DNA of 64,000 nt from Alicyclobacillus herbarius DSM 13609 (GTDB lineage Bacteria > Bacillota > Bacilli > Alicyclobacillales > Alicyclobacillaceae): NCBI RefSeq assembly GCF_000430585.1, contig NZ_AUMH01000009.1, positions 62,001-126,000 on the forward strand, in the 5' to 3' direction. Both the position numbers and the translations under genes were made by a program. The notes under the pieces were generated by a model. It saw only the letters and a list, made by a program, of their open reading frames with translations. It made no database searches and was not told the origin of the DNA. Each line of letters opens with the position of its first letter. Positions within the stretch are counted from its first letter, which is position 1. Positions 1-64,000 of this stretch are shown piece after piece.

Positions 1-167
1 TCGCCGTCGGCCATTTCCGCAACGGTGTGCTGTTGTCCCCCGTCACAGCGCGCATCGTGCGGTCCATCCTCGATGAACAACCGCAGCCTGAACTCTGGTC
101 CGCGTTTGCGCCAGACGTCGTCTTGCGCCGTTCCAATCTCATACAACCCGAGGAGGCGAGTCTATGA
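1..167 (+). CDS. thiO: Glycine oxidase ThiO, C-terminal fragment
   Basis: The window opens inside this gene, in the frame starting at base 3. The visible 54 residues contain GHFRNGVLLSPVTA, the conserved C-terminal FAD-contact segment of glycine oxidases, followed by a short tail. ThiO oxidises glycine to dehydroglycine (iminoacetate), which ThiG needs to build the thiazole ring. The stop codon overlaps the thiS start (ATGA at 164-167), so the two are translationally coupled. The family match is inferred from the C-terminal motif alone, because the nucleotide-binding N-terminus lies outside the window. Confidence 0.85.
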   Translation, partial: AVGHFRNGVLLSPVTARIVRSILDEQPQPELWSAFAPDVVLRRSNLIQPEEASL

Positions 168-364
168 CTTTGACCATCAACGGCCAGATGCGCCAGGTTC
201 CGGATGGATTCACGGTGACCCAGTTGCTGGAACACCTCGACCTCGTTCGGGAACGGGTCGCGATTGAGTGCAATGGCGAGATTGTCAGTGCGGATGCCTT
301 CGCGCGGCATGTGTTGAACGACGGGGATACGCTGGAAATTGTCCGTTTTGTGGGCGGCGGTTGA
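164..364 (+). CDS. thiS: Sulfur carrier protein ThiS
   Basis: A 66-residue ubiquitin-fold sulfur carrier. It ends in VGGG, the Gly-Gly tail that is adenylated and converted to a thiocarboxylate to donate sulfur for thiazole synthesis. Length is normal for the family. It overlaps the thiO stop by four bases and sits 100 bases before thiG, the usual gene order. The adenylating enzyme ThiF is not in the window. Confidence 0.93.
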
Positions 365-464
365 TGCGATGGATACCTCCGAGAGTCCAAGGAGGGTGAG
401 GAGTGCCCCAGGCCATCCCCCCAACAGGCCCCGATTTTCAACGATAAACAAAGGAGTTGACGAC

Positions 465-1253
465 ATGGACCAGCCGTTGACCATTGCCGGGCGCAGTTTT
501 CGTTCTCGCCTGATGGTAGGCACAGGAAAGTACAGCACGTTTGCCCAAATGAAAGAGGCGCTCGACGCTTCGGGCGCAGAAATCGTCACCGTCGCGGTTC
601 GCCGCGTCAACCTCGACCGGCGCGAAGAGTCCCTGTTGGATTATATCGATCTCGACCGTTATTTCCTCCTCCCCAACACGGCCGGGTGCCACACCGCGGA
701 CGAAGCGGTGCGGACGGCTCGGCTGGCTCGGGCCGCTGGACTATCCAACTGGGTGAAACTAGAGGTCATTCCGGACGATGGCACCCTGCTGCCAGATCCG
801 GTGGCGACCGTAGAAGCGGCCAAACAGCTGGTGAAGGAAGGGTTTGTCGTGCTGCCGTATACCACGGACGACCATACCGTGGCCCGGCGACTCGTCGAAG
901 TCGGCTGCGCCACCGTGATGCCGTTCGGATCGGCCATTGGGACCGGGCAAGGGCTGGAAAGTCCAGAGCGCTTACAGCGTGTGATTGAGGCGGTCGACGG
1001 ACGCGTGCCCGTGGTGGTGGATGCGGGCATCGGTGCACCGTCGGACGCGGCCCTGGCGATGGAATTGGGCGCAGATGCGGTGCTTATCAACACGGCGATT
1101 GCCAAAGCTGACGATCCGGTCGTAATGGCAAAAGCCATGGCATACGCCGTCGAGGCTGGCCGGTTGGGGCGTCTAGCCGGACGCATTCGTAAGTCGTCCG
1201 TGGCTTCACCCAGCAGCCCGACCCAAGGATTGGTCGGCGAGGCGACCAGCTGA
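465..1253 (+). CDS. thiG: Thiazole synthase ThiG
   Basis: A 262-residue TIM-barrel enzyme that joins 1-deoxyxylulose 5-phosphate, dehydroglycine and ThiS thiocarboxylate into thiazole phosphate. The start MDQPLTIAG is chosen because AAGGAG (about 451-456) sits 8 bases upstream; an open frame extends upstream to 339 but overlaps thiS and has no family similarity. The WVKLEV segment carries the Schiff-base lysine, and [21 protein letters not shown] is the phosphate-binding end of the barrel. It is last of the visible thi genes. Confidence 0.95.
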
Positions 1254-1269
1254 CTTGGTGAGATAGAGA

Positions 1270-1296
1270 ACGGGGGCGCCTTGGGCGCGTCCCCGT
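1270..1296 (+). terminator. Probable terminator after thiG
   Basis: ACGGGG-GCGCC, a TTG loop, then GGCGC-GT-CCCCGT forms a GC-rich hairpin 17 bases after the thiG stop. There is no U tract after it, so its strength is uncertain. Confidence 0.4.
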
Positions 1297-1327
1297 CGCT
1301 TCAAAAGGGCTCGTTTGGTCGTAGGCT

Positions 1328-1453
1328 TCACCACGTACACTCCACTTCTCGCTGCCACGCATCGAGGCATTCCGGGCAGATAGCCGACTCCTGTTCACTG
1401 GCTTCCAACTCGCTGCCACAAATCCCGCACGCCGTGCGTTCACGCTCTTCCAT
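1328..1453 (-). CDS. 41-residue zinc-ribbon protein
   Basis: A short gene on the minus strand, convergent with thiG. The product has two CxxC pairs (C9-x2-C12 and C26-x2-C29) separated by 13 residues, the spacing of a small zinc ribbon, and ends ECTW. A strong purine-rich ribosome binding site (GAGGGGAG) lies about 7 bases before the ATG, which argues that it is translated. The function is unknown; similar tiny zinc-ribbon proteins are common in Bacilli. The alternative, chance occurrence of paired CxxC in a short frame, is less likely given the ribosome binding site. Confidence 0.65.
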   Translation of the reverse strand: MEERERTACGICGSELEASEQESAICPECLDAWQREVECTW

Positions 1454-1484
1454 TCGGATTTCTCCCCTCTCCTCTCTTTCGTCT

Positions 1485-1518
1485 CCAGATAACCCAGACA
1501 GAGCTAGTGTTTATCTGG
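1485..1518. promoter_or_regulatory. Inverted repeat upstream of the zinc-ribbon gene
   Basis: CCAGATAA and TTATCTGG form a perfect 8-base inverted repeat with an 18-base spacer, 32 bases upstream of the zinc-ribbon start codon. It could be an operator or the foot of a leader hairpin. No family is recognised. Confidence 0.3.
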
Positions 1519-1588
1519 ATAAATCCGATTTTAATACATAATTCGGCGTGCGGGCAATCCTTATTTCAGACTATTTCAATGAAAATAT

Positions 1589-1621
1589 GAAAAAAGGCAG
1601 GGTAGAAGGTCGCACCCTGCC
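1589..1621 (-). terminator. Intrinsic terminator of pepF
   Basis: Read on the minus strand: GGCAGGGT, 10-base loop, ACCCTGCC, then TTTTTT. It lies about 50 bases past the pepF stop. Confidence 0.85.
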
Positions 1622-1673
1622 CACGCATGCCCCCTGCCGCAACAAGGAGGTTGAGCCACGGTTCTGGACGGAC

Positions 1674-3464
1674 TCACGCAAGGGCGGAGACCGCCTCGAT
1701 AAACGCTTGCGCATCCGTCTTTAGGTGATGCATCGCCGCTTGCCAAAACTCGGGTTGGGTCAAATCCACCCCCAGGTGCTTGGCAGCCAGTTCCTCAGTC
1801 GTCATGCGCCCCGTATCCCGCAGGAGATTGACATAGCGCTGGGCAAACTTTGGGCCCTCCTGACGCGCGCGGGCATAAATGCCCGTACTGAATAGATAAC
1901 CAAACGTATACGGAAAGTTGTAAAAGGGCACGTCCGTGATGTAAAAGTGGAGCTTGGATGCCCAGAAGCGAGGATGGTATTGGCTAAGCGCCCCACAAAA
2001 CGCTTCTCGCTCTGCCTCTTCCATCAGCTGATTCAGTTCCTCGGCGCTCACCATGCCCTGCCGCCGGCGTGCATAAAACCGCATTTCAAACAAAAACCGG
2101 GCGTGGATGTTCATGAACATGGCTACACTTTGCATCACCTTGGTGTCCAACATGGCCAACCGCTCCAAAGGTGATTCTGCCGCTGCCAGCGCTGCGTCCG
2201 CGACAATCGCCTCCGCGAACGTCGACGCGGTCTCGGCGACGTTCATAGCGTATTGTCCAGCCAAGTACGGAATCCCCTGCATCACGTGCTGATGATACGC
2301 GTGTCCCAACTCATGCGCGAGTGTTGCCACGTTATCTGCCGTGCCGGAGAAGGTCATAAAAATGCGCGTCTGTTCACTCTCCGGGAAGCTGGTGCAGAAT
2401 CCGCCCGGTCGCTTGCCTGGCCTATCCTCCGCCTCAATCCACCGCCGTTCGAAACAAGACCGGGCGAAATCCGCCATATCCGGACTGAAGCGAGCAAAGT
2501 GCTCCAGGATAAAATCGCGGGCCTCATCCGGAGAAAACGTCTTATCCTGCGATCCGACCGGTGCGTCGACGTCATGCCAGGCTAGTTTCTCCAATCCGAG
2601 CAGCCGCGCCTTGGCCGCAAGCGCCTGGACAAACGTCTCCTTGTGCTCGACAATTACCCCCCACATTGTCTCCAGCGTCTTACCGCTCATCCGATTGACC
2701 TCAAGGGGTTCCGCCAAGACGTCGTTCCACCCGCGCGCCTTGTAGACCGCCAAGCGATATCCGGCCAAGTGATTGAGTGTCTGCGCGTAGAGGTCCTGCT
2801 GCTTGGCAAACGCCTCCTCGAAGCGCTCAAACACACGCTCCCGAACGCTGCGCTGGCCGTCCCGCAGCTTGTTGTTCGCCTGTCCCACCGACAGCTGTAC
2901 AGTCTGGCCGTTTTCTTCGTAGGGAATCAAGGTTTTGCCAATCAACGAATAGTAGAAGTTTCCCCAGGCGTGATACCCGTTCACTGCCAAATCGGAGATC
3001 AGCGCCTCCTGTGCGGCTGGCAGCCTGCGCGCCGCCCGCTGCCGCCATTCCGTTAGCGCGAAGGCAATCGGAGCCACCCTGGGTTCTTGGATGAGGGTCT
3101 GCCAAAGCGTGTCGGGAATCCGCCCGACTACCTCTTCGGCGACGACGGAGACGGATTCGTACGTCGCGGATAGCTGGTTCACCCGCCCTTCCAACAGCTT
3201 GGCCTGTTGGTCATACACATCCTGCGCCGACAGACAGCTGACGAACGCCCCGGCCTCGCTGAGGCGTTTCGATACGCTTTCGAACGGCTGCAAAAACGCC
3301 AACCAACCCTCCACATCCATGTCCGGCGCAAGCGTATCCGCCGCCACGCGCAGTGCTTGCAAATCTGCCTCCAGTCTGGAGAGAAACTGTTGAAACCGTT
3401 CCGACGTACTCCCGCCTGGGAATATGACATCCAGGTCCCAGGTGGGGTTCCATGAAGCTGCCAC
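1674..3464 (-). CDS. pepF: Oligoendopeptidase F-family M3 metallopeptidase
   Basis: About 596 residues, the normal size for cytosolic PepF/M3B zinc peptidases that cut short peptides. The zinc site HELGH is at about residues 384-388, inside LAHELGHAYHQHV, and the usual N-terminal helical domain precedes it. The GTG at 3464 is preferred because AAAAGGGAG lies about 7 bases upstream; the frame is open to an ATG at 3509 that lacks a ribosome binding site. The family mostly handles peptide turnover; the specific substrate is not evident. It is monocistronic, with its own terminator. Confidence 0.9.
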   Translation of the reverse strand: MAASWNPTWDLDVIFPGGSTSERFQQFLSRLEADLQALRVAADTLAPDMDVEGWLAFLQPFESVSKRLSEAGAFVSCLSAQDVYDQQAKLLEGRVNQLSATYESVSVVAEEVVGRIPDTLWQTLIQEPRVAPIAFALTEWRQRAARRLPAAQEALISDLAVNGYHAWGNFYYSLIGKTLIPYEENGQTVQLSVGQANNKLRDGQRSVRERVFERFEEAFAKQQDLYAQTLNHLAGYRLAVYKARGWNDVLAEPLEVNRMSGKTLETMWGVIVEHKETFVQALAAKARLLGLEKLAWHDVDAPVGSQDKTFSPDEARDFILEHFARFSPDMADFARSCFERRWIEAEDRPGKRPGGFCTSFPESEQTRIFMTFSGTADNVATLAHELGHAYHQHVMQGIPYLAGQYAMNVAETASTFAEAIVADAALAAAESPLERLAMLDTKVMQSVAMFMNIHARFLFEMRFYARRRQGMVSAEELNQLMEEAEREAFCGALSQYHPRFWASKLHFYITDVPFYNFPYTFGYLFSTGIYARARQEGPKFAQRYVNLLRDTGRMTTEELAAKHLGVDLTQPEFWQAAMHHLKTDAQAFIEAVSALA

Positions 3465-3486
3465 ACAATCCGCTCCCTTTTCGAGA

Positions 3487-3506
3487 TTGTCCAGACACGC
3501 ACTTTT
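3487..3506 (+). repeat. Dispersed motif TTGTCCRGACACRCAYTTT, copy 1
   Basis: A 20-base segment beside the pepF start, pointing away from pepF, that resembles segments at 23534, 33724, 38381 and 46406. The first bases contain a near-palindromic TGTCC-GACA core. Confidence 0.35.
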
Positions 3507-3670
3507 CATTGGGTATGCTCACGAATACCGTAACACGGTCCAGAAAAAAGCCGTGTCTCCTACCACTGTATCAATATTTGGCAAGTCTGTCATGCACATG
3601 TGTAGGTCTTCATACCTCGTTTCGCAGCACCCGCAGATACGCCTGGCGGGTATGTGTCCATATTTGTCTT

Positions 3671-3680
3671 GTGGTATACA
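3671..3680 (+). promoter_or_regulatory. Possible extended -10 promoter for the LysR gene
   Basis: TGG-TATACA fits an extended -10 (TGnTATAAT), about 100 bases before the LysR start. No good -35 is seen 17 bases upstream. The rest of the 316-base pepF-LysR divergent gap shows nothing else convincing. Confidence 0.35.
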
Positions 3681-3781
3681 ATACTAGTGCAGCCTGAACG
3701 AGGTATGCGTCCGCTCAAGGACGATTCAGATAGAGGTCGTCTGGAAACGCATTTACACGCATTTATCAAGGAGGATTGCCC

Positions 3782-4666
3782 GTGGACACCAAAGACGTAT
3801 CACTGTTCCTGGCGATTGCGCGCATCGGCTCCATCTCGCGCACGGCGGAACAGTTGTTCATGTCGCAATCCACCGTCACCACCCGCCTGCAACGGCTGGA
3901 ACGGGCGCTCGGATACGAGTTGTTTGAGCGTCAGGCCAGCGGCGTGAAACTCACCCCGGCTGGCGAACGTTTCCTGCCATTGGCCGAACGCCTGCAAGCC
4001 CTGGAACAACAGATGTTAAACCCGGACAACAGCGAGACGCCTATCTTGCGCATCATGTCCGGACGCGCGTTTGTCTCCACCGATGTCCCAGAGTGCTTGA
4101 CGCGGATGCTGCGTCAAGCGCGCGTACACCTGAAAGTCCGCATGGGGTTGTACGATGAGATGAAAGACGCTCTGTTGGCTAATCAGGTGGAATTTTGCTT
4201 TCTCGGTGAACCCATTTACCACCCGAACGTGGTCCTCAAAGAATTCACGCCAGACCCCATCGACTTGGTGGTTCCAGCCAATCACTATCTAGTGCACGCC
4301 TTCCAGGACGTAAAGATGCTGGCCGGAGAGCCCTTCATCGCGTTCGGGCGGTCTACATCCCCGTTTCGACAGCGCGTCATGAGTTTACTCGCCCGTAGGC
4401 AGGTGTATCCCAACGTGCGCATGGAACTGGACAGCTTTGACGGCGTAAAAGCCATGGTCGGGCACGGCCTGGGCCTTTCGCTGCTGCCGCGCCGTACCCT
4501 GTATGATGCCGCCAGTAAGCGGTGCGCGGTCATTCCGGTCGGTCATCCGGAATTCGTACGCCCCACCTACCTGGCCTACCCGCGCAACCTGGAGGGCAAC
4601 CCGCTGGTCCGCCGCTTTGTCAGCGTGGTCGCCGCTTATTACAGCGAAGGGCAGACAAACAAGTAA
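3782..4666 (+). CDS. LysR-family transcriptional regulator
   Basis: A 294-residue regulator. The N-terminal winged helix-turn-helix is clear (SISRTAEQLFMSQSTVTTRL, about residues 17-36, then LERALGYELFERQ), followed by a substrate-binding-protein-like effector domain. The GTG at 3782 is chosen because AAGGAGG ends 7 bases before it; the in-frame TTG at 3776 would be one base from that site. It is followed 16 bases later by a TetR gene, so the two regulators probably share a transcript. No adjacent metabolic operon reveals the effector; pepF is divergent and is the only obvious candidate target. Confidence 0.9.
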   Translation: MDTKDVSLFLAIARIGSISRTAEQLFMSQSTVTTRLQRLERALGYELFERQASGVKLTPAGERFLPLAERLQALEQQMLNPDNSETPILRIMSGRAFVSTDVPECLTRMLRQARVHLKVRMGLYDEMKDALLANQVEFCFLGEPIYHPNVVLKEFTPDPIDLVVPANHYLVHAFQDVKMLAGEPFIAFGRSTSPFRQRVMSLLARRQVYPNVRMELDSFDGVKAMVGHGLGLSLLPRRTLYDAASKRCAVIPVGHPEFVRPTYLAYPRNLEGNPLVRRFVSVVAAYYSEGQTNK

Positions 4667-4682
4667 GAAAGGACGCAATGCT

Positions 4683-5294
4683 ATGCGGCAGCCCATGAGC
4701 CGAGAAGAGCGCCATCGGCATATCCTGGATACGGCCAAGCGCCTGTTTCAAGAACGCGGTTACGAAAACGTCACCATCGCCGACGTGATTGCGGCCAGCA
4801 ACATCGCCCGCGGCACCTTTTACCTGCACTTTCATTCCCTTGAACACCTGTTGTCCGACCTGTTTGAGGAGACGGTCAACACCGCCTGGGAGCGCATCGC
4901 CCCCATTCTCGCCGACAACGCGCTGTCCTTTGAAGCGCGGACGATGGCGGTCATTGATGCTGTCCTGAGGCTGTTTGGGGACGATCCGTCCCTCGGTGCG
5001 GTCTTCTACTGCGGCGGGGGCCGTGCCTTTGTCGAAACCAAGCAGCGTGCCATGTATGACCGGTTCGGCTCCCGTCTCGTCGAGGCGCTGGAGCGACGCC
5101 ACCCGGGTGTATCCATTCCGCACCTAGACTGGACCGTCAAGATGCTCATCGCCTTGGTCGGCGATATGGCCTTCTACGCGACGACCGAGGTCGCTCCCGA
5201 GGAGCGCAATGCATTTGAACAACGCCTATACGAATTCGTCCTCGCCGGCATCCGCAGCCACCTCGCCCCTCACATCCCACTCGACGGCATCTGA
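4683..5294 (+). CDS. TetR-family transcriptional regulator
   Basis: About 203 residues. The DNA-binding helix-turn-helix is at about residues 24-48 (ENVTIADVIAASNIARGTFY, then LHFHS), followed by an all-helical ligand domain. The ATG at 4683 follows AAAGGA by 9 bases. The open frame extends upstream into the LysR gene but lacks a signal there. It is a probable operon partner of the LysR gene. The target and ligand are unknown; QacR/AcrR-like repressors often control pumps or fatty-acid genes, but nothing here ties it to one. Confidence 0.9.
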   Translation: MRQPMSREERHRHILDTAKRLFQERGYENVTIADVIAASNIARGTFYLHFHSLEHLLSDLFEETVNTAWERIAPILADNALSFEARTMAVIDAVLRLFGDDPSLGAVFYCGGGRAFVETKQRAMYDRFGSRLVEALERRHPGVSIPHLDWTVKMLIALVGDMAFYATTEVAPEERNAFEQRLYEFVLAGIRSHLAPHIPLDGI

Positions 5295-5321
5295 CAAGAG
5301 AGCTGTTTGGGGCAACTGCGA

Positions 5322-5361
5322 GAAAAGGGCTGACGGGGCGGCGTGTCCGCCCCGTCAGCCC
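5322..5361 (-). terminator. Strong terminator of tkt
   Basis: A perfect 15-base stem (GGGCTGACGGGGCGG pairing with CCGCCCCGTCAGCCC, 5-base loop). On the minus strand it is followed by TTTTCT. It serves tkt and may also stop reads from the TetR gene. Confidence 0.85.
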
Positions 5362-5383
5362 CTCACAAGCATCCCTTGCTCGG

Positions 5384-7378
5384 TCAGCCCACTGAAAGCA
5401 GCTCCTTCGCCAGGCTCACTACGTGATCCAGCGTAAATCCGTACTTTTCGACCACCACATTCCCAGGCGCCGAGGCCCCGAACCGGTCGATGCCAAAGAC
5501 GACGCCCTCGCTGCCGACATACTTGTGCCACGGCATCGGGTGCGCCATCTCGACGGCCAGGCGCCGCTTGACGCCGCTGGGCAGAACCTGCTCGCGGTAA
5601 GCCGCGTCCTGGCGGTCAAACAACTCCATGGAAGTCATGTTCACGACGCGCACCGCCACACCCTCAGCCGCCAATTTCTTGCCGGCTTCCAGCACCAAGT
5701 GCACTTCGGAACCGCTGGCCAACAGAATCAACTGCGGGTTGCTGCCATGCTCGTACAGGACATAGCCGCCGCGGGCAAAATCGCCTTTATGTTCCTTGAC
5801 CTCAGGCAAGACCGGCAGCTTCTGCCGCGTCAGCGCCAAGGCGACCGGACCGTCACGGTGTTCCAGCGCATACCGGAAGGCCAAGGCGGTTTCCGTCGCG
5901 TCCGCCGGACGGAACACGGTATAGCCCGGAATCGCCCGTAACGAAGCCAACTGTTCAATCGGTTCGTGCGTCGGGCCATCTTCACCCACGGCGATGCTGT
6001 CGTGCGTAAACACGTGCAGGACCGGCTGCTTCATCAGCGCCGCCAAACGAATGGATGGACGCAGATAGTCGCAGAAGACCAAGAACGTGCCCGCGTATGG
6101 AATGACGCCTCCGTGCAGCGCGATGCCGTTGAGCGCCGCACCCATGGCGTGTTCGCGTACGCCATAGAAGACGTTCTTGCCGGCATAGTCTTCGCGACCA
6201 AAGTGCCCTTCGCCTTCAATCAGGGTCTTGTTGGACCCGGACAAATCGGCCGATCCGCCCAAGATTGTCGGCACATGCGGCGCCACTGCGTTGACCACCT
6301 TGCCGAACGCGTCGCGGGTGGCAACACTGCCCTCAAAGTTCGGAAGCACGTTCTCCCAATCCACGTTCACACGGCCATGCAGGGCGTCGACGAACTGCTG
6401 CGCCAAATCCGGAAACTCACGCCCGTACGCCTCAAACGCTTCGTTCCACTCAGCCTCCAGTTTAGCGCCTTGCTCAGCCAACTGAGCGAAGTGGGCCCGC
6501 ACTTCATCCGGCACGAAGAAGTCTTCATACTCCCAACCATAGGTCTCTTTCGCCGCGCGCGCTTCCTCTTTTCCGAGCGGCGAGCCGTGGACCTTGGACG
6601 TTCCCTGTTTATTCGGCGCACCGTAGCCAATCACCGTCTTCACTTCAATCAGTGTCGGCTTGTCCGACGACGCCTTCGCCTTTTCAATCGCCCGGGAAAT
6701 CTCGTCGAGGTCGTTCCCGTCCTCGACCCGCAGGACGTTCCAGCCGCAGGCGACAAACCGCGCCTTCACGTCTTCGGTAAACGACCAACTGGTGGGGCCG
6801 TCGAGCGAGATGTCATTCGAGTCGTAGAGGACAATCAACTTGTTCAGGCCGAGGTGACCAGCCAACGAAACGGCCTCGGCCGCCACGCCCTCCATCAAAT
6901 CGCCGTCGCCGCAGAGGACATATGTATAGTGATCCACCAACTCTCGGCCGGGACGGTTAAACCGCGCTGCCAAAAAGCGTTCCGCCATCGCCATTCCCAC
7001 GGCCATCGCTATTCCTTGCCCGAGCGGGCCTGTGGTTGCCTCGACCCCAGGGGTGTGCCCGTATTCCGGGTGGCCCGGCGTCTTGGAACCCCACTGCCGA
7101 AACTGCTTCAGGTCATCCAAACTGACATCATAGCCGGACAAATGCAACAGGCTGTACAACAGCATGGAGCCATGACCGGCGGACAAAACGAAGCGATCCC
7201 GGTTGAACCAGGCCGGGTTTTTCGGGTTATGACGCAAATAGCGACTCCACAATACGTAAGCCATTGGCGCGGCGCCCATCGGCAGCCCCGGATGCCCGGA
7301 GTTGGCGGCTTCAATCGCGTCAATGGACAGAGTGCGAATGGTCTTGACCGAAAGCTGGTCTATCTCTGTAAATGCCAT
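5384..7378 (-). CDS. tkt: Transketolase
   Basis: About 664 residues, a thiamine-diphosphate enzyme of the pentose phosphate pathway that moves two-carbon units between sugar phosphates. The N-terminal signature [20 protein letters not shown], the ThDP/Mg site [14 protein letters not shown] and the C-terminal transketolase domain are all present. AAAGGAG overlaps possible GTG starts at 7390 and 7384; ATG 7378 (MAFTEIDQ) is chosen with 11-base spacing, but GTG 7384 is possible. It is transcribed alone. Its cofactor need fits with the two thiamine loci in the window. Confidence 0.97.
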
Positions 7379-7562
7379 TTCCACATCCACTCCTTTGTTG
7401 GCATGACTGCGCCCTTCCTATGATACCACGAGGCGGCCGTGGACACATCATTCACAATTCAGCCGCACGCTGGACACGAAAGCGTCACCACTTTGACGCA
7501 ATGGGTTCTGGCTCTACCGGATTCGTACCGGTAGGCTTATACATGGAAGGGGCAGCAGGACG

Positions 7563-8615
7563 ATGACCACATCGATTACCATCATCCTTCTCATATGGAC
7601 ATGTGTGTTCGTATACGGAATGTTTGCCTGCGTCGACTTGGGTGCCAGCATCTGGTACGCCTGGGCGTACTTTCGGAAACGGCGGGACGCACTGTACCTG
7701 ATTCATGGACAATTGTCTTCCTTTACCTGGACCATCATCCATGTTTTTCTCATCGTGATCGTCGTGGCCATGGTATGCTTCTTTCCGCCCACCGCCATGT
7801 TCGTGGCGACCAATCTGTTGGGGCCGGCGGCGGCCGCCCTGTTCCTGATGGTGCTGCGCGGAGGCTTTCTCGCGTTGCAGGCGGGCCGTTTCCGGCCGTC
7901 TACTGTGGCTGCAATTCTCCATGGCGGCAGTGGAATTCTCCTCCCCCTGCTGCTCGTAACGATTCTGCCCCTATCGGAAGGGGGCAGCGTTCACCCCGTA
8001 AACGGGTTACTCTATGTTCAACCATGGTCCTTTCTCAAGAGTCCTTTGCTCTGGGCATTTGCCGCCCTGTCCGTCGGCAGCGTCCTTTATCTCTCCGCCA
8101 TCCAATTGGCGGCCAGGGCGCAAAAAGCCGGCGCCCTGGCCGTCGAGCGGGAATTTACGCGGGCTGCGGCCCGGATCTTCAGCCTCACCTGGGTCGCAGC
8201 CCTGGCCACCTTCGCTTGCCTGCACGCCTTTGCTCCGCTGCACTTCTCTCGTTTGCTGCAGACTTGGCCTGCGCTGGTGAGCGCGACGCTGTTGTTCCCC
8301 ATTGTCATCTGGCTCCTTGTCCGTCAGCACAGCCGGCTGGCCCAGCTCTGCGCCGTCACCCAGTATATCCTGGCCGCATCCGCCTACTCGCTGACCCACC
8401 TGCCCTACTTGGTGTATCCCTATCTGACGGTCGACAACGCCTACACCGCTACCCTCGACCTGACCGACTCGGTGTTCGATGTGATTCAAACCGCCATCAT
8501 TTTCCTTATTCCTGCGGTATGGATCGGTTATCAAACCCACAAACACCTGCGGCGAAAACTCGAACAGCCGCTGGAAGCCGCGCCTGACTCCAATCCAAAA
8601 TCGAAGATTGGATGA
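7563..8615 (+). CDS. CydB-like membrane protein (cytochrome bd oxidase subunit II family)
   Basis: A 350-residue polytopic membrane protein with about eight or nine hydrophobic segments. The C-terminal part (YPYLTVDNAYTAT...VWIGYQTHKHL) resembles the end of cytochrome bd oxidase subunit II, where a similar YP..LT..NA motif precedes the last helix, and MVLRGGFLAL resembles the ILRG segment of CydB. There is no cydA next to it, which is unusual, since subunit I carries the hemes. It may pair with a distant CydA-like protein. The functional assignment is tentative. Confidence 0.5.
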   Translation: MTTSITIILLIWTCVFVYGMFACVDLGASIWYAWAYFRKRRDALYLIHGQLSSFTWTIIHVFLIVIVVAMVCFFPPTAMFVATNLLGPAAAALFLMVLRGGFLALQAGRFRPSTVAAILHGGSGILLPLLLVTILPLSEGGSVHPVNGLLYVQPWSFLKSPLLWAFAALSVGSVLYLSAIQLAARAQKAGALAVEREFTRAAARIFSLTWVAALATFACLHAFAPLHFSRLLQTWPALVSATLLFPIVIWLLVRQHSRLAQLCAVTQYILAASAYSLTHLPYLVYPYLTVDNAYTATLDLTDSVFDVIQTAIIFLIPAVWIGYQTHKHLRRKLEQPLEAAPDSNPKSKIG

Positions 8616-8727
8616 GCCAAGCCAGCTGGCAGCGGCTGGCGGCCGTCTTTGTCCGGGCAACACCCCGGTTTTCCGTACAGTATCCGGATAGTGCCCCATT
8701 CCCCATCTAGCAGTCTAGCATCCTGTG

Positions 8728-11388
8728 TTATCCTTGAAGAACCCAGATCAGAGCCAAGATGGCGGCGTTCAGGCCCATCCCGTAGGCAACGTCCCACCAG
8801 CGTAAGGACACTTGACGGTAGTACGTCCGCCCCTGGGCCGTGCGTGCAGCCTCGCCGTGAAACCCGCGGGCTTCCATCGCCAGCGCCGACCGCTCGGCCA
8901 TTCGTACCGCCTGGCTCAACAGCGGCAGTGCATACACCGCCGGTCGGACCACCGCCAGCTTTGCCTCTCGCCCGCGCAGCTGACGAGCTTGGCGAAGGCG
9001 CGTCCATTCCGCCTGAAACAGCGGTAAATAGCGCATGCCCGCCAGCATGCCGTAGGAAAACTTGGGCGGTACGCGGAGATTTTGGCAGAACGCCGAGAAG
9101 GTCTCCGTGATGTCGACGCTCGACAACACATACACGCCGAGCCCCACCGCCGACAGCATGCGCAAGGCTAATACCACGCCATCCAAAAACCCCGGCCAGC
9201 TCAAGTGGTACCAGAGAATATCAAGCGTCGGCGTGCCAGGTGGCGCCTGCGCGTACGCGGCTTGGGTCCATACATAAAGGATGTAAAAGACCAGAAAAGG
9301 CGACATGCGCTTGACGACTTGCGTGGGCCGCAGTCTCGCGAGGCCCATCATCAGGGCCACGACCAAGGCAAACACCCCAATGCCCTGCGGGATCGAACGG
9401 ATGGCCATAACCAGGCAGACCGCGACCACTGAGCTCAACAGCTGCACCGCCGGGTTGATGCGGGCGGCCAAAGCGGTTCGACGTCGGGCATGCGAGCGTA
9501 CCGGCGCATCAAGTTCGTTCTCCAAAGGTGGAGACGCCACCGCTGTCAAGAACTCGCCTGCGAGAACCTCGGCCATTGGCTTGGGTCGGACGGAATATTC
9601 CGTCGTCGACTGGACTCTGACTGCATCGGTTCTCGTTTCTTCAACCGCGGCGTTGCCCTGCCCCAATTCCTCCGCCTGCAAAGGCAGCAGGTCGTCGACA
9701 AGGTGTGCCTTTTTCATCAGGTCGGGCCGAGCAAACAACTCCTCGGGCCGGCCCGAATAGAGCACGCCGCCTTCGGCTAAAACAATCACCTGCGTGGCCC
9801 ATTGCCGAACCAAATCCAAATCGTGCGTGGTCAGAACAATCGTCGCCCCAGACTGGTGCAATTCCGCAAGCCTCGTCATCAGGGCAGCCTGCGTCAACGC
9901 ATCCTGGCCAAACGTCGGTTCATCCAACAGGTATAACCGGTGCGGCTGCCGCAACATGGTGGCCACACTCAGCCGCCGTTTCTGCCCCTGGCTGAGTGAG
10001 AACGGGCTCTTCCGCTCCGTCCCGGCTAACCCAAACGCTCTCAGCAAGCCGCGCACTTCGTCTGGAATCTCCTCACCCACGACCCGGTTGGCCAGCTCAT
10101 CGGCTACCCGCTCGAAGATAAACTGGTACTCCGGGTTTTGGAAGCAGAACGCTGCTTCCTCGAGCAGTTTGCGCCGCGGCCAGTCTTGGAGACGGCGCCC
10201 AAAAACGGCGACCTCTCCCTGCGTCAGCTTGACCATTCCCAACATGGCCTGCAGGAGTGAAGACTTGCCCGATCCGTTCGGCCCCACAATCGCTGTGAAG
10301 CTTCCCTCGGGGATGGACACGTTCAGTCCGTCCCACACCGTGCGTCCGTCATAAGCGAGACGGCCACTGGAAATCGTCACCGCCATATTCCCGTGTGCTT
10401 CGTCCGTCCGCTCGTGCATACGTGTTGGTTCCGGCGCGCCCGCCCGCTCCTCCGTCCCAGTCCACTCCTGCGCCCGAGTCCGCCCCTGCGTGTGGGGGCG
10501 AATGCCGCTGACAGGGACATCCTTCCATGGCGGCGACTTCCACACAGGGACTATACCAACCTCCTGCATCCACCCCCACTCCGCCGACACCACTTCCAGT
10601 GTCGGGCCGCTGCGATGGATGCGTCCTGACGCATCCATCAGGACCACCTTGTCCATAAAGGGCAGGAGCGGATTGAACCGGTGTTCGATGATCAGGAGGG
10701 TTTGCCCCTGTTCATGCAGGCGCGCCAGCTCCAGAAACACCTGTCGACTGGCGAGCGGATCGAGATTCGCCGTCGGCTCGTCACAGATGAGCAGCTGGGG
10801 CTCCATCACCCAAGCGCAGGCCATCGCTAGCTTCTGCTTCATCCCGCCGGAAAAGTTCAGGTGGGGCGCTGCCAGCGGAACGTCCAGTCCGCGCTCGCGA
10901 AGCGCTTTCCGCACCCGCCCCGGCATCTCTGCGGGCGGGATAGACAAGTTCTCCAAGCCAAACGCCACTTCGTCGCCGACCTCAAGCATGCACAGCTGGG
11001 TCTCCGGGTCTTGAAACACCATGCCGACGCGGCCGGGCTCCGCCAACTGCGGATGGCGCCAGACATTGCCGCGCACCTCCGCCTCCACAGCGCCGGGCAC
11101 CAGCCCGGCCACTAGCAGGGCCAGCGTGCTCTTCCCAGACCCGCTCGGGCCGAGAAACAGAACCGATTCCCCCCGATTCAGATGGAAATCGACGTCCGAC
11201 AGGACAGGTGCGTCTGCTCCCGGATAGGTTAGGCTGACACCCTGGAGCGATACCAGGCAGTCGTCCCCCGCATGACGCGCGGGACGCTCCAAATCAGCCT
11301 TGTCTTCGCAAACGGTCGGCCCCTCGCGACTCGATGCTGCGGCAGGCGCCAGCTGCACCGCCACCCGCTCTGTCCCTTCGCCTTTCAT
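8728..11388 (-). CDS. Fused ECF transporter: two ATPase domains plus T subunit (YkoD-YkoC type)
   Basis: A single 886-residue chain. ABC domain 1 has Walker A GPSGSGKST (80-88), Q126, a degenerate signature FSGGMKQ (179-185) and Walker B CDEP (202-205). ABC domain 2 has Walker A GPNGSGKSS (369-377), Q417, signature LSQGQ (465-469) and Walker B LLDEP (487-491). From about residue 640 there is a polytopic EcfT (YkoC-like) domain with the coupling motif MEARG near the C-terminus. YkoD alone normally has both ATPase domains, and YkoC is a separate protein. The start overlaps the ykoE stop by 4 bases. With YkoE it should import hydroxymethylpyrimidine or thiamine under riboswitch control. The linkers at about 285-335 and 565-635 are low complexity. 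Confidence 0.9.
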   Translation of the reverse strand: MKGEGTERVAVQLAPAAASSREGPTVCEDKADLERPARHAGDDCLVSLQGVSLTYPGADAPVLSDVDFHLNRGESVLFLGPSGSGKSTLALLVAGLVPGAVEAEVRGNVWRHPQLAEPGRVGMVFQDPETQLCMLEVGDEVAFGLENLSIPPAEMPGRVRKALRERGLDVPLAAPHLNFSGGMKQKLAMACAWVMEPQLLICDEPTANLDPLASRQVFLELARLHEQGQTLLIIEHRFNPLLPFMDKVVLMDASGRIHRSGPTLEVVSAEWGWMQEVGIVPVWKSPPWKDVPVSGIRPHTQGRTRAQEWTGTEERAGAPEPTRMHERTDEAHGNMAVTISSGRLAYDGRTVWDGLNVSIPEGSFTAIVGPNGSGKSSLLQAMLGMVKLTQGEVAVFGRRLQDWPRRKLLEEAAFCFQNPEYQFIFERVADELANRVVGEEIPDEVRGLLRAFGLAGTERKSPFSLSQGQKRRLSVATMLRQPHRLYLLDEPTFGQDALTQAALMTRLAELHQSGATIVLTTHDLDLVRQWATQVIVLAEGGVLYSGRPEELFARPDLMKKAHLVDDLLPLQAEELGQGNAAVEETRTDAVRVQSTTEYSVRPKPMAEVLAGEFLTAVASPPLENELDAPVRSHARRRTALAARINPAVQLLSSVVAVCLVMAIRSIPQGIGVFALVVALMMGLARLRPTQVVKRMSPFLVFYILYVWTQAAYAQAPPGTPTLDILWYHLSWPGFLDGVVLALRMLSAVGLGVYVLSSVDITETFSAFCQNLRVPPKFSYGMLAGMRYLPLFQAEWTRLRQARQLRGREAKLAVVRPAVYALPLLSQAVRMAERSALAMEARGFHGEAARTAQGRTYYRQVSLRWWDVAYGMGLNAAILALIWVLQG

Positions 11389-11951
11389 GAGGACCGACGC
11401 ACCTGCCGGGCAATTTCATAGTTTTGCAGCGATCCCGTCCGGTACAGCGCATCGCCTATCCATTTGGGCAGTGCGCCTCCCAGCACCGCGCCGCTGAGCA
11501 TGGTGACAAGAACAAACCCGGCCAAGACCCCGTGGCTGTAGTGATTGGCTCCATATTGAAAATACGCCTGGACCGAGTAACCCAAGCCTGCGAGCGCTCC
11601 GGAAAGCATCATGATGCCCATGTTGTAGCGGCGCCAGCGGCCGAGCGCAAAGCCGATTTCGGCGCCCAACCCCTGGAGCACACCGGACAGTATTGCTCCC
11701 AGGCTATACGGGCTGCCAAAGACAAACTCAAAGGCGGCGCTGGCCACTTCTGATAACAGCGCGGCTCCGGGCCTACGGATGATATAAGGGACAAGTCCAG
11801 CCGCCAACCACCAGAGCCCGTTAAACGCCGCCTGCAGGACCGGATTCAGTCCTGTGGCCACAACCCCGAACAGCCAGTCCCATCCCATGTAGATGGCCCC
11901 GCAGACCGCGGATAGGACCACCGCAACAATGATGTCTCTGAGCTTCCACAC
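11385..11951 (-). CDS. ykoE: YkoE-type substrate-binding (S) component of a thiamine-precursor ECF transporter
   Basis: A 188-residue integral membrane protein with about five or six hydrophobic helices. FVFGSPYSLGAILSGVLQGL and RYNMGIMMLSG match the YkoE family, which binds hydroxymethylpyrimidine/thiamine and docks onto ECF modules. The start is GTG, with AAGGAG 12 bases upstream. It is the first gene after a TPP riboswitch and overlaps the fused ECF module gene. Substrate assignment rests on the riboswitch and family. Confidence 0.9.
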   Translation of the reverse strand: MWKLRDIIVAVVLSAVCGAIYMGWDWLFGVVATGLNPVLQAAFNGLWWLAAGLVPYIIRRPGAALLSEVASAAFEFVFGSPYSLGAILSGVLQGLGAEIGFALGRWRRYNMGIMMLSGALAGLGYSVQAYFQYGANHYSHGVLAGFVLVTMLSGAVLGGALPKWIGDALYRTGSLQNYEIARQVRRSS

Positions 11952-12036
11952 GTTCTTATTCCACTCCTTCCTGAATCAACGCAAATGAGAATGACTGGCA
12001 CCGAACTCGCGGGCTGCGTGAACCGCGCCGAGGAAC

Positions 12037-12080
12037 GAAAAACCACCTCAAGCACACGCACAGCGTGACCTCGAGGTGGT
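12037..12080 (-). terminator. Riboswitch-controlled terminator before ykoE
   Basis: On the minus strand, ACCACCTCGAG pairs with CTTGAGGTGGT (11 pairs including one G-U), followed by TTTTTC. It lies between the TPP aptamer and ykoE, as expected for control by premature termination. Confidence 0.85.
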
Positions 12081-12103
12081 CGTCATCATCGTTTACCGAA
12101 CGG

Positions 12104-12188
12104 CACTTCCTCACGCTGGCATTATCCAGATCGAGTCCCCAGGGTTAACGGTCTCCCGTTTCTCAGCCATACTGGCACCCCTAGCGCC
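12104..12188 (-). promoter_or_regulatory. TPP (THI-box) riboswitch
   Basis: Read on the minus strand, the conserved elements occur in order: CTAGGGGTGCC, GGCTGAGA, ACCGTTAACCCT, GATCTGGATAATGCCAGCG and GTGAGGAAGT. These are the hallmark aptamer segments of the thiamine diphosphate riboswitch. With the downstream terminator, thiamine diphosphate binding should shut off ykoE and the ECF module gene. Confidence 0.97.
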
Positions 12189-12207
12189 ATCTATTCAGTT
12201 CCCCTTC

Positions 12208-12236
12208 AATCTAGCACGGGTTGCGTGCGTTGTAAA
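12208..12236 (-). promoter_or_regulatory. SigA-type promoter for the riboswitch-ykoE transcript
   Basis: Minus-strand -35 TTTACA (12231-12236), 17-base spacer, -10 TAGATT (12208-12213). It places the transcript start just before the THI box. Confidence 0.65.
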
Positions 12237-12273
12237 TCTCCGCTTCCGACAAACGCCCGTCGAAGACTTATTC

Positions 12274-13245
12274 TTACCTCGCCCGCTTGGCTAAGACCTG
12301 CAGGACATCGTCCGGATGGATTCCGGCTGCCTTCCAGAGCGCGAACAGGTGGTATAACGCATCAGCACTCTCCGCCGCCAGCTCCGCCTGCCCCGCGGAT
12401 AGGGGGGTATCGTCAACACTCACATCCACACCATTTGTCCCCGCAGCCGGAGACGTGCCGCGACCTCCGGTATTCCCGACGGCATTCTTGGCCGCCAGAA
12501 CCACCTCCACCCCTTCCTCGCCGAACTTCTTGGCCACCTTGTCGATGCCTTGATTGAACAAATACGAGGTGTACGATCCGTTCGGACGCTCGCGCCACCG
12601 CTCCTCCATCGTTTGCCAAAGCCGCGTCAACACAGACCAGTCCGGCGGCGCGGTACGCGGCTCCGTCACGACGCCGCCTGCGCCCGCCTGCGCCTCGACC
12701 TGGGAGGTCGGGCTGGACGCGACTTGCGGTCCGGAAGTGGACGTCGAACCGGACGTGGATGGCGGGTCGAACGTGGATATCAGGTCGGATGCGGAGGTCG
12801 CGCCGGGTACCACTGTCCATCCGGAGGCGAGTGTACAACCGGACGCGGCGAGTGGTGCGTCCGACGGTTCCCTGCTATCTTTCGGTAAATGGCGCAGTAT
12901 GCGCCGGTAGAAACAACTCGGGGCGCCGGTGTGACACGCGGGGCCGGCAGCCTCGACCCGGTAGAGCACCGTGTCGGCGTCGCAGTCCAGCCACACCTCC
13001 TGCACCCGCTGCACGTTTCCTGAGGTGGCCCCTTTTTGCCAAAACTCTTGCCGCGAGCGACTCCAAAACCAGGCGTATCCCGTGTCCAAGGTCCGCTTCA
13101 ACGCTTCCCGGTTTGCATAAGCCACCATCAGCACTTGATCGTCATGGGCGTCCTGCACGACCACCGGAACCAAGCCGGTCTGGCTGTCGTAACGCACGGC
13201 CTCGAGCGCCACCGTCTCCCTCACGAGGCGTTCGCCTGCGTCCAT
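12274..13245 (-). CDS. hisI: Bifunctional PR-AMP cyclohydrolase / PR-ATP pyrophosphohydrolase HisIE
   Basis: 323 residues, against about 210 for typical HisIE. The HisI domain (about 10-120) keeps the metal residues of WLDCDAD (85-91) and the zinc cysteines C104 and C111. The HisE domain (about 202-323) keeps [13 protein letters not shown] and [13 protein letters not shown]. Between them is an 80-residue Ser/Thr/Pro/Gly-rich linker (about 122-201), and a second, Gly/Asp-rich insertion of about 30 residues (254-285) splits the HisE core. It is last in the his operon and overlaps hisF by 25 bases. It catalyses steps 2 and 3 of histidine synthesis. The extra segments are read through in frame, so function is probably kept. 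Confidence 0.93.
12643..12882 (-). repeat. Degenerate short repeats encoding the HisIE linker
   Basis: Recurring units such as GGACGTGGATG, GAACGTGGATA and GGATGCGGAGG, roughly 18-20 bases apart on the plus strand, cover the middle of this stretch. They suggest the linker grew by repeat expansion. The copies are imperfect. Confidence 0.5.
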
Positions 13246-14003
13246 CGCACCGGCACCCCTTTCTGCCGCAGGTAAGCCTTCACCTGACCGATGGACGTCT
13301 CGGCAAAGTGGAACACGCTGGCGGCCAACGCCGCGTCCGCCTTGCCCTCGGTCAAAACGGTGTAAAAGTGCTCCAGCTTCCCCGCGCCACCGCTGGCGAT
13401 GACCGGGACAGGCACCGACTCCGAAATCATCCGCGTGAGCTCCAGGTCGTATCCCTCTCGGGTGCCGTCCTGCCGAAAGCTGGTCAAGAGGATTTCGCCA
13501 GCCCCCAGACTGGCGGCCCGGCGGGCCCAGTCGACCGCGTCGATGCCGGTGCCTTTGCGGCCACTGGCGACCATGACCTCATATCCGGCCGTGGTTGGAT
13601 GCAGGTTGGCGTCAATGGCCACGACGATGCACTGCTCCCCAAAACGCCGCGACGCTTCCCGAATCAGGTTCGGATTGCGCACGGCGCCGGTGTTTATCGA
13701 GACCTTGTCCGCACCGGCGAGGAGCAGCGAGCGCACGTCGTCCACCGTCGACACTCCACCCCCGACCGTCAGCGGGATATTAACCCGGCGGGCCACCTCG
13801 GCCACCACCTGGCGCATCGCCAGCCGCCCCTCCTGCGAGGCGGAGATGTCGAGCAAGACCAGTTCGTCCGCACCCTCGTGGCAATACAGTTCCGCGAGTT
13901 CGACCGGATCGCCCGCATCGCGCCGATTCTGCAAAAATCCTACGTGTTTGACCACCCGGCCGTCGAGAACGTCGAAACAGGGAATGATTCGTTTTGTCAG
14001 CAT
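13221..14003 (-). CDS. hisF: Imidazole glycerol phosphate synthase cyclase subunit HisF
   Basis: A 260-residue TIM-barrel protein. The start [12 protein letters not shown] has a GAGGGGGAA site upstream. The catalytic aspartates correspond to D11 in PCFDV and D130 in VAIDAN, with VGGGV and ASGGAGK at the phosphate sites. It uses ammonia delivered by HisH to form IGP and AICAR. The normally conserved CLD is CFD here. It overlaps hisA by 7 bases and hisIE by 25. Confidence 0.97.
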
Positions 14004-14782
14004 CTGCCGTTCCCCCTCTGCGTGCAGGTCCGCAGTTCGGCCAACGCGGTTTGGAGATTGAGCGTTCCATCGTACAGGGACCGTCCCGCAATCGCTCCAG
14101 CCAGCCCGGCGTTCTGGGCGGCCAAGACATCGCTCACATCCCGAATCCCCCCGGAAGCAATGCAGGCCAGTCCACTCTCCGCCTGAATCCCCGCCGCCAG
14201 CTCGAGATTGGCGCCCTGGAGCGTCCCGTCGCGACGGACGTCCGTCACCAGCGCGTGGCGCACACCCACCGCGGCCAGCCGCCGCGCCACTTCCACCAAC
14301 GGCACGTCCGTCTGCTCCACCCAGCCCTTGACCGCCAACTGCCCGTCGCGACCGTCCAGACCGACAACCAGCGATTCCCCGCCATAGATGCGGACCATTC
14401 GTTCCACCCACGCCGTATCGAGAGCAGCCGTGCCGATGATGCAGCGAGTCGCGCCCGCTTCGAGCCACGCGGCCAAGGCGCGTTCGTCGCGAATCCCACC
14501 CCCGACCTGGACCCGCGCCCCGACTTCGCCGGCCGCCTGCAGGACGCCGAGAATCGCTTGACGGTTGACTGCGGCTCCCGACTTCGCCGCATCCAGGTCG
14601 ACCACATGCAAAAAGTTGGCACCTGCCTGCAGCCAACGTTCCGCCATTTCGCGCGGACTCTTCCCATAGACGGTGGAAGATTCATAGTCTCCCTGCAGCA
14701 AGCGGACGCACTGTCCATCGTGGACGTCAATCGCCGGATAGAGGATAAACGCCTGTACCCCATCACCGGGCACCGCGTCCAC
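13997..14782 (-). CDS. hisA: ProFAR isomerase HisA
   Basis: About 261 residues, a (beta/alpha)8 isomerase for step 4 of histidine synthesis. [15 protein letters not shown] at the N-terminus and VGGGIR with ASGGIR in the phosphate sites are typical. The start is GTG, either 14782 (after TAGGGG) or 14773, inside the end of hisH. Confidence 0.96.
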
Positions 14783-15422
14783 CCCCTACCGTGGCCAGCT
14801 CGCACAAGTGGACAAAATTCATGAGAATCCGCTCCCCAACCGGGCCGCTCTTCTCGGGGTGAAATTGGGCACCAAAGACGTTGCCGCGGGCGATGACCGC
14901 CGGCACCAGAGCCTCTCCATACTGACTGACGGCAATGGCGTCCTCCGCGTTTGTCAAGCGGGCGTAATAGGAATGGACGAAGTAGACAAAGTCGCCCACG
15001 GACACCCCGGCGAGCAGGGGGTGCTCAGCCACTCGCGTCAGGTCGTTCCAGCCCATGTGCGGAACCTTCAGTCCCGGACCGAAACGCACGACTTCCCCTG
15101 GAATCAGGCCAAGCCCCACATGCCGACCGTGCTCCTCGCTGATGGAGAGGAGCATCTGCATCCCCAGACAAATCCCGAACAGCGGGGTCTCGTTACGGAC
15201 AACTTCCCGGACGACGGTCAGGAGCCCGCGCGCGCGCAGCTGAAACATCGCATCCGAAAACGCGCCCACGCCCGGCAAAATAACGCCGCGAATCGGAAAC
15301 TTTCGATTGGCCTCGTACCACGCGTCAGCATTGCCCACCAGCACCGTCTCCGCGCCCGCGCGTGCGAATCCACTCTGCACACTCGACAGATTGCCAATCC
15401 CTAAATCAAATACGGCAATCAT
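14763..15422 (-). CDS. hisH: Imidazole glycerol phosphate synthase glutaminase subunit HisH
   Basis: 219 residues, a class I glutamine amidotransferase. The nucleophile is in GICLGMQ and the catalytic His-Glu pair is in QFHPEKSG. It supplies ammonia to HisF. The start overlaps the hisB stop by 4 bases, and its 3' end overlaps the hisA start by 20. Confidence 0.97.
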   Translation of the reverse strand: MIAVFDLGIGNLSSVQSGFARAGAETVLVGNADAWYEANRKFPIRGVILPGVGAFSDAMFQLRARGLLTVVREVVRNETPLFGICLGMQMLLSISEEHGRHVGLGLIPGEVVRFGPGLKVPHMGWNDLTRVAEHPLLAGVSVGDFVYFVHSYYARLTNAEDAIAVSQYGEALVPAVIARGNVFGAQFHPEKSGPVGERILMNFVHLCELATVGGGRGAR

Positions 15423-16021
15423 TCGAGCACCCCCTTGCTGCTCGGTATACGCTCGCCGTCTTCCTCCACCGCGAGGCGCAGTGCCGCCGCCGTCGCCTTA
15501 AACAAGGCCTCGACCATGTGATGGCTGTTTTCCCCATACAAAACCGCCAGGTGCAACGCCATGCGTGCCTCATTGGCAAACGACTTGAAAAACTCGGCCA
15601 CCAATTCCGTGGGAAAAGAACCAATCCGCTCAGTCGGAATGTCCGCCTGGAGCACAAACGCAGGGCGCCCTGAGAGGTCAATCACCGCCCTGGCCAACGT
15701 CTCGTCCATCGGGGTGTGCCGCTCTCCGTAGCGACGGATGCCCCGCTTGTCGCCGAGCGCCGCATGCACGGCTTTCCCTAAGCAGAGCCCGATATCCTCG
15801 ACCAGGTGGTGGTCATCGACGTCTACGTCCCCGTCTGCCTGGATACGCAGGTCGAAACGTCCGTGAACCGCGAACAAATGAAGCATGTGCCGCAAAAACG
15901 GGACTGGAAAGTCAAGATCGGCTTGTCCGCTCCCGCGCAGGTTGAGGTGAAGGTCAATCTGTGTCTCTCCCGTTTTCCGCTCCACTCGCGCCGTAAACGT
16001 CGGCTTCCCCAGGTCTGCCAA
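15419..16021 (-). CDS. hisB: Imidazoleglycerol-phosphate dehydratase HisB
   Basis: About 200 residues, step 6 of the pathway. The metal-binding DDHHLVEDIG and ENSHHMVEA repeats are intact. Possible starts are TTG at 16036 or TTG at 16021; the second is preferred because GGAGG lies 8 bases upstream. Either way the coding start lies inside hisD, with a 68-base overlap. Confidence 0.94.
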   Translation of the reverse strand: MADLGKPTFTARVERKTGETQIDLHLNLRGSGQADLDFPVPFLRHMLHLFAVHGRFDLRIQADGDVDVDDHHLVEDIGLCLGKAVHAALGDKRGIRRYGERHTPMDETLARAVIDLSGRPAFVLQADIPTERIGSFPTELVAEFFKSFANEARMALHLAVLYGENSHHMVEALFKATAAALRLAVEEDGERIPSSKGVLE

Positions 16022-17333
16022 CTTTTTCGCCTCCAACTTCGGACTTTACCTCTAAATTTCGCGCCAGGACTGCCCGGGCATGTGCCTCCAGTCCCTCGCA
16101 CCGCGCCAACTGAACAATGTGAGACCGATGCTTGGCCAACGTTTGCTCGCTGTATTCCACGCTCGTCATGCGGCGCAAAAAGTCGTGTACGCCCAATCCG
16201 GATTGGAATCGGGCGCTGCCATGGGTCGGCAGCACATGGTTGCTGCCCGCATAATAGTCCCCAACCGGCTCGGGTGACCAAGGCCCAACAAACACCGCGC
16301 CCGCTGTACGCACTCGCGGCAACCAGTCCGATGCATTGGCCACCAGCAGTTCCAGGTGCTCGGGAGCCGCCTGGTTGACGATATCCAGTGCTTCCGTAAC
16401 ATCACGTGCCAAGACGATGCTTCCCCATTCAGCGAGCGCCCGTTCCGCCTCCGCGCGCCTTGGCAGCGTCTCGAGCTGCCGGATTAAGGCCCCTTCCACC
16501 GCGTCAGCCAGCGAGTCGGCGCCCGCGAGAATACAGACCGCGCCCGCGTCCGGATCGTGCTCGGCCTGAGCCAGCAAATCGGCGGCGATGAATTCGGGGT
16601 TGGCCGTCTCGTCCGCAACCACGAACACTTCGCTCGGCCCTGCCACACTATCGATGCCGACATCCCCAACGACGGCCCGCTTCGCCAAAGCCACGTACCG
16701 GTTCCCCGGGCCGACAATCTTATCGACCCGTGGGACGCTCTTCGTGCCATAGGCGAACGCGGCGATGGCCTGGGCACCACCCACGCGATAGACCTCATCC
16801 ACGCCAAGGAGAGCGGCCGCCGCCAGGACCAGCGGATGCGGCCAACCCGTGTCACCAAACGGAGGCGAGGCCAAGGCAATCTCTTCGACACCAGCGACCT
16901 GAGCCGGAATGACATCCATCAACACGGTCGACGGATAGGCAGCACGGCCCCCGGGCGCGTATACCCCGACGCGCCGCAAGGGTCGCCAATGCATGCCCAG
17001 CCGGTCGCCGTCGCCGCTGGTCCACCATACCTCTGTCGGCCGTTGCGCCGCGTGGAAAGCGCGGATGCGGTCCGCCGCCGCGCTCAGCGCTTCGCGCATG
17101 GACGCATCTAGGGTCGCCAACGCGCCACTCAAAACGGTCTGGGGTACGCGAAGCGGCCAGGCATCCGAGACCGCTTCCGAACGGCCATCAAATTGGGCGG
17201 TGAAGTGCCGCAACGCGTCATCCCCGTCCCTTTGCACGGCCGCGAGGATTTGCTTCACACCCTGTTCACCGTCAAGCGCCGAAATTTCCCGCCGCCATGA
17301 CCACTCGCTTGCGCGGCAGCGCCGGATTTTCAC
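15954..17333 (-). CDS. hisD: Histidinol dehydrogenase HisD
   Basis: 459 residues, a zinc- and NAD-dependent enzyme for the last two steps of histidine synthesis. The family segments GPSEVFVVADE, LLAQAEHDP and NHVLPTHGSARF are present. GTG start with AAGGAGG 8 bases upstream, overlapping the hisG stop by 4. A charged C-terminal tail of about 20 residues runs into hisB. Confidence 0.96.
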   Translation of the reverse strand: MKIRRCRASEWSWRREISALDGEQGVKQILAAVQRDGDDALRHFTAQFDGRSEAVSDAWPLRVPQTVLSGALATLDASMREALSAAADRIRAFHAAQRPTEVWWTSGDGDRLGMHWRPLRRVGVYAPGGRAAYPSTVLMDVIPAQVAGVEEIALASPPFGDTGWPHPLVLAAAALLGVDEVYRVGGAQAIAAFAYGTKSVPRVDKIVGPGNRYVALAKRAVVGDVGIDSVAGPSEVFVVADETANPEFIAADLLAQAEHDPDAGAVCILAGADSLADAVEGALIRQLETLPRRAEAERALAEWGSIVLARDVTEALDIVNQAAPEHLELLVANASDWLPRVRTAGAVFVGPWSPEPVGDYYAGSNHVLPTHGSARFQSGLGVHDFLRRMTSVEYSEQTLAKHRSHIVQLARCEGLEAHARAVLARNLEVKSEVGGEKVGRPGEADVYGASGAENGRDTD

Positions 17334-17980
17334 GCCTCTCGCCTCCTTCGCACCGCTTCCGCCAACTCCCCGGCCACCTTGCGGATGGCTTCATTCTGCA
17401 GGTGATAACTAGATCGGTTCGCAATCAGCCGGGCGGAAACCTCGGATACCGAATCGAATACTTTCAATCCGTTAGCCGCCAGTGTGGCACCGGTCTGCAC
17501 CAGGTCGAAGATGCGGTCGGTAAGGCCAATCACCGCCGCCAGTTCAATGGAACCGCTTAACGGTACAATCTCCACGGCCGATCCGTGTGCACGAAAGTAC
17601 TGGTCTGCCAGCCGCGGATACTTCGTTGCCACGCGGCGGGCCGGGCGCTGTTCATCCTCCGGACGCCCCGCTACGCAAAGTCGGCAGCGAGCACACTCCA
17701 GGTCCACCAACTCGCTGACGTGGCAGGGTTCTTCCATGAGGATGTCTTTTCCGACAACCCCTAAATCCGCCACCCCGTACTGGACGTACGTCGGCACATC
17801 GACCGGCTTGGCCAGCAAGTAACGCAGCCGCGGGACGAAAAAACGGGACGCGTCCACCGGGACGTCAAACACAAGGGCTCGGCTCTCATCCAAATCGGTC
17901 GGGAGCGGCAACCCAGCCTCCTTCAAAAGCGGCCACACATCATCCGTCGTCCGGCCCTTTGCCAAAGCAATCGTCAGCAC
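17330..17980 (-). CDS. hisG: ATP phosphoribosyltransferase catalytic subunit HisG (short form)
   Basis: 216 residues, lacking the C-terminal regulatory domain, so it needs HisZ. LTIALAKGR at the N-terminus and the PRPP loop VQTGATLAANGL are characteristic. It catalyses the committed step of histidine synthesis and overlaps hisD by 4 and hisZ by 7 bases. Confidence 0.96.
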   Translation of the reverse strand: MLTIALAKGRTTDDVWPLLKEAGLPLPTDLDESRALVFDVPVDASRFFVPRLRYLLAKPVDVPTYVQYGVADLGVVGKDILMEEPCHVSELVDLECARCRLCVAGRPEDEQRPARRVATKYPRLADQYFRAHGSAVEIVPLSGSIELAAVIGLTDRIFDLVQTGATLAANGLKVFDSVSEVSARLIANRSSYHLQNEAIRKVAGELAEAVRRRREA

Positions 17981-19020
17981 GAAACCAATCCCCTCTCCGA
18001 GACAACCGTGTCTCCGTCAAACAGGGTCATCAGTCGTTCCACTTCAAAGGTGAAGCCGACCGCCGGCGCATCCGCGCCGAACTCTTTCAGCAGCCCATCG
18101 TAGCGACCCCCTTGAGCTATCGGCGCCCCGGCGCCCGGCGCAAACACCTCAAAGACCATGCCCGTATAATAGGCCGGATCGCGATGGAGGGAGAGGTCAA
18201 ACACCATCGCAGAGGTTAGATCAGTCGAATGAAGGGCCGAAGCCAGTTGACACAGCTCCTGCCACGCGGCCAAAAGCTCGCGGGACGCGGATGGCAACGG
18301 CGGAACGAGCGCCGCCTCGAGACTGTCCGCCTGGAATGGATTGAGGTTCGCGAGTAGGTCGAGGAGGTCAACGCCTCCCACAAACCGATTGCTCTCGCGC
18401 CGGAACGCTACATAATCCCCCGCCGTCAACAGCGCCAACAGCTCCGCCGCGCGTTCTTTAGGAACCCCGTGCAAATCGAGCAAGGCAGGGACCAACAAGG
18501 CGTGGCTGATGACCACCCGCACTCCTCGCCGCCCCAGACCAGACAAAGCCTCCAGGCATAAACCAAGCAGCTGGCTGTCTATCTCGACGCCGCATTCGCC
18601 AATCCACTCCACCCCGACTTGAGTGGACTCGGCCGCCCTGCCGCTCATCCAGGAAAGTGTCGCCGGCGCATCGGAACGGTGATAGACGCGTTCCGCGTAG
18701 CACCAACGAATCGGAAGTTGGTCGGCCGCCACGAGTGGAGCCGCCATGCGGGCGACACTAGGCGTCATATCTGGACGCAGCGCCATCGGACGTCCGGATC
18801 GGTCAAAGACCTGGATCCAATCCTCGCCCGCTCCGGGCGCGCGCCCGCGCTGCAGAGTCTCCGCGTATTCAAAAGCGCCACTGGAAATCAGGGCAAATCC
18901 GTGGTTTTCAAAGAAATTGATGAGCCAATCTTCCAGCTTTCTGCGCAGCCTTGCCTGAGCCGGGAATAAATCCCGCATCCCTTGCGGCCGCTCGGCCCAG
19001 CGTGTGGTGTCAAGCGCCAC
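17974..19020 (-). CDS. hisZ: ATP phosphoribosyltransferase regulatory subunit HisZ
   Basis: 348 residues, a catalytically dead paralogue of histidyl-tRNA synthetase. Motif 2-like FDRSGRPMALRPDMTPSVAR and motif 3-like AQGGRYDGLL are visible. The GTG at 19020 is chosen because GGGAAAGG lies about 9 bases upstream. It is the first gene of the operon and should give HisG its feedback control. Confidence 0.93.
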   Translation of the reverse strand: MALDTTRWAERPQGMRDLFPAQARLRRKLEDWLINFFENHGFALISSGAFEYAETLQRGRAPGAGEDWIQVFDRSGRPMALRPDMTPSVARMAAPLVAADQLPIRWCYAERVYHRSDAPATLSWMSGRAAESTQVGVEWIGECGVEIDSQLLGLCLEALSGLGRRGVRVVISHALLVPALLDLHGVPKERAAELLALLTAGDYVAFRRESNRFVGGVDLLDLLANLNPFQADSLEAALVPPLPSASRELLAAWQELCQLASALHSTDLTSAMVFDLSLHRDPAYYTGMVFEVFAPGAGAPIAQGGRYDGLLKEFGADAPAVGFTFEVERLMTLFDGDTVVSERGLVSC

Positions 19021-19087
19021 GCATACCCATCCTTTCCCAAGCCGCAAGTCACCCCGATGGGGTCGTATGCGGTCGTTCAATTCGCGC

Positions 19088-19110
19088 TACTTTAGTTCGC
19101 TACCAAAGTA
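19088..19110. promoter_or_regulatory. Operator-like inverted repeat at the his promoter
   Basis: TACTTT, 11 bases, AAAGTA, just downstream of the -10 of the his promoter. Its position fits a repressor or attenuation site. No known his regulator motif is recognised. Confidence 0.3.
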
Positions 19111-19123
19111 AAGTATGTGTCGT

Positions 19124-19152
19124 ATTGTATACTCTCTCTCTCTTTTCGTCAA
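19124..19152 (-). promoter_or_regulatory. SigA promoter of the his operon
   Basis: Minus strand: -35 TTGACG (19147-19152), exactly 17 bases, -10 TACAAT (19124-19129). It gives a leader of about 100 bases before hisZ, too short for a histidine T-box. Confidence 0.82.
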
Positions 19153-19307
19153 CGATTCGCAGCGACACATCCCCCGAGCGTTCATATCGACTGCATAGAT
19201 CTCTGCGAGACCGGCGGCACAGGCCGGCAAAGTCAATTTCCCGAAACACGCTGCGACCCCGTAACATATGTTGCTACAAGCGTGTCAGGGGCTGAGAAGG
19301 GGGTGCA

Positions 19308-20330
19308 ATGTGTCTGGAACCGTGGCAGGGAAAAATGGTTTGGATTTGGGAGCTCAACCAGTCCAGTGGAGGCAACGTCGAAGCCATTGTGGCCAAGGCC
19401 CGCAGCGCAGGTCTGTCTGGGTTGATCATCAAGGCGCACGATGGGTCGAGTTTCTGGCGCCAGTTTTCGAGGAGTCTTGTCCGCCAATTACATGCGGCCG
19501 GACTGTCGGTCGGTGCCTGGGGCTATTGCTATGGGGCACACCCTGAGAACGAAGCCAAGAATGCGCTCAACGCCCTTTGGCTCGGCGCTGACTTTTACGT
19601 GGCCGATGTGGAAGCGGAATTTGAACGGCACGGGATGGCGCAAACCGCGAAACGATTCATGCAGACCATCCACAGGCAGGCGAACGGGAAGCCCATTGGC
19701 TATTCCACGTTCGGATTGCCGAAGTATCACCCGAACTTTCCTTATTCCGCGTTCAGTCAATTCGCCGACTTCACGATGCCGCAGGTCTACTGGGGCGATT
19801 TCGGTCTGCCTCCCAAGACCGCTGTGTCCGAAAGCCTGGCCTATTACCAACGCTTCGGCGTCCCTATTGCACCGGTGGGTCAGGCGTACGGAAAGGTCAC
19901 GAAAGGCCAGATTGCTGCGTTCATCACCGCCTGTCGCGGCCTACCGGGCTACTCGTTTTGGGATTACCAGTCGGCTACTCCGACGATGTGGTCGGCGATT
20001 AAAAGCGGTGCAACGCAGACCAAAGGAGGGAGTCCGATGCTGGAGAGAGGCACGCAAGACCCAGCCGTAAAACTCCTGCAGGAAGAATTGAACTTGGTGC
20101 TCGGAACAAAGCTTGCCGTCGACGGCGTGTACGGACCGAAGACCGAAGCGGCGGTCAAGAGTTTTCAACATCAGTACCACCTGACCGTGGACGGCATCGC
20201 TGGACCGATGACTCTCACCACGCTCGGTCAGGCGTTGTATCAGCTGCCGGGACCCAACGTTCGACCCAAGCTGAACGAGGTGATGAACCTCTTGCAAAAG
20301 GCTGAAAAGACCTTAATAGGGGTGAGCTGA
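19308..20330 (+). CDS. Glycoside-hydrolase-like protein with C-terminal peptidoglycan-binding domain
   Basis: 340 residues. Residues about 10-235 look like a lysozyme-like TIM barrel: alternating hydrophobic strands with an acidic strand end, FYVADVEAEFE, which resembles the DxE of GH25-type muramidases. Residues about 245-320 are a PG_binding_1 fold (QDPAVKLLQEELN, VDGVYGPKTEAAVKSFQ, VDGIAGPMTLTTLG). There is no signal peptide, like a phage endolysin that needs a holin. The next gene starts immediately and looks like a holin. ATG 19308 follows AAGGGGG. The enzymatic activity is inferred. Confidence 0.7.
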   Translation: MCLEPWQGKMVWIWELNQSSGGNVEAIVAKARSAGLSGLIIKAHDGSSFWRQFSRSLVRQLHAAGLSVGAWGYCYGAHPENEAKNALNALWLGADFYVADVEAEFERHGMAQTAKRFMQTIHRQANGKPIGYSTFGLPKYHPNFPYSAFSQFADFTMPQVYWGDFGLPPKTAVSESLAYYQRFGVPIAPVGQAYGKVTKGQIAAFITACRGLPGYSFWDYQSATPTMWSAIKSGATQTKGGSPMLERGTQDPAVKLLQEELNLVLGTKLAVDGVYGPKTEAAVKSFQHQYHLTVDGIAGPMTLTTLGQALYQLPGPNVRPKLNEVMNLLQKAEKTLIGVS

Positions 20331-20978
20331 ATGAGCGGGGAGCTGGAGCTGAAAATCCTCGAGTCTCTACTGAGTCTGTTCACGGTTTTGATAGGCGCCG
20401 GCATCAGCGCGCTGGCGCCGCGTTTGAAGCGGATTGTCTCCGCGCACGCCAGCGGCAAAGAAGCCCAGCTGGCCTCACAGGTGATAGATGGGTTATCCGC
20501 CATCGCCGAGGCGGTGGTGCAGGAATTCAACCAGAAGGTTGTCAGCGACGCAAAAAAGGCAGGAGTCTTCACGCCATCCTTAGCGCAAAGCGTCAAGCAG
20601 GACGCCGTTTCGGCCGTGCTCAGTCAAGCTGGGCCACTCTTATCGCTGGGTGAGCAGGTGATCGGCGATATCCCTGGATTGGTATCAAGCCTTATCGAAC
20701 AAGCCGTAGCTAAACACCACCGGGATACCGCCAAGGGGTCTGACGGCAGCACCGCGGTCGACAAGAGCAGCGTGACAACGGACAACGGAACAAGGGAGGA
20801 CGGAACAAGGGAGGGCGGGCAGACCGGTTCGAATCACGGGCAGACGTGTTCGACGAGTGTAAGGCCAAATCTACCCACAGGAACCAGTACCGTACCAGAC
20901 CGTGTACGGACAGACACCTCCACACCGGCGTCCGAATCCGCCTCTGAACAAAACCTTATTCCACCGTCTGGGAATTAA
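20331..20978 (+). CDS. Putative LLH-type phage holin
   Basis: 215 residues. One hydrophobic N-terminal segment (about 8-32, ending APRLKR) is followed by an amphipathic helical region (about 40-110) and a Ser/Thr-rich, low-complexity C-terminal tail of about 80 residues. This layout resembles LL-H-family holins, though the tail is longer than usual. It begins directly after the stop of the lysin-like gene, so they form a two-gene lysis-type cassette. No phage structural, integrase or attachment sequences lie around it. The holin identity is tentative. Confidence 0.5.
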   Translation: MSGELELKILESLLSLFTVLIGAGISALAPRLKRIVSAHASGKEAQLASQVIDGLSAIAEAVVQEFNQKVVSDAKKAGVFTPSLAQSVKQDAVSAVLSQAGPLLSLGEQVIGDIPGLVSSLIEQAVAKHHRDTAKGSDGSTAVDKSSVTTDNGTREDGTREGGQTGSNHGQTCSTSVRPNLPTGTSTVPDRVRTDTSTPASESASEQNLIPPSGN

Positions 20979-21086
20979 TCGACCGCCACGCAAGGCACGG
21001 AGCAAGGGGCTGCCCCGCATCCCATCGGAACATGAGGGAGGGAACGGCCCCTTTCTCTGGAGCGATTTTCTTCTTGGCAAACCGTT

Positions 21087-22190
21087 TCAGACTTCAACCT
21101 CTTCTTCGTGCAGTTTGCCAGTCTCCTGATAACGTTTCGCCATGATATCGATTTCCCGCTTCAATTCCGCGACCAAGTCGGCCTCAGGCACCTTCCGCAC
21201 CACTTTGCCCTTGCGGAACAAGAGCCCTTCTCCGCGCCCGCCGGCAATGCCGATGTCGGCCTCACGCGCCTCACCCGGGCCATTCACGGCGCACCCTAAT
21301 ACAGAAACCTTAATCGGCGCCTGAATATGCTGCAGGTACTCCTCCACTTCGTTGGCGACGGAAATCAAATCAATGTCAATGCGTCCACAGGTCGGGCAAG
21401 AAACGAGGGTCGGCGCGTTGGAGATGAGGTGGAACGTCTTCAAGAGCTCCCGCGCCACCTTCACCTCCTCGACCGGATCGGCGCTTAACGAGACGCGAAT
21501 CGTGTTCCCGATTCCCATCGACAACAGCGTGCCCAGCCCAGCCGAGCTCTTTATCGTGCCGCTGTACAACGTTCCCGACTCGGTAATCCCGAGATGCAGC
21601 GGATAATCAAACGTCTCTGCAGCCAGCCGGTATGCCTCGATGGCCAATGGGACATCGGAAGCCTTCATGGAGACGATAATGTCGTAAAAATCCAGCTCTT
21701 CGAGAATTCGGATGTGGTGCAAGGCGCTCTCGAGCATGCCTTGCGCGGTCGGATAGCCGTATTTCTCCAGGATGTGGTGTTCCAACGATCCAGCGTTGAC
21801 GCCAATCCGAATCGGAATGCCACGCTCCTTGCACGCCTTGACCACCGCCTCGACGCGCTCCCGGCTGCCGATGTTACCGGGGTTGATGCGTACCTTGTCC
21901 ACCCCGCCACGGATGGCCTCGAGGGCCAGACGGTAGTCAAAGTGAATATCCGCAACCAACGGGATGTGAATGCGTTTCTTGATCTCCGGAATGGCAGCGG
22001 CCGCGTCGCGCGTGTTGACGGTCACCCGCACGACCTGACACCCTGCCTCTTCCAGGCGCAGGATCTCCCGCACCGTCGCTTCCACGTCCGCCGTTTTTGT
22101 CGTTGTCATACTCTGGATGACCACTTGATCACCGCCGCCGATGGTCACGTCTCCCACCCGGACCGGCCGTGTTTGCTGACGCAGATACAT
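21087..22190 (-). CDS. ispG: 4-hydroxy-3-methylbut-2-enyl diphosphate synthase IspG
   Basis: 367 residues, the usual bacterial length. It makes HMBDP in the non-mevalonate isoprenoid pathway with a 4Fe-4S cluster bound by the cysteines of SCPTCGR and [10 protein letters not shown] plus a glutamate. [11 protein letters not shown] and [10 protein letters not shown] are barrel signatures. It is transcribed alone on the minus strand, convergent with the lysin/holin pair. Confidence 0.97.
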
Positions 22191-22451
22191 AGGGTCGCCT
22201 CCAGCTCATAGACTCGCTCTCATTATACATCATCGGCTCCCGAGCCGGGCCCGGTGTCCCGCACGATTTGACACCGACGCCAGGAATACGAATTTGCCGG
22301 CTATGTAAGCGGACAGCAAACATTCATGCGACTTCCCAACGGACAACTCGTTTTGATACAGTATGTTATGAACGTGGACAGGCTTGCCCTGGCCAAGACC
22401 CTGGGACCCGGCTGTTCATCAGCGGGTAGGAATGGAGCGTGTTTCCGTACA

Positions 22452-23519
22452 ATGATGGATCAAATTGTGTCCTACCTGGGCAACGAAGCGGAAGACCTGC
22501 TGTCGCACACCTGCCGCACCATCCCGAAAGAAAGCCTCACGCTGCCCGGACCGGACAGCGTCGACGAAGTCTTTGCCGCTTCCAACCGCAACAACCAGGT
22601 TCTCCGCAGCTTGCAGCAGCTAATGGGCACTGGCCGCTTGGCCGGCACCGGGTATGTCTCCATCTTGCCGGTGGACCAAGGCATCGAGCATTCGGCCGGC
22701 GCCTCTTTCGCCAAGAATCCCGCTTATTTCGATCCGGAGAACATCGTGAAACTGGCGATTGAAGGCGGCTGCAACGGCGTCGCCTCGACACTCGGCGTGC
22801 TCGCTCTGACCTCGCGTAAGTACGCTCATAAAATCCCGTACATCGTCAAGATTAACCACAACGAACTGCTGACCTATCCGAACAAATTCGACCAGGTTCT
22901 GTTTGCGAACGTGCGCCAAGCCTGGGAACTGGGCGCAGCTGGCATTGGCGCCACCATCTACTTCGGATCGGAGGAATCGACCCGCCAGTTGCAGGAAATC
23001 AGCGCCGCGTTCCACGAGGCCCACGAGTTGGGGATGTTTACCATTCTGTGGTGCTACCTGCGCAATCCGCAGTTTAAAAAGGACGGAGTCGACTACCATC
23101 TCGCGGCTGACCTGACCGGCCAAGCAAACCACCTTGGCGTAACTATCGAAGCGGACATCATTAAACAGAAGCTCCCAGAAACCAACGGCGGATTTAAGGC
23201 GCTGAACATGGAAGGTAGCAGTTACGGGAAGACGGATGAACGGATTTATACAGAGTTGACAACGGATCATCCCATCGACTTGGCCCGCTATCAGGTGGCA
23301 AACTGTTACATGGGCAAAATTGGTCTCATCAACTCGGGCGGTGCCTCCGGCGCCAACGACTTCGCGGAAGCTGTGCGGACGGCCGTCATCAACAAGCGAG
23401 CGGGCGGCATGGGACTGATTTCCGGCCGCAAGGCATTCCAGCGCCCAATGGATGAAGGCGTGAAGCTGCTCAATCTGATTCAAGACGTGTACTTGTGTGA
23501 TGACGTGACCATCGCTTGA
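22452..23519 (+). CDS. fbaB: Class I fructose-bisphosphate aldolase
   Basis: About 355 residues of the FbaB/DhnA type, a Schiff-base aldolase of glycolysis and gluconeogenesis. [28 protein letters not shown] (Schiff-base region) and [15 protein letters not shown] are family blocks. The open frame continues upstream of 22452 but has no family similarity there. GGAG lies about 14 bases before ATG 22452, an unremarkable ribosome binding site. A palindromic terminator follows. Confidence 0.95.
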
Positions 23520-23533
23520 CCGTGTTACAAAGC

Positions 23534-23550
23534 TTGCCCGGACACACTTA
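23534..23550 (+). repeat. Dispersed motif copy 2
   Basis: TTGCCCGGACACACTTA resembles the segments at 3487, 33724, 38381 and 46406. A partial second copy (CTCCGGACATACTACA) follows about 25 bases later. Confidence 0.3.
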
Positions 23551-23575
23551 TAAATGCAGCCACTCCGGACATACT

Positions 23576-23601
23576 ACAGCCGTCCCGCGCGGGACGGCTG
23601 T
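23576..23601 (+). terminator. Palindromic terminator of fbaB
   Basis: ACAGCCGTCCCGC followed by its exact complement, a 26-base perfect palindrome, then ATTGGCTTTATTT. The T tract is weak but the stem is very stable. Confidence 0.6.
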
Positions 23602-23643
23602 ATTGGCTTTATTTCGGAAAGCCGAAAGCAGGGAGTGGCTGAG

Positions 23644-23841
23644 TTGGGACAACACAAGCAGTTTGAGCCAGGCTGGGAGGTCCCCAACGACGGCTTTTAC
23701 ATCGAGGTTGGGGAACACCCGGACAGTGCCTCCATCCGTGACCCCCAGAAGGTTTACCTGAAACGGGGCGATACGTTTCCAGAGACGAGCAACGGCAATC
23801 GCAAGTGGGTACGCATGAAAAATCACAACGCGAAAGACTGA
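23644..23841 (+). CDS. yjzC: YjzC-like small protein
   Basis: 65 residues. It begins MGQHKQFEPGW and contains PNDGFYIEVGEH, NPQK-like DPQKVYLK and GDTFPETSNGNRKW, matching the YjzC family of Bacillus. The start is TTG at 23644, with GGGAG 8 bases upstream. Its function is unknown. It has its own terminator. Confidence 0.8.
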   Translation: MGQHKQFEPGWEVPNDGFYIEVGEHPDSASIRDPQKVYLKRGDTFPETSNGNRKWVRMKNHNAKD

Positions 23842-23866
23842 GCGGGATAAAGTCCCGCTTTTTCTT
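23842..23866 (+). terminator. Intrinsic terminator of the yjzC-like gene
   Basis: GCGGGA, TAAAG, TCCCGC followed by TTTTTCTT, directly after the stop codon. Confidence 0.9.
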
Positions 23867-23902
23867 GCCTGGGCACCCAAGGCACCGGATGACGGCCTTG
23901 GT

Positions 23903-24079
23903 TCACGCGTCCTCGCCGGCCGCAGAACCTTCCGAAGCTACGCGTACGGCATGAGCGCCCGGTGCCGGCGGCACCCGCCGAGTTTTCTTCACATTGGATA
24001 GATACGCGGTGTAACGCAACACCAACAGAAAGACCGCGACAAACGCAAACAGTCCTAGGGCAAACGCAATGAGCTGCAT
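23903..24079 (-). CDS. 58-residue membrane protein at the end of the cytochrome oxidase operon
   Basis: The product is one transmembrane helix (about 3-25) and a basic then Ala/Pro-rich cytosolic tail (YLSNVKKTRRVPPAP). GGGGGAAG precedes the ATG. It lies 12 bases after the subunit III gene, so it is probably a small accessory subunit or assembly factor of the oxidase, comparable in placement to small subunit IV-type proteins, though the sequence matches none I recognise. Confidence 0.6.
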   Translation of the reverse strand: MQLIAFALGLFAFVAVFLLVLRYTAYLSNVKKTRRVPPAPGAHAVRVASEGSAAGEDA

Positions 24080-24091
24080 GCCATCTTCCCC

Positions 24092-24709
24092 CTATGCGTG
24101 CAAGCCACACCAGGCGGCAAACTGTCCAACGGTCAGCACGCGTTCCATCAACAACACGACGATGCCAAACATGACGGTGTAAACCCACACATTCATGGCA
24201 ACCGGGAAAAACTCGTTGATTTTGCGCTTGTTCGCAAAGCTCGCGTACCAGCCAGCGATGGCAATTAGAATGACCGAGACGGCGGTCAAACCAAAGACAA
24301 TCATCGAAGTCGGCCCATCTATCGTTTTAATCTGTTTGCTGTACCCGGCAAACCATAACATCAGGCGAAACTGAATCAGCGCCGTGGCCACCCAGGACAA
24401 TACGGCCAGGGCCAGCACCGAGTTAAAAACCCGCCACCGGTCTTTGGCAAAGAAAACGCCAGCCACAACGACCAACACCCCTGACACAATCAGGAGCAGG
24501 GTATCCCAGTACGGCAGGTCGGTCAGCAATTGGTTCTTCAAAACAAACTTCGCTGGGTTCCATCCCCTGAGATACACATTCGACGCGACGAACACCGCGG
24601 ACATGAACGTGAGCGCAACCAACCCCAGCCATACCGCCAGGTTGGCGTTGGCTTGCGGATCGATGTGTTCCTCATGGCCCGCATGCCCGCGTTCTACGGG
24701 TACCGCCAT
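24092..24709 (-). CDS. ctaE: Cytochrome c oxidase subunit III (divergent)
   Basis: 205 residues with about five hydrophobic helices. NLAVWLGLVALTFMSAVFVA resembles the first-helix region of subunit III, and FPVAMNVWVYTVMFG resembles its last helices. It lacks some usual conserved residues, so assignment depends mainly on position between ctaD and the small protein. The oxidase is a membrane proton pump. Confidence 0.75.
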   Translation of the reverse strand: MAVPVERGHAGHEEHIDPQANANLAVWLGLVALTFMSAVFVASNVYLRGWNPAKFVLKNQLLTDLPYWDTLLLIVSGVLVVVAGVFFAKDRWRVFNSVLALAVLSWVATALIQFRLMLWFAGYSKQIKTIDGPTSMIVFGLTAVSVILIAIAGWYASFANKRKINEFFPVAMNVWVYTVMFGIVVLLMERVLTVGQFAAWCGLHA

Positions 24710-24834
24710 GTTTCACATCCCCTCCTTGGCAGGTTATAACGGATGCAACGATACATAATCGTGCCAAACCGTCGCGTCTATGGATGCAAGAGGTAAAATA
24801 GGTGTCATTCGCAGCATGTTGTGTGCCCATCCAA

Positions 24835-26463
24835 TCACGCTGGCGCCGGATTGGGTTCTGTATCCGGCTTCGGTGGGCCATAGGGCTGATACGGATTGTC
24901 GGTGACGGTTGGCATGTCATCAAAATTGTGCTCGGGCGGTGGAGAGGAAATCTGCCACTCCAGCGTGCGGGCCCCCCAGGGATTTGGCCCCACCTTCACG
25001 CCATATTTCGCCGACCAGAATAAGTTGGCCACAATCAGCAACGTCCCGAGCCCCAAAATGTACGCTCCAATCGTTGCCACATCGTTCCAGAACATATACT
25101 GAGGTGGGTAAGTGGCATACCGTCGCGGCATACCGGCCAAGCCCAGGAAATGCATCGGGAAAAACGTGAGCTGGGTGCCTACGAAATAAAACCAAAAGGA
25201 AACGTAGCCCAGGGTATTGTTGAACATGCGGCCGGTCACCTTCGGGAACCAGAAGTGCAACCCGGCCATGATGGTCATGACACTCCCACCGAACAGTACG
25301 TAGTGGATGTGCGCGACCACAAAGTACGTATCGTGCAGGTGCATATCCAGCGGTACAGCGGCCACCAACACGCCGCTAAAACCGCCGATGATGAAAGAAC
25401 CGATGAATCCCAGGGATGCGTACATCATCGGCACCGAGTACTCCACCGAACCTCTCCACATGGTCGCAAGCCAGTTGAAGATTTTTACGGATGTCGGCAC
25501 GGCGATGATGAGCGACGAAATCATAAACGGAATTCCTTCCGACATCTGCATTCCGGCGACAAACATGTGGTGAGCCCAGACAAAAAAGCCGAGGAAACCG
25601 ATGGCCACGCTCGAATAGGCAATGGCACGATAACCAAAAATCGGCTTACGCGAGAAGACCGGCAACACCTCAGAGATAATCCCAAACGCAGGGAGAATCA
25701 TGATGTATACCGCCGGGTGCGAGTAGAACCAGAACAGGTGCTGGTACAACATCGGGTCGCCGCCGGCGTTCGGGTCGTAAAAAACCGTTCCCCAATGGCG
25801 GTCTGACAACAATGTCGTGATGGCGCCTGCCAAGGCGGGCGTACCGAACAACTGCATCCAAGCTGTCACCCAAATGCTCCATGTGAATAAACTTATGCGA
25901 TTAAACGTCATCCCCGGCGCCCGCATCTTGAAGATGGTCACGATAAAGTTGATGGAGCCAAGAATGGAGGATAACCCCGCAATATGGAGCGAGAAAATCC
26001 AGAAGTCGATGCCGGCCCCTTTCGCGGATACGCTGTAGGGCGGATAGGACGTCCAACCCGCGTCGGGCATCCCGCCGACCATGCTGAGCAGCATGATGAT
26101 GCCCGAGACCAGATAGAGCCAGTAGCTCAGTGCGTTCATCCGCGGGAACGCCATATCCCGAGCTCCGATGTGCAACGGCACTAGGTAGTTGCCAAAGGCC
26201 CCAGTCAGTAAGGGAATAATGACCAGAAAGATCATGATGGTGGCATGCATCGTGAAATACTCGTTATACGACTGGGGATCGAAAACGCCTTGCGGGACGA
26301 GCAGGTCGGTGCGAACTAACAGCGCGAACAAACCACCAAGGAGAAAGAAGAAAATGGCCGTGACCCCATACATAATGCCGATTTTCTTGTGGTCAACGGT
26401 CAGTATCCACTCCCGCAAGAAAGATTGTCGACGCGGGCGCGGGCGGCTGAGTACAGCCTCCAT
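24835..26463 (-). CDS. ctaD: Cytochrome c oxidase subunit I, type A2
   Basis: 542 residues, twelve-helix heme-copper oxidase core. Heme a uses H73 (TMHATIM) and H387; heme a3 uses H385 (VVAHIHYV). CuB is bound by H249, H298 and H299, with the His-Tyr cross-link H249-Y253. The segment reads YSHPAVY where typical A1 enzymes have GHPEVY: the glutamate at the end of the D channel is missing and the YS motif is present, as in A2-type enzymes such as Rhodothermus caa3. The 5' end has a normal ribosome binding site (GAGGTGAGG). Confidence 0.95.
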   Translation of the reverse strand: MEAVLSRPRPRRQSFLREWILTVDHKKIGIMYGVTAIFFFLLGGLFALLVRTDLLVPQGVFDPQSYNEYFTMHATIMIFLVIIPLLTGAFGNYLVPLHIGARDMAFPRMNALSYWLYLVSGIIMLLSMVGGMPDAGWTSYPPYSVSAKGAGIDFWIFSLHIAGLSSILGSINFIVTIFKMRAPGMTFNRISLFTWSIWVTAWMQLFGTPALAGAITTLLSDRHWGTVFYDPNAGGDPMLYQHLFWFYSHPAVYIMILPAFGIISEVLPVFSRKPIFGYRAIAYSSVAIGFLGFFVWAHHMFVAGMQMSEGIPFMISSLIIAVPTSVKIFNWLATMWRGSVEYSVPMMYASLGFIGSFIIGGFSGVLVAAVPLDMHLHDTYFVVAHIHYVLFGGSVMTIMAGLHFWFPKVTGRMFNNTLGYVSFWFYFVGTQLTFFPMHFLGLAGMPRRYATYPPQYMFWNDVATIGAYILGLGTLLIVANLFWSAKYGVKVGPNPWGARTLEWQISSPPPEHNFDDMPTVTDNPYQPYGPPKPDTEPNPAPA

Positions 26464-26558
26464 GAATCCTCACCTCGCTGGTTGAAGTGGATAAGAGGTC
26501 GTTCAGACAATAAGCGCCATGGCCTTTCGCCTGTCATCCGTCACGATTTACGTCGCAC

Positions 26559-27194
26559 TCATTTCTTGAGAGACGCGACCCACTGCTGAAACTCATCCAG
26601 AGTTACGACCTTGCCGGTGGCGTACATCTGCGAATGGCCTGCTCCACAGAACTGGTCGCAGAGAACATCGAAGACGTGTCCGACCATGTTGGGTTTGATG
26701 GTAATCCAGAATTGGGTGATTCGGCCTGGCGAAGCGTCCTGCTGCAACCGCACATCGGGTATGTAGAAGCCATGGATGACGTCGGCCGAGGTGATGTCAA
26801 AAAGGACCGGCGTCCCGGCTGGCACCTCCAGTTTCCTTGAATGGGCGCCGTTCGGATATTCGAAATCCCAATACCACTCGTGGCCAGTGACGCGAATGGT
26901 GATATCCTGTGCTGGCGGTTTTTGAAGCGCATACACGTACGGTACGCAAAAGGCGCCCAGAAAGACCAAGATGACGGTAGGTACCAGCGTCCAGATGATT
27001 TCCATCTTGGTGTTTCCGTGCACAGCGGCCCCGACCTGATTTCTCCGAGTTCGGCGATAGCGAATCAAGAATGTGACAAGAAGCGCCTCCACCAAAACGA
27101 AAAAGAAGGTCACGACGCCCAGCATGACGTAAAAAAACGAGTCCGTATTGTGCGCCATCTGGGTCAGCTCCACCGGCACCCACGATGAGAACAC
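26559..27194 (-). CDS. ctaC: Cytochrome c oxidase subunit II (CuA)
   Basis: 211 residues: two N-terminal membrane helices (about 18-42 and 66-88), then a cupredoxin CuA domain with ligands H141, C179, Q181, C183, H187 and M190 (CDQFCGAGHSQM). There is no fused cytochrome c domain. The sequence lacks the lipobox of many Bacillus CtaC proteins. GTG start with AAAGGAGG 7 bases upstream. It is first in the operon ctaC-ctaD-ctaE-small protein. Confidence 0.93.
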   Translation of the reverse strand: MFSSWVPVELTQMAHNTDSFFYVMLGVVTFFFVLVEALLVTFLIRYRRTRRNQVGAAVHGNTKMEIIWTLVPTVILVFLGAFCVPYVYALQKPPAQDITIRVTGHEWYWDFEYPNGAHSRKLEVPAGTPVLFDITSADVIHGFYIPDVRLQQDASPGRITQFWITIKPNMVGHVFDVLCDQFCGAGHSQMYATGKVVTLDEFQQWVASLKK

Positions 27195-27328
27195 GCTGCC
27201 CCCTCCTTTGCAGGTTTGCCGTCAAAGCCCCGTACCGACCATGCCCTACGCATACTCTCAAACTCAAAACAAGATTCCGATAGGAAATGCACAAAAAAGT
27301 GGAACAAAATCGAAGAATACGTATACAG

Positions 27329-27359
27329 TTTACCATAGAAACGCCGCCGCGAGTCAAGC
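27329..27359 (-). promoter_or_regulatory. Possible promoter for ctaC
   Basis: Minus strand: -35 TTGACT (27354-27359), 19-base spacer, extended -10 TGG-TAAACT (27329-27334). The spacer is long, so this is a moderate call. Confidence 0.4.
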
Positions 27360-27414
27360 AACCGCGGCGGCGGATGTAAGAAGTGAGACGGATGTGAGGA
27401 AGAATATCGGTGGG

Positions 27415-28599
27415 TTAGGCAGTTTCCGTAGCCGCGCCCGTCCGCTCAGGCTCGGACCGGCGAAAGGCCAGAACCAAACCAAGACCGATGACACATACCA
27501 CCGCAGCCACCACAAAGGGCAGCCCTTTATCCCACTGATACAAGAGGGTGGCCAGTAAGGGACCGATGATGCGGGCGAGTGAATCCATCGACGACAAGAG
27601 CCCAGATGCCAGCCCCTGACCGACCGTCGTACGCTTACTGACCAAAGACGTCACGGTGGGTTTCAAGACGGTGTTGCCTGCGCCAAAAATCGTCATAAAC
27701 AAGGCTGCGGTCCAGAAGCTGTGCGAAAATAGAACCAGAATCAGACCGAGTGCCGACACGGCCAACCCCAGGTAAAGCGTCGGCACTTCACGGCCGTGCT
27801 TCACGTAGCGTTGCACAATACCGCCTTGTATCAGCGCCCCCACAATCCCGGAAATGAAGAACATGTAGCCAATCTGCATCGGCGTTGCGCCAATCTTCCA
27901 CATCTCGTAGTACTGAAAACAGCCTTCCAGGGCCGCTATCGTGAACTGAGCGATAAAATCCACCAGGTACATGTATTTCAACGGACCTGCAAAGGCTGCC
28001 CAGCGCGATTGACCAGTCACGGACACCGCAACCCGCGTTTCCCGCGGCGGCTCCTTGAGGGATAAGAGCGCCCAGATGGCATTGACTAGGGCCAACGCGG
28101 CCGCGATAAAAAACGGCACAGCGACGCCGAACTTGGACAGGAATCCGCCCACCCCGGGACCAATGATAAAACCGAGCCCGATGCTCATGCCCGCAAAGGC
28201 CATCCCGCGTGTCCGATCCTCTACCCCCGTGACATCGGCAATGTACGCCATCGCCGTGGCGGTCACGGCGCCCGAAAAGCCGCCGCCGATAATCCGCGCC
28301 AAATACATCAGCCAGAGCATATCCTTGGCCAGGCCAAATAGGAAGAAGCTCAGTGCAAAACCGATGAGGCCGACAACCAAGACCGGCTTTCTGCCGACAC
28401 GGTCGGATAACCGCCCCCACCACGGCGAAATGAAAAAGGCGACGGCCGAATAAACGGCCAGCATCAAGCCGAGGTGATACGGCTTAGCCCCGACGTCGGC
28501 CACCATCATCGGCAACACCGGGATCACAAGTCCAAAGCCGATAAAGACGGTCACTATCATGGACAAGATGACTGCCAGTCGCTTTATCACTGGTTGCAT
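27415..28599 (-). CDS. MFS efflux transporter (DHA1 family)
   Basis: 394 residues with about twelve hydrophobic helices. The MFS loop motif GRLSDRVGRKPVL is clear (between helices 2 and 3). Start ATG 28599 (MQPVIKR) follows AGAGGGGG; the upstream in-frame ATG lacks a site. It belongs to the general drug:proton antiporter group, similar to TetA/Bmr; the substrate cannot be told. Confidence 0.88.
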   Translation of the reverse strand: MQPVIKRLAVILSMIVTVFIGFGLVIPVLPMMVADVGAKPYHLGLMLAVYSAVAFFISPWWGRLSDRVGRKPVLVVGLIGFALSFFLFGLAKDMLWLMYLARIIGGGFSGAVTATAMAYIADVTGVEDRTRGMAFAGMSIGLGFIIGPGVGGFLSKFGVAVPFFIAAALALVNAIWALLSLKEPPRETRVAVSVTGQSRWAAFAGPLKYMYLVDFIAQFTIAALEGCFQYYEMWKIGATPMQIGYMFFISGIVGALIQGGIVQRYVKHGREVPTLYLGLAVSALGLILVLFSHSFWTAALFMTIFGAGNTVLKPTVTSLVSKRTTVGQGLASGLLSSMDSLARIIGPLLATLLYQWDKGLPFVVAAVVCVIGLGLVLAFRRSEPERTGAATETA

Positions 28600-28723
28600 G
28601 CCCCCTCTGATCGCCATTTTCAAGATAGCACCAACCGGTAGTCAGATACACCTTTCCATAACTAAAGAATGTGTCAGGGCGTTGACATTCCAGAAGGTCA
28701 TACGGTGAAGTGCATATACGCTG

Positions 28724-28729
28724 TATAAT
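28724..28729 (+). promoter_or_regulatory. -10 element before the 160-residue membrane-anchored protein
   Basis: TATAAT, about 55 bases before the start codon. No good -35 is seen at 17 bases; TTGACA at 28682 is too far away. Confidence 0.4.
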
Positions 28730-28781
28730 TAATAATTGTAGCAATCCTTCGTTTACATCGTTTTTTTAGGGGGGAACGTGG

Positions 28782-29264
28782 ATGCATTCCCAGCAAATCG
28801 ACCGTGTCCAGAGCGGCCGACAGCAATGGCGCACCCGAGCTTGGATTGTCTTGATGGCGGTCATCATCACGGCCCTAGTGCTGACCCTAATCCCGGTCAT
28901 GCATCGCATTGCCACCGCCCGACAAGCCACCCACAAGCACACGTTTATGGAGTACGTCACCACCCATCACCTAGGCACCTTGACGGTGATTGATTCGGGT
29001 ACCGGACTGGACCCAGTGTCGTATATGCTCACGGTCCCCCGTCCCATCTCGGCAAGCGAGCGCCAGGCGTTCATCACGCGCCTCATGCAAAAATACTACC
29101 TGTATGATAAGGGGGAACTCCTTTCCATCGTCTATCGGTCTAAAAACGGGGATACCCATCCGCTCGCGTCCGCCCACTACGACGATACCACCGATACCCT
29201 GCAACTGACCATCAACCTGCCATCGGGCAATACTCAAGTCGTGCGTCAGCATGTCCGTTGGTAA
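28782..29264 (+). CDS. Membrane-anchored protein of unknown function
   Basis: 160 residues: a short basic N-terminus, one transmembrane helix (about 20-42) and an extracytoplasmic domain of about 115 residues, mostly strands and helices (LTVPRPISASERQAFITRL, LLSIVYRSKNGDTHPLAS). No known domain is recognised. The ribosome binding site is TAGGGGGG. It lies between an MFS gene and aconitase and is not clearly co-transcribed with either. Confidence 0.7.
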   Translation: MHSQQIDRVQSGRQQWRTRAWIVLMAVIITALVLTLIPVMHRIATARQATHKHTFMEYVTTHHLGTLTVIDSGTGLDPVSYMLTVPRPISASERQAFITRLMQKYYLYDKGELLSIVYRSKNGDTHPLASAHYDDTTDTLQLTINLPSGNTQVVRQHVRW

Positions 29265-29540
29265 GACGCTTCATACGCTTGCACCACAACCGCCGCGATC
29301 CGTCCGTTCATTGCAAGAAAAAGTCTCTCCTCCACTTGCAAACGGTCACAAAAAGGGAGTAGAGTGTCAAAGGTACGAACTTTGTGTGTCAACTCTGTGT
29401 CTGAGGCGGATCCTCAAGGCGGATTCTTCTATTGGGATTTGAAATTGCCTCATCGGCTTTTCGTATCTGCCTTCGACAACGGAACGCCACATCTGCGAAA
29501 ATGGATGTCGACAAGACGCTGACAGAGTGGGGGGAACGTA

Positions 29541-32267
29541 ATGGCGAACCAATTGCAAGACCCGTTCGGCATCAAGAAGAAGCTGACGGTCGACAACAAC
29601 CAGTTCACCTATTACCACCTTGGGGAACTGGAACGGAAAGGGATTGCAAACGTTGCAAAACTCCCGTTCTCCATCAAGATTTTGCTGGAGGCGGTGGTGC
29701 GCCAATATGACGGTCGGGTAATTGACGAGGAGCACGTCAAGACGCTCGCCAATTGGAATGCGGCTTCACCGCAGCGGGCCGACGTGCCGTTCAAGCCGGC
29801 GCGCATTTTGCTGCAGGACTTCACCGGCGTGCCGGCCGTGGTTGACCTGGCCGCCATGCGGGCCGCCATGCAGCGGATTGGCGGCGACCCGAAGCGCATT
29901 AACCCGCTCATTCCGGTCGATTTGGTCGTGGACCACTCCGTGCAGGTCGACGCGTTCGGATCGAAAGAGGCGCTCGAATTCAACATTCAACGCGAGTTCG
30001 AACGCAACGAAGAACGCTACAAGTTCCTGCACTGGGCGCAGAAGACGTTCGATAACTTCCGCGTTGTTCCACCCGGCACGGGTATCGTTCACCAGGTAAA
30101 CCTGGAATACCTGGCGTCCGTCGTCGGACGGCGCGAGGTGGACGGCGAGACGGTCGTGTTCCCGGACTCCCTGGTCGGGACCGACTCGCACACGACAATG
30201 ATCAACGGCATTGGCGTTCTCGGCTGGGGCGTCGGCGGCATCGAAGCCGAGGCGTGCATGCTAGGCCAGCCGCTGTATCAACTGATGCCGCAGGTTGTCG
30301 GCTTTAAGCTGACCGGTCAACTGCCCGAAGGCGCGACGGCCACCGACCTGGCGCTCACGGTCACGCAGATGCTACGGAAAAAAGGCGTTGTCGGCAAGTT
30401 TGTCGAGTTCTACGGACCGGGCCTGAGCAACATCAGCGTGGCGGATCGCGCGACGGTTGCCAACATGGCGCCTGAATACGGAGCGACAATGGGCTTCTTC
30501 CCGGTCGACCAGGAAACCTTGAACTACCTGCGCAGCACCGGCCGCGACGAGAGCCAGATTCGCCTAGTAGAGGCATACTGCAAGGAACAAGGCTTGTTCC
30601 GCACGGATGCTACGCCCGATCCGGTCTTTACCGATACCTTGGAATTGAACCTGGGCGATGTCCAGGCGACGTTGGCTGGACCGCGGCGACCGCAGGATAA
30701 GATTGAGCTTACGAAAATGAAGTCCACGTTCGAAGAGACGCTGCAAAAACCGCTCGACCAGGGTGGATTTGGGCTCAGCGACGCGGACGTGAAAAAGGAA
30801 GTCAAGGTCACCTATCCACAAGGTGTCGAATCGACCATGAAGCCGGGCGCGGTGGTCATTGCCGCCATCACCAGCTGCACGAATACCTCCAACCCGACGG
30901 TCATGGTGGGCGCCGGTCTGTTGGCGAAAAAGGCGGTCGAAAAAGGTCTGAAGACGCCTGGCTACGTGAAGACGAGCCTGGCTCCCGGGTCACGCGTGGT
31001 TACGGACTACCTGGAAAAGTCCGGGCTTTTGCCCTACCTGGAGCAGTTAGGCTTTGACGTGGTCGGGTACGGCTGCACCACCTGCATCGGGAACAGCGGC
31101 CCGCTGCCGGATGCTATCTCCGACGCGGTGAAAGAGAATGACCTGCTCGTCTCTGCGGTGCTGTCCGGTAACCGCAACTTTGAAGGCCGCATCCACTCGT
31201 TGGTGCGTGCCAACTACCTGGCCTCACCGCCGCTCGTAGTTGCCTACGCATTGGCCGGAACGGTCGACATCGACCTGACGAGCGACCCCATCGGTCAGGA
31301 CAAAGACGGCAATCCGGTGTATCTGAAGGACATCTGGCCGTCTTCGAACGAAGTGGCAGAGGTCATTCGTTCGGTCATCACACCGGACTTGTTCCAGAAG
31401 AAGTACGCCAACGTGTTCAACAGCAACGAGCGTTGGAACGCCCTGTCCAGTCCGGAAGGCGAACTGTACCAGTGGGACGAAGCTTCCACCTATATCCAGG
31501 AGCCGCCGTTCTTTGTTGGGCTGACTGCGGACGTGCCAAAGGCGCAGAGCATCGAAGGCGCGGCTGTGCTGGCGCTCCTGGGCGACTCGGTAACGACCGA
31601 CCATATCTCGCCTGCGGGTAACATCGCCTACGACAGCCCGGCCGGCAAGTACCTGCGTGAACATGGCGTGAAGCCAGCCGACTTTAACTCGTACGGATCG
31701 CGCCGCGGGAACCATGAGGTCATGATGCGCGGAACGTTTGCGAACATCCGCATCCGCAACCAGATGGCTCCGGGAACCGAGGGTGGCTACACCACCTATC
31801 TGCCGACGGGCGAGGTCATGCCAATTTATGACGCGGCCATGAAGTACAAGGAAGCCGGTCAGCCGCTGGTTGTCATCGCCGGCAAGGAATACGGTACGGG
31901 CAGCTCGCGCGACTGGGCTGCGAAAGGCACCATCCTGCTCGGGGTGCGCGCGGTCATCGCGGAAAGCTTTGAACGCATCCACCGCAGCAATCTGGTGGGT
32001 CTGGGCGTACTGCCGCTGCAGTTCAAACAGGGAGACAGCTGGAAGTCGCTCGGCATCACCGGCCGCGAGCGGTTCGACATCCTCGGCTTGGACGGCGACT
32101 TGCAGCCCGGCCAGGACATCACCGTCAAGGCCACGCGTGAGGACGGATCGAGCTTTACATTCACCACCACCGCGCGTCTGGATAACCAGGTGGACATCGA
32201 ATACTTCCGCAACGGCGGCATCCTGCAGACCGTCCTGCGCAACTTCGTGCGCGGCACGGCGCAATAA
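29541..32267 (+). CDS. acnA: Aconitate hydratase
   Basis: 908 residues, the AcnA/IRP-type length. It isomerises citrate and isocitrate in the TCA cycle with a 4Fe-4S cluster. The cluster cysteines are in [10 protein letters not shown] and [12 protein letters not shown]. The [19 protein letters not shown] block is typical. GGGGGAA precedes the ATG. The 276 bases upstream hold no clear gene; a weak CAAAG/CTTTG inverted repeat (29369-29385) could be regulatory. A strong terminator follows. Confidence 0.97.
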
Positions 32268-32303
32268 TGAACACGAACTTCAAACTTGTGGCTGGAATCG
32301 AGT

Positions 32304-32333
32304 AGGAGGGGGATTCATGCCCCCTCCTTTTTC
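32304..32333 (+). terminator. Intrinsic terminator of acnA
   Basis: AGGAGGGGG, ATTCATG, CCCCCTCCT, TTTTT. Confidence 0.93.
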
Positions 32334-32341
32334 AATACAAA

Positions 32342-32383
32342 CGAACGCCACGAATCGGCGATATGCCGAACTCATGGCGTTCG
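32342..32383 (-). terminator. Nested hairpin between acnA and the alcohol dehydrogenase gene
   Basis: CGAACGCCA pairs with TGGCGTTCG (9 bases), and inside it TCGGC pairs with GCCGA. On the minus strand it is followed by TTTGT, so it may terminate the alcohol dehydrogenase transcript, whose stop is about 45 bases upstream of it. Confidence 0.5.
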
Positions 32384-32428
32384 AAGCGATTAGGTTATTG
32401 TAATCAACAGGGGACCACCCTGGGTCTC

Positions 32429-33595
32429 TTAGAGGCTGTTTTGAAGGATGGTCAAGACGTCTTGCTCATGCAACTGCTTAAAGTGACCGATGGGCCCAAA
32501 GCGTACGGCCTGTTTGGCCATCCGTGGCAGCTGCTCCGCGCCAATCTCGTAATCGGCTAGGCGCATCGGCGCGCCAATCTGACGATAGAACGCGCGAACC
32601 TCCTCCACCGCCAGCCGCGCCAGCTCCTCGACACTCTTGCCGGTGGCGTCGACGCCGAACACGCGAACCGCCAGCTGGGCAAACCGCTGCGGCCCGGCGG
32701 ACAACACGTGTTCCATCCACTGTGGGAAGACAATCGCCAATCCACCACCGTGCGGGATGTCATAAATCGCGCTGATTTCGTGCTCGATGGCGTGGCACGC
32801 CCAGTCTCCCTCAATGCCCATGCTGATCATGCCGTTCAGCGCCATCGTGCTGCAGTACATGATGGTCTCGCGAGCCTGAAAATCGGTCGGATTCTCCAAC
32901 ACCTTCGGAGCTGTCTCGATGATGGTGGACATAACCGACTCAATCAGCCGCTGCTGCAGCGGCGTGTTCGGGGTCGGATGAAAATAATGCTCGAAACAGT
33001 GCGCCAGCATGTCGCAGATGCCGTATACCGTCTGCTCACGGGGCACCGTGAACGTGTTTTCCGCATCACAGAACGAAAAGCGCGGGAACGTGTAGGGTGA
33101 ACCCCCGCCGAGCTTTTCCTTCGTATCCCAATTGGTGATCACGCCACCCGAATTCATTTCCGATCCGGTCGCGGCATGGGTCAAAATAGTTCCCAGCGGC
33201 AGCGCATCGGTGGCCTGCGCTTTGCGTTGATAGATGTCCCACACGTCTCCTTCAAACTTCACCCCCATCGCGATGGCCTTGGCGCAGTCTAAAACCGATC
33301 CGCCCCCCACCGCCAAAATCAGGTCTATCGATTCATTGCGACACAGGTCAATCCCACGATAAACCGTGCTCAAGCGAGGATTGGGCTCAACTCCAGAAAG
33401 CTCAAACACAGTCACGCCCGCGTCACGCAATATCGTCATGACTTTGTCATAAAGACCGTTTCGCTTGATGCTGCCGCTACCGTATACCAGGAGGACCCTT
33501 TTCCCGTACTGTAGCACTTCCTCGGCCAAGTGATGCTCAATCTGGCCCTTTCCGTAATACAACGTTGTCGGATTGTGAAAGCGAAATGGATTCAT
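32429..33595 (-). CDS. Iron-containing alcohol dehydrogenase (YugJ/BdhA-like)
   Basis: 388 residues, group III alcohol dehydrogenase, NAD(P)H-dependent. [15 protein letters not shown] is the nucleotide-binding signature, and the metal-binding His residues fall in MLAHCFEHY and [20 protein letters not shown]. The best relatives act on butanol or other long-chain aldehydes and alcohols; the substrate is not fixed by sequence. Start MNPFRFHN with AAGGTGGG upstream is preferred to an in-frame ATG at 33634. Confidence 0.93.
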
Positions 33596-33674
33596 GCTGC
33601 ACCCACCTTCTTGTGGTCTGACACCGTCCCCCATTGTAGATCAGTCCAACGCGAAAACGAAACGACTGGGAGAT

Positions 33675-33703
33675 TTGCCTGTATACCTCGGGTTCCGTTA
33701 AAC
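33675..33703 (+). promoter_or_regulatory. Possible promoter before the flavoprotein gene
   Basis: TTGCCT, 17 bases, TTAAAC. A moderate -35 and a weak -10, about 55 bases before the start codon. Confidence 0.35.
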
Positions 33704-33723
33704 TGATGAAGCGATTTTAGCGG

Positions 33724-33743
33724 TTGTACGGACACGCACTTTT
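33724..33743 (+). repeat. Dispersed motif copy 3
   Basis: TTGTACGGACACGCACTTTT, 18 of 20 bases the same as the copy at 3487. It runs up to the ribosome binding site AGGAGG (33744-33749). Confidence 0.35.
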
Positions 33744-33756
33744 AGGAGGCGGTCGG

Positions 33757-35067
33757 ATGGTAGAGCCACGCAGGGGATGGGATGTAGTGGTCATCGGGGC
33801 CGGCCCCGCCGGACTCATGGCCGCCATCGCGGCGCGTGAGGCGGGAGCCCGTACACTCATCCTGGAGAAAGGACATAAGCCCGGACGAAAGCTGGGCATC
33901 TCCGGCGGAGGCCGCTGCAACGTGACCAACGCCAAACCTCTGCCCGAGCTGCTGGAAAACATCCCTGGCAACGGCCGTTTCTTGTATTCAGCCCTGACGC
34001 GCTTTGGCAACCGGGACGTCATGGCGTTTTTCGAAAGGCTGGGAATCCGACTCAAAGAAGAAGACCGAGGACGTGTCTTTCCAATCAGCGACAAGGCGCA
34101 GACGGTCGTGCAGGCGCTGGTTTCCCATGTCTTGGACATTGGCGTCGCGATGTGGCTCGATTGCCCCGTCCAGGCTCTATGTACACGCTCGGACATCGAC
34201 GGGCCGGTGCTGACCGGAGTATCGCTCAAAGATGGCCGCATCATTGAGACTCTATCTGTCGTTGTGGCAACCGGCGGGTGTAGCGTTCCAAAGACCGGCA
34301 GTACGGGAGACGCCTACCCTTGGGCGCGTGCCGTTGGTCATACGATTGTTCAACCCTATCCGACCGAGGTGCCGCTAACCAGTCCGGATCCATTGATTCG
34401 GAGTCGATCCTTGCAGGGGCTGTCAATACGCGGAACAAGTGTGACCATCCGGCGCCAAGATGGGCGTCGGCTGACTACTGAGACGGGCGACCTCTTGTTC
34501 ACCCATTTTGGCCTCAGCGGCCCGGCCGCCCTCCGCTGCAGCCACTACGTATCCACAGCGATGTTGAAGGATGCGAACGTTCGTTTGAGCGCAGAAATTG
34601 ACGGGATTCCAGACGTGAGTTCGGGTGAATTAGACAACCACCTGCGCAAGGCCCGTAAAGTAACGCCACGCAAACATGTCAAGACCTGCTTAGCCGAACA
34701 TATGCCCGAGCGCCTCGCAAACGCCATCCTCGTGCGAACCCAAATCGATGGCGGTCTCACGATGGCCAACTTGCCAAACGACGGACTCGCGCAGCTGGTA
34801 CAGGTCAGCAAGCGCTTTTCACTTCCGATTGACGGAACGTTGCCCCTCGCCCAGGCGACGGTTACGGGCGGGGGTGTGTCCATCAAGGAAATCGATCCGC
34901 GCACCATGGCGTCCAAGAAATGCAAAGGTCTGTACTTCGCGGGCGAGGTGATGGACGTACATGCCCATACGGGCGGCTATAACATCACCGTCGCCTTTTC
35001 CACCGGTCACCTCGCAGGTGCGAGCGCCGCTCAGCACGCGGCCACGCTGGCGCCGGCGTTAGGGTAG
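33757..35067 (+). CDS. NAD(P)/FAD-dependent oxidoreductase of the HI0933/YtfP family
   Basis: 436 residues. It begins with a Rossmann dinucleotide motif VVVIGAGPAGLMAAIAAREAG, followed by GRKLGISGGGRCNVTN, the diagnostic signature of this aminoacetone oxidase-like family. The C-terminal FAD block is YFAGEVMDVHAHTGGYNI. The cellular role is not established. Start ATG 33757 follows AGGAGG by 7 bases. The 3' end overlaps the next, convergent gene by 9 bases. Confidence 0.9.
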   Translation: MVEPRRGWDVVVIGAGPAGLMAAIAAREAGARTLILEKGHKPGRKLGISGGGRCNVTNAKPLPELLENIPGNGRFLYSALTRFGNRDVMAFFERLGIRLKEEDRGRVFPISDKAQTVVQALVSHVLDIGVAMWLDCPVQALCTRSDIDGPVLTGVSLKDGRIIETLSVVVATGGCSVPKTGSTGDAYPWARAVGHTIVQPYPTEVPLTSPDPLIRSRSLQGLSIRGTSVTIRRQDGRRLTTETGDLLFTHFGLSGPAALRCSHYVSTAMLKDANVRLSAEIDGIPDVSSGELDNHLRKARKVTPRKHVKTCLAEHMPERLANAILVRTQIDGGLTMANLPNDGLAQLVQVSKRFSLPIDGTLPLAQATVTGGGVSIKEIDPRTMASKKCKGLYFAGEVMDVHAHTGGYNITVAFSTGHLAGASAAQHAATLAPALG

Positions 35068-35514
35068 TTGATAATCAAACACCGTACGGTAAGGAGCCAA
35101 CGTTTGGGTATTCGGCCGTAAGCCCGCCTGCCAATCGCCATTTGGCGCCCAGATTGCCCGCGCCTGCCAAGAGGAACTGGACCCGATATAAAATTCGACG
35201 GCCACGGCGGAAGCGTTTGGATGCGCGGCACGGACGCTTTGAATGATGTCGGCCGCATACGATTCCAAATGTTTCTGCTCGCGGGTCACCGTGTTGACGT
35301 GAACCACGTAGGCGTGTGAATGCGCAGCGGCGGTCTTCACAGACGCAAGCGAATAATGGGGACGCCCCAGGTAAAGCGCTACCAGAGACACACACGCCAG
35401 GACCAAAAAACCAATAAAATGCCAACGACTTACATATCGGCGGACCAATCGCGTCAATCCCCACAACAGTAGGATGACTGCAATGACACCGGCCACAAAA
35501 CCCACAACCAGCAT
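35059..35514 (-). CDS. Membrane-anchored protein of unknown function
   Basis: 151 residues with a start ATG at 35514 after GGGGAG. Two N-terminal hydrophobic helices (about 2-22 and 32-49) precede a soluble domain of about 95 residues with no recognised family. Its tail overlaps the flavoprotein gene tail-to-tail. Confidence 0.6.
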   Translation of the reverse strand: MLVVGFVAGVIAVILLLWGLTRLVRRYVSRWHFIGFLVLACVSLVALYLGRPHYSLASVKTAAAHSHAYVVHVNTVTREQKHLESYAADIIQSVRAAHPNASAVAVEFYIGSSSSWQARAIWAPNGDWQAGLRPNTQTLAPYRTVFDYQLP

Positions 35515-35663
35515 GACAACTCCCCTTTGTATCCCAATGTCTGCGACTCGCACAGACCGGGACGGTATCCATCCGACAATCTTCTCTGTCTAGTATACAG
35601 GAGTCGGATTTTGTCTGGCTATGGTAGAAACCGCCGGACCTAAAAAGCGGTTTATGGACAGTC

Positions 35664-35696
35664 GCGAAAGGAAAGACCCGGCACATCGCCGGGTCT
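35664..35696 (-). terminator. Terminator of the 49-residue protein gene
   Basis: On the minus strand: AGACCCGGC, 5-base loop, GCCGGGTCT, then TTCCTTTC. It lies about 55 bases after the small gene. Confidence 0.6.
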
Positions 35697-35750
35697 CCTG
35701 TCGGACTTGGGATTTGTGTGCAACCCCGACCGGCAATAGGTAGCCGTCGG

Positions 35751-35900
35751 TTAAGCGCGCATTACCTCTGCCCGCTTCTGCTGACGCCGCATCAGCTCTT
35801 CCTCCGGTTCTCCTCGTGCCATGCTCTGGCTGGCCAGGGCGCTGGCAACCGCTCCAGAGGCCTCATCGCCACGTCCAATCGACTTGCGTCTCGATGTCAT
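35751..35900 (-). CDS. 49-residue basic, hydrophilic protein
   Basis: Start ATG 35900 has AGGGGGG 7 bases upstream, and the gene has its own terminator. The product is MTSRRKSIGRGDEASGAVAS followed by a Glu/Arg-rich helical tail. No family is recognised. It could be a small acid-soluble or regulatory protein, but that is a guess. Confidence 0.5.
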   Translation of the reverse strand: MTSRRKSIGRGDEASGAVASALASQSMARGEPEEELMRRQQKRAEVMRA

Positions 35901-35965
35901 CACACAGCCCCCCTGGTCGTGTCCGACAGTCCTTACACTGCCCACGCAAGCAGTGAAATATGAAA

Positions 35966-37156
35966 TCAGTGATCATCCCTGTTTTGGTTCAAATCGGGAA
36001 GCAGCCAATAGATGATTAAGCCCGCCAGTGTCGCAAATGCCACCCCGTTGTTCGGATAGCCCACCCCGACAATAAAAATAATCCCTGCCACAATCAGGTT
36101 TTTCATGTTCGTCAAGTCCACCCGTTCCTCAATGACATGCCGGATGCCCATCGCAGCAATCATGCCGAACAGCAGAATGCTGATTCCCCCCATGACGGGT
36201 ACCGGAATGGTGTGAATGAGTGCTCCGACTTTGCCAAACAAACCGAGAATGATGGCGACGACGGCTGCTCCCTGTATAATACGGCTGGAATACTGACGCG
36301 TAATCGCCAACACGCCAAGGTTTTCCGCATAGGTTGTCTGCGCCGGTCCTCCCAACAAGGACGAAAGAACTGTGGCAGCGCCATTCCCCCAAAGCACCGC
36401 AGCAAACCCGGGATCTTTTGTCACGTCCCGGCCAATAATTTCATTGAGGACGAACATGTGTCCGAGGTCTTCGACCATCGTGACCAGAGCAATGGGCGCC
36501 ATGGCCAAGATGACGTTCCAGGTAAAATGCGGCATCGTAAAGTGGGGCAACGATAGGACGGGCGCCCCTGCCACTGGCTGGAGATTGACCATCCCCCGCA
36601 GATATGCGTAAATGTAGCCGACGATGATCCCAATCAGCAGCGGGACAATACGTATTTGCCGTGGGCCGACCAAAGAGGCTACGATAGCGGCGGCCAGGCT
36701 GATGATGGCGGCATCCCAGTGCACGGCGGCCATATTCGTGACCGCCGTGGTCGCCAGCGATAAACCAATGACGGAGACGACGGGGCCCACGACTACCGGG
36801 GGAATCACGCGGCGGACGCGATCAAACCCCAACTGGGTCACCAGCAACGCCACAACGGCGTAGACCACCGCTACGCTGACCAGCCCCGCAGCGGCTTGTC
36901 CGGGGGAGTGGTACTTCCCCACATACAGCGTCAGGGGTGCGATAAAGGCAAACGAAGAACCCAGGTAGGTCGGCACCTTGCCGCGAGTGATGAGATGGAA
37001 CAGCAGCGTTCCTACGCCGCTGGCGATGAGGGCACTTCCCGGGTCGAGACCGGTCATGTAGGGAACCAAGACGGTCGATCCGAACATCGCAAAGACGTGT
37101 TGGATGGAGAGCGGAAGTGATTTCCAGAATGATTTCAACGCATTTACACCTCGCAT
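35966..37156 (-). CDS. Uracil/xanthine permease of the NCS2 family
   Basis: 396 residues with about twelve to fourteen hydrophobic segments. LPLSIQHVFAMFGSTVLVPYMTGLDPG is the UraA-type N-terminus, and VAVVYAVVALLVTQLGFDR and LGGPAQTTYAENLGVLAITR are family signatures. It imports uracil or a purine base with protons. ATG 37156 has AGGA upstream; TTG at 37138 with GAGGTG 8 bases upstream is also possible. The divergent tlp gene begins 120 bases away. Confidence 0.9.
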   Translation of the reverse strand: MRGVNALKSFWKSLPLSIQHVFAMFGSTVLVPYMTGLDPGSALIASGVGTLLFHLITRGKVPTYLGSSFAFIAPLTLYVGKYHSPGQAAAGLVSVAVVYAVVALLVTQLGFDRVRRVIPPVVVGPVVSVIGLSLATTAVTNMAAVHWDAAIISLAAAIVASLVGPRQIRIVPLLIGIIVGYIYAYLRGMVNLQPVAGAPVLSLPHFTMPHFTWNVILAMAPIALVTMVEDLGHMFVLNEIIGRDVTKDPGFAAVLWGNGAATVLSSLLGGPAQTTYAENLGVLAITRQYSSRIIQGAAVVAIILGLFGKVGALIHTIPVPVMGGISILLFGMIAAMGIRHVIEERVDLTNMKNLIVAGIIFIVGVGYPNNGVAFATLAGLIIYWLLPDLNQNRDDH

Positions 37157-37202
37157 GGAGATCCTATATAAGGCTTGACTGCCGGCGGCCCGTATAACAA
37201 TA

Positions 37203-37232
37203 GCATAAAAGTCCCCCAACCAAGGCACGCTA
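37203..37232 (+). promoter_or_regulatory. Possible SigG promoter of tlp
   Basis: GCATA (37203-37207) and CACGCTA (37226-37232), about 18 bases apart, resemble the forespore SigG -35 and -10. Expected for an SASP gene, but the match is only fair. Confidence 0.3.
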
Positions 37233-37275
37233 TGCTCGGTTTTTCGCCCATTTTGTCGGAGAGGAGTGTCGATAT

Positions 37276-37503
37276 ATGGCAAAGCCGGATGACCGCAGTG
37301 ACAATGTGGAGAAACTCCAGCGCGCGATTCAGAATACCATGGCCAACCTCCGGGAAGCGAATGACTTTCTGAAGGCGCATGAGGAGGAAATGAAAGCTTC
37401 GGACAGGGCTGCGATTGAGGCCAAAAATGAACGGCGAGAACGGGCCATTGAGGGATTCCGCGAAGAGATTAAAGACGAGATTGAGGATGCGCATCAACTA
37501 TAA
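37276..37503 (+). CDS. tlp: Small acid-soluble spore protein Tlp
   Basis: 75 residues. MAKPDDRSDNVEKLQ at the start and AKNERRERAIEGFREEIKDE near the end are diagnostic of Tlp, a forespore protein packed in the spore core. It points to an endospore-former. GGAGAGGAG precedes the ATG. Confidence 0.95.
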   Translation: MAKPDDRSDNVEKLQRAIQNTMANLREANDFLKAHEEEMKASDRAAIEAKNERRERAIEGFREEIKDEIEDAHQL

Positions 37504-37528
37504 GAGGAAACGACTTCTCTCAACGTCG

Positions 37529-37569
37529 AAACGGGGGGCTGTACAAGTTTTTCGTCAGCCTCCCGTTTT
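37529..37569 (+). terminator. Intrinsic terminator of tlp
   Basis: AAACGGGGGGCTG pairs with CAGCCTCCCGTTT (13 pairs, one G-U), followed by TTGATC; the 3' arm itself is T-rich. Confidence 0.75.
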
Positions 37570-37644
37570 GATCTGTTGATAAGCTGATGATGTATGAGGC
37601 GCCCAGACGCCCAGATCGCAACCTTCCAGGAAAGGAGTCAAACC

Positions 37645-38319
37645 GTGATGCATGCCCAGACCAACGCCCGACCGCGGCTTATCCTGGCCTCCTCGTCGCC
37701 GCGTAGACGCGACCTGTTGGCCATGTTCAAGCAACCGTTTGAGGTGATTCCGAACCACGCAAACGAAACGGTTCCCGGCAACCCTTCTCCGGATCAACTC
37801 GTGCAAATTTTGGCCGAACGCAAAGCAGAGGCAACGTTGAAACAACAAGTTGATACTGGACTGCCTGATCGTCCGCTATATATCATCGGAGCCGACACGG
37901 TTGTCTCCATCAATGGGGAAATCCTCGGCAAGCCGCGTAAACAGGCGGATGCCTTTGACATGCTGACACGTCTGCAAGGCCGCTCTCATGACGTCTTTAG
38001 TGGGCTCTGTGTTCTACGCAGGACGGTGGACGGCGCCGTTGAAAAGCGATTGGGCTACAGTCAGACTCGAGTGGATATGGCGGCCCTGACGCCGAGTCAG
38101 ATTCAAGCCTACATCGCTACAGGTGAGCCCCTCGACAAAGCCGGGAGCTATGGCATTCAAGGTTTTGGCTCTTTGTTCATCCCGAAGCTAGAAGGCGACT
38201 ATTTCACCGTAGTCGGTCTGCCCGTTTTCCTGTTGGGACAATTTTTACTAGACCTGGGCTATCCCTTGCTTCCAGACCTGGATGGACTTCCTCTTGATAA
38301 CCCCCTAGACAGAGAGTGA
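37645..38319 (+). CDS. maf: Maf-family nucleoside triphosphate pyrophosphatase
   Basis: About 224 residues. LILASSSPRRRDLL is the Maf signature and IIGADTVV carries the catalytic aspartate; KAGSYGIQGFG is also conserved. It hydrolyses dTTP/UTP or modified nucleotides as house-cleaning. The GTG at 37645 (7 bases from AAAGGAG) or the next-codon ATG is the start; the longer frame upstream overlaps the tlp terminator region. Confidence 0.93.
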   Translation: MMHAQTNARPRLILASSSPRRRDLLAMFKQPFEVIPNHANETVPGNPSPDQLVQILAERKAEATLKQQVDTGLPDRPLYIIGADTVVSINGEILGKPRKQADAFDMLTRLQGRSHDVFSGLCVLRRTVDGAVEKRLGYSQTRVDMAALTPSQIQAYIATGEPLDKAGSYGIQGFGSLFIPKLEGDYFTVVGLPVFLLGQFLLDLGYPLLPDLDGLPLDNPLDRE

Positions 38320-38351
38320 CATTAACTCGCAACTATACTAAAATGACTTCC

Positions 38352-38375
38352 GTAGATCCTTATGTAGATCCTTAT
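38352..38375 (+). repeat. Tandem 12-base repeat GTAGATCCTTAT x2
   Basis: Two adjacent perfect copies in the leader of the fatty-acid-hydroxylase-like gene, between a possible -10 (TATACT, 38333) and dispersed motif copy 4. Confidence 0.6.
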
Positions 38376-38380
38376 AGAGA

Positions 38381-38400
38381 TTGTCCAGACACACATTTGT
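38381..38400 (+). repeat. Dispersed motif copy 4
   Basis: TTGTCCAGACACACATTTGT, 17 of 20 bases the same as the copy at 3487, 18 bases before the start codon at 38419. Confidence 0.35.
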
Positions 38401-38418
38401 AGATAGAGGCGATGAACG

Positions 38419-39021
38419 ATGCCATATGGCAAGGAATTCTTGCGGGATCACCGAGTCTTGTTTCTCTCCTTGGTTTTTATAGTCGACGTGGTCGTCGCGG
38501 TGATTCAGCCTTACCGACCAAAGCTTTGGCTGGCCTTTGCGGGCGGCATCGTCCTTTTCTATTTCATTGAATACATCACTCACCGCTTCGTCCTACACGG
38601 TATTCTGAAGCTCATCCTGCCCAAGGCGTACGAGGGGCATGTGGTCCATCACCAGCAGCCGACGGAGCTCAAGTACATGTTGACGCCCAATGTCTATAAT
38701 CTCCCTGGCTACATCGTTTACTGGGGGATTGCCTATCTCATCACCCGCAGCGTGCTGGTGACGGCCGGACTGATAACAGGGACCTCGTTGGCTCAACTGT
38801 ACTACGAGTGGACGCATTTCGTATCCCATCGCCCGATTGTGCCCAAAACGGCCTGGGGACGCTGGATGAAGAAGTTTCACCTGCTCCACCATTATAAGAA
38901 CGAAAATTATTGGTTTGGGGTCACCAACCCGTCCCTGGACATCGTGATGGGTACCAACCCCAAGCAGGAACAGGTAGAGACGGTAAGCTCGGCTATCAAG
39001 GGGGAGACCTGGCAGCGCTAA
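38419..39021 (+). CDS. Fatty acid hydroxylase / sterol desaturase superfamily membrane protein
   Basis: 200 residues, about four hydrophobic segments. The eight-histidine di-iron motif is complete: H55-x4-H60, H74-x2-HH (77,78), H133-x3-H137, and H154-x2-HH (157,158). The superfamily includes beta-carotene hydroxylases and fatty-acid or sterol hydroxylases that use O2. A role in modifying membrane lipids or carotenoids is plausible; the substrate is unknown. Confidence 0.85.
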   Translation: MPYGKEFLRDHRVLFLSLVFIVDVVVAVIQPYRPKLWLAFAGGIVLFYFIEYITHRFVLHGILKLILPKAYEGHVVHHQQPTELKYMLTPNVYNLPGYIVYWGIAYLITRSVLVTAGLITGTSLAQLYYEWTHFVSHRPIVPKTAWGRWMKKFHLLHHYKNENYWFGVTNPSLDIVMGTNPKQEQVETVSSAIKGETWQR

Positions 39022-39046
39022 TCGACTTGCCTGCCAGTCGTCCCTC

Positions 39047-40219
39047 CTACGAGCGCCGATAGATCTCGCATCCTTGCACCCAAGTTGCCAGAACCGACAT
39101 AGACTCATCCATGAGCACGAAATCCGCGTCCATCCCGGCCGCAATATCCCCTTTACAATCGACCAATCCGAGCTGGCGAGCGGGCGTCGTACTGGCCATG
39201 CGGACCACGTCCGGCAGGCTGACCCCCACCTTGGCGGCCATATTGCGGACCGCTTGGTCCATCGTCAGGGTGCTCCCGGCCAGCTGCTCGGTTCCGGCCA
39301 AACAGGCGCGTCCGGCCTTCACTTCCACTGGGAGTCCACCGAGATCGTACACCCCATCCGGCTGGCCCGCGGCCGCCATAGCGTCCGTGATGAGGGTGAT
39401 TCCATCCGGCCCCTTGACTTTTACGACGAGCTTCAACACGTCCCAGGCGACGTGCTGACCGTCAGCAATCACTTCACAGACCACGCGTTCGTCCAACAGC
39501 GCCGCCGTAACCGGACCGCCCTCCCGGTGGTGAAGTCCGCGCATGCCGTTGAACAGATGCGTGGCCCGTCGGACGCCAGCCTCAATCGCCGCCTCGGCCA
39601 AGTCGGAAGAGGCATCGGTGTGGCCCATCGAAATGAGCACCTGACGCTGTCCGAGCCAACGGACGAGATCGAGGCCACCTGGCCGTTCCGGCGCCAACGT
39701 CATGCAGCGAACCAGACCGGACGCACGGTGCATGAGAGACTCCGTCACGGCCACCGAGGGAGCTTGAATAAATTCCGGGTTTTGCGCACCCCGACGGTTA
39801 GGAGCGATGAACGGGCCCTCCAGATGCACCCCCAGAATCGTTGGGATGAGTCGCGCCTCGTCACTCGCCTGTCGAACCGCATCCAGGGCCTTCATCAGCC
39901 GGTCCTCAGCGGCCGTCAGGGTGGTCGGAAGCCAAGCCGTTGTCCCGTGCGCGGCGTGAAAACGCCCGATGCGCTCCACGCTTTTCACCGAGCCGTCCAT
40001 GACATCCGCGCCATTGCCGCCATGCACATGCATATCAATAAACCCCGGTAGCAACCAGGATCCTTGCCCGTCGATGACGGGACATGCCCAATCATAAGGG
40101 GACGCCCCGGTCCCCACTTCCCGGATGATCCCGCCCGTCACGCGAATGAACGCATCCTCTTGGATGCCGCGCGCGCTGACCACTCGAACGTGCTGTATGA
40201 CCCAATCCTCCGCAGTCAT
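39047..40219 (-). CDS. nagA: N-acetylglucosamine-6-phosphate deacetylase
   Basis: 390 residues, amidohydrolase superfamily. GFIDMHVHGGNGADVMDG, GVHLEGPFI, MGHTDASS and THLFNGM are NagA landmarks with metal and substrate His/Glu residues. It removes acetate from GlcNAc-6-P so the sugar can enter glycolysis or cell-wall synthesis. The ATG at 40219 is 5 bases after the ptsI stop and has GAGGTG upstream. Operon with ptsH-ptsI; no nagB is visible. Confidence 0.95.
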   Translation of the reverse strand: MTAEDWVIQHVRVVSARGIQEDAFIRVTGGIIREVGTGASPYDWACPVIDGQGSWLLPGFIDMHVHGGNGADVMDGSVKSVERIGRFHAAHGTTAWLPTTLTAAEDRLMKALDAVRQASDEARLIPTILGVHLEGPFIAPNRRGAQNPEFIQAPSVAVTESLMHRASGLVRCMTLAPERPGGLDLVRWLGQRQVLISMGHTDASSDLAEAAIEAGVRRATHLFNGMRGLHHREGGPVTAALLDERVVCEVIADGQHVAWDVLKLVVKVKGPDGITLITDAMAAAGQPDGVYDLGGLPVEVKAGRACLAGTEQLAGSTLTMDQAVRNMAAKVGVSLPDVVRMASTTPARQLGLVDCKGDIAAGMDADFVLMDESMSVLATWVQGCEIYRRS

Positions 40220-40224
40220 GCACA

Positions 40225-41943
40225 TCACCTCGCTGATATGCCAATCTCCTCCGCCACGGTCGCCTGCACCAACCTCGCTTGCGCTTGCACCTTTGCCGCT
40301 TGACTGTCGATCCGGGCCAAGCGCTCTTTGACAAACGGGATGGACCCGGCACTCATCGACAGTTCCGTCAGTCCCAACCCGACCAGCACCTCGGTAGCCT
40401 CCACATCGCCCGCCAGTTCCCCACACATACCGACTGGAATTCCCGCTTGACGCGCCGCCTCGCAGGTCATCTCGACCAGGCGCAAGACCCCCGGGTGCAG
40501 GGGTTGGTAGAGTTCCGCAACCCGCTCGTTACCGCGGTCTACGGCCAAGGTATACTGCGTCAAATCGTTCGTCCCGATGCTCATAAAGTCGACTTCACGC
40601 GCAAACACATCCGCGAATATGGCGGCCGCAGGGATTTCGACCATCATCCCAACCTTGATGTACGCCGCCACTTCGACGCCTTCGGCCGCGAGTTCCTGGC
40701 GACAATCGGCTAGAATGTCTTTGGCCTGGCGCAGTTCGGATAAAGACTGAATCATCGGGAACATAACCCAGAGCTGCCCGTACCGACTGGCGCGCAGCAA
40801 AGCCCGCAGCTGCACGCGGAATACCTCCGGGTGCGCCAAACAAAACCGGATGGCTCGATGCCCGAGGAACGGGTTCTCCTCACGCGGCAAGTCGGCATAC
40901 GGCAGAGGCTTGTCCCCGCCGATGTCCAGCGTCCGGATGATGACCGGTCTGGGCGCAAAGGCCTCCAGCACTGTGCGGTAAGCGATGAACTGCTCGTCCT
41001 CCGTCGGCCAATGACCGCTGTCCTGATATAAAAACTCGGTCCGGAATAAGCCCACCCCTTCTGCGCCGCTGGCCAGCGCCAGGTCGATGTCCTTGAGGCT
41101 GCCGATGTTGGCAAACACCTCAATGCGCTGCCCATCCTGCGTACGGGCTGGTGTCTGAGCCGCTTGGCGAGCCGCCTCGCGGCGCGACTGTTCGCGTGCA
41201 GCTTGTTCCCGCGCAGCCTTCTCGAACATCTCGTCCGGCCGCACGGTGACCGTTCCAGACCCGCCATCGACCACCAGTGTGTCGCCATCCTGGAGGTCAG
41301 CCAACGCCACATCGCCGAGGCCCACCACACTGGGAATGCCCATTGTCCGCGCCAAAATCGCCGTATGCGCCGTCTTGCTGCCGTGGGCAAGGACAAACCC
41401 GGCCACATGAGCGGGCAGCTGTGCCGTATCGGACGGGGTGAGTTCCTCAGCCACGATGATGGCCCCTTCAGGCACGTCTTTGCTACCGCTTTCGCGGCCC
41501 GTCAAAATTCGCAGTAGACGGCTTCCTACGTCCCGGATGTCACCTGCTCGCGCGCGCAGGTAATCGTCTGGGATGGCCGCCAACATTTCCGCCGTCGCCT
41601 CGGTCACCTGTTGACAGATGAACTCGGCGCCCATGAACTTGTCGCCAATCTGTTTCTGAATCTCGCCGGTGTAGGCCGGATCGTCCAGAAACGCCAGGTG
41701 GGCATCGAAGACCTTCGCTTCCGTTTCCCCCACTTGTCTTGCCGTCTGCTGCCGGATTTGTGCGATTTCCTGTTTGGCCTGCGCCACAGCGGCGGCAAAG
41801 CGTTGCTGTTCTTTGGGAGCCTGTTCCGGTGTTAACTGCCACTCCACAATCACGACATCGTCCTTTTTCCAGATAAAAGCCGGACCCACAGCCATGCCTG
41901 GCGAAGCCGCGATGCCCTGGAAAACCTGTTGCGCCGATTGCAT
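40225..41943 (-). CDS. ptsI: PTS enzyme I (phosphoenolpyruvate-protein phosphotransferase)
   Basis: 572 residues. The phosphohistidine is about residue 193 in HGSKTAHTAILAR, and the PEP-binding barrel contains GVGLFRTEFLY, IIRTLDIGGDKP and DFMSIGTNDLTQY. It transfers phosphate from PEP to HPr. The start (MQSAQQVFQG) follows AAAGGA by 8 bases. ptsH is upstream and nagA downstream. Confidence 0.97.
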   Translation of the reverse strand: MQSAQQVFQGIAASPGMAVGPAFIWKKDDVVIVEWQLTPEQAPKEQQRFAAAVAQAKQEIAQIRQQTARQVGETEAKVFDAHLAFLDDPAYTGEIQKQIGDKFMGAEFICQQVTEATAEMLAAIPDDYLRARAGDIRDVGSRLLRILTGRESGSKDVPEGAIIVAEELTPSDTAQLPAHVAGFVLAHGSKTAHTAILARTMGIPSVVGLGDVALADLQDGDTLVVDGGSGTVTVRPDEMFEKAAREQAAREQSRREAARQAAQTPARTQDGQRIEVFANIGSLKDIDLALASGAEGVGLFRTEFLYQDSGHWPTEDEQFIAYRTVLEAFAPRPVIIRTLDIGGDKPLPYADLPREENPFLGHRAIRFCLAHPEVFRVQLRALLRASRYGQLWVMFPMIQSLSELRQAKDILADCRQELAAEGVEVAAYIKVGMMVEIPAAAIFADVFAREVDFMSIGTNDLTQYTLAVDRGNERVAELYQPLHPGVLRLVEMTCEAARQAGIPVGMCGELAGDVEATEVLVGLGLTELSMSAGSIPFVKERLARIDSQAAKVQAQARLVQATVAEEIGISAR

Positions 41944-41974
41944 ACATTCCATCCTTTCCACCGTGACACACATC

Positions 41975-42009
41975 GGCTCCTCGGTCCCTGTTTCGGGAAC
42001 CGAGGAGCC
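41975..42009 (-). promoter_or_regulatory. Stable hairpin in the ptsH-ptsI gap
   Basis: GGCTCCTCGGT and ACCGAGGAGCC pair perfectly, with further CCC/GGG pairing inside. There is no U tract after it. It may adjust the HPr to enzyme I ratio by processing or partial termination. Confidence 0.6.
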
Positions 42010-42029
42010 CATCAAGACATGTTATCCGG

Positions 42030-42293
42030 TTATTCTCCTAGACCGCTTTCAATCAAAGCAACGACCGCCTTGAGCGCTTCTTCCTCGCCTTCACCCTGCG
42101 CCCGAATGGTCACCGTCTGACCCGACTGGACCGCTAGCGACATCACGCCAAGGATACTCTTCGCGTCTACTTCTTTGTCCTCCTTACGAATCCAAATCTG
42201 ACAGCTATGCCTCCCACACTCCTGAACCAAGAGGGCAGCGGGCCGGGCATGAAGTCCACTCGGGTTCTTAATCGTGACCGTCTGTTCCGTCAT
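42030..42293 (-). CDS. ptsH: Phosphocarrier protein HPr
   Basis: 87 residues. His15 in GLHARPAA takes phosphate from enzyme I, and Ser46 in KSILGVMSL is the target of HPr kinase, a Firmicute trait used in carbon catabolite repression. A GGAAGGAGAG site precedes the ATG. Confidence 0.97.
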   Translation of the reverse strand: MTEQTVTIKNPSGLHARPAALLVQECGRHSCQIWIRKEDKEVDAKSILGVMSLAVQSGQTVTIRAQGEGEEEALKAVVALIESGLGE

Positions 42294-42398
42294 GAAAGAA
42301 CTCTCCTTCCCTTCTCAAATCGCAGAGGTATCATCGCTTGCCCTTCTATTCTACCGGTTTTGACAGCAAAACGATGAAACCGATTGACCCCTAAGCAA

Positions 42399-42439
42399 CA
42401 AAAAAGGCAGGCGTGAGCGAATCTCAGCTCATGCCTGCC
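42399..42439 (-). terminator. Terminator between the antiterminator gene and ptsH
   Basis: Minus strand: GGCAGGCATGAGC, 8-base loop, GCTCACGCCTGCC (13 pairs with one G-U or mismatch), then TTTTTT. Its 5' arm is shared with the RAT-like element. Confidence 0.88.
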
Positions 42440-42464
42440 CGTTGCATCGGCAGTAACACGCTTC
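42432..42464 (-). promoter_or_regulatory. RAT-like ribonucleic antiterminator upstream of ptsH
   Basis: Minus-strand RNA has AGCGTGTTACTGCC, a short loop, then GGGCAGGCA. This matches the GTTACTG...GCAGGCA core of RAT elements bound by LicT/SacY/GlcT-family proteins. The 3' half overlaps the terminator's 5' arm, so RAT folding would exclude the terminator. Confidence 0.72.
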
Positions 42465-42470
42465 GACTTG

Positions 42471-42499
42471 ATTATAGTACATTCCCGATTGCTCGACAA
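42471..42499 (-). promoter_or_regulatory. SigA promoter of ptsH-ptsI-nagA
   Basis: Minus strand: -35 TTGTCG (42494-42499), 17 bases, -10 TATAAT (42471-42476). Transcription would start at the RAT-like element. Confidence 0.8.
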
Positions 42500-42539
42500 T
42501 CCTGGGGCTGACCGGGTGACGCGTCCTCCGCCAGCCACC

Positions 42540-43373
42540 TTACCGCTCACCGACAAACCGCGCCAAAACCATGGCCAAAGAGGCGATTTCGTCGCTCGGA
42601 AACGGCTTTCCAATCTTACGTTCTAACAATTGCGCCAATTCCTGCGCCTTGGCGTAACTCTTCGGCAATCGCTCCATGATGGCGTCCAGGAGTGGGTTTG
42701 CAACCAACTCCCCGCGCAGGACCCGCTGTACGGCAAAGCGCAGATGGGAAACCAGACGCGCGTATTCCAATCCGGTGCGGTCAAACGGCCCTACCCAGGC
42801 TTCCAACTGTTCTACCGCACTGCGCACCACTATAGCCGTTCGCGCCACATCAGACGATCCGCCCGGCTGCGCGGCGGCTTGCAGGTGTAAAGCGAGAAAC
42901 CCGATTTCTGCCTGCGGCACCTGAACGCCCAATCGACAGGTCATCATCGCAGCTGCGCTCTCCGCCACCCGCCAGGCGTCTGGATAGAGCGTCTGGATTT
43001 CCTCCACGAACGGATTCTCAACCTCCAGGCCGGCCCGAAGCCGCTCAATAGCCAAACCAATATGATCCGCCAGGGCAATGTGAATCCGTTCATTCAACGG
43101 CCCCGGCAGGCGGTCTTCGGCCAATGTGATGATGGCTTCGGCGACCTCGGCCACCTCCGGCTTAAGACGGGACATGACCCGTTCGAACTGCAAGCGGTTG
43201 TCCGGCCCCAACAGAACAAACCGTTTTTCCACCCGCGCATCGTCCGCATCCATACGTGTGCCGCGCTTGACCCCAAAGCCGATGCCACGCCCAATGAGAA
43301 TCTGTTCACCGGCCGTCCCTTCAACAATCACGACGTTATTGTTCAGCACCCGCTGCACGATACACTCGGACAC
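42540..43373 (-). CDS. PRD-containing transcription antiterminator of the LicT/GlcT group
   Basis: 277 residues. An RNA-binding CAT domain (about 1-55, VLNNNVVIVEGTAGEQILIG) precedes two PRD domains. PRD1 has H104 and H163; PRD2 has H210, but the second PRD2 histidine is replaced by valine (DEIASLAMV, residue 269). GTG 43373 follows GGAGGG by 7 bases. It lies directly upstream of the promoter-RAT-terminator and ptsHI-nagA, so it likely controls them in response to PTS phosphorylation. Confidence 0.9.
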   Translation of the reverse strand: MSECIVQRVLNNNVVIVEGTAGEQILIGRGIGFGVKRGTRMDADDARVEKRFVLLGPDNRLQFERVMSRLKPEVAEVAEAIITLAEDRLPGPLNERIHIALADHIGLAIERLRAGLEVENPFVEEIQTLYPDAWRVAESAAAMMTCRLGVQVPQAEIGFLALHLQAAAQPGGSSDVARTAIVVRSAVEQLEAWVGPFDRTGLEYARLVSHLRFAVQRVLRGELVANPLLDAIMERLPKSYAKAQELAQLLERKIGKPFPSDEIASLAMVLARFVGER

Positions 43374-43460
43374 CGAATCGCCCTCCGTTCCCAATCCCTG
43401 CGTATCATTGTACATCATCCTCAGGCAGATGGAGGCGACTTCAATCATCTATGCAAGACT

Positions 43461-43469
43461 TGGTATAAT
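43461..43469 (+). promoter_or_regulatory. Extended -10 promoter for the DMT transporter gene
   Basis: TGG-TATAAT (TATAAT at 43464-43469), about 98 bases before the start. -35 not clear. Confidence 0.4.
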
Positions 43470-43566
43470 AAAGTTTCATTCCCCAGTGAATTCGTCGCTT
43501 GTACCAATCACTGCGTCTTGCAGGAAACCATACACACCTTGCGTTCGAGAAAGGGGCTTTTACACA

Positions 43567-44535
43567 ATGGCCACGTCTACACAGCAGCCCCCGGTTGCAC
43601 GCCTTCCCTTCGGCCCGGCCAGGTCAGGGAAAACCAAATGGTTGTTTGTATTGCTTGGCGTCGGCGTGATCGCGGTTTCGTTTTCGGCCATTTTCATCAA
43701 ATGGACCCCCGCCCCGGCGTCCGTGATTGGGATGTACCGACTGCTCTTTACCCTGCCGCTCGTACTGCCGATGGTCGTTCGCCGTCGCCGCGAAATCCGG
43801 CAAGTTCGGCGACAAGACGCGGCGCTCCTAGCGCTCTCCGGGGTATTCCTGGGCCTGCATTTTTTATGCTGGATAGGTTCTTTCGCATACACCAGCGTGG
43901 CGAGCTCCATGATTCTCTTGTCCCTGCAACCCGTGTTCGTCATGATTGGCGCCTATTTCCTCTTTGGCGAAAGGACGCGCCTTGGCGGCATCCTGGCCAT
44001 GCTGCTGGCGCTTATCGGCAGCGCGGTCATCGCGCTGGCGGACGCCCAGGGACCGCATCGGGCGCTCTATGGGGACATGTTATCTCTCCTTGGTACCTTG
44101 GCGGTCTCCGGGTACATGTTGACCGGCCAACGCCTGCGCACGCGCATGGACTCGGGGATCTACAGTTTTTTCGTGTTTCTTGGCGCGGCCGCCCTGCTGG
44201 CGGTTTACAATCTATGGCTGGGAATCCCGTTTGCTCCCTATCCGAAACAGGCATGGTGGATGTTTGTCCTCATGGCCGTCATCCCAACCCTGTTTGGTCA
44301 TTCCTTGTTCAACTGGCTGCTCCAGCACATCCGTGCCACCCACATTTCTATGGCGATTCTCGGCGAACCTGTGGGAGCGATTCTATTAGCCTGTCTGCTA
44401 CTCGGCGCACCCCTGAGGCCGCTGCAGGCCATCGGTGGGCTGTTAACCCTTGGCGGGGTATGCTTGTTCCTGAAACTTGGCACCCCCGAATCCGAAAACG
44501 AATTTCAAAAGGATGCAGGGTACGACGTGGATTAG
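43567..44535 (+). CDS. DMT-superfamily transporter (EamA)
   Basis: 322 residues, about ten transmembrane helices in two EamA repeats. The second repeat has GHSLFNWLLQHIRATHISMAILGEPVGA. AAAGGGG lies about 12 bases before the ATG. It likely exports a small metabolite or amino acid; the substrate is unknown. Confidence 0.88.
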   Translation: MATSTQQPPVARLPFGPARSGKTKWLFVLLGVGVIAVSFSAIFIKWTPAPASVIGMYRLLFTLPLVLPMVVRRRREIRQVRRQDAALLALSGVFLGLHFLCWIGSFAYTSVASSMILLSLQPVFVMIGAYFLFGERTRLGGILAMLLALIGSAVIALADAQGPHRALYGDMLSLLGTLAVSGYMLTGQRLRTRMDSGIYSFFVFLGAAALLAVYNLWLGIPFAPYPKQAWWMFVLMAVIPTLFGHSLFNWLLQHIRATHISMAILGEPVGAILLACLLLGAPLRPLQAIGGLLTLGGVCLFLKLGTPESENEFQKDAGYDVD

Positions 44536-44599
44536 CTGGCTACAATGAGTCTTATAAAAGAGTTATAATCAGCCTGTTATTGCCTGTATTTAGGGGGCT

Positions 44600-45748
44600 A
44601 TGTGCGTGCGCTTCAGTATCATCGTGCCGACTTACAATGAACGGGATAACGTCCGCATCCTCGCCCGCCGTATCGCGGAGGTCCTGGCGGAGAAGACCGA
44701 TGCGTATGAGTTATGGTTCGTCGATGACAGCGACGATGATACCCCCGAGATTCTCGACGGGTTGATGCGAGAAGACCCGCACGTGCATGTCCACCACCGG
44801 AACCACAGCCGCGGTTTGGCCTCAGCGGTGGTGGAAGGGTTTCAAGTGGCGGCCGGTGATTACCTCATCGTCATGGACGCCGACCTCCAGCATCCGCCTG
44901 AAGTCCTGCCGAAGGTGATGGAGCGACTCCTCGAGGGGATTGACGTAGTGATACCGAGCCGCTTTGTCCCGGGCGGATCGGACGGAGGATTGATTGGATT
45001 TCGCAAGCTCATCTCCTGGACAGCGCGGAAAATGGGGCAGCTCGCCCTGCACCGCCTGCGCCACGTCTCCGATTGCACCGGCGGCTTCTTCGGCATCCGT
45101 CGCTCCGTGATTGACGGTGTCGAATTGAATCCGGTCGGCTGGAAGATTCTCATTGAAATTTTAGCCAAAGGAAACTATCGCACGGTGCACGAAATCCCCT
45201 ACCAGTTTATCGCCCGTCGTGCCGGCGAATCGAAAATGAGCCTGCGTGAGCAGTGGAACTACGTTCGTCATCTGGTTCGCCTCATCGCCTCACTGCCCGA
45301 AGAACGCCGGTTCTATCTGTTTTGTCTGGTCGGATTGCTCGGGGTGGTGGTCAATCTCTGCATCATGAGCCTCCTTCTGAAGCTTACACGAATCCCCGTG
45401 CTCGGCGCCTCCGTCGTGGCCTCGGTTGCCGCCATGCTGCACAACTACGTTTGGAATGATCGCGTCACTTGGCGGGAGCGATCCGCCCGCAAACGCTGGC
45501 ACAAGTGGTTGCAGCTGCCGATGTTCATGGCCATCTCCGCCGTCGGCATCGCGATTACGGCGGCCGTGGCGCAAGCCTTCTCGTGGCTGCACCTGCCGGA
45601 GCTGATAGGGCAGATGGCAGGGATTGTGCTGGCCACGTTGTGGAATTTCACGGCGAACAACCGTTGGACATGGGCCGCCAAAGAAGGCCCCAACGGCGGC
45701 GAGGACGTCCCCACGGTGGTATCGGTGACCCGGGAAAAAACGCTGTAA
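44600..45748 (+). CDS. Glycosyltransferase family 2 fused to GtrA-type membrane domain
   Basis: 382 residues. Residues 1-235 are a DPM1-like GT2 (IIVPTYNERDN, VDDSDDDT, MDADLQHPPEV). About 245-365 hold four hydrophobic helices with HNYVWNDRVTW and WNFTANNRWTW, the GtrA/DPMS signature. Such proteins make polyprenyl-phosphate-linked sugars and flip or anchor them. AGGGGG precedes the ATG. The fusion is known in the family. Confidence 0.9.
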   Translation: MCVRFSIIVPTYNERDNVRILARRIAEVLAEKTDAYELWFVDDSDDDTPEILDGLMREDPHVHVHHRNHSRGLASAVVEGFQVAAGDYLIVMDADLQHPPEVLPKVMERLLEGIDVVIPSRFVPGGSDGGLIGFRKLISWTARKMGQLALHRLRHVSDCTGGFFGIRRSVIDGVELNPVGWKILIEILAKGNYRTVHEIPYQFIARRAGESKMSLREQWNYVRHLVRLIASLPEERRFYLFCLVGLLGVVVNLCIMSLLLKLTRIPVLGASVVASVAAMLHNYVWNDRVTWRERSARKRWHKWLQLPMFMAISAVGIAITAAVAQAFSWLHLPELIGQMAGIVLATLWNFTANNRWTWAAKEGPNGGEDVPTVVSVTREKTL

Positions 45749-45865
45749 TCCTTATCTCGCCAAGCCAAATGCATAGGCCTGTGCCGCCTGACGCAATCGT
45801 ACCGTCGGCATACCTCGTTGGTTCTTTGCTCCGACACGCGGGGGTGTACCCTTGCGTAAAAGGGG

Positions 45866-46321
45866 CTAGCGAAACCAGGACGCAACCCCGAGCATGACCG
45901 CAGCCAGCGCAGTCGCCATGAGCGGCCCCACCGGCATGCCACCAAACCAGACGATGCCGATGACAGAACCAATCACGACACAGAACAACAGGGCCGGTGA
46001 GGCCTGCAGTAGCTCCATCCCACGGGCGTTGAGCACGGTCGCCATCACACCACCGAGGATAGTCGCCAGTCCCGTCAGGCTGAGAGTGGATTCGAGCATC
46101 TGCTTGGGGTGTACGCGGCCGCTGGCTATGGGCGCGAGGATGGAAATCATGAGAAATAACAACCCCAATTCCAGACTCCGTCGCTCAATTAGAGGTAAAT
46201 AGCGATTTAAGTGCAAGAGCCGCAGCAGCAACAAGAGGCTCGCCGCGGCGGAGATGGTGGGCACCCGGCCGACCACACCAATGACCACAAACAGGATCAG
46301 CAGAAACTCTGGGGTGGGCAA
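45866..46321 (-). CDS. DUF441 (YeaL-like) membrane protein
   Basis: 151 residues, four or five hydrophobic segments, with LERRSLELGLLFLMISILAPIASG and MPVGPLMATALAAVMLG as in the DUF441 family. TTG start with GAGGAGG 8 bases upstream. Function unknown. Confidence 0.85.
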   Translation of the reverse strand: MPTPEFLLILFVVIGVVGRVPTISAAASLLLLLRLLHLNRYLPLIERRSLELGLLFLMISILAPIASGRVHPKQMLESTLSLTGLATILGGVMATVLNARGMELLQASPALLFCVVIGSVIGIVWFGGMPVGPLMATALAAVMLGVASWFR

Positions 46322-46405
46322 TGGCCCCGCCTCCTCAGTACACGTCCACTCTTACCTTATTCGGACGACTGGGGAGACATGCTGTTTCGTGGGGCTGACC
46401 GTCCC

Positions 46406-46425
46406 CTTTCCAGACACGTACTGTA
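46406..46425 (+). repeat. Dispersed motif copy 5 (weaker)
   Basis: CTTTCCAGACACGTACTGTA, sharing CCAGACACG and part of the rest with the copy at 3487. It lies between two minus-strand genes. Confidence 0.25.
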
Positions 46426-46432
46426 AACGGCG

Positions 46433-47716
46433 TCAAACCTTGCTCATCCTGTGAACGCGAGCGCTTCGTTTCCGGTCCATCCCCCGTTTTTCGCCGAGGG
46501 CGCCACTTTGTGGCGGCGAGCGGTGCCCAACACGGATGAAAAAGCCGTCCAGTATCGCCAAAGCGACTGCTAACCCGCTTACCACCAGAAACATCGTGCG
46601 CGCTGAATACGAGAGCAGCCAGGTATAGACCGGCGGCCCGAAAGCCACTCCAAGAAATCGCACACAGTTATAAAAACTAGTCACGATGCCCCGTTGCTCT
46701 TGGCCGACGACAGACGTAATCAGGGTGTTCAAGCTGGGCAGGATGCTTCCCGTCCCGATGGCCCCTGCGGTTAAAAGCGCGAGCAGCCACCATGGCCTAT
46801 CCACCAGCCAACTGGCGCAGCCGAGCGCCGCCGCCAAGAGTACAAACCCCATTACCAAAAGCCACTTCATGAGCTGCTTGCGGCTGTTCATCAACCAGCC
46901 AGCAGCCAGAGCCGCAAGCGTCTGCGCGACGAGCGGGATCGCCAGATACAGGCCCTGGCGAATGCCCGCCACTTTGTACACCGTCTCGAGCAAGTCCGAG
47001 AGGTAGAACAGCACGCCAAACAGATTGAAAAGGGCAGCCGCACCCGACAGATACGCGACCCACAACCAGTGCCCTTCGCGACGAAACAGTTGCCCCAGCG
47101 AACGCAGGTAGTCGCGCAGGTTTTGACGATTCTCGGGACGCTTGGAATCAGAAACGGTGCGCCACACCACCCAGGCTAAGGGCAGACATAACAGTGGGAA
47201 GACAAAGAATACGGCGAACCAGGCAATCAGTCCGACAGCTGACCCGAGAATCGGGCTTGTGACCTTGCCAAAGGCGTTGCCCGCCTCGCTAGCGCCCAAG
47301 GCCTTGCTGCGTTCTGCGCCTTGAAACTGGTCGGCCATCCAGGCCATGGCAATCGGGGCGGTGCCTGCAGCCCCTATTCCCTGCAGTATGCGCCCAATGA
47401 GCACCCACACGTATGGATGCGGCAAAACGGCTGCGCATACGCCGGCGAGGACACCGCCTGCCCCAAACAAGAACAACGACGGGATGACGACCCACTTGCG
47501 CGAGAGGGCGTCCGAAAACGCGCCGGCGAGCGGAATGACGACCCCCGCCGGCACCGAAAACAGGGTGATGAGCAGGCTGATGGCCATTTTGCTGACGTGC
47601 ATCTGACGGGCCATTTCCGGCAGTACCGGAATCAGGACCGAGTTCCCTAAGACCATCACAAACGGCACGGCGGCCAGTGCACCAATCACGAGTGCTTTCG
47701 ACGTAGACGCGGCCAT
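46433..47716 (-). CDS. MFS transporter
   Basis: About 427 residues, about twelve to fourteen hydrophobic segments. It shows FSDALSRKWVVIPS near the first cytoplasmic loop, and GRILQGIGAAGTAPIAMAWM, a motif C-like stretch of drug efflux MFS proteins. ATG 47716 follows GAGGAGG by 6 bases. Substrate unknown. Confidence 0.85.
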   Translation of the reverse strand: MAASTSKALVIGALAAVPFVMVLGNSVLIPVLPEMARQMHVSKMAISLLITLFSVPAGVVIPLAGAFSDALSRKWVVIPSLFLFGAGGVLAGVCAAVLPHPYVWVLIGRILQGIGAAGTAPIAMAWMADQFQGAERSKALGASEAGNAFGKVTSPILGSAVGLIAWFAVFFVFPLLCLPLAWVVWRTVSDSKRPENRQNLRDYLRSLGQLFRREGHWLWVAYLSGAAALFNLFGVLFYLSDLLETVYKVAGIRQGLYLAIPLVAQTLAALAAGWLMNSRKQLMKWLLVMGFVLLAAALGCASWLVDRPWWLLALLTAGAIGTGSILPSLNTLITSVVGQEQRGIVTSFYNCVRFLGVAFGPPVYTWLLSYSARTMFLVVSGLAVALAILDGFFIRVGHRSPPQSGALGEKRGMDRKRSARVHRMSKV

Positions 47717-47798
47717 CGGAATCCTCCTCGACATGGTCTGTCTAGGAGTTTGTGTAAAATCCCGCGGCCCTAACCCTTTCCGGGCGACCTCTTCCCCG

Positions 47799-48473
47799 TC
47801 AGTCGTCGAATCGGTACGTGTAATACGCCTCTCTGCTTCGCTCCGCCTTGGCCTGGCGCAAAATCTCCGGGCGATGTTGGGCTTCCTCCTCCAGCCGTTT
47901 TAACATCGCCTCCGACTGCGACCGGTGGGCCCGAATCGCCGCCATCTTGATGTCGATGACAGAACTCACGTCATTGATGACATCGGGATCGCCCAGTTTT
48001 TCCCGCGTGTCTCTGGAAAACGCACTGCAGTGCACGACAGGTCGCCGCTCCTTCGGCAACATTTCGACCGCTCGAATCGTGGCTGCCCCGAGCGCGTTAT
48101 GATCTGGATGCACGGCAAACCCTGGGTAATGCGTGATGATTAAGGAAGGATTGAGTTCCTCAATGATATCCTTAATCCGACCGGCCAGTACCTCGCGGTC
48201 CTCAAATTCCACGGTTTTATCCCGCAGACCGAGCAGCCTGAGGTCGCGAATGCCTAAGACTCGACAGGCCTCGCGCAGTTCCTTTTCCCGGACGTCCGGC
48301 AGCGACTCGCGCGTTGCAAAGAACGGTTTGCCCATGTTTCGGCCCATTTCGCCCAATGTGCCGCATACGTATGTGACCGGGGTGCCCGCAGTCGTATGTA
48401 ACGCGATGGTCCCACCGCTGCTAAACGTCTCATCGTCTGGATGCGGAAAGACAACGAGTACATGTCGTTCCAA
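47799..48473 (-). CDS. bshB2: Bacillithiol biosynthesis deacetylase BshB2
   Basis: 224 residues, PIG-L/LmbE family. HPDDETFSSGG at the N-terminus and HPDHNALG hold the zinc residues. BshB2 deacetylates GlcNAc-malate in bacillithiol synthesis. The TTG at 48473 follows GGGAG by about 10 bases. It pairs with yojF as in Bacillus subtilis. Confidence 0.9.
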   Translation of the reverse strand: MERHVLVVFPHPDDETFSSGGTIALHTTAGTPVTYVCGTLGEMGRNMGKPFFATRESLPDVREKELREACRVLGIRDLRLLGLRDKTVEFEDREVLAGRIKDIIEELNPSLIITHYPGFAVHPDHNALGAATIRAVEMLPKERRPVVHCSAFSRDTREKLGDPDVINDVSSVIDIKMAAIRAHRSQSEAMLKRLEEEAQHRPEILRQAKAERSREAYYTYRFDD

Positions 48474-48542
48474 AGTCGTTCATCTCCCTTTTCGCCGGGT
48501 CCGACCCGTAGTCGCCAAGGTTTGGAAGTACCGTCCGGAGGT

Positions 48543-48893
48543 TCAAATACGAAACGGTGTCCGGCTCAGCTCCAGGGCTATCGCCAAACGCCCATCCGCG
48601 TCGTGGCCTGCCATCAGTAGGCGTCCTTCACCATCCACCTCATAGTCAGTAAGCCCCTCTGCGTACACCCAGCCTTCATTCATTTTCAGGCCGACCCGAA
48701 ACGGCCCATCCCCGCTGACAACCCCGCGGTGAAAGCGGATGCGACCATTCCGAATGTAGGCGCAGACGGTCAGCGCAGACTCTTGCCGATGGGCAGCATA
48801 TGCCCCGTTGGTGGTCTCTAAGTGCACATAGACGTCCTGGTTTTCAAAGGCGTTCAAGGCGTTCTGCACTGCCTGTTTATCGATAGGTCCCAT
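48543..48893 (-). CDS. yojF: YojF (DUF1806) family protein
   Basis: 116-117 residues. VHLETTNGAYAAH and VWVYAEGLTDYEV-like WVYAEGLTDYEVD are as expected of the family. It lies upstream of bshB2 on the same strand, the conserved order, suggesting a bacillithiol-related role. GGAGGG lies 6 bases before ATG 48893 (3 bases before ATG 48896). Confidence 0.85.
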   Translation of the reverse strand: MGPIDKQAVQNALNAFENQDVYVHLETTNGAYAAHRQESALTVCAYIRNGRIRFHRGVVSGDGPFRVGLKMNEGWVYAEGLTDYEVDGEGRLLMAGHDADGRLAIALELSRTPFRI

Positions 48894-49024
48894 CATACAC
48901 CCTCCGTCTCAAACCTGGTGCTCAACGCCAGAGCACACTATCTATAGGTTAGCAGAGTGTCGTCCAAACTGCGAATCCCAAATACCGAATTTACCGACCG
49001 TCATACCTGCCCCGTAGACAAGAA

Positions 49025-49055
49025 CGATGGGCAATCCAAACTGGATCGCCCATCG
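49025..49055 (-). terminator. Hairpin after the acetyltransferase gene
   Basis: CGATGGGC pairs with GCCCATCG, and ATCCA with TGGAT inside. The minus strand then has TTCTTGTC. Moderately good terminator. Confidence 0.65.
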
Positions 49056-49073
49056 GTTTTCGCCATCCCTGGG

Positions 49074-49517
49074 TTAACCGGACAGTTCCTTTTCCATGCG
49101 GACGTGCCAGATGCCGGCATCCAGGAACTTCTCCGGGCTGACCACGCGATACCCGAGCCTTTCATAGAACCCTTGCGCCTGACACTGAGCGTCGAGCACC
49201 ACCCGGGCGCAGCCGAGCTGTCGTGCCACAGCTTCCGCCGCCTCCATGACGATCCGGCCGTAGCCGCCACCACGCGCTGCCTTGCGTACGGCCACCCGCT
49301 GAACCTTCCCGGTCTCGTCGTCAAGCCGCTTCACGCGCGCAGTGGCCTGCGCACATCCTCGGGCATCGCGGACGAGTAGGTGGGTACAGGCGGTCACCCT
49401 ATCCAGCTCGTCCATTTCCAACTCCTCGGGGACCCCTTGCTCCTCAATGAACACCTCGCGACGAATTTGTAGACACTCCTGGAGCTGCTCCTCTGTCCTG
49501 ACAACCAGTGCGTGCAT
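49074..49517 (-). CDS. GNAT-family N-acetyltransferase
   Basis: 147 residues. The acetyl-CoA loop is VRKAARGGGYGRIVMEA (Q/RxxGxG/A-like). FIEEQGVPEELEMDELD resembles the YjcF/ElaA group. AAGGGGGG precedes the ATG. Substrate unknown. Confidence 0.9.
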   Translation of the reverse strand: MHALVVRTEEQLQECLQIRREVFIEEQGVPEELEMDELDRVTACTHLLVRDARGCAQATARVKRLDDETGKVQRVAVRKAARGGGYGRIVMEAAEAVARQLGCARVVLDAQCQAQGFYERLGYRVVSPEKFLDAGIWHVRMEKELSG

Positions 49518-49548
49518 CGGCGCCCCCCTTTGCGCGCACGTCGAAGTC

Positions 49549-50712
49549 TTAACGCCCAGTCCGCGTCTCGTACTCTTTTTTTAGCTGCGCGGCGATAATG
49601 TTCTTTTGAATTTCCGACGTGCCTTCATAGATTCGTGTGATGCGGGCATCACGGTAAAACCGTTCAATGGGATAATCCGCAATATAGCCGATTCCCCCAT
49701 GAATTTGCACCGCTTTGTCCGCCACTCGGTTATACACCTCGGAACCATACAATTTCAACATCGCCGCTTCCTTAATGATTTTCTGTCCTTGGTCCGCCTG
49801 CCAGGCCACTTTATACATGTAGGCGCGCAGGGTATCGATTTCCAGCGCCATTTCGGCCAAGTAATGCTGGATGACCTGCTGTTCAAAAATCGGCTTGCCA
49901 AACTGCTCTCGGGTCATTGCGTACTCAAGCGATTTCTCCAACAAGTATACGCATGAGCCCAGACAACGCGCGGCTAGTCCAGCCCGGCCGTTGGCCAGAA
50001 TGCTCAGAGCGTTCACATAGCCGCGGCCGACCTCCCCGAGCACATTCTCCTCCGGGACCTCCAGGTCTTCGAAGTACAATTGCGCTGTCTGTGAACCATG
50101 CAGCCCCATCTTCTTTTCGATTTGTCCGACATGAAAGCCCGGAAAATCCCGTTCGACGATGAATGAGGTGATGCCTTTCGCCCCCGCGCTCGCGTCGGTC
50201 ACCGCCATAACCGTGAATACGTGCGCAATGGGAGCGTTAGTAATGTAGATCTTCTGCCCGTTCAGGATATACCGGTCTCCCTTCTTGACGGCGGTCGTAC
50301 GCAGGTTGGCTGCGTTCGATCCCGCCTGTGGTTCGGTCAACGCGAAAGCGCCAATCCACTCTCCGGTCGCCATCTTGGGCAGATAGCGGCGCTTTTGTTC
50401 CTCACTTCCCAGGGCCACGATGCCTACGCTGCCAATGCCGTTGTGGGCGCCGATGATGGTCGTGTATCCGTTGATAGTGCGGCCCAGTTCCTCGAACACC
50501 GCACACTTGCCGAGCATCGACAGCCCGAGTCCGCCGTATTCTTCTGGGATGCTGAGCCCAAACAAACCGAGTTCTTTCGACTTCTCGAGCAACGCGTCCG
50601 GAACCCGGTCCTGCTCCTCAATCTGCATCGCCAACGGCTCCACTTCGTGATCGACAAAATCACGGACGGTTTGTTTCATCTCCATCACGTCTGGTGGCAA
50701 CCGAAACTCCAA
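49549..50712 (-). CDS. Acyl-CoA dehydrogenase
   Basis: 387 residues. FAD-dependent beta-oxidation enzyme; FALTEPQAGSNAANLRTTA is the FAD/substrate block and IYEGTSEIQ contains the catalytic glutamate. TTG start with GGGGGAG 6 bases upstream. The adjacent IclR regulator may control it. Confidence 0.94.
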   Translation of the reverse strand: MEFRLPPDVMEMKQTVRDFVDHEVEPLAMQIEEQDRVPDALLEKSKELGLFGLSIPEEYGGLGLSMLGKCAVFEELGRTINGYTTIIGAHNGIGSVGIVALGSEEQKRRYLPKMATGEWIGAFALTEPQAGSNAANLRTTAVKKGDRYILNGQKIYITNAPIAHVFTVMAVTDASAGAKGITSFIVERDFPGFHVGQIEKKMGLHGSQTAQLYFEDLEVPEENVLGEVGRGYVNALSILANGRAGLAARCLGSCVYLLEKSLEYAMTREQFGKPIFEQQVIQHYLAEMALEIDTLRAYMYKVAWQADQGQKIIKEAAMLKLYGSEVYNRVADKAVQIHGGIGYIADYPIERFYRDARITRIYEGTSEIQKNIIAAQLKKEYETRTGR

Positions 50713-50744
50713 GGTTTTCTCCCCCTCTTCATAAACATGGTCTG

Positions 50745-51530
50745 TTAGGCGTATTCATCGGCTACAGCCATACCACCGTGTTGACGCGAAAGCCGTCGCG
50801 TGTGCTCCAGCAGAACGCGGACGGTCTTGGCGACAGTCTCCTCATCCAGCTGCGAAGTCATCGCCAGCGACGACATGACCAACTCGACACGCCCTGACTT
50901 CCCGAAAATCGGGGCGGCAATCGACGTGATACCTTGCATCAACGTGCCGTGAGATACGGTGTAGCCTCGACGGCGCGCCTCGCGCAAGGAGGCCAGGAAT
51001 TCTTCCGGCTCGACCTCCGTATGCGAGGTGTACCGAATCATCCCTCGCTCGACAAACCGCTGCCACTCGGATTCGTCGTCGAAGGCGAGAAAACAGCGAC
51101 CAAACGCAGCCCCCCCGAGCGGGAACTGCTGACCAATCGAAACCGAGATGGTGGGATGGTCATGGGCCGGCTGTTCGGAAGCAATGTAGATGAGCCTATC
51201 GTCCTGCAGGCGTTCGACCAGGACTGTGGTGAACCCGGTCGCTTCCGCCACCACGGCCAGTTCCGCCATGGCTGCCGAGACAAAGTCGTTCAACGCACTC
51301 GCCCGCTTGCCGAGCGGGATGAGATAGGGACCGAGACTGTATTTTTTCGTCTCCGAGTCATACTTGAGAAAATCTTCCCTTTCCAGCGTCCGTAGTACGC
51401 GCAGGCAGGTGGTCTTGTTGGTGTTCAGCCGTTCCGCAATTTCCTTCAGAGAGCAGTGCTTGTGCTTATAGCGGCTGAGGAGTTTCAGGATGCGAGCCGC
51501 CAAGGCGACAGACGGAACCTCATATTCCAT
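50745..51530 (-). CDS. IclR-family transcriptional regulator
   Basis: 261 residues. Winged helix-turn-helix at about 25-55 (SLKEIAERLNTNKTTCLRVL), then an effector domain about 80-245. It lies 32 bases upstream of the acyl-CoA dehydrogenase gene on the same strand, so regulation of that gene is likely but unproven. Confidence 0.92.
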   Translation of the reverse strand: MEYEVPSVALAARILKLLSRYKHKHCSLKEIAERLNTNKTTCLRVLRTLEREDFLKYDSETKKYSLGPYLIPLGKRASALNDFVSAAMAELAVVAEATGFTTVLVERLQDDRLIYIASEQPAHDHPTISVSIGQQFPLGGAAFGRCFLAFDDESEWQRFVERGMIRYTSHTEVEPEEFLASLREARRRGYTVSHGTLMQGITSIAAPIFGKSGRVELVMSSLAMTSQLDEETVAKTVRVLLEHTRRLSRQHGGMAVADEYA

Positions 51531-51657
51531 ACACTCACCCCCTCCAGCCGACCAAATAAGCGCTTACATTACATATTTGAAACTCTATTTCGACAATGGA
51601 CCGCAGTCTCATGGTACGCCTTCACCGAGGCGGCGTCAATACGAATCAATGCCGAAA

Positions 51658-51707
51658 GGGGCTGTCCCTTTGCAAAAACCTCATCGGTTTGTGCAAAGGG
51701 ACGCCCC
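51658..51707 (-). terminator. Long terminator of the S9 peptidase gene
   Basis: GGGGC-GTCCCTTTGCA pairs with its complement, with AAACC/GGTTT inside. On the minus strand it is followed by TTTCGG. It starts 17 bases after the stop. Confidence 0.72.
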
Positions 51708-51723
51708 ATCAAGCTGCGGTGAA

Positions 51724-53838
51724 TCATTCGGGCCGATGACTATCGATAAAATTGAATATGGCGTAAAGCCGGGCCAGCCGCAGTTTCGGCTTGCCTCCGC
51801 GGGATAAGCCGTGGCTGGCATTGGGAATCCGCAACAACTCAACTTCCGCACCGCGCCGTTTGAGCGTCGTGTACAGCTGTTCTGCCTGTTCCATCGGACA
51901 GCGCAGGTCGTTCTCCGAATGGATGATTAAGAGCGGGGTCGTGATGCGGTCTGCATACGCCAGCGGCGACATCTGCCACAATCGATCCCGTTCGGCAATC
52001 ACATCGCTCACGCCCAGTTGACTCTCGACGAACAAAGGGCCGATATCGCTGCAGCCGTAAAACGAAATCCAGTTTGAAATCGAGCGTTGCGTGACCGCGG
52101 CAAAAAACCTATCCGTATGCCCAACCAGCCAATTGGTCATAAACCCGCCGTAGCTGCCCCCGGTGACCGCAACCCGCTGCCCGTCCAAAAAGTCGAACTG
52201 ACCCAGGGCAGCGTCCAACCCGTTCAGAACATCCGCCGCGTCCGCTTCGCCATAGTGATGCCGGACCGCATTGACAAACTCCTGGCCATAGCTCGTACCG
52301 CCGCGGGGATTGGTGTAAACCACCGCATATCCCTGCGCTGCAAACCATTGCATCTCTTGAAACATAGCATAGCCGTAGTGCGTCTGCGGACCGCCGTGGA
52401 TCTCGAGCAGGACCGGATACTTCCGACCAGGTTCACAGTTCACCGGCTTCATCACCCAACCTTGAACTTGCCACCCGTCGACGGACGAATACGAAAACGG
52501 TTCGGGATCTACAAGGGAGACTTCCTCCAGCCACTCGTTCGAGCGGTCCAAGCGCGTCTCCTGCGTCGGGAAAAACGGCACCTTCCCGTCCAACGCGTCC
52601 ATCACCGTACGTGGAGTCCGCGGTCGTACCCCCTCCCCGATGCGTACCGCTGCCACCCTGCCTGGGTGCGTGGGGGTAGCGTAGGTGATGACAAATTGAG
52701 CCTCCCCATCACTGGTGAAGCCGTACACGTCTCGATCGCCGCCGATAACGACTTCGCCCAGTGGCGTGCTCCCGTCCGTCGCAAACCGGACGACTTCACA
52801 GCGGCCTTGACGCGCCGACAACACGTAGACATAACGGCCATCCTTCGACCAGACGGGCGCTTGCGTTTTCACCTGACCATGCATGTCCGAGCCGGTCGCA
52901 TCCCCGAGTTCGTCGGGAAACGCCTGTGTGAGCTTGGTCAGCGTCCCATCCTGGCGCGACAGCACAAACAGGTGTGTATGGGCGGCGGACCAATACTCAT
53001 ACAGTTCCTCTCCATGCCCGAGAATCGCCAGGGAGCGACCGTCGGGTGCGTACGCCAATTCATGCGCGACCACGTTTTCCGTGAGCAGTTCGGCCTCGCC
53101 GCCGCTTGCCGACAAGCGGTAGACGTCTTCATACCACCAATGGATGTCCGGGTTCTCACGTCGGTTCGTCGTAAAGACCAGTTCCGTTCCGTCTGGAGCG
53201 ACCGCAAACGAAGAAACGCCCTCGGGTTCCCGCGTAAGCTGCCGGCAATCGCCCGTATCGACGTCAATTTGCACCAATTGCCGTATACGTTCCCGGGACA
53301 ACCCGACGCCATCCGCTTTGTAATACAAGCGACCATACCGTTTGGGGTTCTCCGCCCACTCCTGATTCTCTTTATCCAGCGCCTCTTTGACTTCTTTATC
53401 GGAAAGACCGGGGTCCAGAAGTTCAACCTCACCCACATCCGGATATCTCGACACCGGGACCAACGCATACAGACTGTGCCCATCCGGGGCCCAGGCCAAA
53501 CGGCTCGGCGCATAGCGCAGCCGAGTCAGCCGGCGTGCCTCGCCCCCGTCCCTCGGCAATAACCAAACCTGGGTACCGTAGGCACGGTTGGACACAAAAG
53601 CGACCTGACTCCCATCGGGAGACCACACGGCTTCATAGTTGTTTGTGCCGGCACTTGTGAGGTCCCGTACCTCCTCTCCGTCAATGCGCGCCAAAACCAG
53701 CTGGGTCTCGTAATCATCCTCCTTCTCCTTTGCCGTCATGCGCTCGAAGATGACCCACTGCCCGTCGGGCGACAGCGCGGGATTGGATAACCAAGCAAAA
53801 CGATATAAATCCTCCGCGGTGAGGGTGCGTTTCGACAT
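51724..53838 (-). CDS. Prolyl oligopeptidase family S9 peptidase
   Basis: 704 residues. An N-terminal beta-propeller (about 15-430, with repeated SPDG units) precedes an alpha/beta-hydrolase domain. Catalytic Ser in GGSYGGFM, Asp in HSENDLRCP, His in ASHGLSRGG. Acylaminoacyl-peptidase-like; it likely degrades peptides in the cytosol. ATG 53838 follows AGGAGGG by 8 bases; the frame extends further upstream. Confidence 0.95.
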   Translation of the reverse strand: MSKRTLTAEDLYRFAWLSNPALSPDGQWVIFERMTAKEKEDDYETQLVLARIDGEEVRDLTSAGTNNYEAVWSPDGSQVAFVSNRAYGTQVWLLPRDGGEARRLTRLRYAPSRLAWAPDGHSLYALVPVSRYPDVGEVELLDPGLSDKEVKEALDKENQEWAENPKRYGRLYYKADGVGLSRERIRQLVQIDVDTGDCRQLTREPEGVSSFAVAPDGTELVFTTNRRENPDIHWWYEDVYRLSASGGEAELLTENVVAHELAYAPDGRSLAILGHGEELYEYWSAAHTHLFVLSRQDGTLTKLTQAFPDELGDATGSDMHGQVKTQAPVWSKDGRYVYVLSARQGRCEVVRFATDGSTPLGEVVIGGDRDVYGFTSDGEAQFVITYATPTHPGRVAAVRIGEGVRPRTPRTVMDALDGKVPFFPTQETRLDRSNEWLEEVSLVDPEPFSYSSVDGWQVQGWVMKPVNCEPGRKYPVLLEIHGGPQTHYGYAMFQEMQWFAAQGYAVVYTNPRGGTSYGQEFVNAVRHHYGEADAADVLNGLDAALGQFDFLDGQRVAVTGGSYGGFMTNWLVGHTDRFFAAVTQRSISNWISFYGCSDIGPLFVESQLGVSDVIAERDRLWQMSPLAYADRITTPLLIIHSENDLRCPMEQAEQLYTTLKRRGAEVELLRIPNASHGLSRGGKPKLRLARLYAIFNFIDSHRPE

Positions 53839-53986
53839 TCCCGATTCCCTCCTGGATTCACGCAAGTTGAATGAAGTTTAATGAAATGATTTTACCAAAT
53901 CACGCCGAGACGGTGCACGCTGCCCATGCGTAATTCCGCACTTCCGCGCAAACACTACCGAAAAAGCAAGGATGAGGTGAATTTGT

Positions 53987-54880
53987 ATGCGGTGGCGTCA
54001 CACGCTGCTCTCGACTTTTACCACGGCCGGGATGTGCCTGGCTTGTCTCGCGTCACCTGCGTGGGCAGCCGAATCGCCTGCCGCAGCCAAGCAGTTCGCT
54101 CCCTCGGCCCTGACCTTTGTCTCCTATAACACGCACGGCGGGGTCGGCATGGATGGAAAATACGATTTGCAGCGAATAGCGAAGGTGATTGCCCAAACCC
54201 ATGCGGATGTCGTCGGGTTGCAAGAGGTGGGCGCTTACTGGCATGAACACGCTCAGGAGGACGATGAAGCGGAGTTTTACAGCAAACGGTTGCACATGTA
54301 CGGTTTTTTCGCCCCCATCTTTGACCTCGACGCACATAGACCGGGTGACCCCCGCCGTCGATACGGAGTGCTTCTGCTCAGCCGGTTTCCCATGCACGAG
54401 GTGGAAAACCACCCGATAGCGCGGAGGTTCACCCAACATCATCAGGAAATCGTCGCGGCCAAGCCTGGGTTTGCCGAGGCAGTCATGCAAATCGATGGTC
54501 AGGACTTGCACGTCTACCTCACACATTTGGATTATCGGCGAGACCCTCAGGTTCGGGAACGCCAGGTGCATGACATGATGCGCATCATCGCCCAAGACCG
54601 GGGGCCAAAGGTACTGATGGGTGACTTAAACGCCACCCCTTCTGCACCTGAACTACAACCGTTGTGGCGTGTGTTTGCTAACGCGCTGGGGAAGTGTTCG
54701 AATCCTTGCATGACCTTTCCGGCCGACGCGCCCAACCGCCTGATTGACTACGTGTTGGTCAGCCGAGGAATGGAGGTGAAGGACGCACAGGTCATCGACA
54801 GTCAGGCATCCGACCACCGGCCGGTACGCGTCCAGTTGGTCCTGCCGGCCGGAAAAAAGGAGAATCCGTCACTGGCTTGA
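53987..54880 (+). CDS. Secreted endonuclease/exonuclease/phosphatase-family hydrolase
   Basis: 297 residues, with a Sec signal peptide (about 1-27, LACLASPAWA-AES). The EEP fold is clear: SYNTHGGVGMD, GLQEVGAYW, LTHLDYR, LMGDLNATP and SDHRPV with metal and catalytic residues. Likely a secreted phosphodiesterase or DNase-like enzyme. Confidence 0.88.
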   Translation: MRWRHTLLSTFTTAGMCLACLASPAWAAESPAAAKQFAPSALTFVSYNTHGGVGMDGKYDLQRIAKVIAQTHADVVGLQEVGAYWHEHAQEDDEAEFYSKRLHMYGFFAPIFDLDAHRPGDPRRRYGVLLLSRFPMHEVENHPIARRFTQHHQEIVAAKPGFAEAVMQIDGQDLHVYLTHLDYRRDPQVRERQVHDMMRIIAQDRGPKVLMGDLNATPSAPELQPLWRVFANALGKCSNPCMTFPADAPNRLIDYVLVSRGMEVKDAQVIDSQASDHRPVRVQLVLPAGKKENPSLA

Positions 54881-54957
54881 CCCAGTTCTCACCAGGCGTG
54901 AATTGTTATACACTGATTGGAACATTGTAGCGAGCCATTCGAACAAGGGAACCGGTG

Positions 54958-55821
54958 ATGAAACCTATGAAACGAACTTGGATGGTCTTAGCGGCTGCAA
55001 TCGTCACCATCGCAGGGGGGCTGGCCGGATTTACCCATTACGGCTCGCCCCACCGCGAGTCTACCTCCCCTGGATCGACCTATCCCGGAGCCATGCACCC
55101 CAGGGCGACCTATCCAAGAGCGACGAATGGTGAAGAAACCACCAGCCTCCCGCGGTTCCAACAGGAAAAGGTGCTGGTCGTGGGGGGCTCGATGGCGCGC
55201 GGGTGGTTGGACCCAAAACGCGATAGCTACATTCGGCGCGCGTTCTCAGAGTTGAGTGAAACGACCCCGGTGAGATGGCAATACGTGGACCACTCCCGGC
55301 CGGGATCGCGCGCGGTCGATTTTCGTCACCAATACCCAGAGTGGCTGACCCAAGATCATCCGCAGGTCGTGGCCATATCCTGGGGCCTATTGAACGACTG
55401 CCACAAGCACACCCCCATGGTGCGCTTTCGTCGCGCCATTCGTTCCGAAATCGCCACGGCTCTCGCTCAGCACAGCGTGGTGATGATAATTACTCCGCCG
55501 GTTACGGAGGCATCCTCGACCTATTTTCGCCACAGCACAGCGCGTTACGTGAACGCCGAGCTGAAAGTGGCGCGAGCGTTTCACAACCCGAACGTCCACA
55601 TCTATGACGTACTCGGGCAGATGCGGCGATATCTGGCTGCCCACGGCCAGACATATCAGGCCTACAAGGGGAACGCCTGGCACCCCAATCGAGCCGGACA
55701 TCGCTTGGCAGGAGAGGTCTTGTATGCCGACATCGTTCAGACGCTTGGCCGCGGTCCTATACACTACCGCGAATTTCCTCAAATAACTGAAGCCACAACG
55801 GTCCAATCTGTTCGATACTGA
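54958..55821 (+). CDS. Membrane-anchored SGNH/GDSL-like hydrolase
   Basis: 287 residues. An N-terminal membrane segment (about 8-26) and a low-complexity STSPGSTYPGAMHPRATYPR stretch precede the SGNH domain. Block I is VLVVGGSMARGW (GGS in place of GDS), block III is WGLLND, and block V is WHPNRAGH. An esterase or acyl transferase acting on envelope polymers is plausible. The last 21 codons run antisense into the GT4 gene. Confidence 0.8.
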   Translation: MKPMKRTWMVLAAAIVTIAGGLAGFTHYGSPHRESTSPGSTYPGAMHPRATYPRATNGEETTSLPRFQQEKVLVVGGSMARGWLDPKRDSYIRRAFSELSETTPVRWQYVDHSRPGSRAVDFRHQYPEWLTQDHPQVVAISWGLLNDCHKHTPMVRFRRAIRSEIATALAQHSVVMIITPPVTEASSTYFRHSTARYVNAELKVARAFHNPNVHIYDVLGQMRRYLAAHGQTYQAYKGNAWHPNRAGHRLAGEVLYADIVQTLGRGPIHYREFPQITEATTVQSVRY

Positions 55822-56929
55822 AACGCTGCACATTGCGCAGGGCATTTTGGCCAAACCGGCGACGTTTCTCCTCGTCGCCCATCAATTCCATCAACGCGTG
55901 TGCAAACTGCTCTACGTTCCCGTTTTCCACCAAGAGACCATCTTCACCGTGGGTGACAATCTCTCCCGGCCCCTTGGGACAATCAAACGACACCACAGGG
56001 ACTCCACACTGCATAGCTTCCACCAACACCATACCAAAGCCCTCATAGCGGGAACTTAAGGCGTAAATCGACGACTGACCCAACTCCTGCTGCATGTCCC
56101 GCGATGGCCCCATCAAAATGACGTGGTTATACAAGTGCTTGTCCAATATCATCTGCTGGAGCAAATCTCTATCCCGTCCGTAACCGTAAATCTTCAACCG
56201 CCAATCGGGAAACCGCTCGACAACCAGGGCGAAGGCTTCAATCAATAGATCGAATCCCTTTTGCGGAACCAGGCGGCCGGCCGCAATCACGGTCTTTTGA
56301 TCCAACGGTGAGACGGGGCAAACCACCTGTGGCGCCGAGTTCGTGATCTTCCGGATATCCAATCCTGTGTCGGCAAACAGGCGGCGATACGTCTGTGTAT
56401 CCTCATCGGTCAGGGTGATGAGATAGTCCAGCTTCGGGTAGAGCTTGCGGATGGCCTGCTGCAACCCGGGGGGGTGGATGTCGTAATTCAGATGCTCCTG
56501 GCCAATCCGGCACACGTGCGGATCGACATACTTGGCTGCCATTAAATTGAAACTCGGCCGTGTCGTAATCAGGATGCCATCATGGATGGACTTCAGACAA
56601 CGATACATCTTGATGTCGCTCATCAAGGAAAACGCGTGATATGCCTCATCGTCCCGGTGAATGAGACGGCTCTTTTTCGGAATGCGCAGTCGGTTGAAGA
56701 TCCGCTGTTTCAGGCTAGCCTTGCCACCGCCTCCCTTGGCGATGGAATTACGCAGGACACGGATGCGTATCCGCGGATGGATGTAGAAAAACGGTTCCTT
56801 ATTCTTGCGGAAGACACTGATGATCTCTACATCCTCACCATGATCCGCTAAGTAATTGGCGGTATTTAAAACCGTTCGCACCGTACCGCCCATCCCATAG
56901 ATGTCGAAGATCAAAAAGCGGATTTTCAT
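55757..56929 (-). CDS. Glycosyltransferase family 4
   Basis: 390 residues, GT-B fold. AAGRLVPQKGFDLLIEAFA and SSRYEGFGMVLVEAMQCG (EX7E motif) are typical. It overlaps the start of the upstream polymerase gene by 4 bases, so the two are co-transcribed, probably for teichoic-acid or glycopolymer synthesis. Confidence 0.92.
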   Translation of the reverse strand: MKIRFLIFDIYGMGGTVRTVLNTANYLADHGEDVEIISVFRKNKEPFFYIHPRIRIRVLRNSIAKGGGGKASLKQRIFNRLRIPKKSRLIHRDDEAYHAFSLMSDIKMYRCLKSIHDGILITTRPSFNLMAAKYVDPHVCRIGQEHLNYDIHPPGLQQAIRKLYPKLDYLITLTDEDTQTYRRLFADTGLDIRKITNSAPQVVCPVSPLDQKTVIAAGRLVPQKGFDLLIEAFALVVERFPDWRLKIYGYGRDRDLLQQMILDKHLYNHVILMGPSRDMQQELGQSSIYALSSRYEGFGMVLVEAMQCGVPVVSFDCPKGPGEIVTHGEDGLLVENGNVEQFAHALMELMGDEEKRRRFGQNALRNVQRFSIEQIGPLWLQLFEEIRGSV

Positions 56930-59883
56930 CCTCGTCCACCCTTCCCGGTCTCGCCAAACACAGCCTCAATCACACGACCAGCCGCGCCCCCATCCTCCAG
57001 CGAGCAAAAGCGGCGCACAAACGCGTCGTATTTGGCGCGATAACGCTCGGACAGCTGACCTGCCTCGCGGATGGCGGCAAACAATTCCCTTTGGTGCTTC
57101 ACCAGAGGACCCGGCGCCTCTTGTTCAAAGTCAAAGTAAAACCCGCGCATGACGGATCGATAGGACAACAAGTCGTACGTAAAGAAAATCATCGGCCGTC
57201 CTGTATTGGCAAAGTCAAACATCACTGATGAATAGTCCGTGATGAGCAGGTCGGAGATCAGATACAAGTCCTGGATGTCGTCGTAAAACGTAAGGTTACG
57301 GACAATCCCACTGTCATCCAATAGCTGCATGCGCGCCGCATCAAAGTAATGCAGCCGCAGCAACAGCACATATTCACCTCCGAATTCGCGCTTAAACTCT
57401 TCTACATCAAACCGAAATTCATACGGCGTGTTCCTCCGCTTGCGCTCTGAGTCACGCCACGTCGGAGCATATAGAATCACCCGTTTGTCCTCGGGGATGT
57501 TCAGGCGACGTCGGATTTCCTTGGCGCGCTCCTCGGCATCGGAACGGTAGAAAAGGTCATTGCGCGGATAGCCAACCTCCAAGACCGTCTTCTCGTATCG
57601 ATAGGCTCGGCACAAAATTTCGGCCGTATAGGCATTCGGAGCCACAAGATAGTCCCATCGACGTACCCGTTGCATCAGTTCCGGCGCAGTATTCTCCGCA
57701 TACGCGGTCGATCCCGGATCGACATCGTAACCCAACCGCTTGAGCGGGGTGCCATGCCAGGTCTCGACATGAACCGTTCCGGCCCGCTTCCGGTAGAAAT
57801 CCGGAAAGTTCCCGTTGTTAATGAAGTACTTGGCGCGCGCCATGTAATAGAAATAGGCGGTGGACCTGGGCTTGACCAAGCGCGGCTCCCCCGGCAGCGA
57901 CTTGTTCAGGTCCTTCATCACCCAGACCGCTCGAAAACGGCGCCCCTGCCGCAGCATTTCCTCATAAATGGCACGCGGATTACAGGCATAGCTGTTGCCG
58001 TAATAACTCTGGAAAACCACCAAATCGGAGCGTACCGGGAGCACGCTGTTGGCCACTCGGTATAAAGCCACGCGCGCCTTGTCAAACAGACGTCGCAGCC
58101 GCGTGTGCCGGTTCAGCCGATCGTCAAAGGACGCCACCACCGCATCCGGACTTATCGTCAGCGGAAAGCGGGAATGGTGCCGAGGAAACTCCAGTTGACA
58201 CGCGATCGAATCAAAGTACAGGTTGCGAGTCAGGTCAGGACGCAGCCGGGCAAAGTCTTGACTGGCCAACGTCGTGGTGAAGACCGCGTGAAAGTCGTTA
58301 CTGTTGGCGTTGACCCGCCGCAAGCTGCAGTCCACCGGCAGACGAATATGTTCGCCATATGGACAACGCACCTGCATCTGGCCGTGCACGGTCTCCACCC
58401 CCTCAACTGGGGGCAAGATTTCTAAGCGCGCCCGAACGACCATACCGCTGGTTGTCAGTTCCACGGACGAAACCGATTTGACCCGTACATCCGGCCTCAC
58501 TCGAATGGCTAAATAGTCGCCTCGGGTGTACAGCGGATAAACCGCAAAAGCCTCATTCCCATGAGCAACTCGCTGACGGGGAAAGCGCACGCGTTCGTTT
58601 TTGCGCTGGATTCCATCCTGCCACGCGTGCAACCGGCAGCTTTTTCCCCGCCAGGCCAAAGACACGTCCCAGAGCCCCTCGCGCAGCCCACAGGACCATA
58701 GGTCATCCAAGCGCAGCCGCACGGAGAAACGCCCGTGTTCAAGAACCACCGGCAACGAAACCTTCGCGGTCGAATCCCGGCGGGAGAACCACAGTTGCGC
58801 TTCTCCCGTCGCCCCAGCTGGACGAACTACCCAGCCAGAGAGGGAGATGGCCGCATCGCGGGCATAAACCGTTTCAATCTCCACCTCCAGGTCATGTGGC
58901 ACCGCGACCATGAGTGGCCGTAATCCGTCTAAAAGCAGTTCAAGCCGTACCGCACCTTGGCGGGTGTGGACGACGGAAGCTTGTTCGGCCAGGATAAGCG
59001 GACCGCCTTCGCGACGCCGTACAGGCAAGAGATGGACATCCTCCTTGTCAGCCACTGAAACAAAGAACTGAAACCGTTGGTCCATGTCTCTGGCCATATC
59101 CATGGCTCCAACATGGACGCGGCTGCGAAAGGCTAAACAGGAGTCTTGCGAAGGGGCACCATATGCGGAAACGGAAGCAAAACCGTGCGCCTGGGTTGGT
59201 GTCGACCCAAAGCTTCCCAGGGTCGTCCCGGCTTCGTCCGCTGCCCAAGGCACCGGAGTGGCTGGAAATGGGTATTCGACCGTCGCCAGTTCATTGCGAA
59301 CCACGAGTGTCAAACGGACACCCTCAGGTTCATGCGGATCGACCAAGGGTCCAAAAACGTACCCGTCTAGTACAAGGACCCCGTCGCCGTCCCACTGGGC
59401 CGACACGAGCTTCGCAGAGCCGTTCAGTCTCCGAATCCGAATGGAGAAGTTCCCTTGCACGGTCGTATACGGGATGGCTGCAAGCTGTTCCGGCCGGTGA
59501 AACAAATACAGCGATTCACTTTCCCGGAATTGACTGCGCAGCCGCCAAGGTCCCGATTCGCCTCTCGTATCGGCACCGCGTGGGGCGACATAGACGTCCC
59601 AAGTATCGACAGCAAATAGAGTCTGGTCGAGATGATCCGACGCTGAAAAAAGGATTTCCGTTGAGTAGTACGCCTCACCCGGTTCTATCTCTTTGGTCCT
59701 CACGCGCTCTAAAGGAAACGACAGCGACCGATTAGATCCCCGCTCCTTCAGCAACAACTCATAATCGTGGCCATCGTCAACAAGCGGGGTCAACTTGACC
59801 TCCCAACCCCGGTTTGTCGAATGAATGGCTTCTAACTTCCACTCCTGCTTATCCGGACGAGTAAACCGCCCACGTCGGTTCAC
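56926..59883 (-). CDS. Large CDP-glycerol/polyol-phosphate transferase-like surface-polymer protein
   Basis: 985 residues. The last about 370 residues are a TagF/TagB-type transferase (VFQSYYGNSYACNPRAIY, VETWHGTPLKRLG, APTWRDSE, ITDYSSVMFDF). The first about 600 residues are beta-rich segments without a recognised fold; some polymerases carry such domains. GTG start after GGAGGAA. It overlaps the GT4 gene. Role: polyol-phosphate polymer for the wall or capsule; the polyol is not known. Confidence 0.85.
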   Translation of the reverse strand: MNRRGRFTRPDKQEWKLEAIHSTNRGWEVKLTPLVDDGHDYELLLKERGSNRSLSFPLERVRTKEIEPGEAYYSTEILFSASDHLDQTLFAVDTWDVYVAPRGADTRGESGPWRLRSQFRESESLYLFHRPEQLAAIPYTTVQGNFSIRIRRLNGSAKLVSAQWDGDGVLVLDGYVFGPLVDPHEPEGVRLTLVVRNELATVEYPFPATPVPWAADEAGTTLGSFGSTPTQAHGFASVSAYGAPSQDSCLAFRSRVHVGAMDMARDMDQRFQFFVSVADKEDVHLLPVRRREGGPLILAEQASVVHTRQGAVRLELLLDGLRPLMVAVPHDLEVEIETVYARDAAISLSGWVVRPAGATGEAQLWFSRRDSTAKVSLPVVLEHGRFSVRLRLDDLWSCGLREGLWDVSLAWRGKSCRLHAWQDGIQRKNERVRFPRQRVAHGNEAFAVYPLYTRGDYLAIRVRPDVRVKSVSSVELTTSGMVVRARLEILPPVEGVETVHGQMQVRCPYGEHIRLPVDCSLRRVNANSNDFHAVFTTTLASQDFARLRPDLTRNLYFDSIACQLEFPRHHSRFPLTISPDAVVASFDDRLNRHTRLRRLFDKARVALYRVANSVLPVRSDLVVFQSYYGNSYACNPRAIYEEMLRQGRRFRAVWVMKDLNKSLPGEPRLVKPRSTAYFYYMARAKYFINNGNFPDFYRKRAGTVHVETWHGTPLKRLGYDVDPGSTAYAENTAPELMQRVRRWDYLVAPNAYTAEILCRAYRYEKTVLEVGYPRNDLFYRSDAEERAKEIRRRLNIPEDKRVILYAPTWRDSERKRRNTPYEFRFDVEEFKREFGGEYVLLLRLHYFDAARMQLLDDSGIVRNLTFYDDIQDLYLISDLLITDYSSVMFDFANTGRPMIFFTYDLLSYRSVMRGFYFDFEQEAPGPLVKHQRELFAAIREAGQLSERYRAKYDAFVRRFCSLEDGGAAGRVIEAVFGETGKGGRG

Positions 59884-60027
59884 GTACAGTTCCTCCCGCT
59901 ACTCCGTTGTGGACATGCACAATCGGCCCATCCAACAGATGCGACCGATGGATGTACCTGACGTCACTTTAGAATTTCCTTTTTCAGACGGCTGATGGGC
60001 TCACAGCCTAAGAACGAACGTATTTTC

Positions 60028-60056
60028 TCATAAGTAGACAAGCCCGTCTAGCACAA
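60028..60056 (-). promoter_or_regulatory. Possible promoter of the polymerase-GT4 operon
   Basis: Minus strand: TTGTGC (60051-60056), 17 bases, TTATGA (60028-60033). About 145 bases before the GTG start. The 246-base gap holds nothing else I recognise. Confidence 0.4.
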
Positions 60057-60129
60057 TACATTACATAATCTGTCACGTCGAGGTAACCGTACGCATAGGT
60101 GTGCCATACAAAGGCACATACTTTCCTTG

Positions 60130-61095
60130 CTACAGAGAACAGACCTCAATGCGCGTCGTCAGCACGCGCCGTTCTCCTGGCGCTAAGGCGTCCAGGCCGG
60201 TGTCGGATGCTGGTAAATTCAGATTCGGAGCGTTGGTCACCCAGGTATAAGGTTCGGGGCAGAGGAACCCTTGGTGTCCGTTCCCGTTATAGACCACCCA
60301 AAAGCGAAACCCGTCCTCGCAGACATAACGGACCTCCAACCGCGCCGCCTCATCTCGGAGCACAGCTTGGTTGGGTTGTCCTAGGGCGACGGAAAACACG
60401 TCGTCGCGAGCAATCCCGGCCAATGGCAGATTGTCCGCAACCGCAGGCGGAACGTCCTCACGTCGACCGGTGGGTAGGTTCCGTTCATCGAGCTGCCACT
60501 GTTTGTCAACCGGCAGACTGAACCGGCAGTCTTCTAGGCGACCATCCGCAGCAAATGGGAAACGGAAGGTGGTATGGTACCCAAAGCCGAATGGCAACGG
60601 TTCGGAACCCTGGTTCTCAATCGTCGCACGCTTGATGACCTGTTGTCCGTCCAAGACGTACTCCACCATAATGGTAAACCGCTGCGGCAGCTGGCGTAGC
60701 ACATCCGGGTGCGCTGCAGAGTCGAACCTCACGATAACCCCAGAACGGCGGCCGCCTTCGACTGTCTCGGCCTGCCACGGTTTATGAGCCACAAAGCCAT
60801 GAATGTGATTGTGTTTCGCAGGTTCATTGATGTCGAATTGATACGATTGGCCCTCGTACTGAAACCGGCCATCAGCGATTCGGTTGGGCGGAAATAAAAT
60901 CGGCGCGCCGAATAAGATGGGCCGTGCATCGTATGCAGCGCGACTGTCCGGCTGCCGCAGAAGTTCGATACCCGAAGGTCGATGTATGATGGATACCAGT
61001 TTCCCGCCGAGATTGGGGGTAACCGTGATTTGCAGAACTTCATTTTCCACCGTGAAGGCTGGTTCTCCAACATAGGTAGCATGGGTAATTGTCAT
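60130..61095 (-). CDS. Aldose 1-epimerase family protein
   Basis: 321 residues, galactose mutarotase fold. RPILFGAPILFPPNRIADGRF, HNHIHGFV, GYHTTFRFPF and CPEPYTWVTNAPN are family marks. It interconverts sugar anomers. AAAGGAG lies 10 bases before the ATG. It lies 105 bases after aspD with a hairpin between. Confidence 0.9.
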   Translation of the reverse strand: MTITHATYVGEPAFTVENEVLQITVTPNLGGKLVSIIHRPSGIELLRQPDSRAAYDARPILFGAPILFPPNRIADGRFQYEGQSYQFDINEPAKHNHIHGFVAHKPWQAETVEGGRRSGVIVRFDSAAHPDVLRQLPQRFTIMVEYVLDGQQVIKRATIENQGSEPLPFGFGYHTTFRFPFAADGRLEDCRFSLPVDKQWQLDERNLPTGRREDVPPAVADNLPLAGIARDDVFSVALGQPNQAVLRDEAARLEVRYVCEDGFRFWVVYNGNGHQGFLCPEPYTWVTNAPNLNLPASDTGLDALAPGERRVLTTRIEVCSL

Positions 61096-61119
61096 TAGCT
61101 GTTCTCTCCTTTATTGAGG

Positions 61120-61156
61120 TTGTCCGGAAAGGGACCGAACCCCCCTTTCCGGACAA
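61120..61156. other. Hairpin between aspD and the epimerase gene
   Basis: TTGTCCGGAAAGGG pairs with CCCTTTCCGGACAA (14 perfect pairs) and no U tract follows on either strand. It could be a processing site or partial terminator. Confidence 0.65.
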
Positions 61157-61200
61157 TATAGAAGCCAAGCGGCCGGGTGCTGACACACGCGGCCGCTCGC

Positions 61201-62910
61201 TCACCATGTTTGTTCCGATTGGGCGTTCGCGTCATCCCGGGATACATCCATTCGCCACTCGTGCACATACTCCTCCAGAGCTCTGTGCAAGTAGCGGCCA
61301 ATTTGCGCGTAATCTTGATCGTCTAGGTTCGCCAACGAAACTCGCACCGACCACGTAGGTCCGTGGAATCCGCCGCCGCCCAGCAATACGACCGACGACT
61401 GCTCCGCCAACCGGAATAAGACATCAATCGGTTCATAGTGGTCTTTGAGGTATTGTGCGAATGCCTCTCCGTAATGCTGAGCTGCCCATTCTCCCAGGTC
61501 GAACTCCGTATAATAGTCCGCCATCCATGGAACATTGGGCGCGGGCAGTTCGAGTCCTTCGTAGAGCAAGTGTAGACGCCGACGGCAAATCGATTTGGTC
61601 TGCTCTTTATAGGTATTGCCCGCATCGACCAAGGCAGCCGCAGCAAACAAGGCCATCTGAACCTGCTGCGGCGTAGACAGACCTGCGGTATGGTTGAGGG
61701 CCACCTGACGGCTGTCGGCCACCAGCCGATCGATAAAACGCAGGTGCGCCGTGTCTTTGGTCAAGGATTGATACCGCTGCTCCAGGTCCTTCTGTTTCGC
61801 TTCCGGCAGCTGGGCAATCCGCTCGTCAAACACGTTGTCTTCATGTAGTACAATCACGCCTAAGCGCCAACCGGTACAGCCAAAGTATTTGGAAAACGAA
61901 TACACGCAAAGCGTGTTCCGCGGCAGCTCCGCCACGAGTGACCGAAATCCGTCGACAAACGTGCTGTACACATCATCCGAAATGATCATCAACTGCGGAT
62001 TGAATCGACGCACGGTCTCGACCAAGTACTGCATGGACTTTGCATCCATCGCCACAGACGGGGGATTACTGGGATTGACCACAAACAAAGCTTGAATGGA
62101 CGGATCGCGCAGCTTGTCCAGTTCTCGCTCCGGATACTGCCAGGTATGACTGCCGTCCACAGCCCGACCGTTGGCTTCAATCTCGACCACATCGAAATGG
62201 TAATTGGGCAGACTGGGAATTTCGATATACGGCGGAAAAATCGGCACCATGACCGCAATCCGCGCCCCCGGCTCAAGCAGGTGATTGGCGACCAGGGACT
62301 CGAATATGTAACACATCGCCGCCGTGGCACCCTCAACCGCAAACAGGTGAAGGTTCCCTATGGAGTTTCCACCGCAAAGCTCCTGCACGAGGTAGGCGCG
62401 AACCAACCGTTCCGTATACATCAGCATGCGGTCTGGCGTCGGGTAGTTGTCTCCGATGATGCCGTCGACCAATTCGTATACATACCCGTCCGCATCACCC
62501 CCCAGTTTGTCGCAGCCATAACGGATAATCTCCCGCAGCAAACTGGCGCCGGGTACACCACGATGCACCTGGAGGAATTCCTGCATGCGCTGACCTATAC
62601 CATCCCTGCGCGGTTTTCCGGCTAACTGACCGTCGTTCCACACACGGCGGCATTCCGCAACCGCAAACTGGCCGAGCAAAAAGAACGCGTCGCGTGCCCC
62701 GGCGTGAATCCAGTTTGGATTTCCCCGTCCTGCGTCAAGCAAAACCCGAGTGCTTTTCTTTTGGTGGTCTTTGGCCAAGCGAATCAGTTCATTCTTCAGT
62801 TCAAACGGACTCAAGGACGTAAATCCGCGCTCAAACTCCCGCCGGCGAGCCGGATCCGCTCGTTCTGGGGTTCTCTTTTCGGGAGCGGTCTTCGTCACCA
62901 TCTCCTGCAT
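61201..62910 (-). CDS. aspD: Aspartate 4-decarboxylase (bifunctional aspartate aminotransferase)
   Basis: 569 residues, longer than standard aminotransferases, as in AspD/AsdA. PLP lysine is in SFSKYFGCTGWRLG, with VNPSNPPSVAMD and IISDDVYSTFVDG at the cofactor site. It converts aspartate to alanine and CO2. In other bacteria it works with an aspartate:alanine exchanger (AspT) to make proton-motive force; none is visible here. GAGGAGG precedes the ATG. Confidence 0.92.
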   Translation of the reverse strand: MQEMVTKTAPEKRTPERADPARRREFERGFTSLSPFELKNELIRLAKDHQKKSTRVLLDAGRGNPNWIHAGARDAFFLLGQFAVAECRRVWNDGQLAGKPRRDGIGQRMQEFLQVHRGVPGASLLREIIRYGCDKLGGDADGYVYELVDGIIGDNYPTPDRMLMYTERLVRAYLVQELCGGNSIGNLHLFAVEGATAAMCYIFESLVANHLLEPGARIAVMVPIFPPYIEIPSLPNYHFDVVEIEANGRAVDGSHTWQYPERELDKLRDPSIQALFVVNPSNPPSVAMDAKSMQYLVETVRRFNPQLMIISDDVYSTFVDGFRSLVAELPRNTLCVYSFSKYFGCTGWRLGVIVLHEDNVFDERIAQLPEAKQKDLEQRYQSLTKDTAHLRFIDRLVADSRQVALNHTAGLSTPQQVQMALFAAAALVDAGNTYKEQTKSICRRRLHLLYEGLELPAPNVPWMADYYTEFDLGEWAAQHYGEAFAQYLKDHYEPIDVLFRLAEQSSVVLLGGGGFHGPTWSVRVSLANLDDQDYAQIGRYLHRALEEYVHEWRMDVSRDDANAQSEQTW

Positions 62911-63038
62911 TCCTCCTCGGGTTTACACAGGCCTACGGCGAACCGCATGCCCTTCGCGTCAGGCGTCGTCACCCCCATTATTTGCGAGCTTCTTCGTTTC
63001 ATGCAGAGACGGCGCAGCTGTCAGGGGGTAAACGAGGG

Positions 63039-64000
63039 TTACCCCTTCGGAGAAGAACCGCGGAGATAGGAACAAAAGATGCCCACAAGCGTTACGAGGA
63101 ATAGCGCGCAGAGAGCCAAACGGTAGCCACTCGTGATCTGGACGAGATCGCCCATGCTTAAACGTGCCCCTTGCCCCGCGTACACGGCATTCTGAAGCCG
63201 AGACGGCAGTGCCGCGGTGACCAACATGAGGGTAATCGCTGTGCTCAAGACCTGGCCCATGTTCTGCAGCATGGACCGCAAGGCATTGGCCATGCCGCGG
63301 TGGATATCCGGCACGCTCATCATGATGGATTTGGTATTGGGTGTCAGGAACAGGCCCGATCCGAACCCCACCAGGAACATCGCTCCACCGAGGGGCCAAT
63401 AAGCGCCGTGCGGATGCAGCAACCCGGCCAAAAGCGCCAAGCCTAGTGCGCTGAGCGCCAAACCCAAAGTCGACAAAACGCGGGCGCTGTAACGGTTCGT
63501 CAGGGCGCCAGCAATCGGCGAGGATAACAGCACCCCCACCGTAACCGGCAGCACAGCAAGCCCCGCCGTTCCGGCATCCATGCCAAACGCCGACTGGAAA
63601 TACAGCGCCAACAGGAGTACGACTGAAACGCGCGCGAACGCATTGAGGAACGTCGAGACATTGGCCATCGTGTAGCTGGTGGTTCGAAACAGGGAGAGGT
63701 CAATCATCGGAAACCGGGTGTGACGCTCGTGCCACAGAAACCAGGGTGTCAGTACCACAAATAAAGCGAACCCAAGGAGTACACTGAGATGGACCCAGCC
63801 AAGTACGCTTCCTTCCGATAGGGCCAGCGTGAGTCCCGTCAAGCTAAAGAAGGACAGGACAATTCCAGCGACATCAATCTGCTCTCCCGATACGCGCCGA
63901 GGGGCCTGGCGGAGCACCACCGCACCCCAAATCAAGCCCAAGAATCCGACCGGAACATTGAACCAGAACATCCATTGCCATCCCCACGCCTCGCCAATCC
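63039..64000 (-). CDS. DHA2-family MFS transporter, C-terminal part (truncated by the window edge)
   Basis: About 320 residues visible; the gene continues beyond 64000. The upstream-most visible codons encode GWQWMFWFNVPVG, the signature loop of EmrB/QacA-type 14-helix pumps, followed by about eight hydrophobic segments. It ends 128 bases before aspD on the same strand, so they may be co-transcribed. Confidence 0.88.
   Translation of the reverse strand, partial: IGEAWGWQWMFWFNVPVGFLGLIWGAVVLRQAPRRVSGEQIDVAGIVLSFFSLTGLTLALSEGSVLGWVHLSVLLGFALFVVLTPWFLWHERHTRFPMIDLSLFRTTSYTMANVSTFLNAFARVSVVLLLALYFQSAFGMDAGTAGLAVLPVTVGVLLSSPIAGALTNRYSARVLSTLGLALSALGLALLAGLLHPHGAYWPLGGAMFLVGFGSGLFLTPNTKSIMMSVPDIHRGMANALRSMLQNMGQVLSTAITLMLVTAALPSRLQNAVYAGQGARLSMGDLVQITSGYRLALCALFLVTLVGIFCSYLRGSSPKG

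Follow-up and report, generated by a model that had tools for sequence, protein, structure and literature searches.

We analysed a ptsH-ptsI-nagA cluster and the regulator gene adjoining it in a stretch of 64,000 nucleotides from Alicyclobacillus herbarius DSM 13609, hereafter called the window. On the minus strand, the order is GlcT-like gene, promoter, RAT, terminator, ptsH, ptsI and nagA, and the features are as follows:

42540..43373, minus strand: GlcT-like antiterminator gene (CAT RNA-binding domain, PRD-I and PRD-II; from Pfam, NCBIfam and histidine columns)
42471..42499, minus strand: promoter-like site TTGTCG-17-TATAAT, with a predicted start near 42464
42426..42462, minus strand: RAT (antiterminator RNA; from folding and pair counts over 53 distinct RATs)
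42400..42439, minus strand: intrinsic terminator ending in T6, with the RAT 3' arm in common (from folding; the arrangement recurs in relatives)
42030..42293, minus strand: ptsH (HPr; Pfam/NCBIfam; His15 and Ser46 regions intact)
40225..42015, minus strand: ptsI (enzyme I; Pfam/NCBIfam)
39047..40225, minus strand: nagA (GlcNAc-6-phosphate deacetylase; TIGR00221, 322.1 bits, cut-off 225.65)

The coordinates of the original prediction proved correct, and sequence and domain searches bore out its central reading that ptsH-ptsI-nagA lies behind a promoter-RAT-terminator unit adjoining its own GlcT-like regulator. It was likewise right that no EIIBC gene lies between the regulator and ptsH and that nagA, as identified by Pfam/NCBIfam, follows ptsI. 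The GlcT-like gene starts with a GTG at 43373, preceded by an SD-like GGAGG, and stops at 42540. The conserved part of ptsI begins at residue 33 of the longest open reading frame, and nagA, if it starts at its first ATG, shares one base with the ptsI stop. The nagB gene of this genome lies away from the nagA-containing operon, at C2:25593, and EIInag was not found in the genome.

The TTGTCG-17-TATAAT site was the sole promoter-like site on both strands of 42250-43600; since shuffled sequences already gave 0.5 such sites on average, the match by itself is weak. As judged by eye, a -10-like hexamer stands at approximately equal distance ahead of the RAT in most of 19 rows. No consensus promoter was found between the terminator and ptsH in the scan of 42250-43600. 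Note that the same scan also found none ahead of ptsH in Alicyclobacillus shizuokensis, indicating that it can miss a working promoter. A weak or non-consensus ptsH promoter may lie downstream of the terminator in the window genome.

The RAT occupies 42462-42426 of the minus strand, and its core, GTGTTACTG...CAGGCATGAG at 42459-42428, has the paired flanks of a GlcT RAT. Specifically, AGC/GCT forms the lower stem, GTGTTA/GCATGA the internal region and CTGCC/GGCAG the upper stem. The terminator, GGCAGGCATGAGC-8-GCTCACGCCTGCC-T6 at 42439-42400, shares the 3' arm of the RAT, and such an overlap of RAT and intrinsic terminator in the target leader is the arrangement of BglG/SacY antitermination. 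For the terminator stretch 42440-42393 the folding energy was -24.0 kcal/mol (z -4.46), a value matched by none of 200 shuffles, and the terminator is also present in the minimum-energy fold of the leader 42470-42395. A simple automatic terminator scan listed no terminator here, probably because an A.C mismatch breaks the stem. By itself, the RAT hairpin was unexceptional (-12.3 kcal/mol, z -0.83, 34 of 200 shuffles as good), and Rfam at gathering thresholds matched in the window a TPP riboswitch alone (RF00059, 71.3 bits, 12091-12192, minus strand) and no RAT family. Because the hairpin energy was ordinary and Rfam gave no RAT match, the evidence for the RAT lies in conservation and comparison.

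We looked for RATs with an exact pattern, using the reversed pattern as a control. The pattern occurred once in the 3.3 Mb window genome (control, 0) and at 16 places in 15 of 41 family genomes, versus 2 control matches. The next gene was ptsH in four cases, EIInag or the N-terminal part of a split EIInag in 11 and nagA in one; three EIInag proteins were identified with NCBIfam, and the remaining ones by eye or from BLAST similarity to these three. The four family genomes with a RAT followed by ptsH were those of the window, A. contaminans (G015), A. pomorum (G024) and G016, and glcT-RAT-ptsH-ptsI was also present in G091, of the same class and another family. The original prediction had set conservation of the RAT pair in relatives as one of its tests, and the pair was indeed conserved: GTTACTG/CAGGCA stands ahead of ptsH in A. 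contaminans, G016 and G091, and the A. pomorum version reads GTTACTA. In addition, the terminator sharing the RAT 3' arm has the same arrangement in relatives.

Base pairs were then counted directly in 53 distinct RATs. Covariation was seen at three pairs of the lower stem and one of the upper stem, with the internal core nearly invariant: a1-b10 was GC 43, AT 9 and GT 1; a2-b9 was CG 48, TA 3 and TG 2; a11-b0 was GC 41, AT 10, AC 1 and GT 1; and a0-b11 was AT 18, GC 14, TA 6, TG 5, CG 3 and GT 2, with 5 unpaired. In these counts the sequences are related rather than independent events, and the search pattern fixes part of the core, so that only the free positions count as evidence. In the internal core of A. 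pomorum's second RAT, a G-C pair has become A-T through changes on both sides. RNAalifold on the family alignment returned a mixed structure only, probably from the RAT/terminator overlap and an apparently misaligned row (L003), and the direct pair counts were used instead. Given that close relatives share the unit after glcT and that the RAT stems covary, the promoter-RAT-terminator device is very likely functional. At the level of sequence, the promoter-like site, RAT, terminator, regulator and genes are evident, as is the conservation of the unit in relatives.

The relatives differ in what the unit contains. A. contaminans has two glcT genes, the first ahead of RAT-ptsH-ptsI-EIIA and the second ahead of a divergent RAT, EIInag, nagA and nagB. 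The divergent RAT (L045:4650-4710) carries GTGCGACTG in place of GTGTTACTG, and possibly insulates the two GlcT-like proteins of the cell from each other. The first unit of A. pomorum is RAT-ptsH-ptsI-EIIA-nagA; its EIInag (L049:1-440) has a RAT with a compensatory change and no adjoining glcT, and a stretch resembling, by eye, a 5S rRNA end lies just upstream of that RAT, at the contig start. G016 carries a second RAT-terminator directly ahead of nagA-nagB (L078:4800-4865, C55, minus strand), on another contig than glcT-RAT-ptsHI, which is possibly a trans target of a GlcT-like protein.

The GlcT-like protein consists of a CAT_RBD (Pfam, 53.3 bits, cut-off 25) followed by two PRD stretches, the composition of BglG/SacY antiterminators (an N-terminal CAT RNA-binding domain plus two PRDs), and it is the sole CAT_RBD match in the window's genome. 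Its best NCBIfam model was GlcT (NF047357), with 240.7 bits under a cut-off of 320. Four other Alicyclobacillus GlcT-like proteins (263.4-290.1) and that of G016 (108.4) also fell below this cut-off, and the Bacillus-type GlcT of L018 scored 376.4 bits. A single-protein search for named relatives gave no match, and an alignment-based search gave 109 relatives. We aligned 81 proteins, namely those of the window, G016 and 79 of the best 80 loci among the 109 relatives, leaving out the incomplete L137 and a G018 fragment. The four PRD histidine positions of BglG/SacY antiterminators are presumably phosphorylation sites, by correspondence with work on LicT and GlcT. All 81 proteins retain the two PRD-I histidines (H104 and H163), and 76 retain the PRD-II pair. 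The exceptions were the window protein, which keeps H210 and has V269 at the fourth position (three of four histidines), G016 (E, W) and three Shimazuella proteins (N, D). PRD-II has thus lost one histidine in the window and both in G016, with the PRD-I pair intact in each; four histidines are not a strict requirement, as 5 of the 81 proteins, including the window's, are without at least one. In the Shimazuella loci (L117, L120 and L138), EIInag- or PtsG-like genes follow the regulator, and the interval from nagB to ptsI showed no recognisable HPr gene. As both PRD-II histidines are lost there and EII genes follow, we rejected the idea that a decayed PRD-II is, as a rule, the sign of a missing EII.

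When 31 of the 81 GlcT-like proteins were placed in a tree, the four ptsHI-linked ones (window, A. contaminans, A. pomorum and G016) formed one side of a branch. Its support of 89/95 is below the value at which the tool counts a branch as firm, and the branch was present in 90% of bootstrap trees. The G016 regulator sits on a very long branch (4.42), and its placement is unsure.

We next consider which PTS parts the genome holds. Searches with PF02378, PF00358, PF00359, PF03610 and EIInag found no EIIA_1, EIIA-man or EIInag match in the window genome, and no glucose/GlcNAc-family EIIC or EIIA, that is, no cognate EII of a GlcT. Applied to G001 and G002, two genomes of the same genus, these searches did find EIIC and EIIA_1. 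The original prediction had not noticed this genome-wide absence of a glucose/GlcNAc EII, as seen in the EIIC, EIIA_1 and EIInag searches. The one EIIC found was of mannitol type, in an mtlA-mtlR-mtlF locus that is the sole complete EII found and is followed by mtlD, as named by eye. A PF00359-type EIIA fragment (L060:108-881, window genome contig C2) adjoins a TnpB/Cas12f1-like zinc-finger (PF07282) fragment and is a probable remnant of a lost PTS. An ordinary GlcT operon, classically regulated by glucose or GlcNAc, whose EII falls into an assembly gap is improbable in our view: the assembly has 57 contigs, and the EIIA fragment by a transposon-type gene near a contig start makes gaps at mobile elements likely, but completeness is 99.97%, all the EIIC, EIIA_1 and EIInag searches were negative for the glucose/GlcNAc type, and both EII and EIIA would need to be missing. 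G016 (completeness 97) likewise had no match to PF02378, PF00358, PF00359, PF03610 or EIInag, yet keeps glcT, RAT-ptsH-ptsI and the second RAT ahead of nagA-nagB. Both genomes have two PF00381 matches, one of them Crh-like with Leu at position 15, so that the RAT-controlled ptsH encodes the only HPr with the catalytic His15 found in either. An HPr kinase match was present in both genomes, with an uneven control in that B. subtilis gave no match.

The family of the missing EII can be read from the relatives. Behind glcT, in the best 80 of the 109 relatives and the family loci, we found EIInag, EIIA, HPr, EI, nagA and nagB in varying orders; L153, L155, L156 and L159 showed none of the EII, EIIA, HPr, EI or nag genes, and L110, L119 and L158 were excluded, the comparison covering features beyond base 3000 of each locus. 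In other Bacillota, PtsG-type EIIs lie behind glcT; in Paenibacillus, the EII is mostly upstream of glcT. With 583.6 against a cut-off of 553.2, the EII of A. macrosporangiidus passed the GlcNAc model of NCBIfam. The EIIs of A. shizuokensis and A. pomorum stayed below this cut-off but scored far higher on the GlcNAc than on the glucose model (510.0 versus 365.7 and 532.6 versus 388.8, respectively), and the EII of the Bacillus-type locus L018 passed the glucose model (643.8, cut-off 591.8). On these scores, the RAT-controlled EII of the window's family is, by its sequence, of GlcNAc type (EIInag) and not ptsG, which corrects the reading "GlcT, glucose" for Alicyclobacillus. The original prediction had suggested loss of an ancestral ptsG; on the model scores and the EIInag search, we rejected this in favour of EIInag. 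In addition, the EIInag of A. contaminans has its own second glcT, indicating that the ptsHI unit need never have contained an EII. Most likely, the window regulator descends from a GlcNAc-PTS regulon comprising EIInag, EIIA, ptsHI, nagA and nagB. Since the EII and EIIA of this ancestral regulon were not found in the window genome, the regulator probably no longer reports one specific sugar, and it appears to have outlived its sensor, with HPr~P, the mannitol EII or nothing as the inputs considered.

We consider it quite probable that, taken as a whole, the locus is a GlcT-type transcription attenuator whose regulator stems from the GlcNAc regulon and now exerts general-relay or constitutive control. 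Transcripts would start near 42464 and stop by default at the terminator (42439-42400). We infer that the product of the adjoining GlcT-like gene keeps the terminator from acting by binding the RAT, so that RNA polymerase would continue into ptsH-ptsI-nagA and readthrough would control ptsHI. PRD-I would be phosphorylated, if at all, most likely by HPr~P or the mannitol EII, and expression of ptsHI-nagA would track how far the relay as a whole is phosphorylated, or simply be on. Against this reading stand the NF047357 score below its cut-off, the clade support below the firm mark, a ptsH promoter that the scan may have missed, and the situation in the same-genus species A. shizuokensis, where the device is dispensable. 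There, ptsH-ptsI-nagA lies in the same place (HPr 93%, EI 73%), and 192 bases replace window positions 42308-44563, which hold glcT, the RAT and an EamA gene and have no blastn counterpart at the locus. No glcT or RAT was found within the 192 bases, indicating that these genes can do without the device; A. shizuokensis has its own glcT and RAT elsewhere, ahead of EIInag. Within a single genus, then, the device ahead of ptsH has either been acquired or disappeared. Recent insertion of 42308-44563 explains this no better than loss in A. shizuokensis, because the ptsHI-GlcT branch is common to A. pomorum, A. contaminans and G016.

The bare locus of this sister species also bears on the possibility that the antiterminator is constitutively active, that is, that with no EII to act on PRD-I the RAT is always bound, the terminator always bypassed and the device a low-cost relic. 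The lack of a detected cognate EII in the window genome, the decay of PRD-II in the window and G016, and the very long branch of the G016 protein fit this reading as well, to which we give less than even chances. However, a dead switch should decay, and the RAT and terminator are still well formed; the PRD-I histidines also remain in both proteins. Retention of PRD-I after the transporter has gone is odd, and would fit direct HPr input, mannitol cross-talk or a lag in decay. Mannitol cross-talk, in which MtlA/MtlF would phosphorylate PRD-I and mannitol would relieve it, is unlikely: mtlA-mtlR-mtlF is the sole complete EII locus found in the genome, but G016 keeps the unit without an EIIC or EIIA of the families tested, and GlcT usually pairs with an EII of a family other than the mannitol one. 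In its favour, cross-talk between EIIA and EIIB is on record for PTS proteins of B. subtilis (PMC6148471). In the usual scheme, HPr phosphorylates PRD-II to give the active form and the cognate transporter phosphorylates PRD-I to give the inactive one (PMC6148471). Direct reading of HPr~P by PRD-I, a closed loop in which EI and HPr would phosphorylate the licenser of their own genes' transcription, is a tentative idea to which we give rather low odds. If true, the level of the only His15-bearing HPr would be held to demand with no sugar sensed, and nagA (in G016 also nagB) would be coupled to HPr demand.

The accepted view is that a PRD antiterminator reports on a single transporter. A regulator with a well-formed RAT and without its transporter is a natural test of whether HPr alone can drive PRD-I, and the same genomes offer a test of how a sugar-specific switch turns housekeeping or homeostatic. 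In the titles and abstract openings of the mostly non-subscription literature searched, we found no RAT directly ahead of ptsH and no GlcT without its EII. That general PTS genes under antitermination are new in themselves, as the original prediction implied, is too strong a claim, since B. subtilis ptsGHI is a known case and nine Brevibacillus loci (among the best 80 of the 109 relatives) have RAT-EIIA-HPr-EI.

Among known systems, NagY of Enterococcus faecalis is an antiterminator of the same family that controls GlcNAc uptake through a RAT overlapping a terminator, with nagE, its own gene and hylA as targets; in the available part of that report, ptsHI is not named among them (PMC9981650). 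The GlcNAc operons of Alicyclobacillus and Brevibacillus (A. macrosporangiidus L083, A. fastidiosus L084, and Brevibacillus L089, L090, L092-L104, L107, L145, L146 and L148) have a homologous regulator, the same RAT type and a gene set of EII, HPr, EI, EIIA, nagA and nagB that varies in order and completeness, whereas the window is without EIInag and EIIA. In 15 of 19 Brevibacillus loci, a RAT also stands ahead of glcT (L089-L107, L145 and L148, positions about 4740-4883), suggesting autoregulation of glcT by antitermination; the window genome, with its one RAT, has none there. Another close case is the GlcT operon ptsGHI of B. subtilis (PMC12445079, PMC3648570). It likewise has a GlcT-type CAT-PRD-PRD protein encoded just upstream, ptsHI in the operon and a terminator overlapping the RAT, and the window's RAT core is the same as that ahead of Bacillus-type ptsG loci. 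In B. subtilis, however, ptsHI has a separate strong promoter, so that readthrough is described as having little effect on ptsHI (PMC12445079). The window differs in having no ptsG, in an operon that opens with ptsH and in the nagA gene that follows; the scan found no separate consensus promoter for ptsH, the genome searches found no cognate EII, and one PRD-II histidine is lost. GlcT-type control of ptsHI is already known, and the unusual part is the missing cognate EII.
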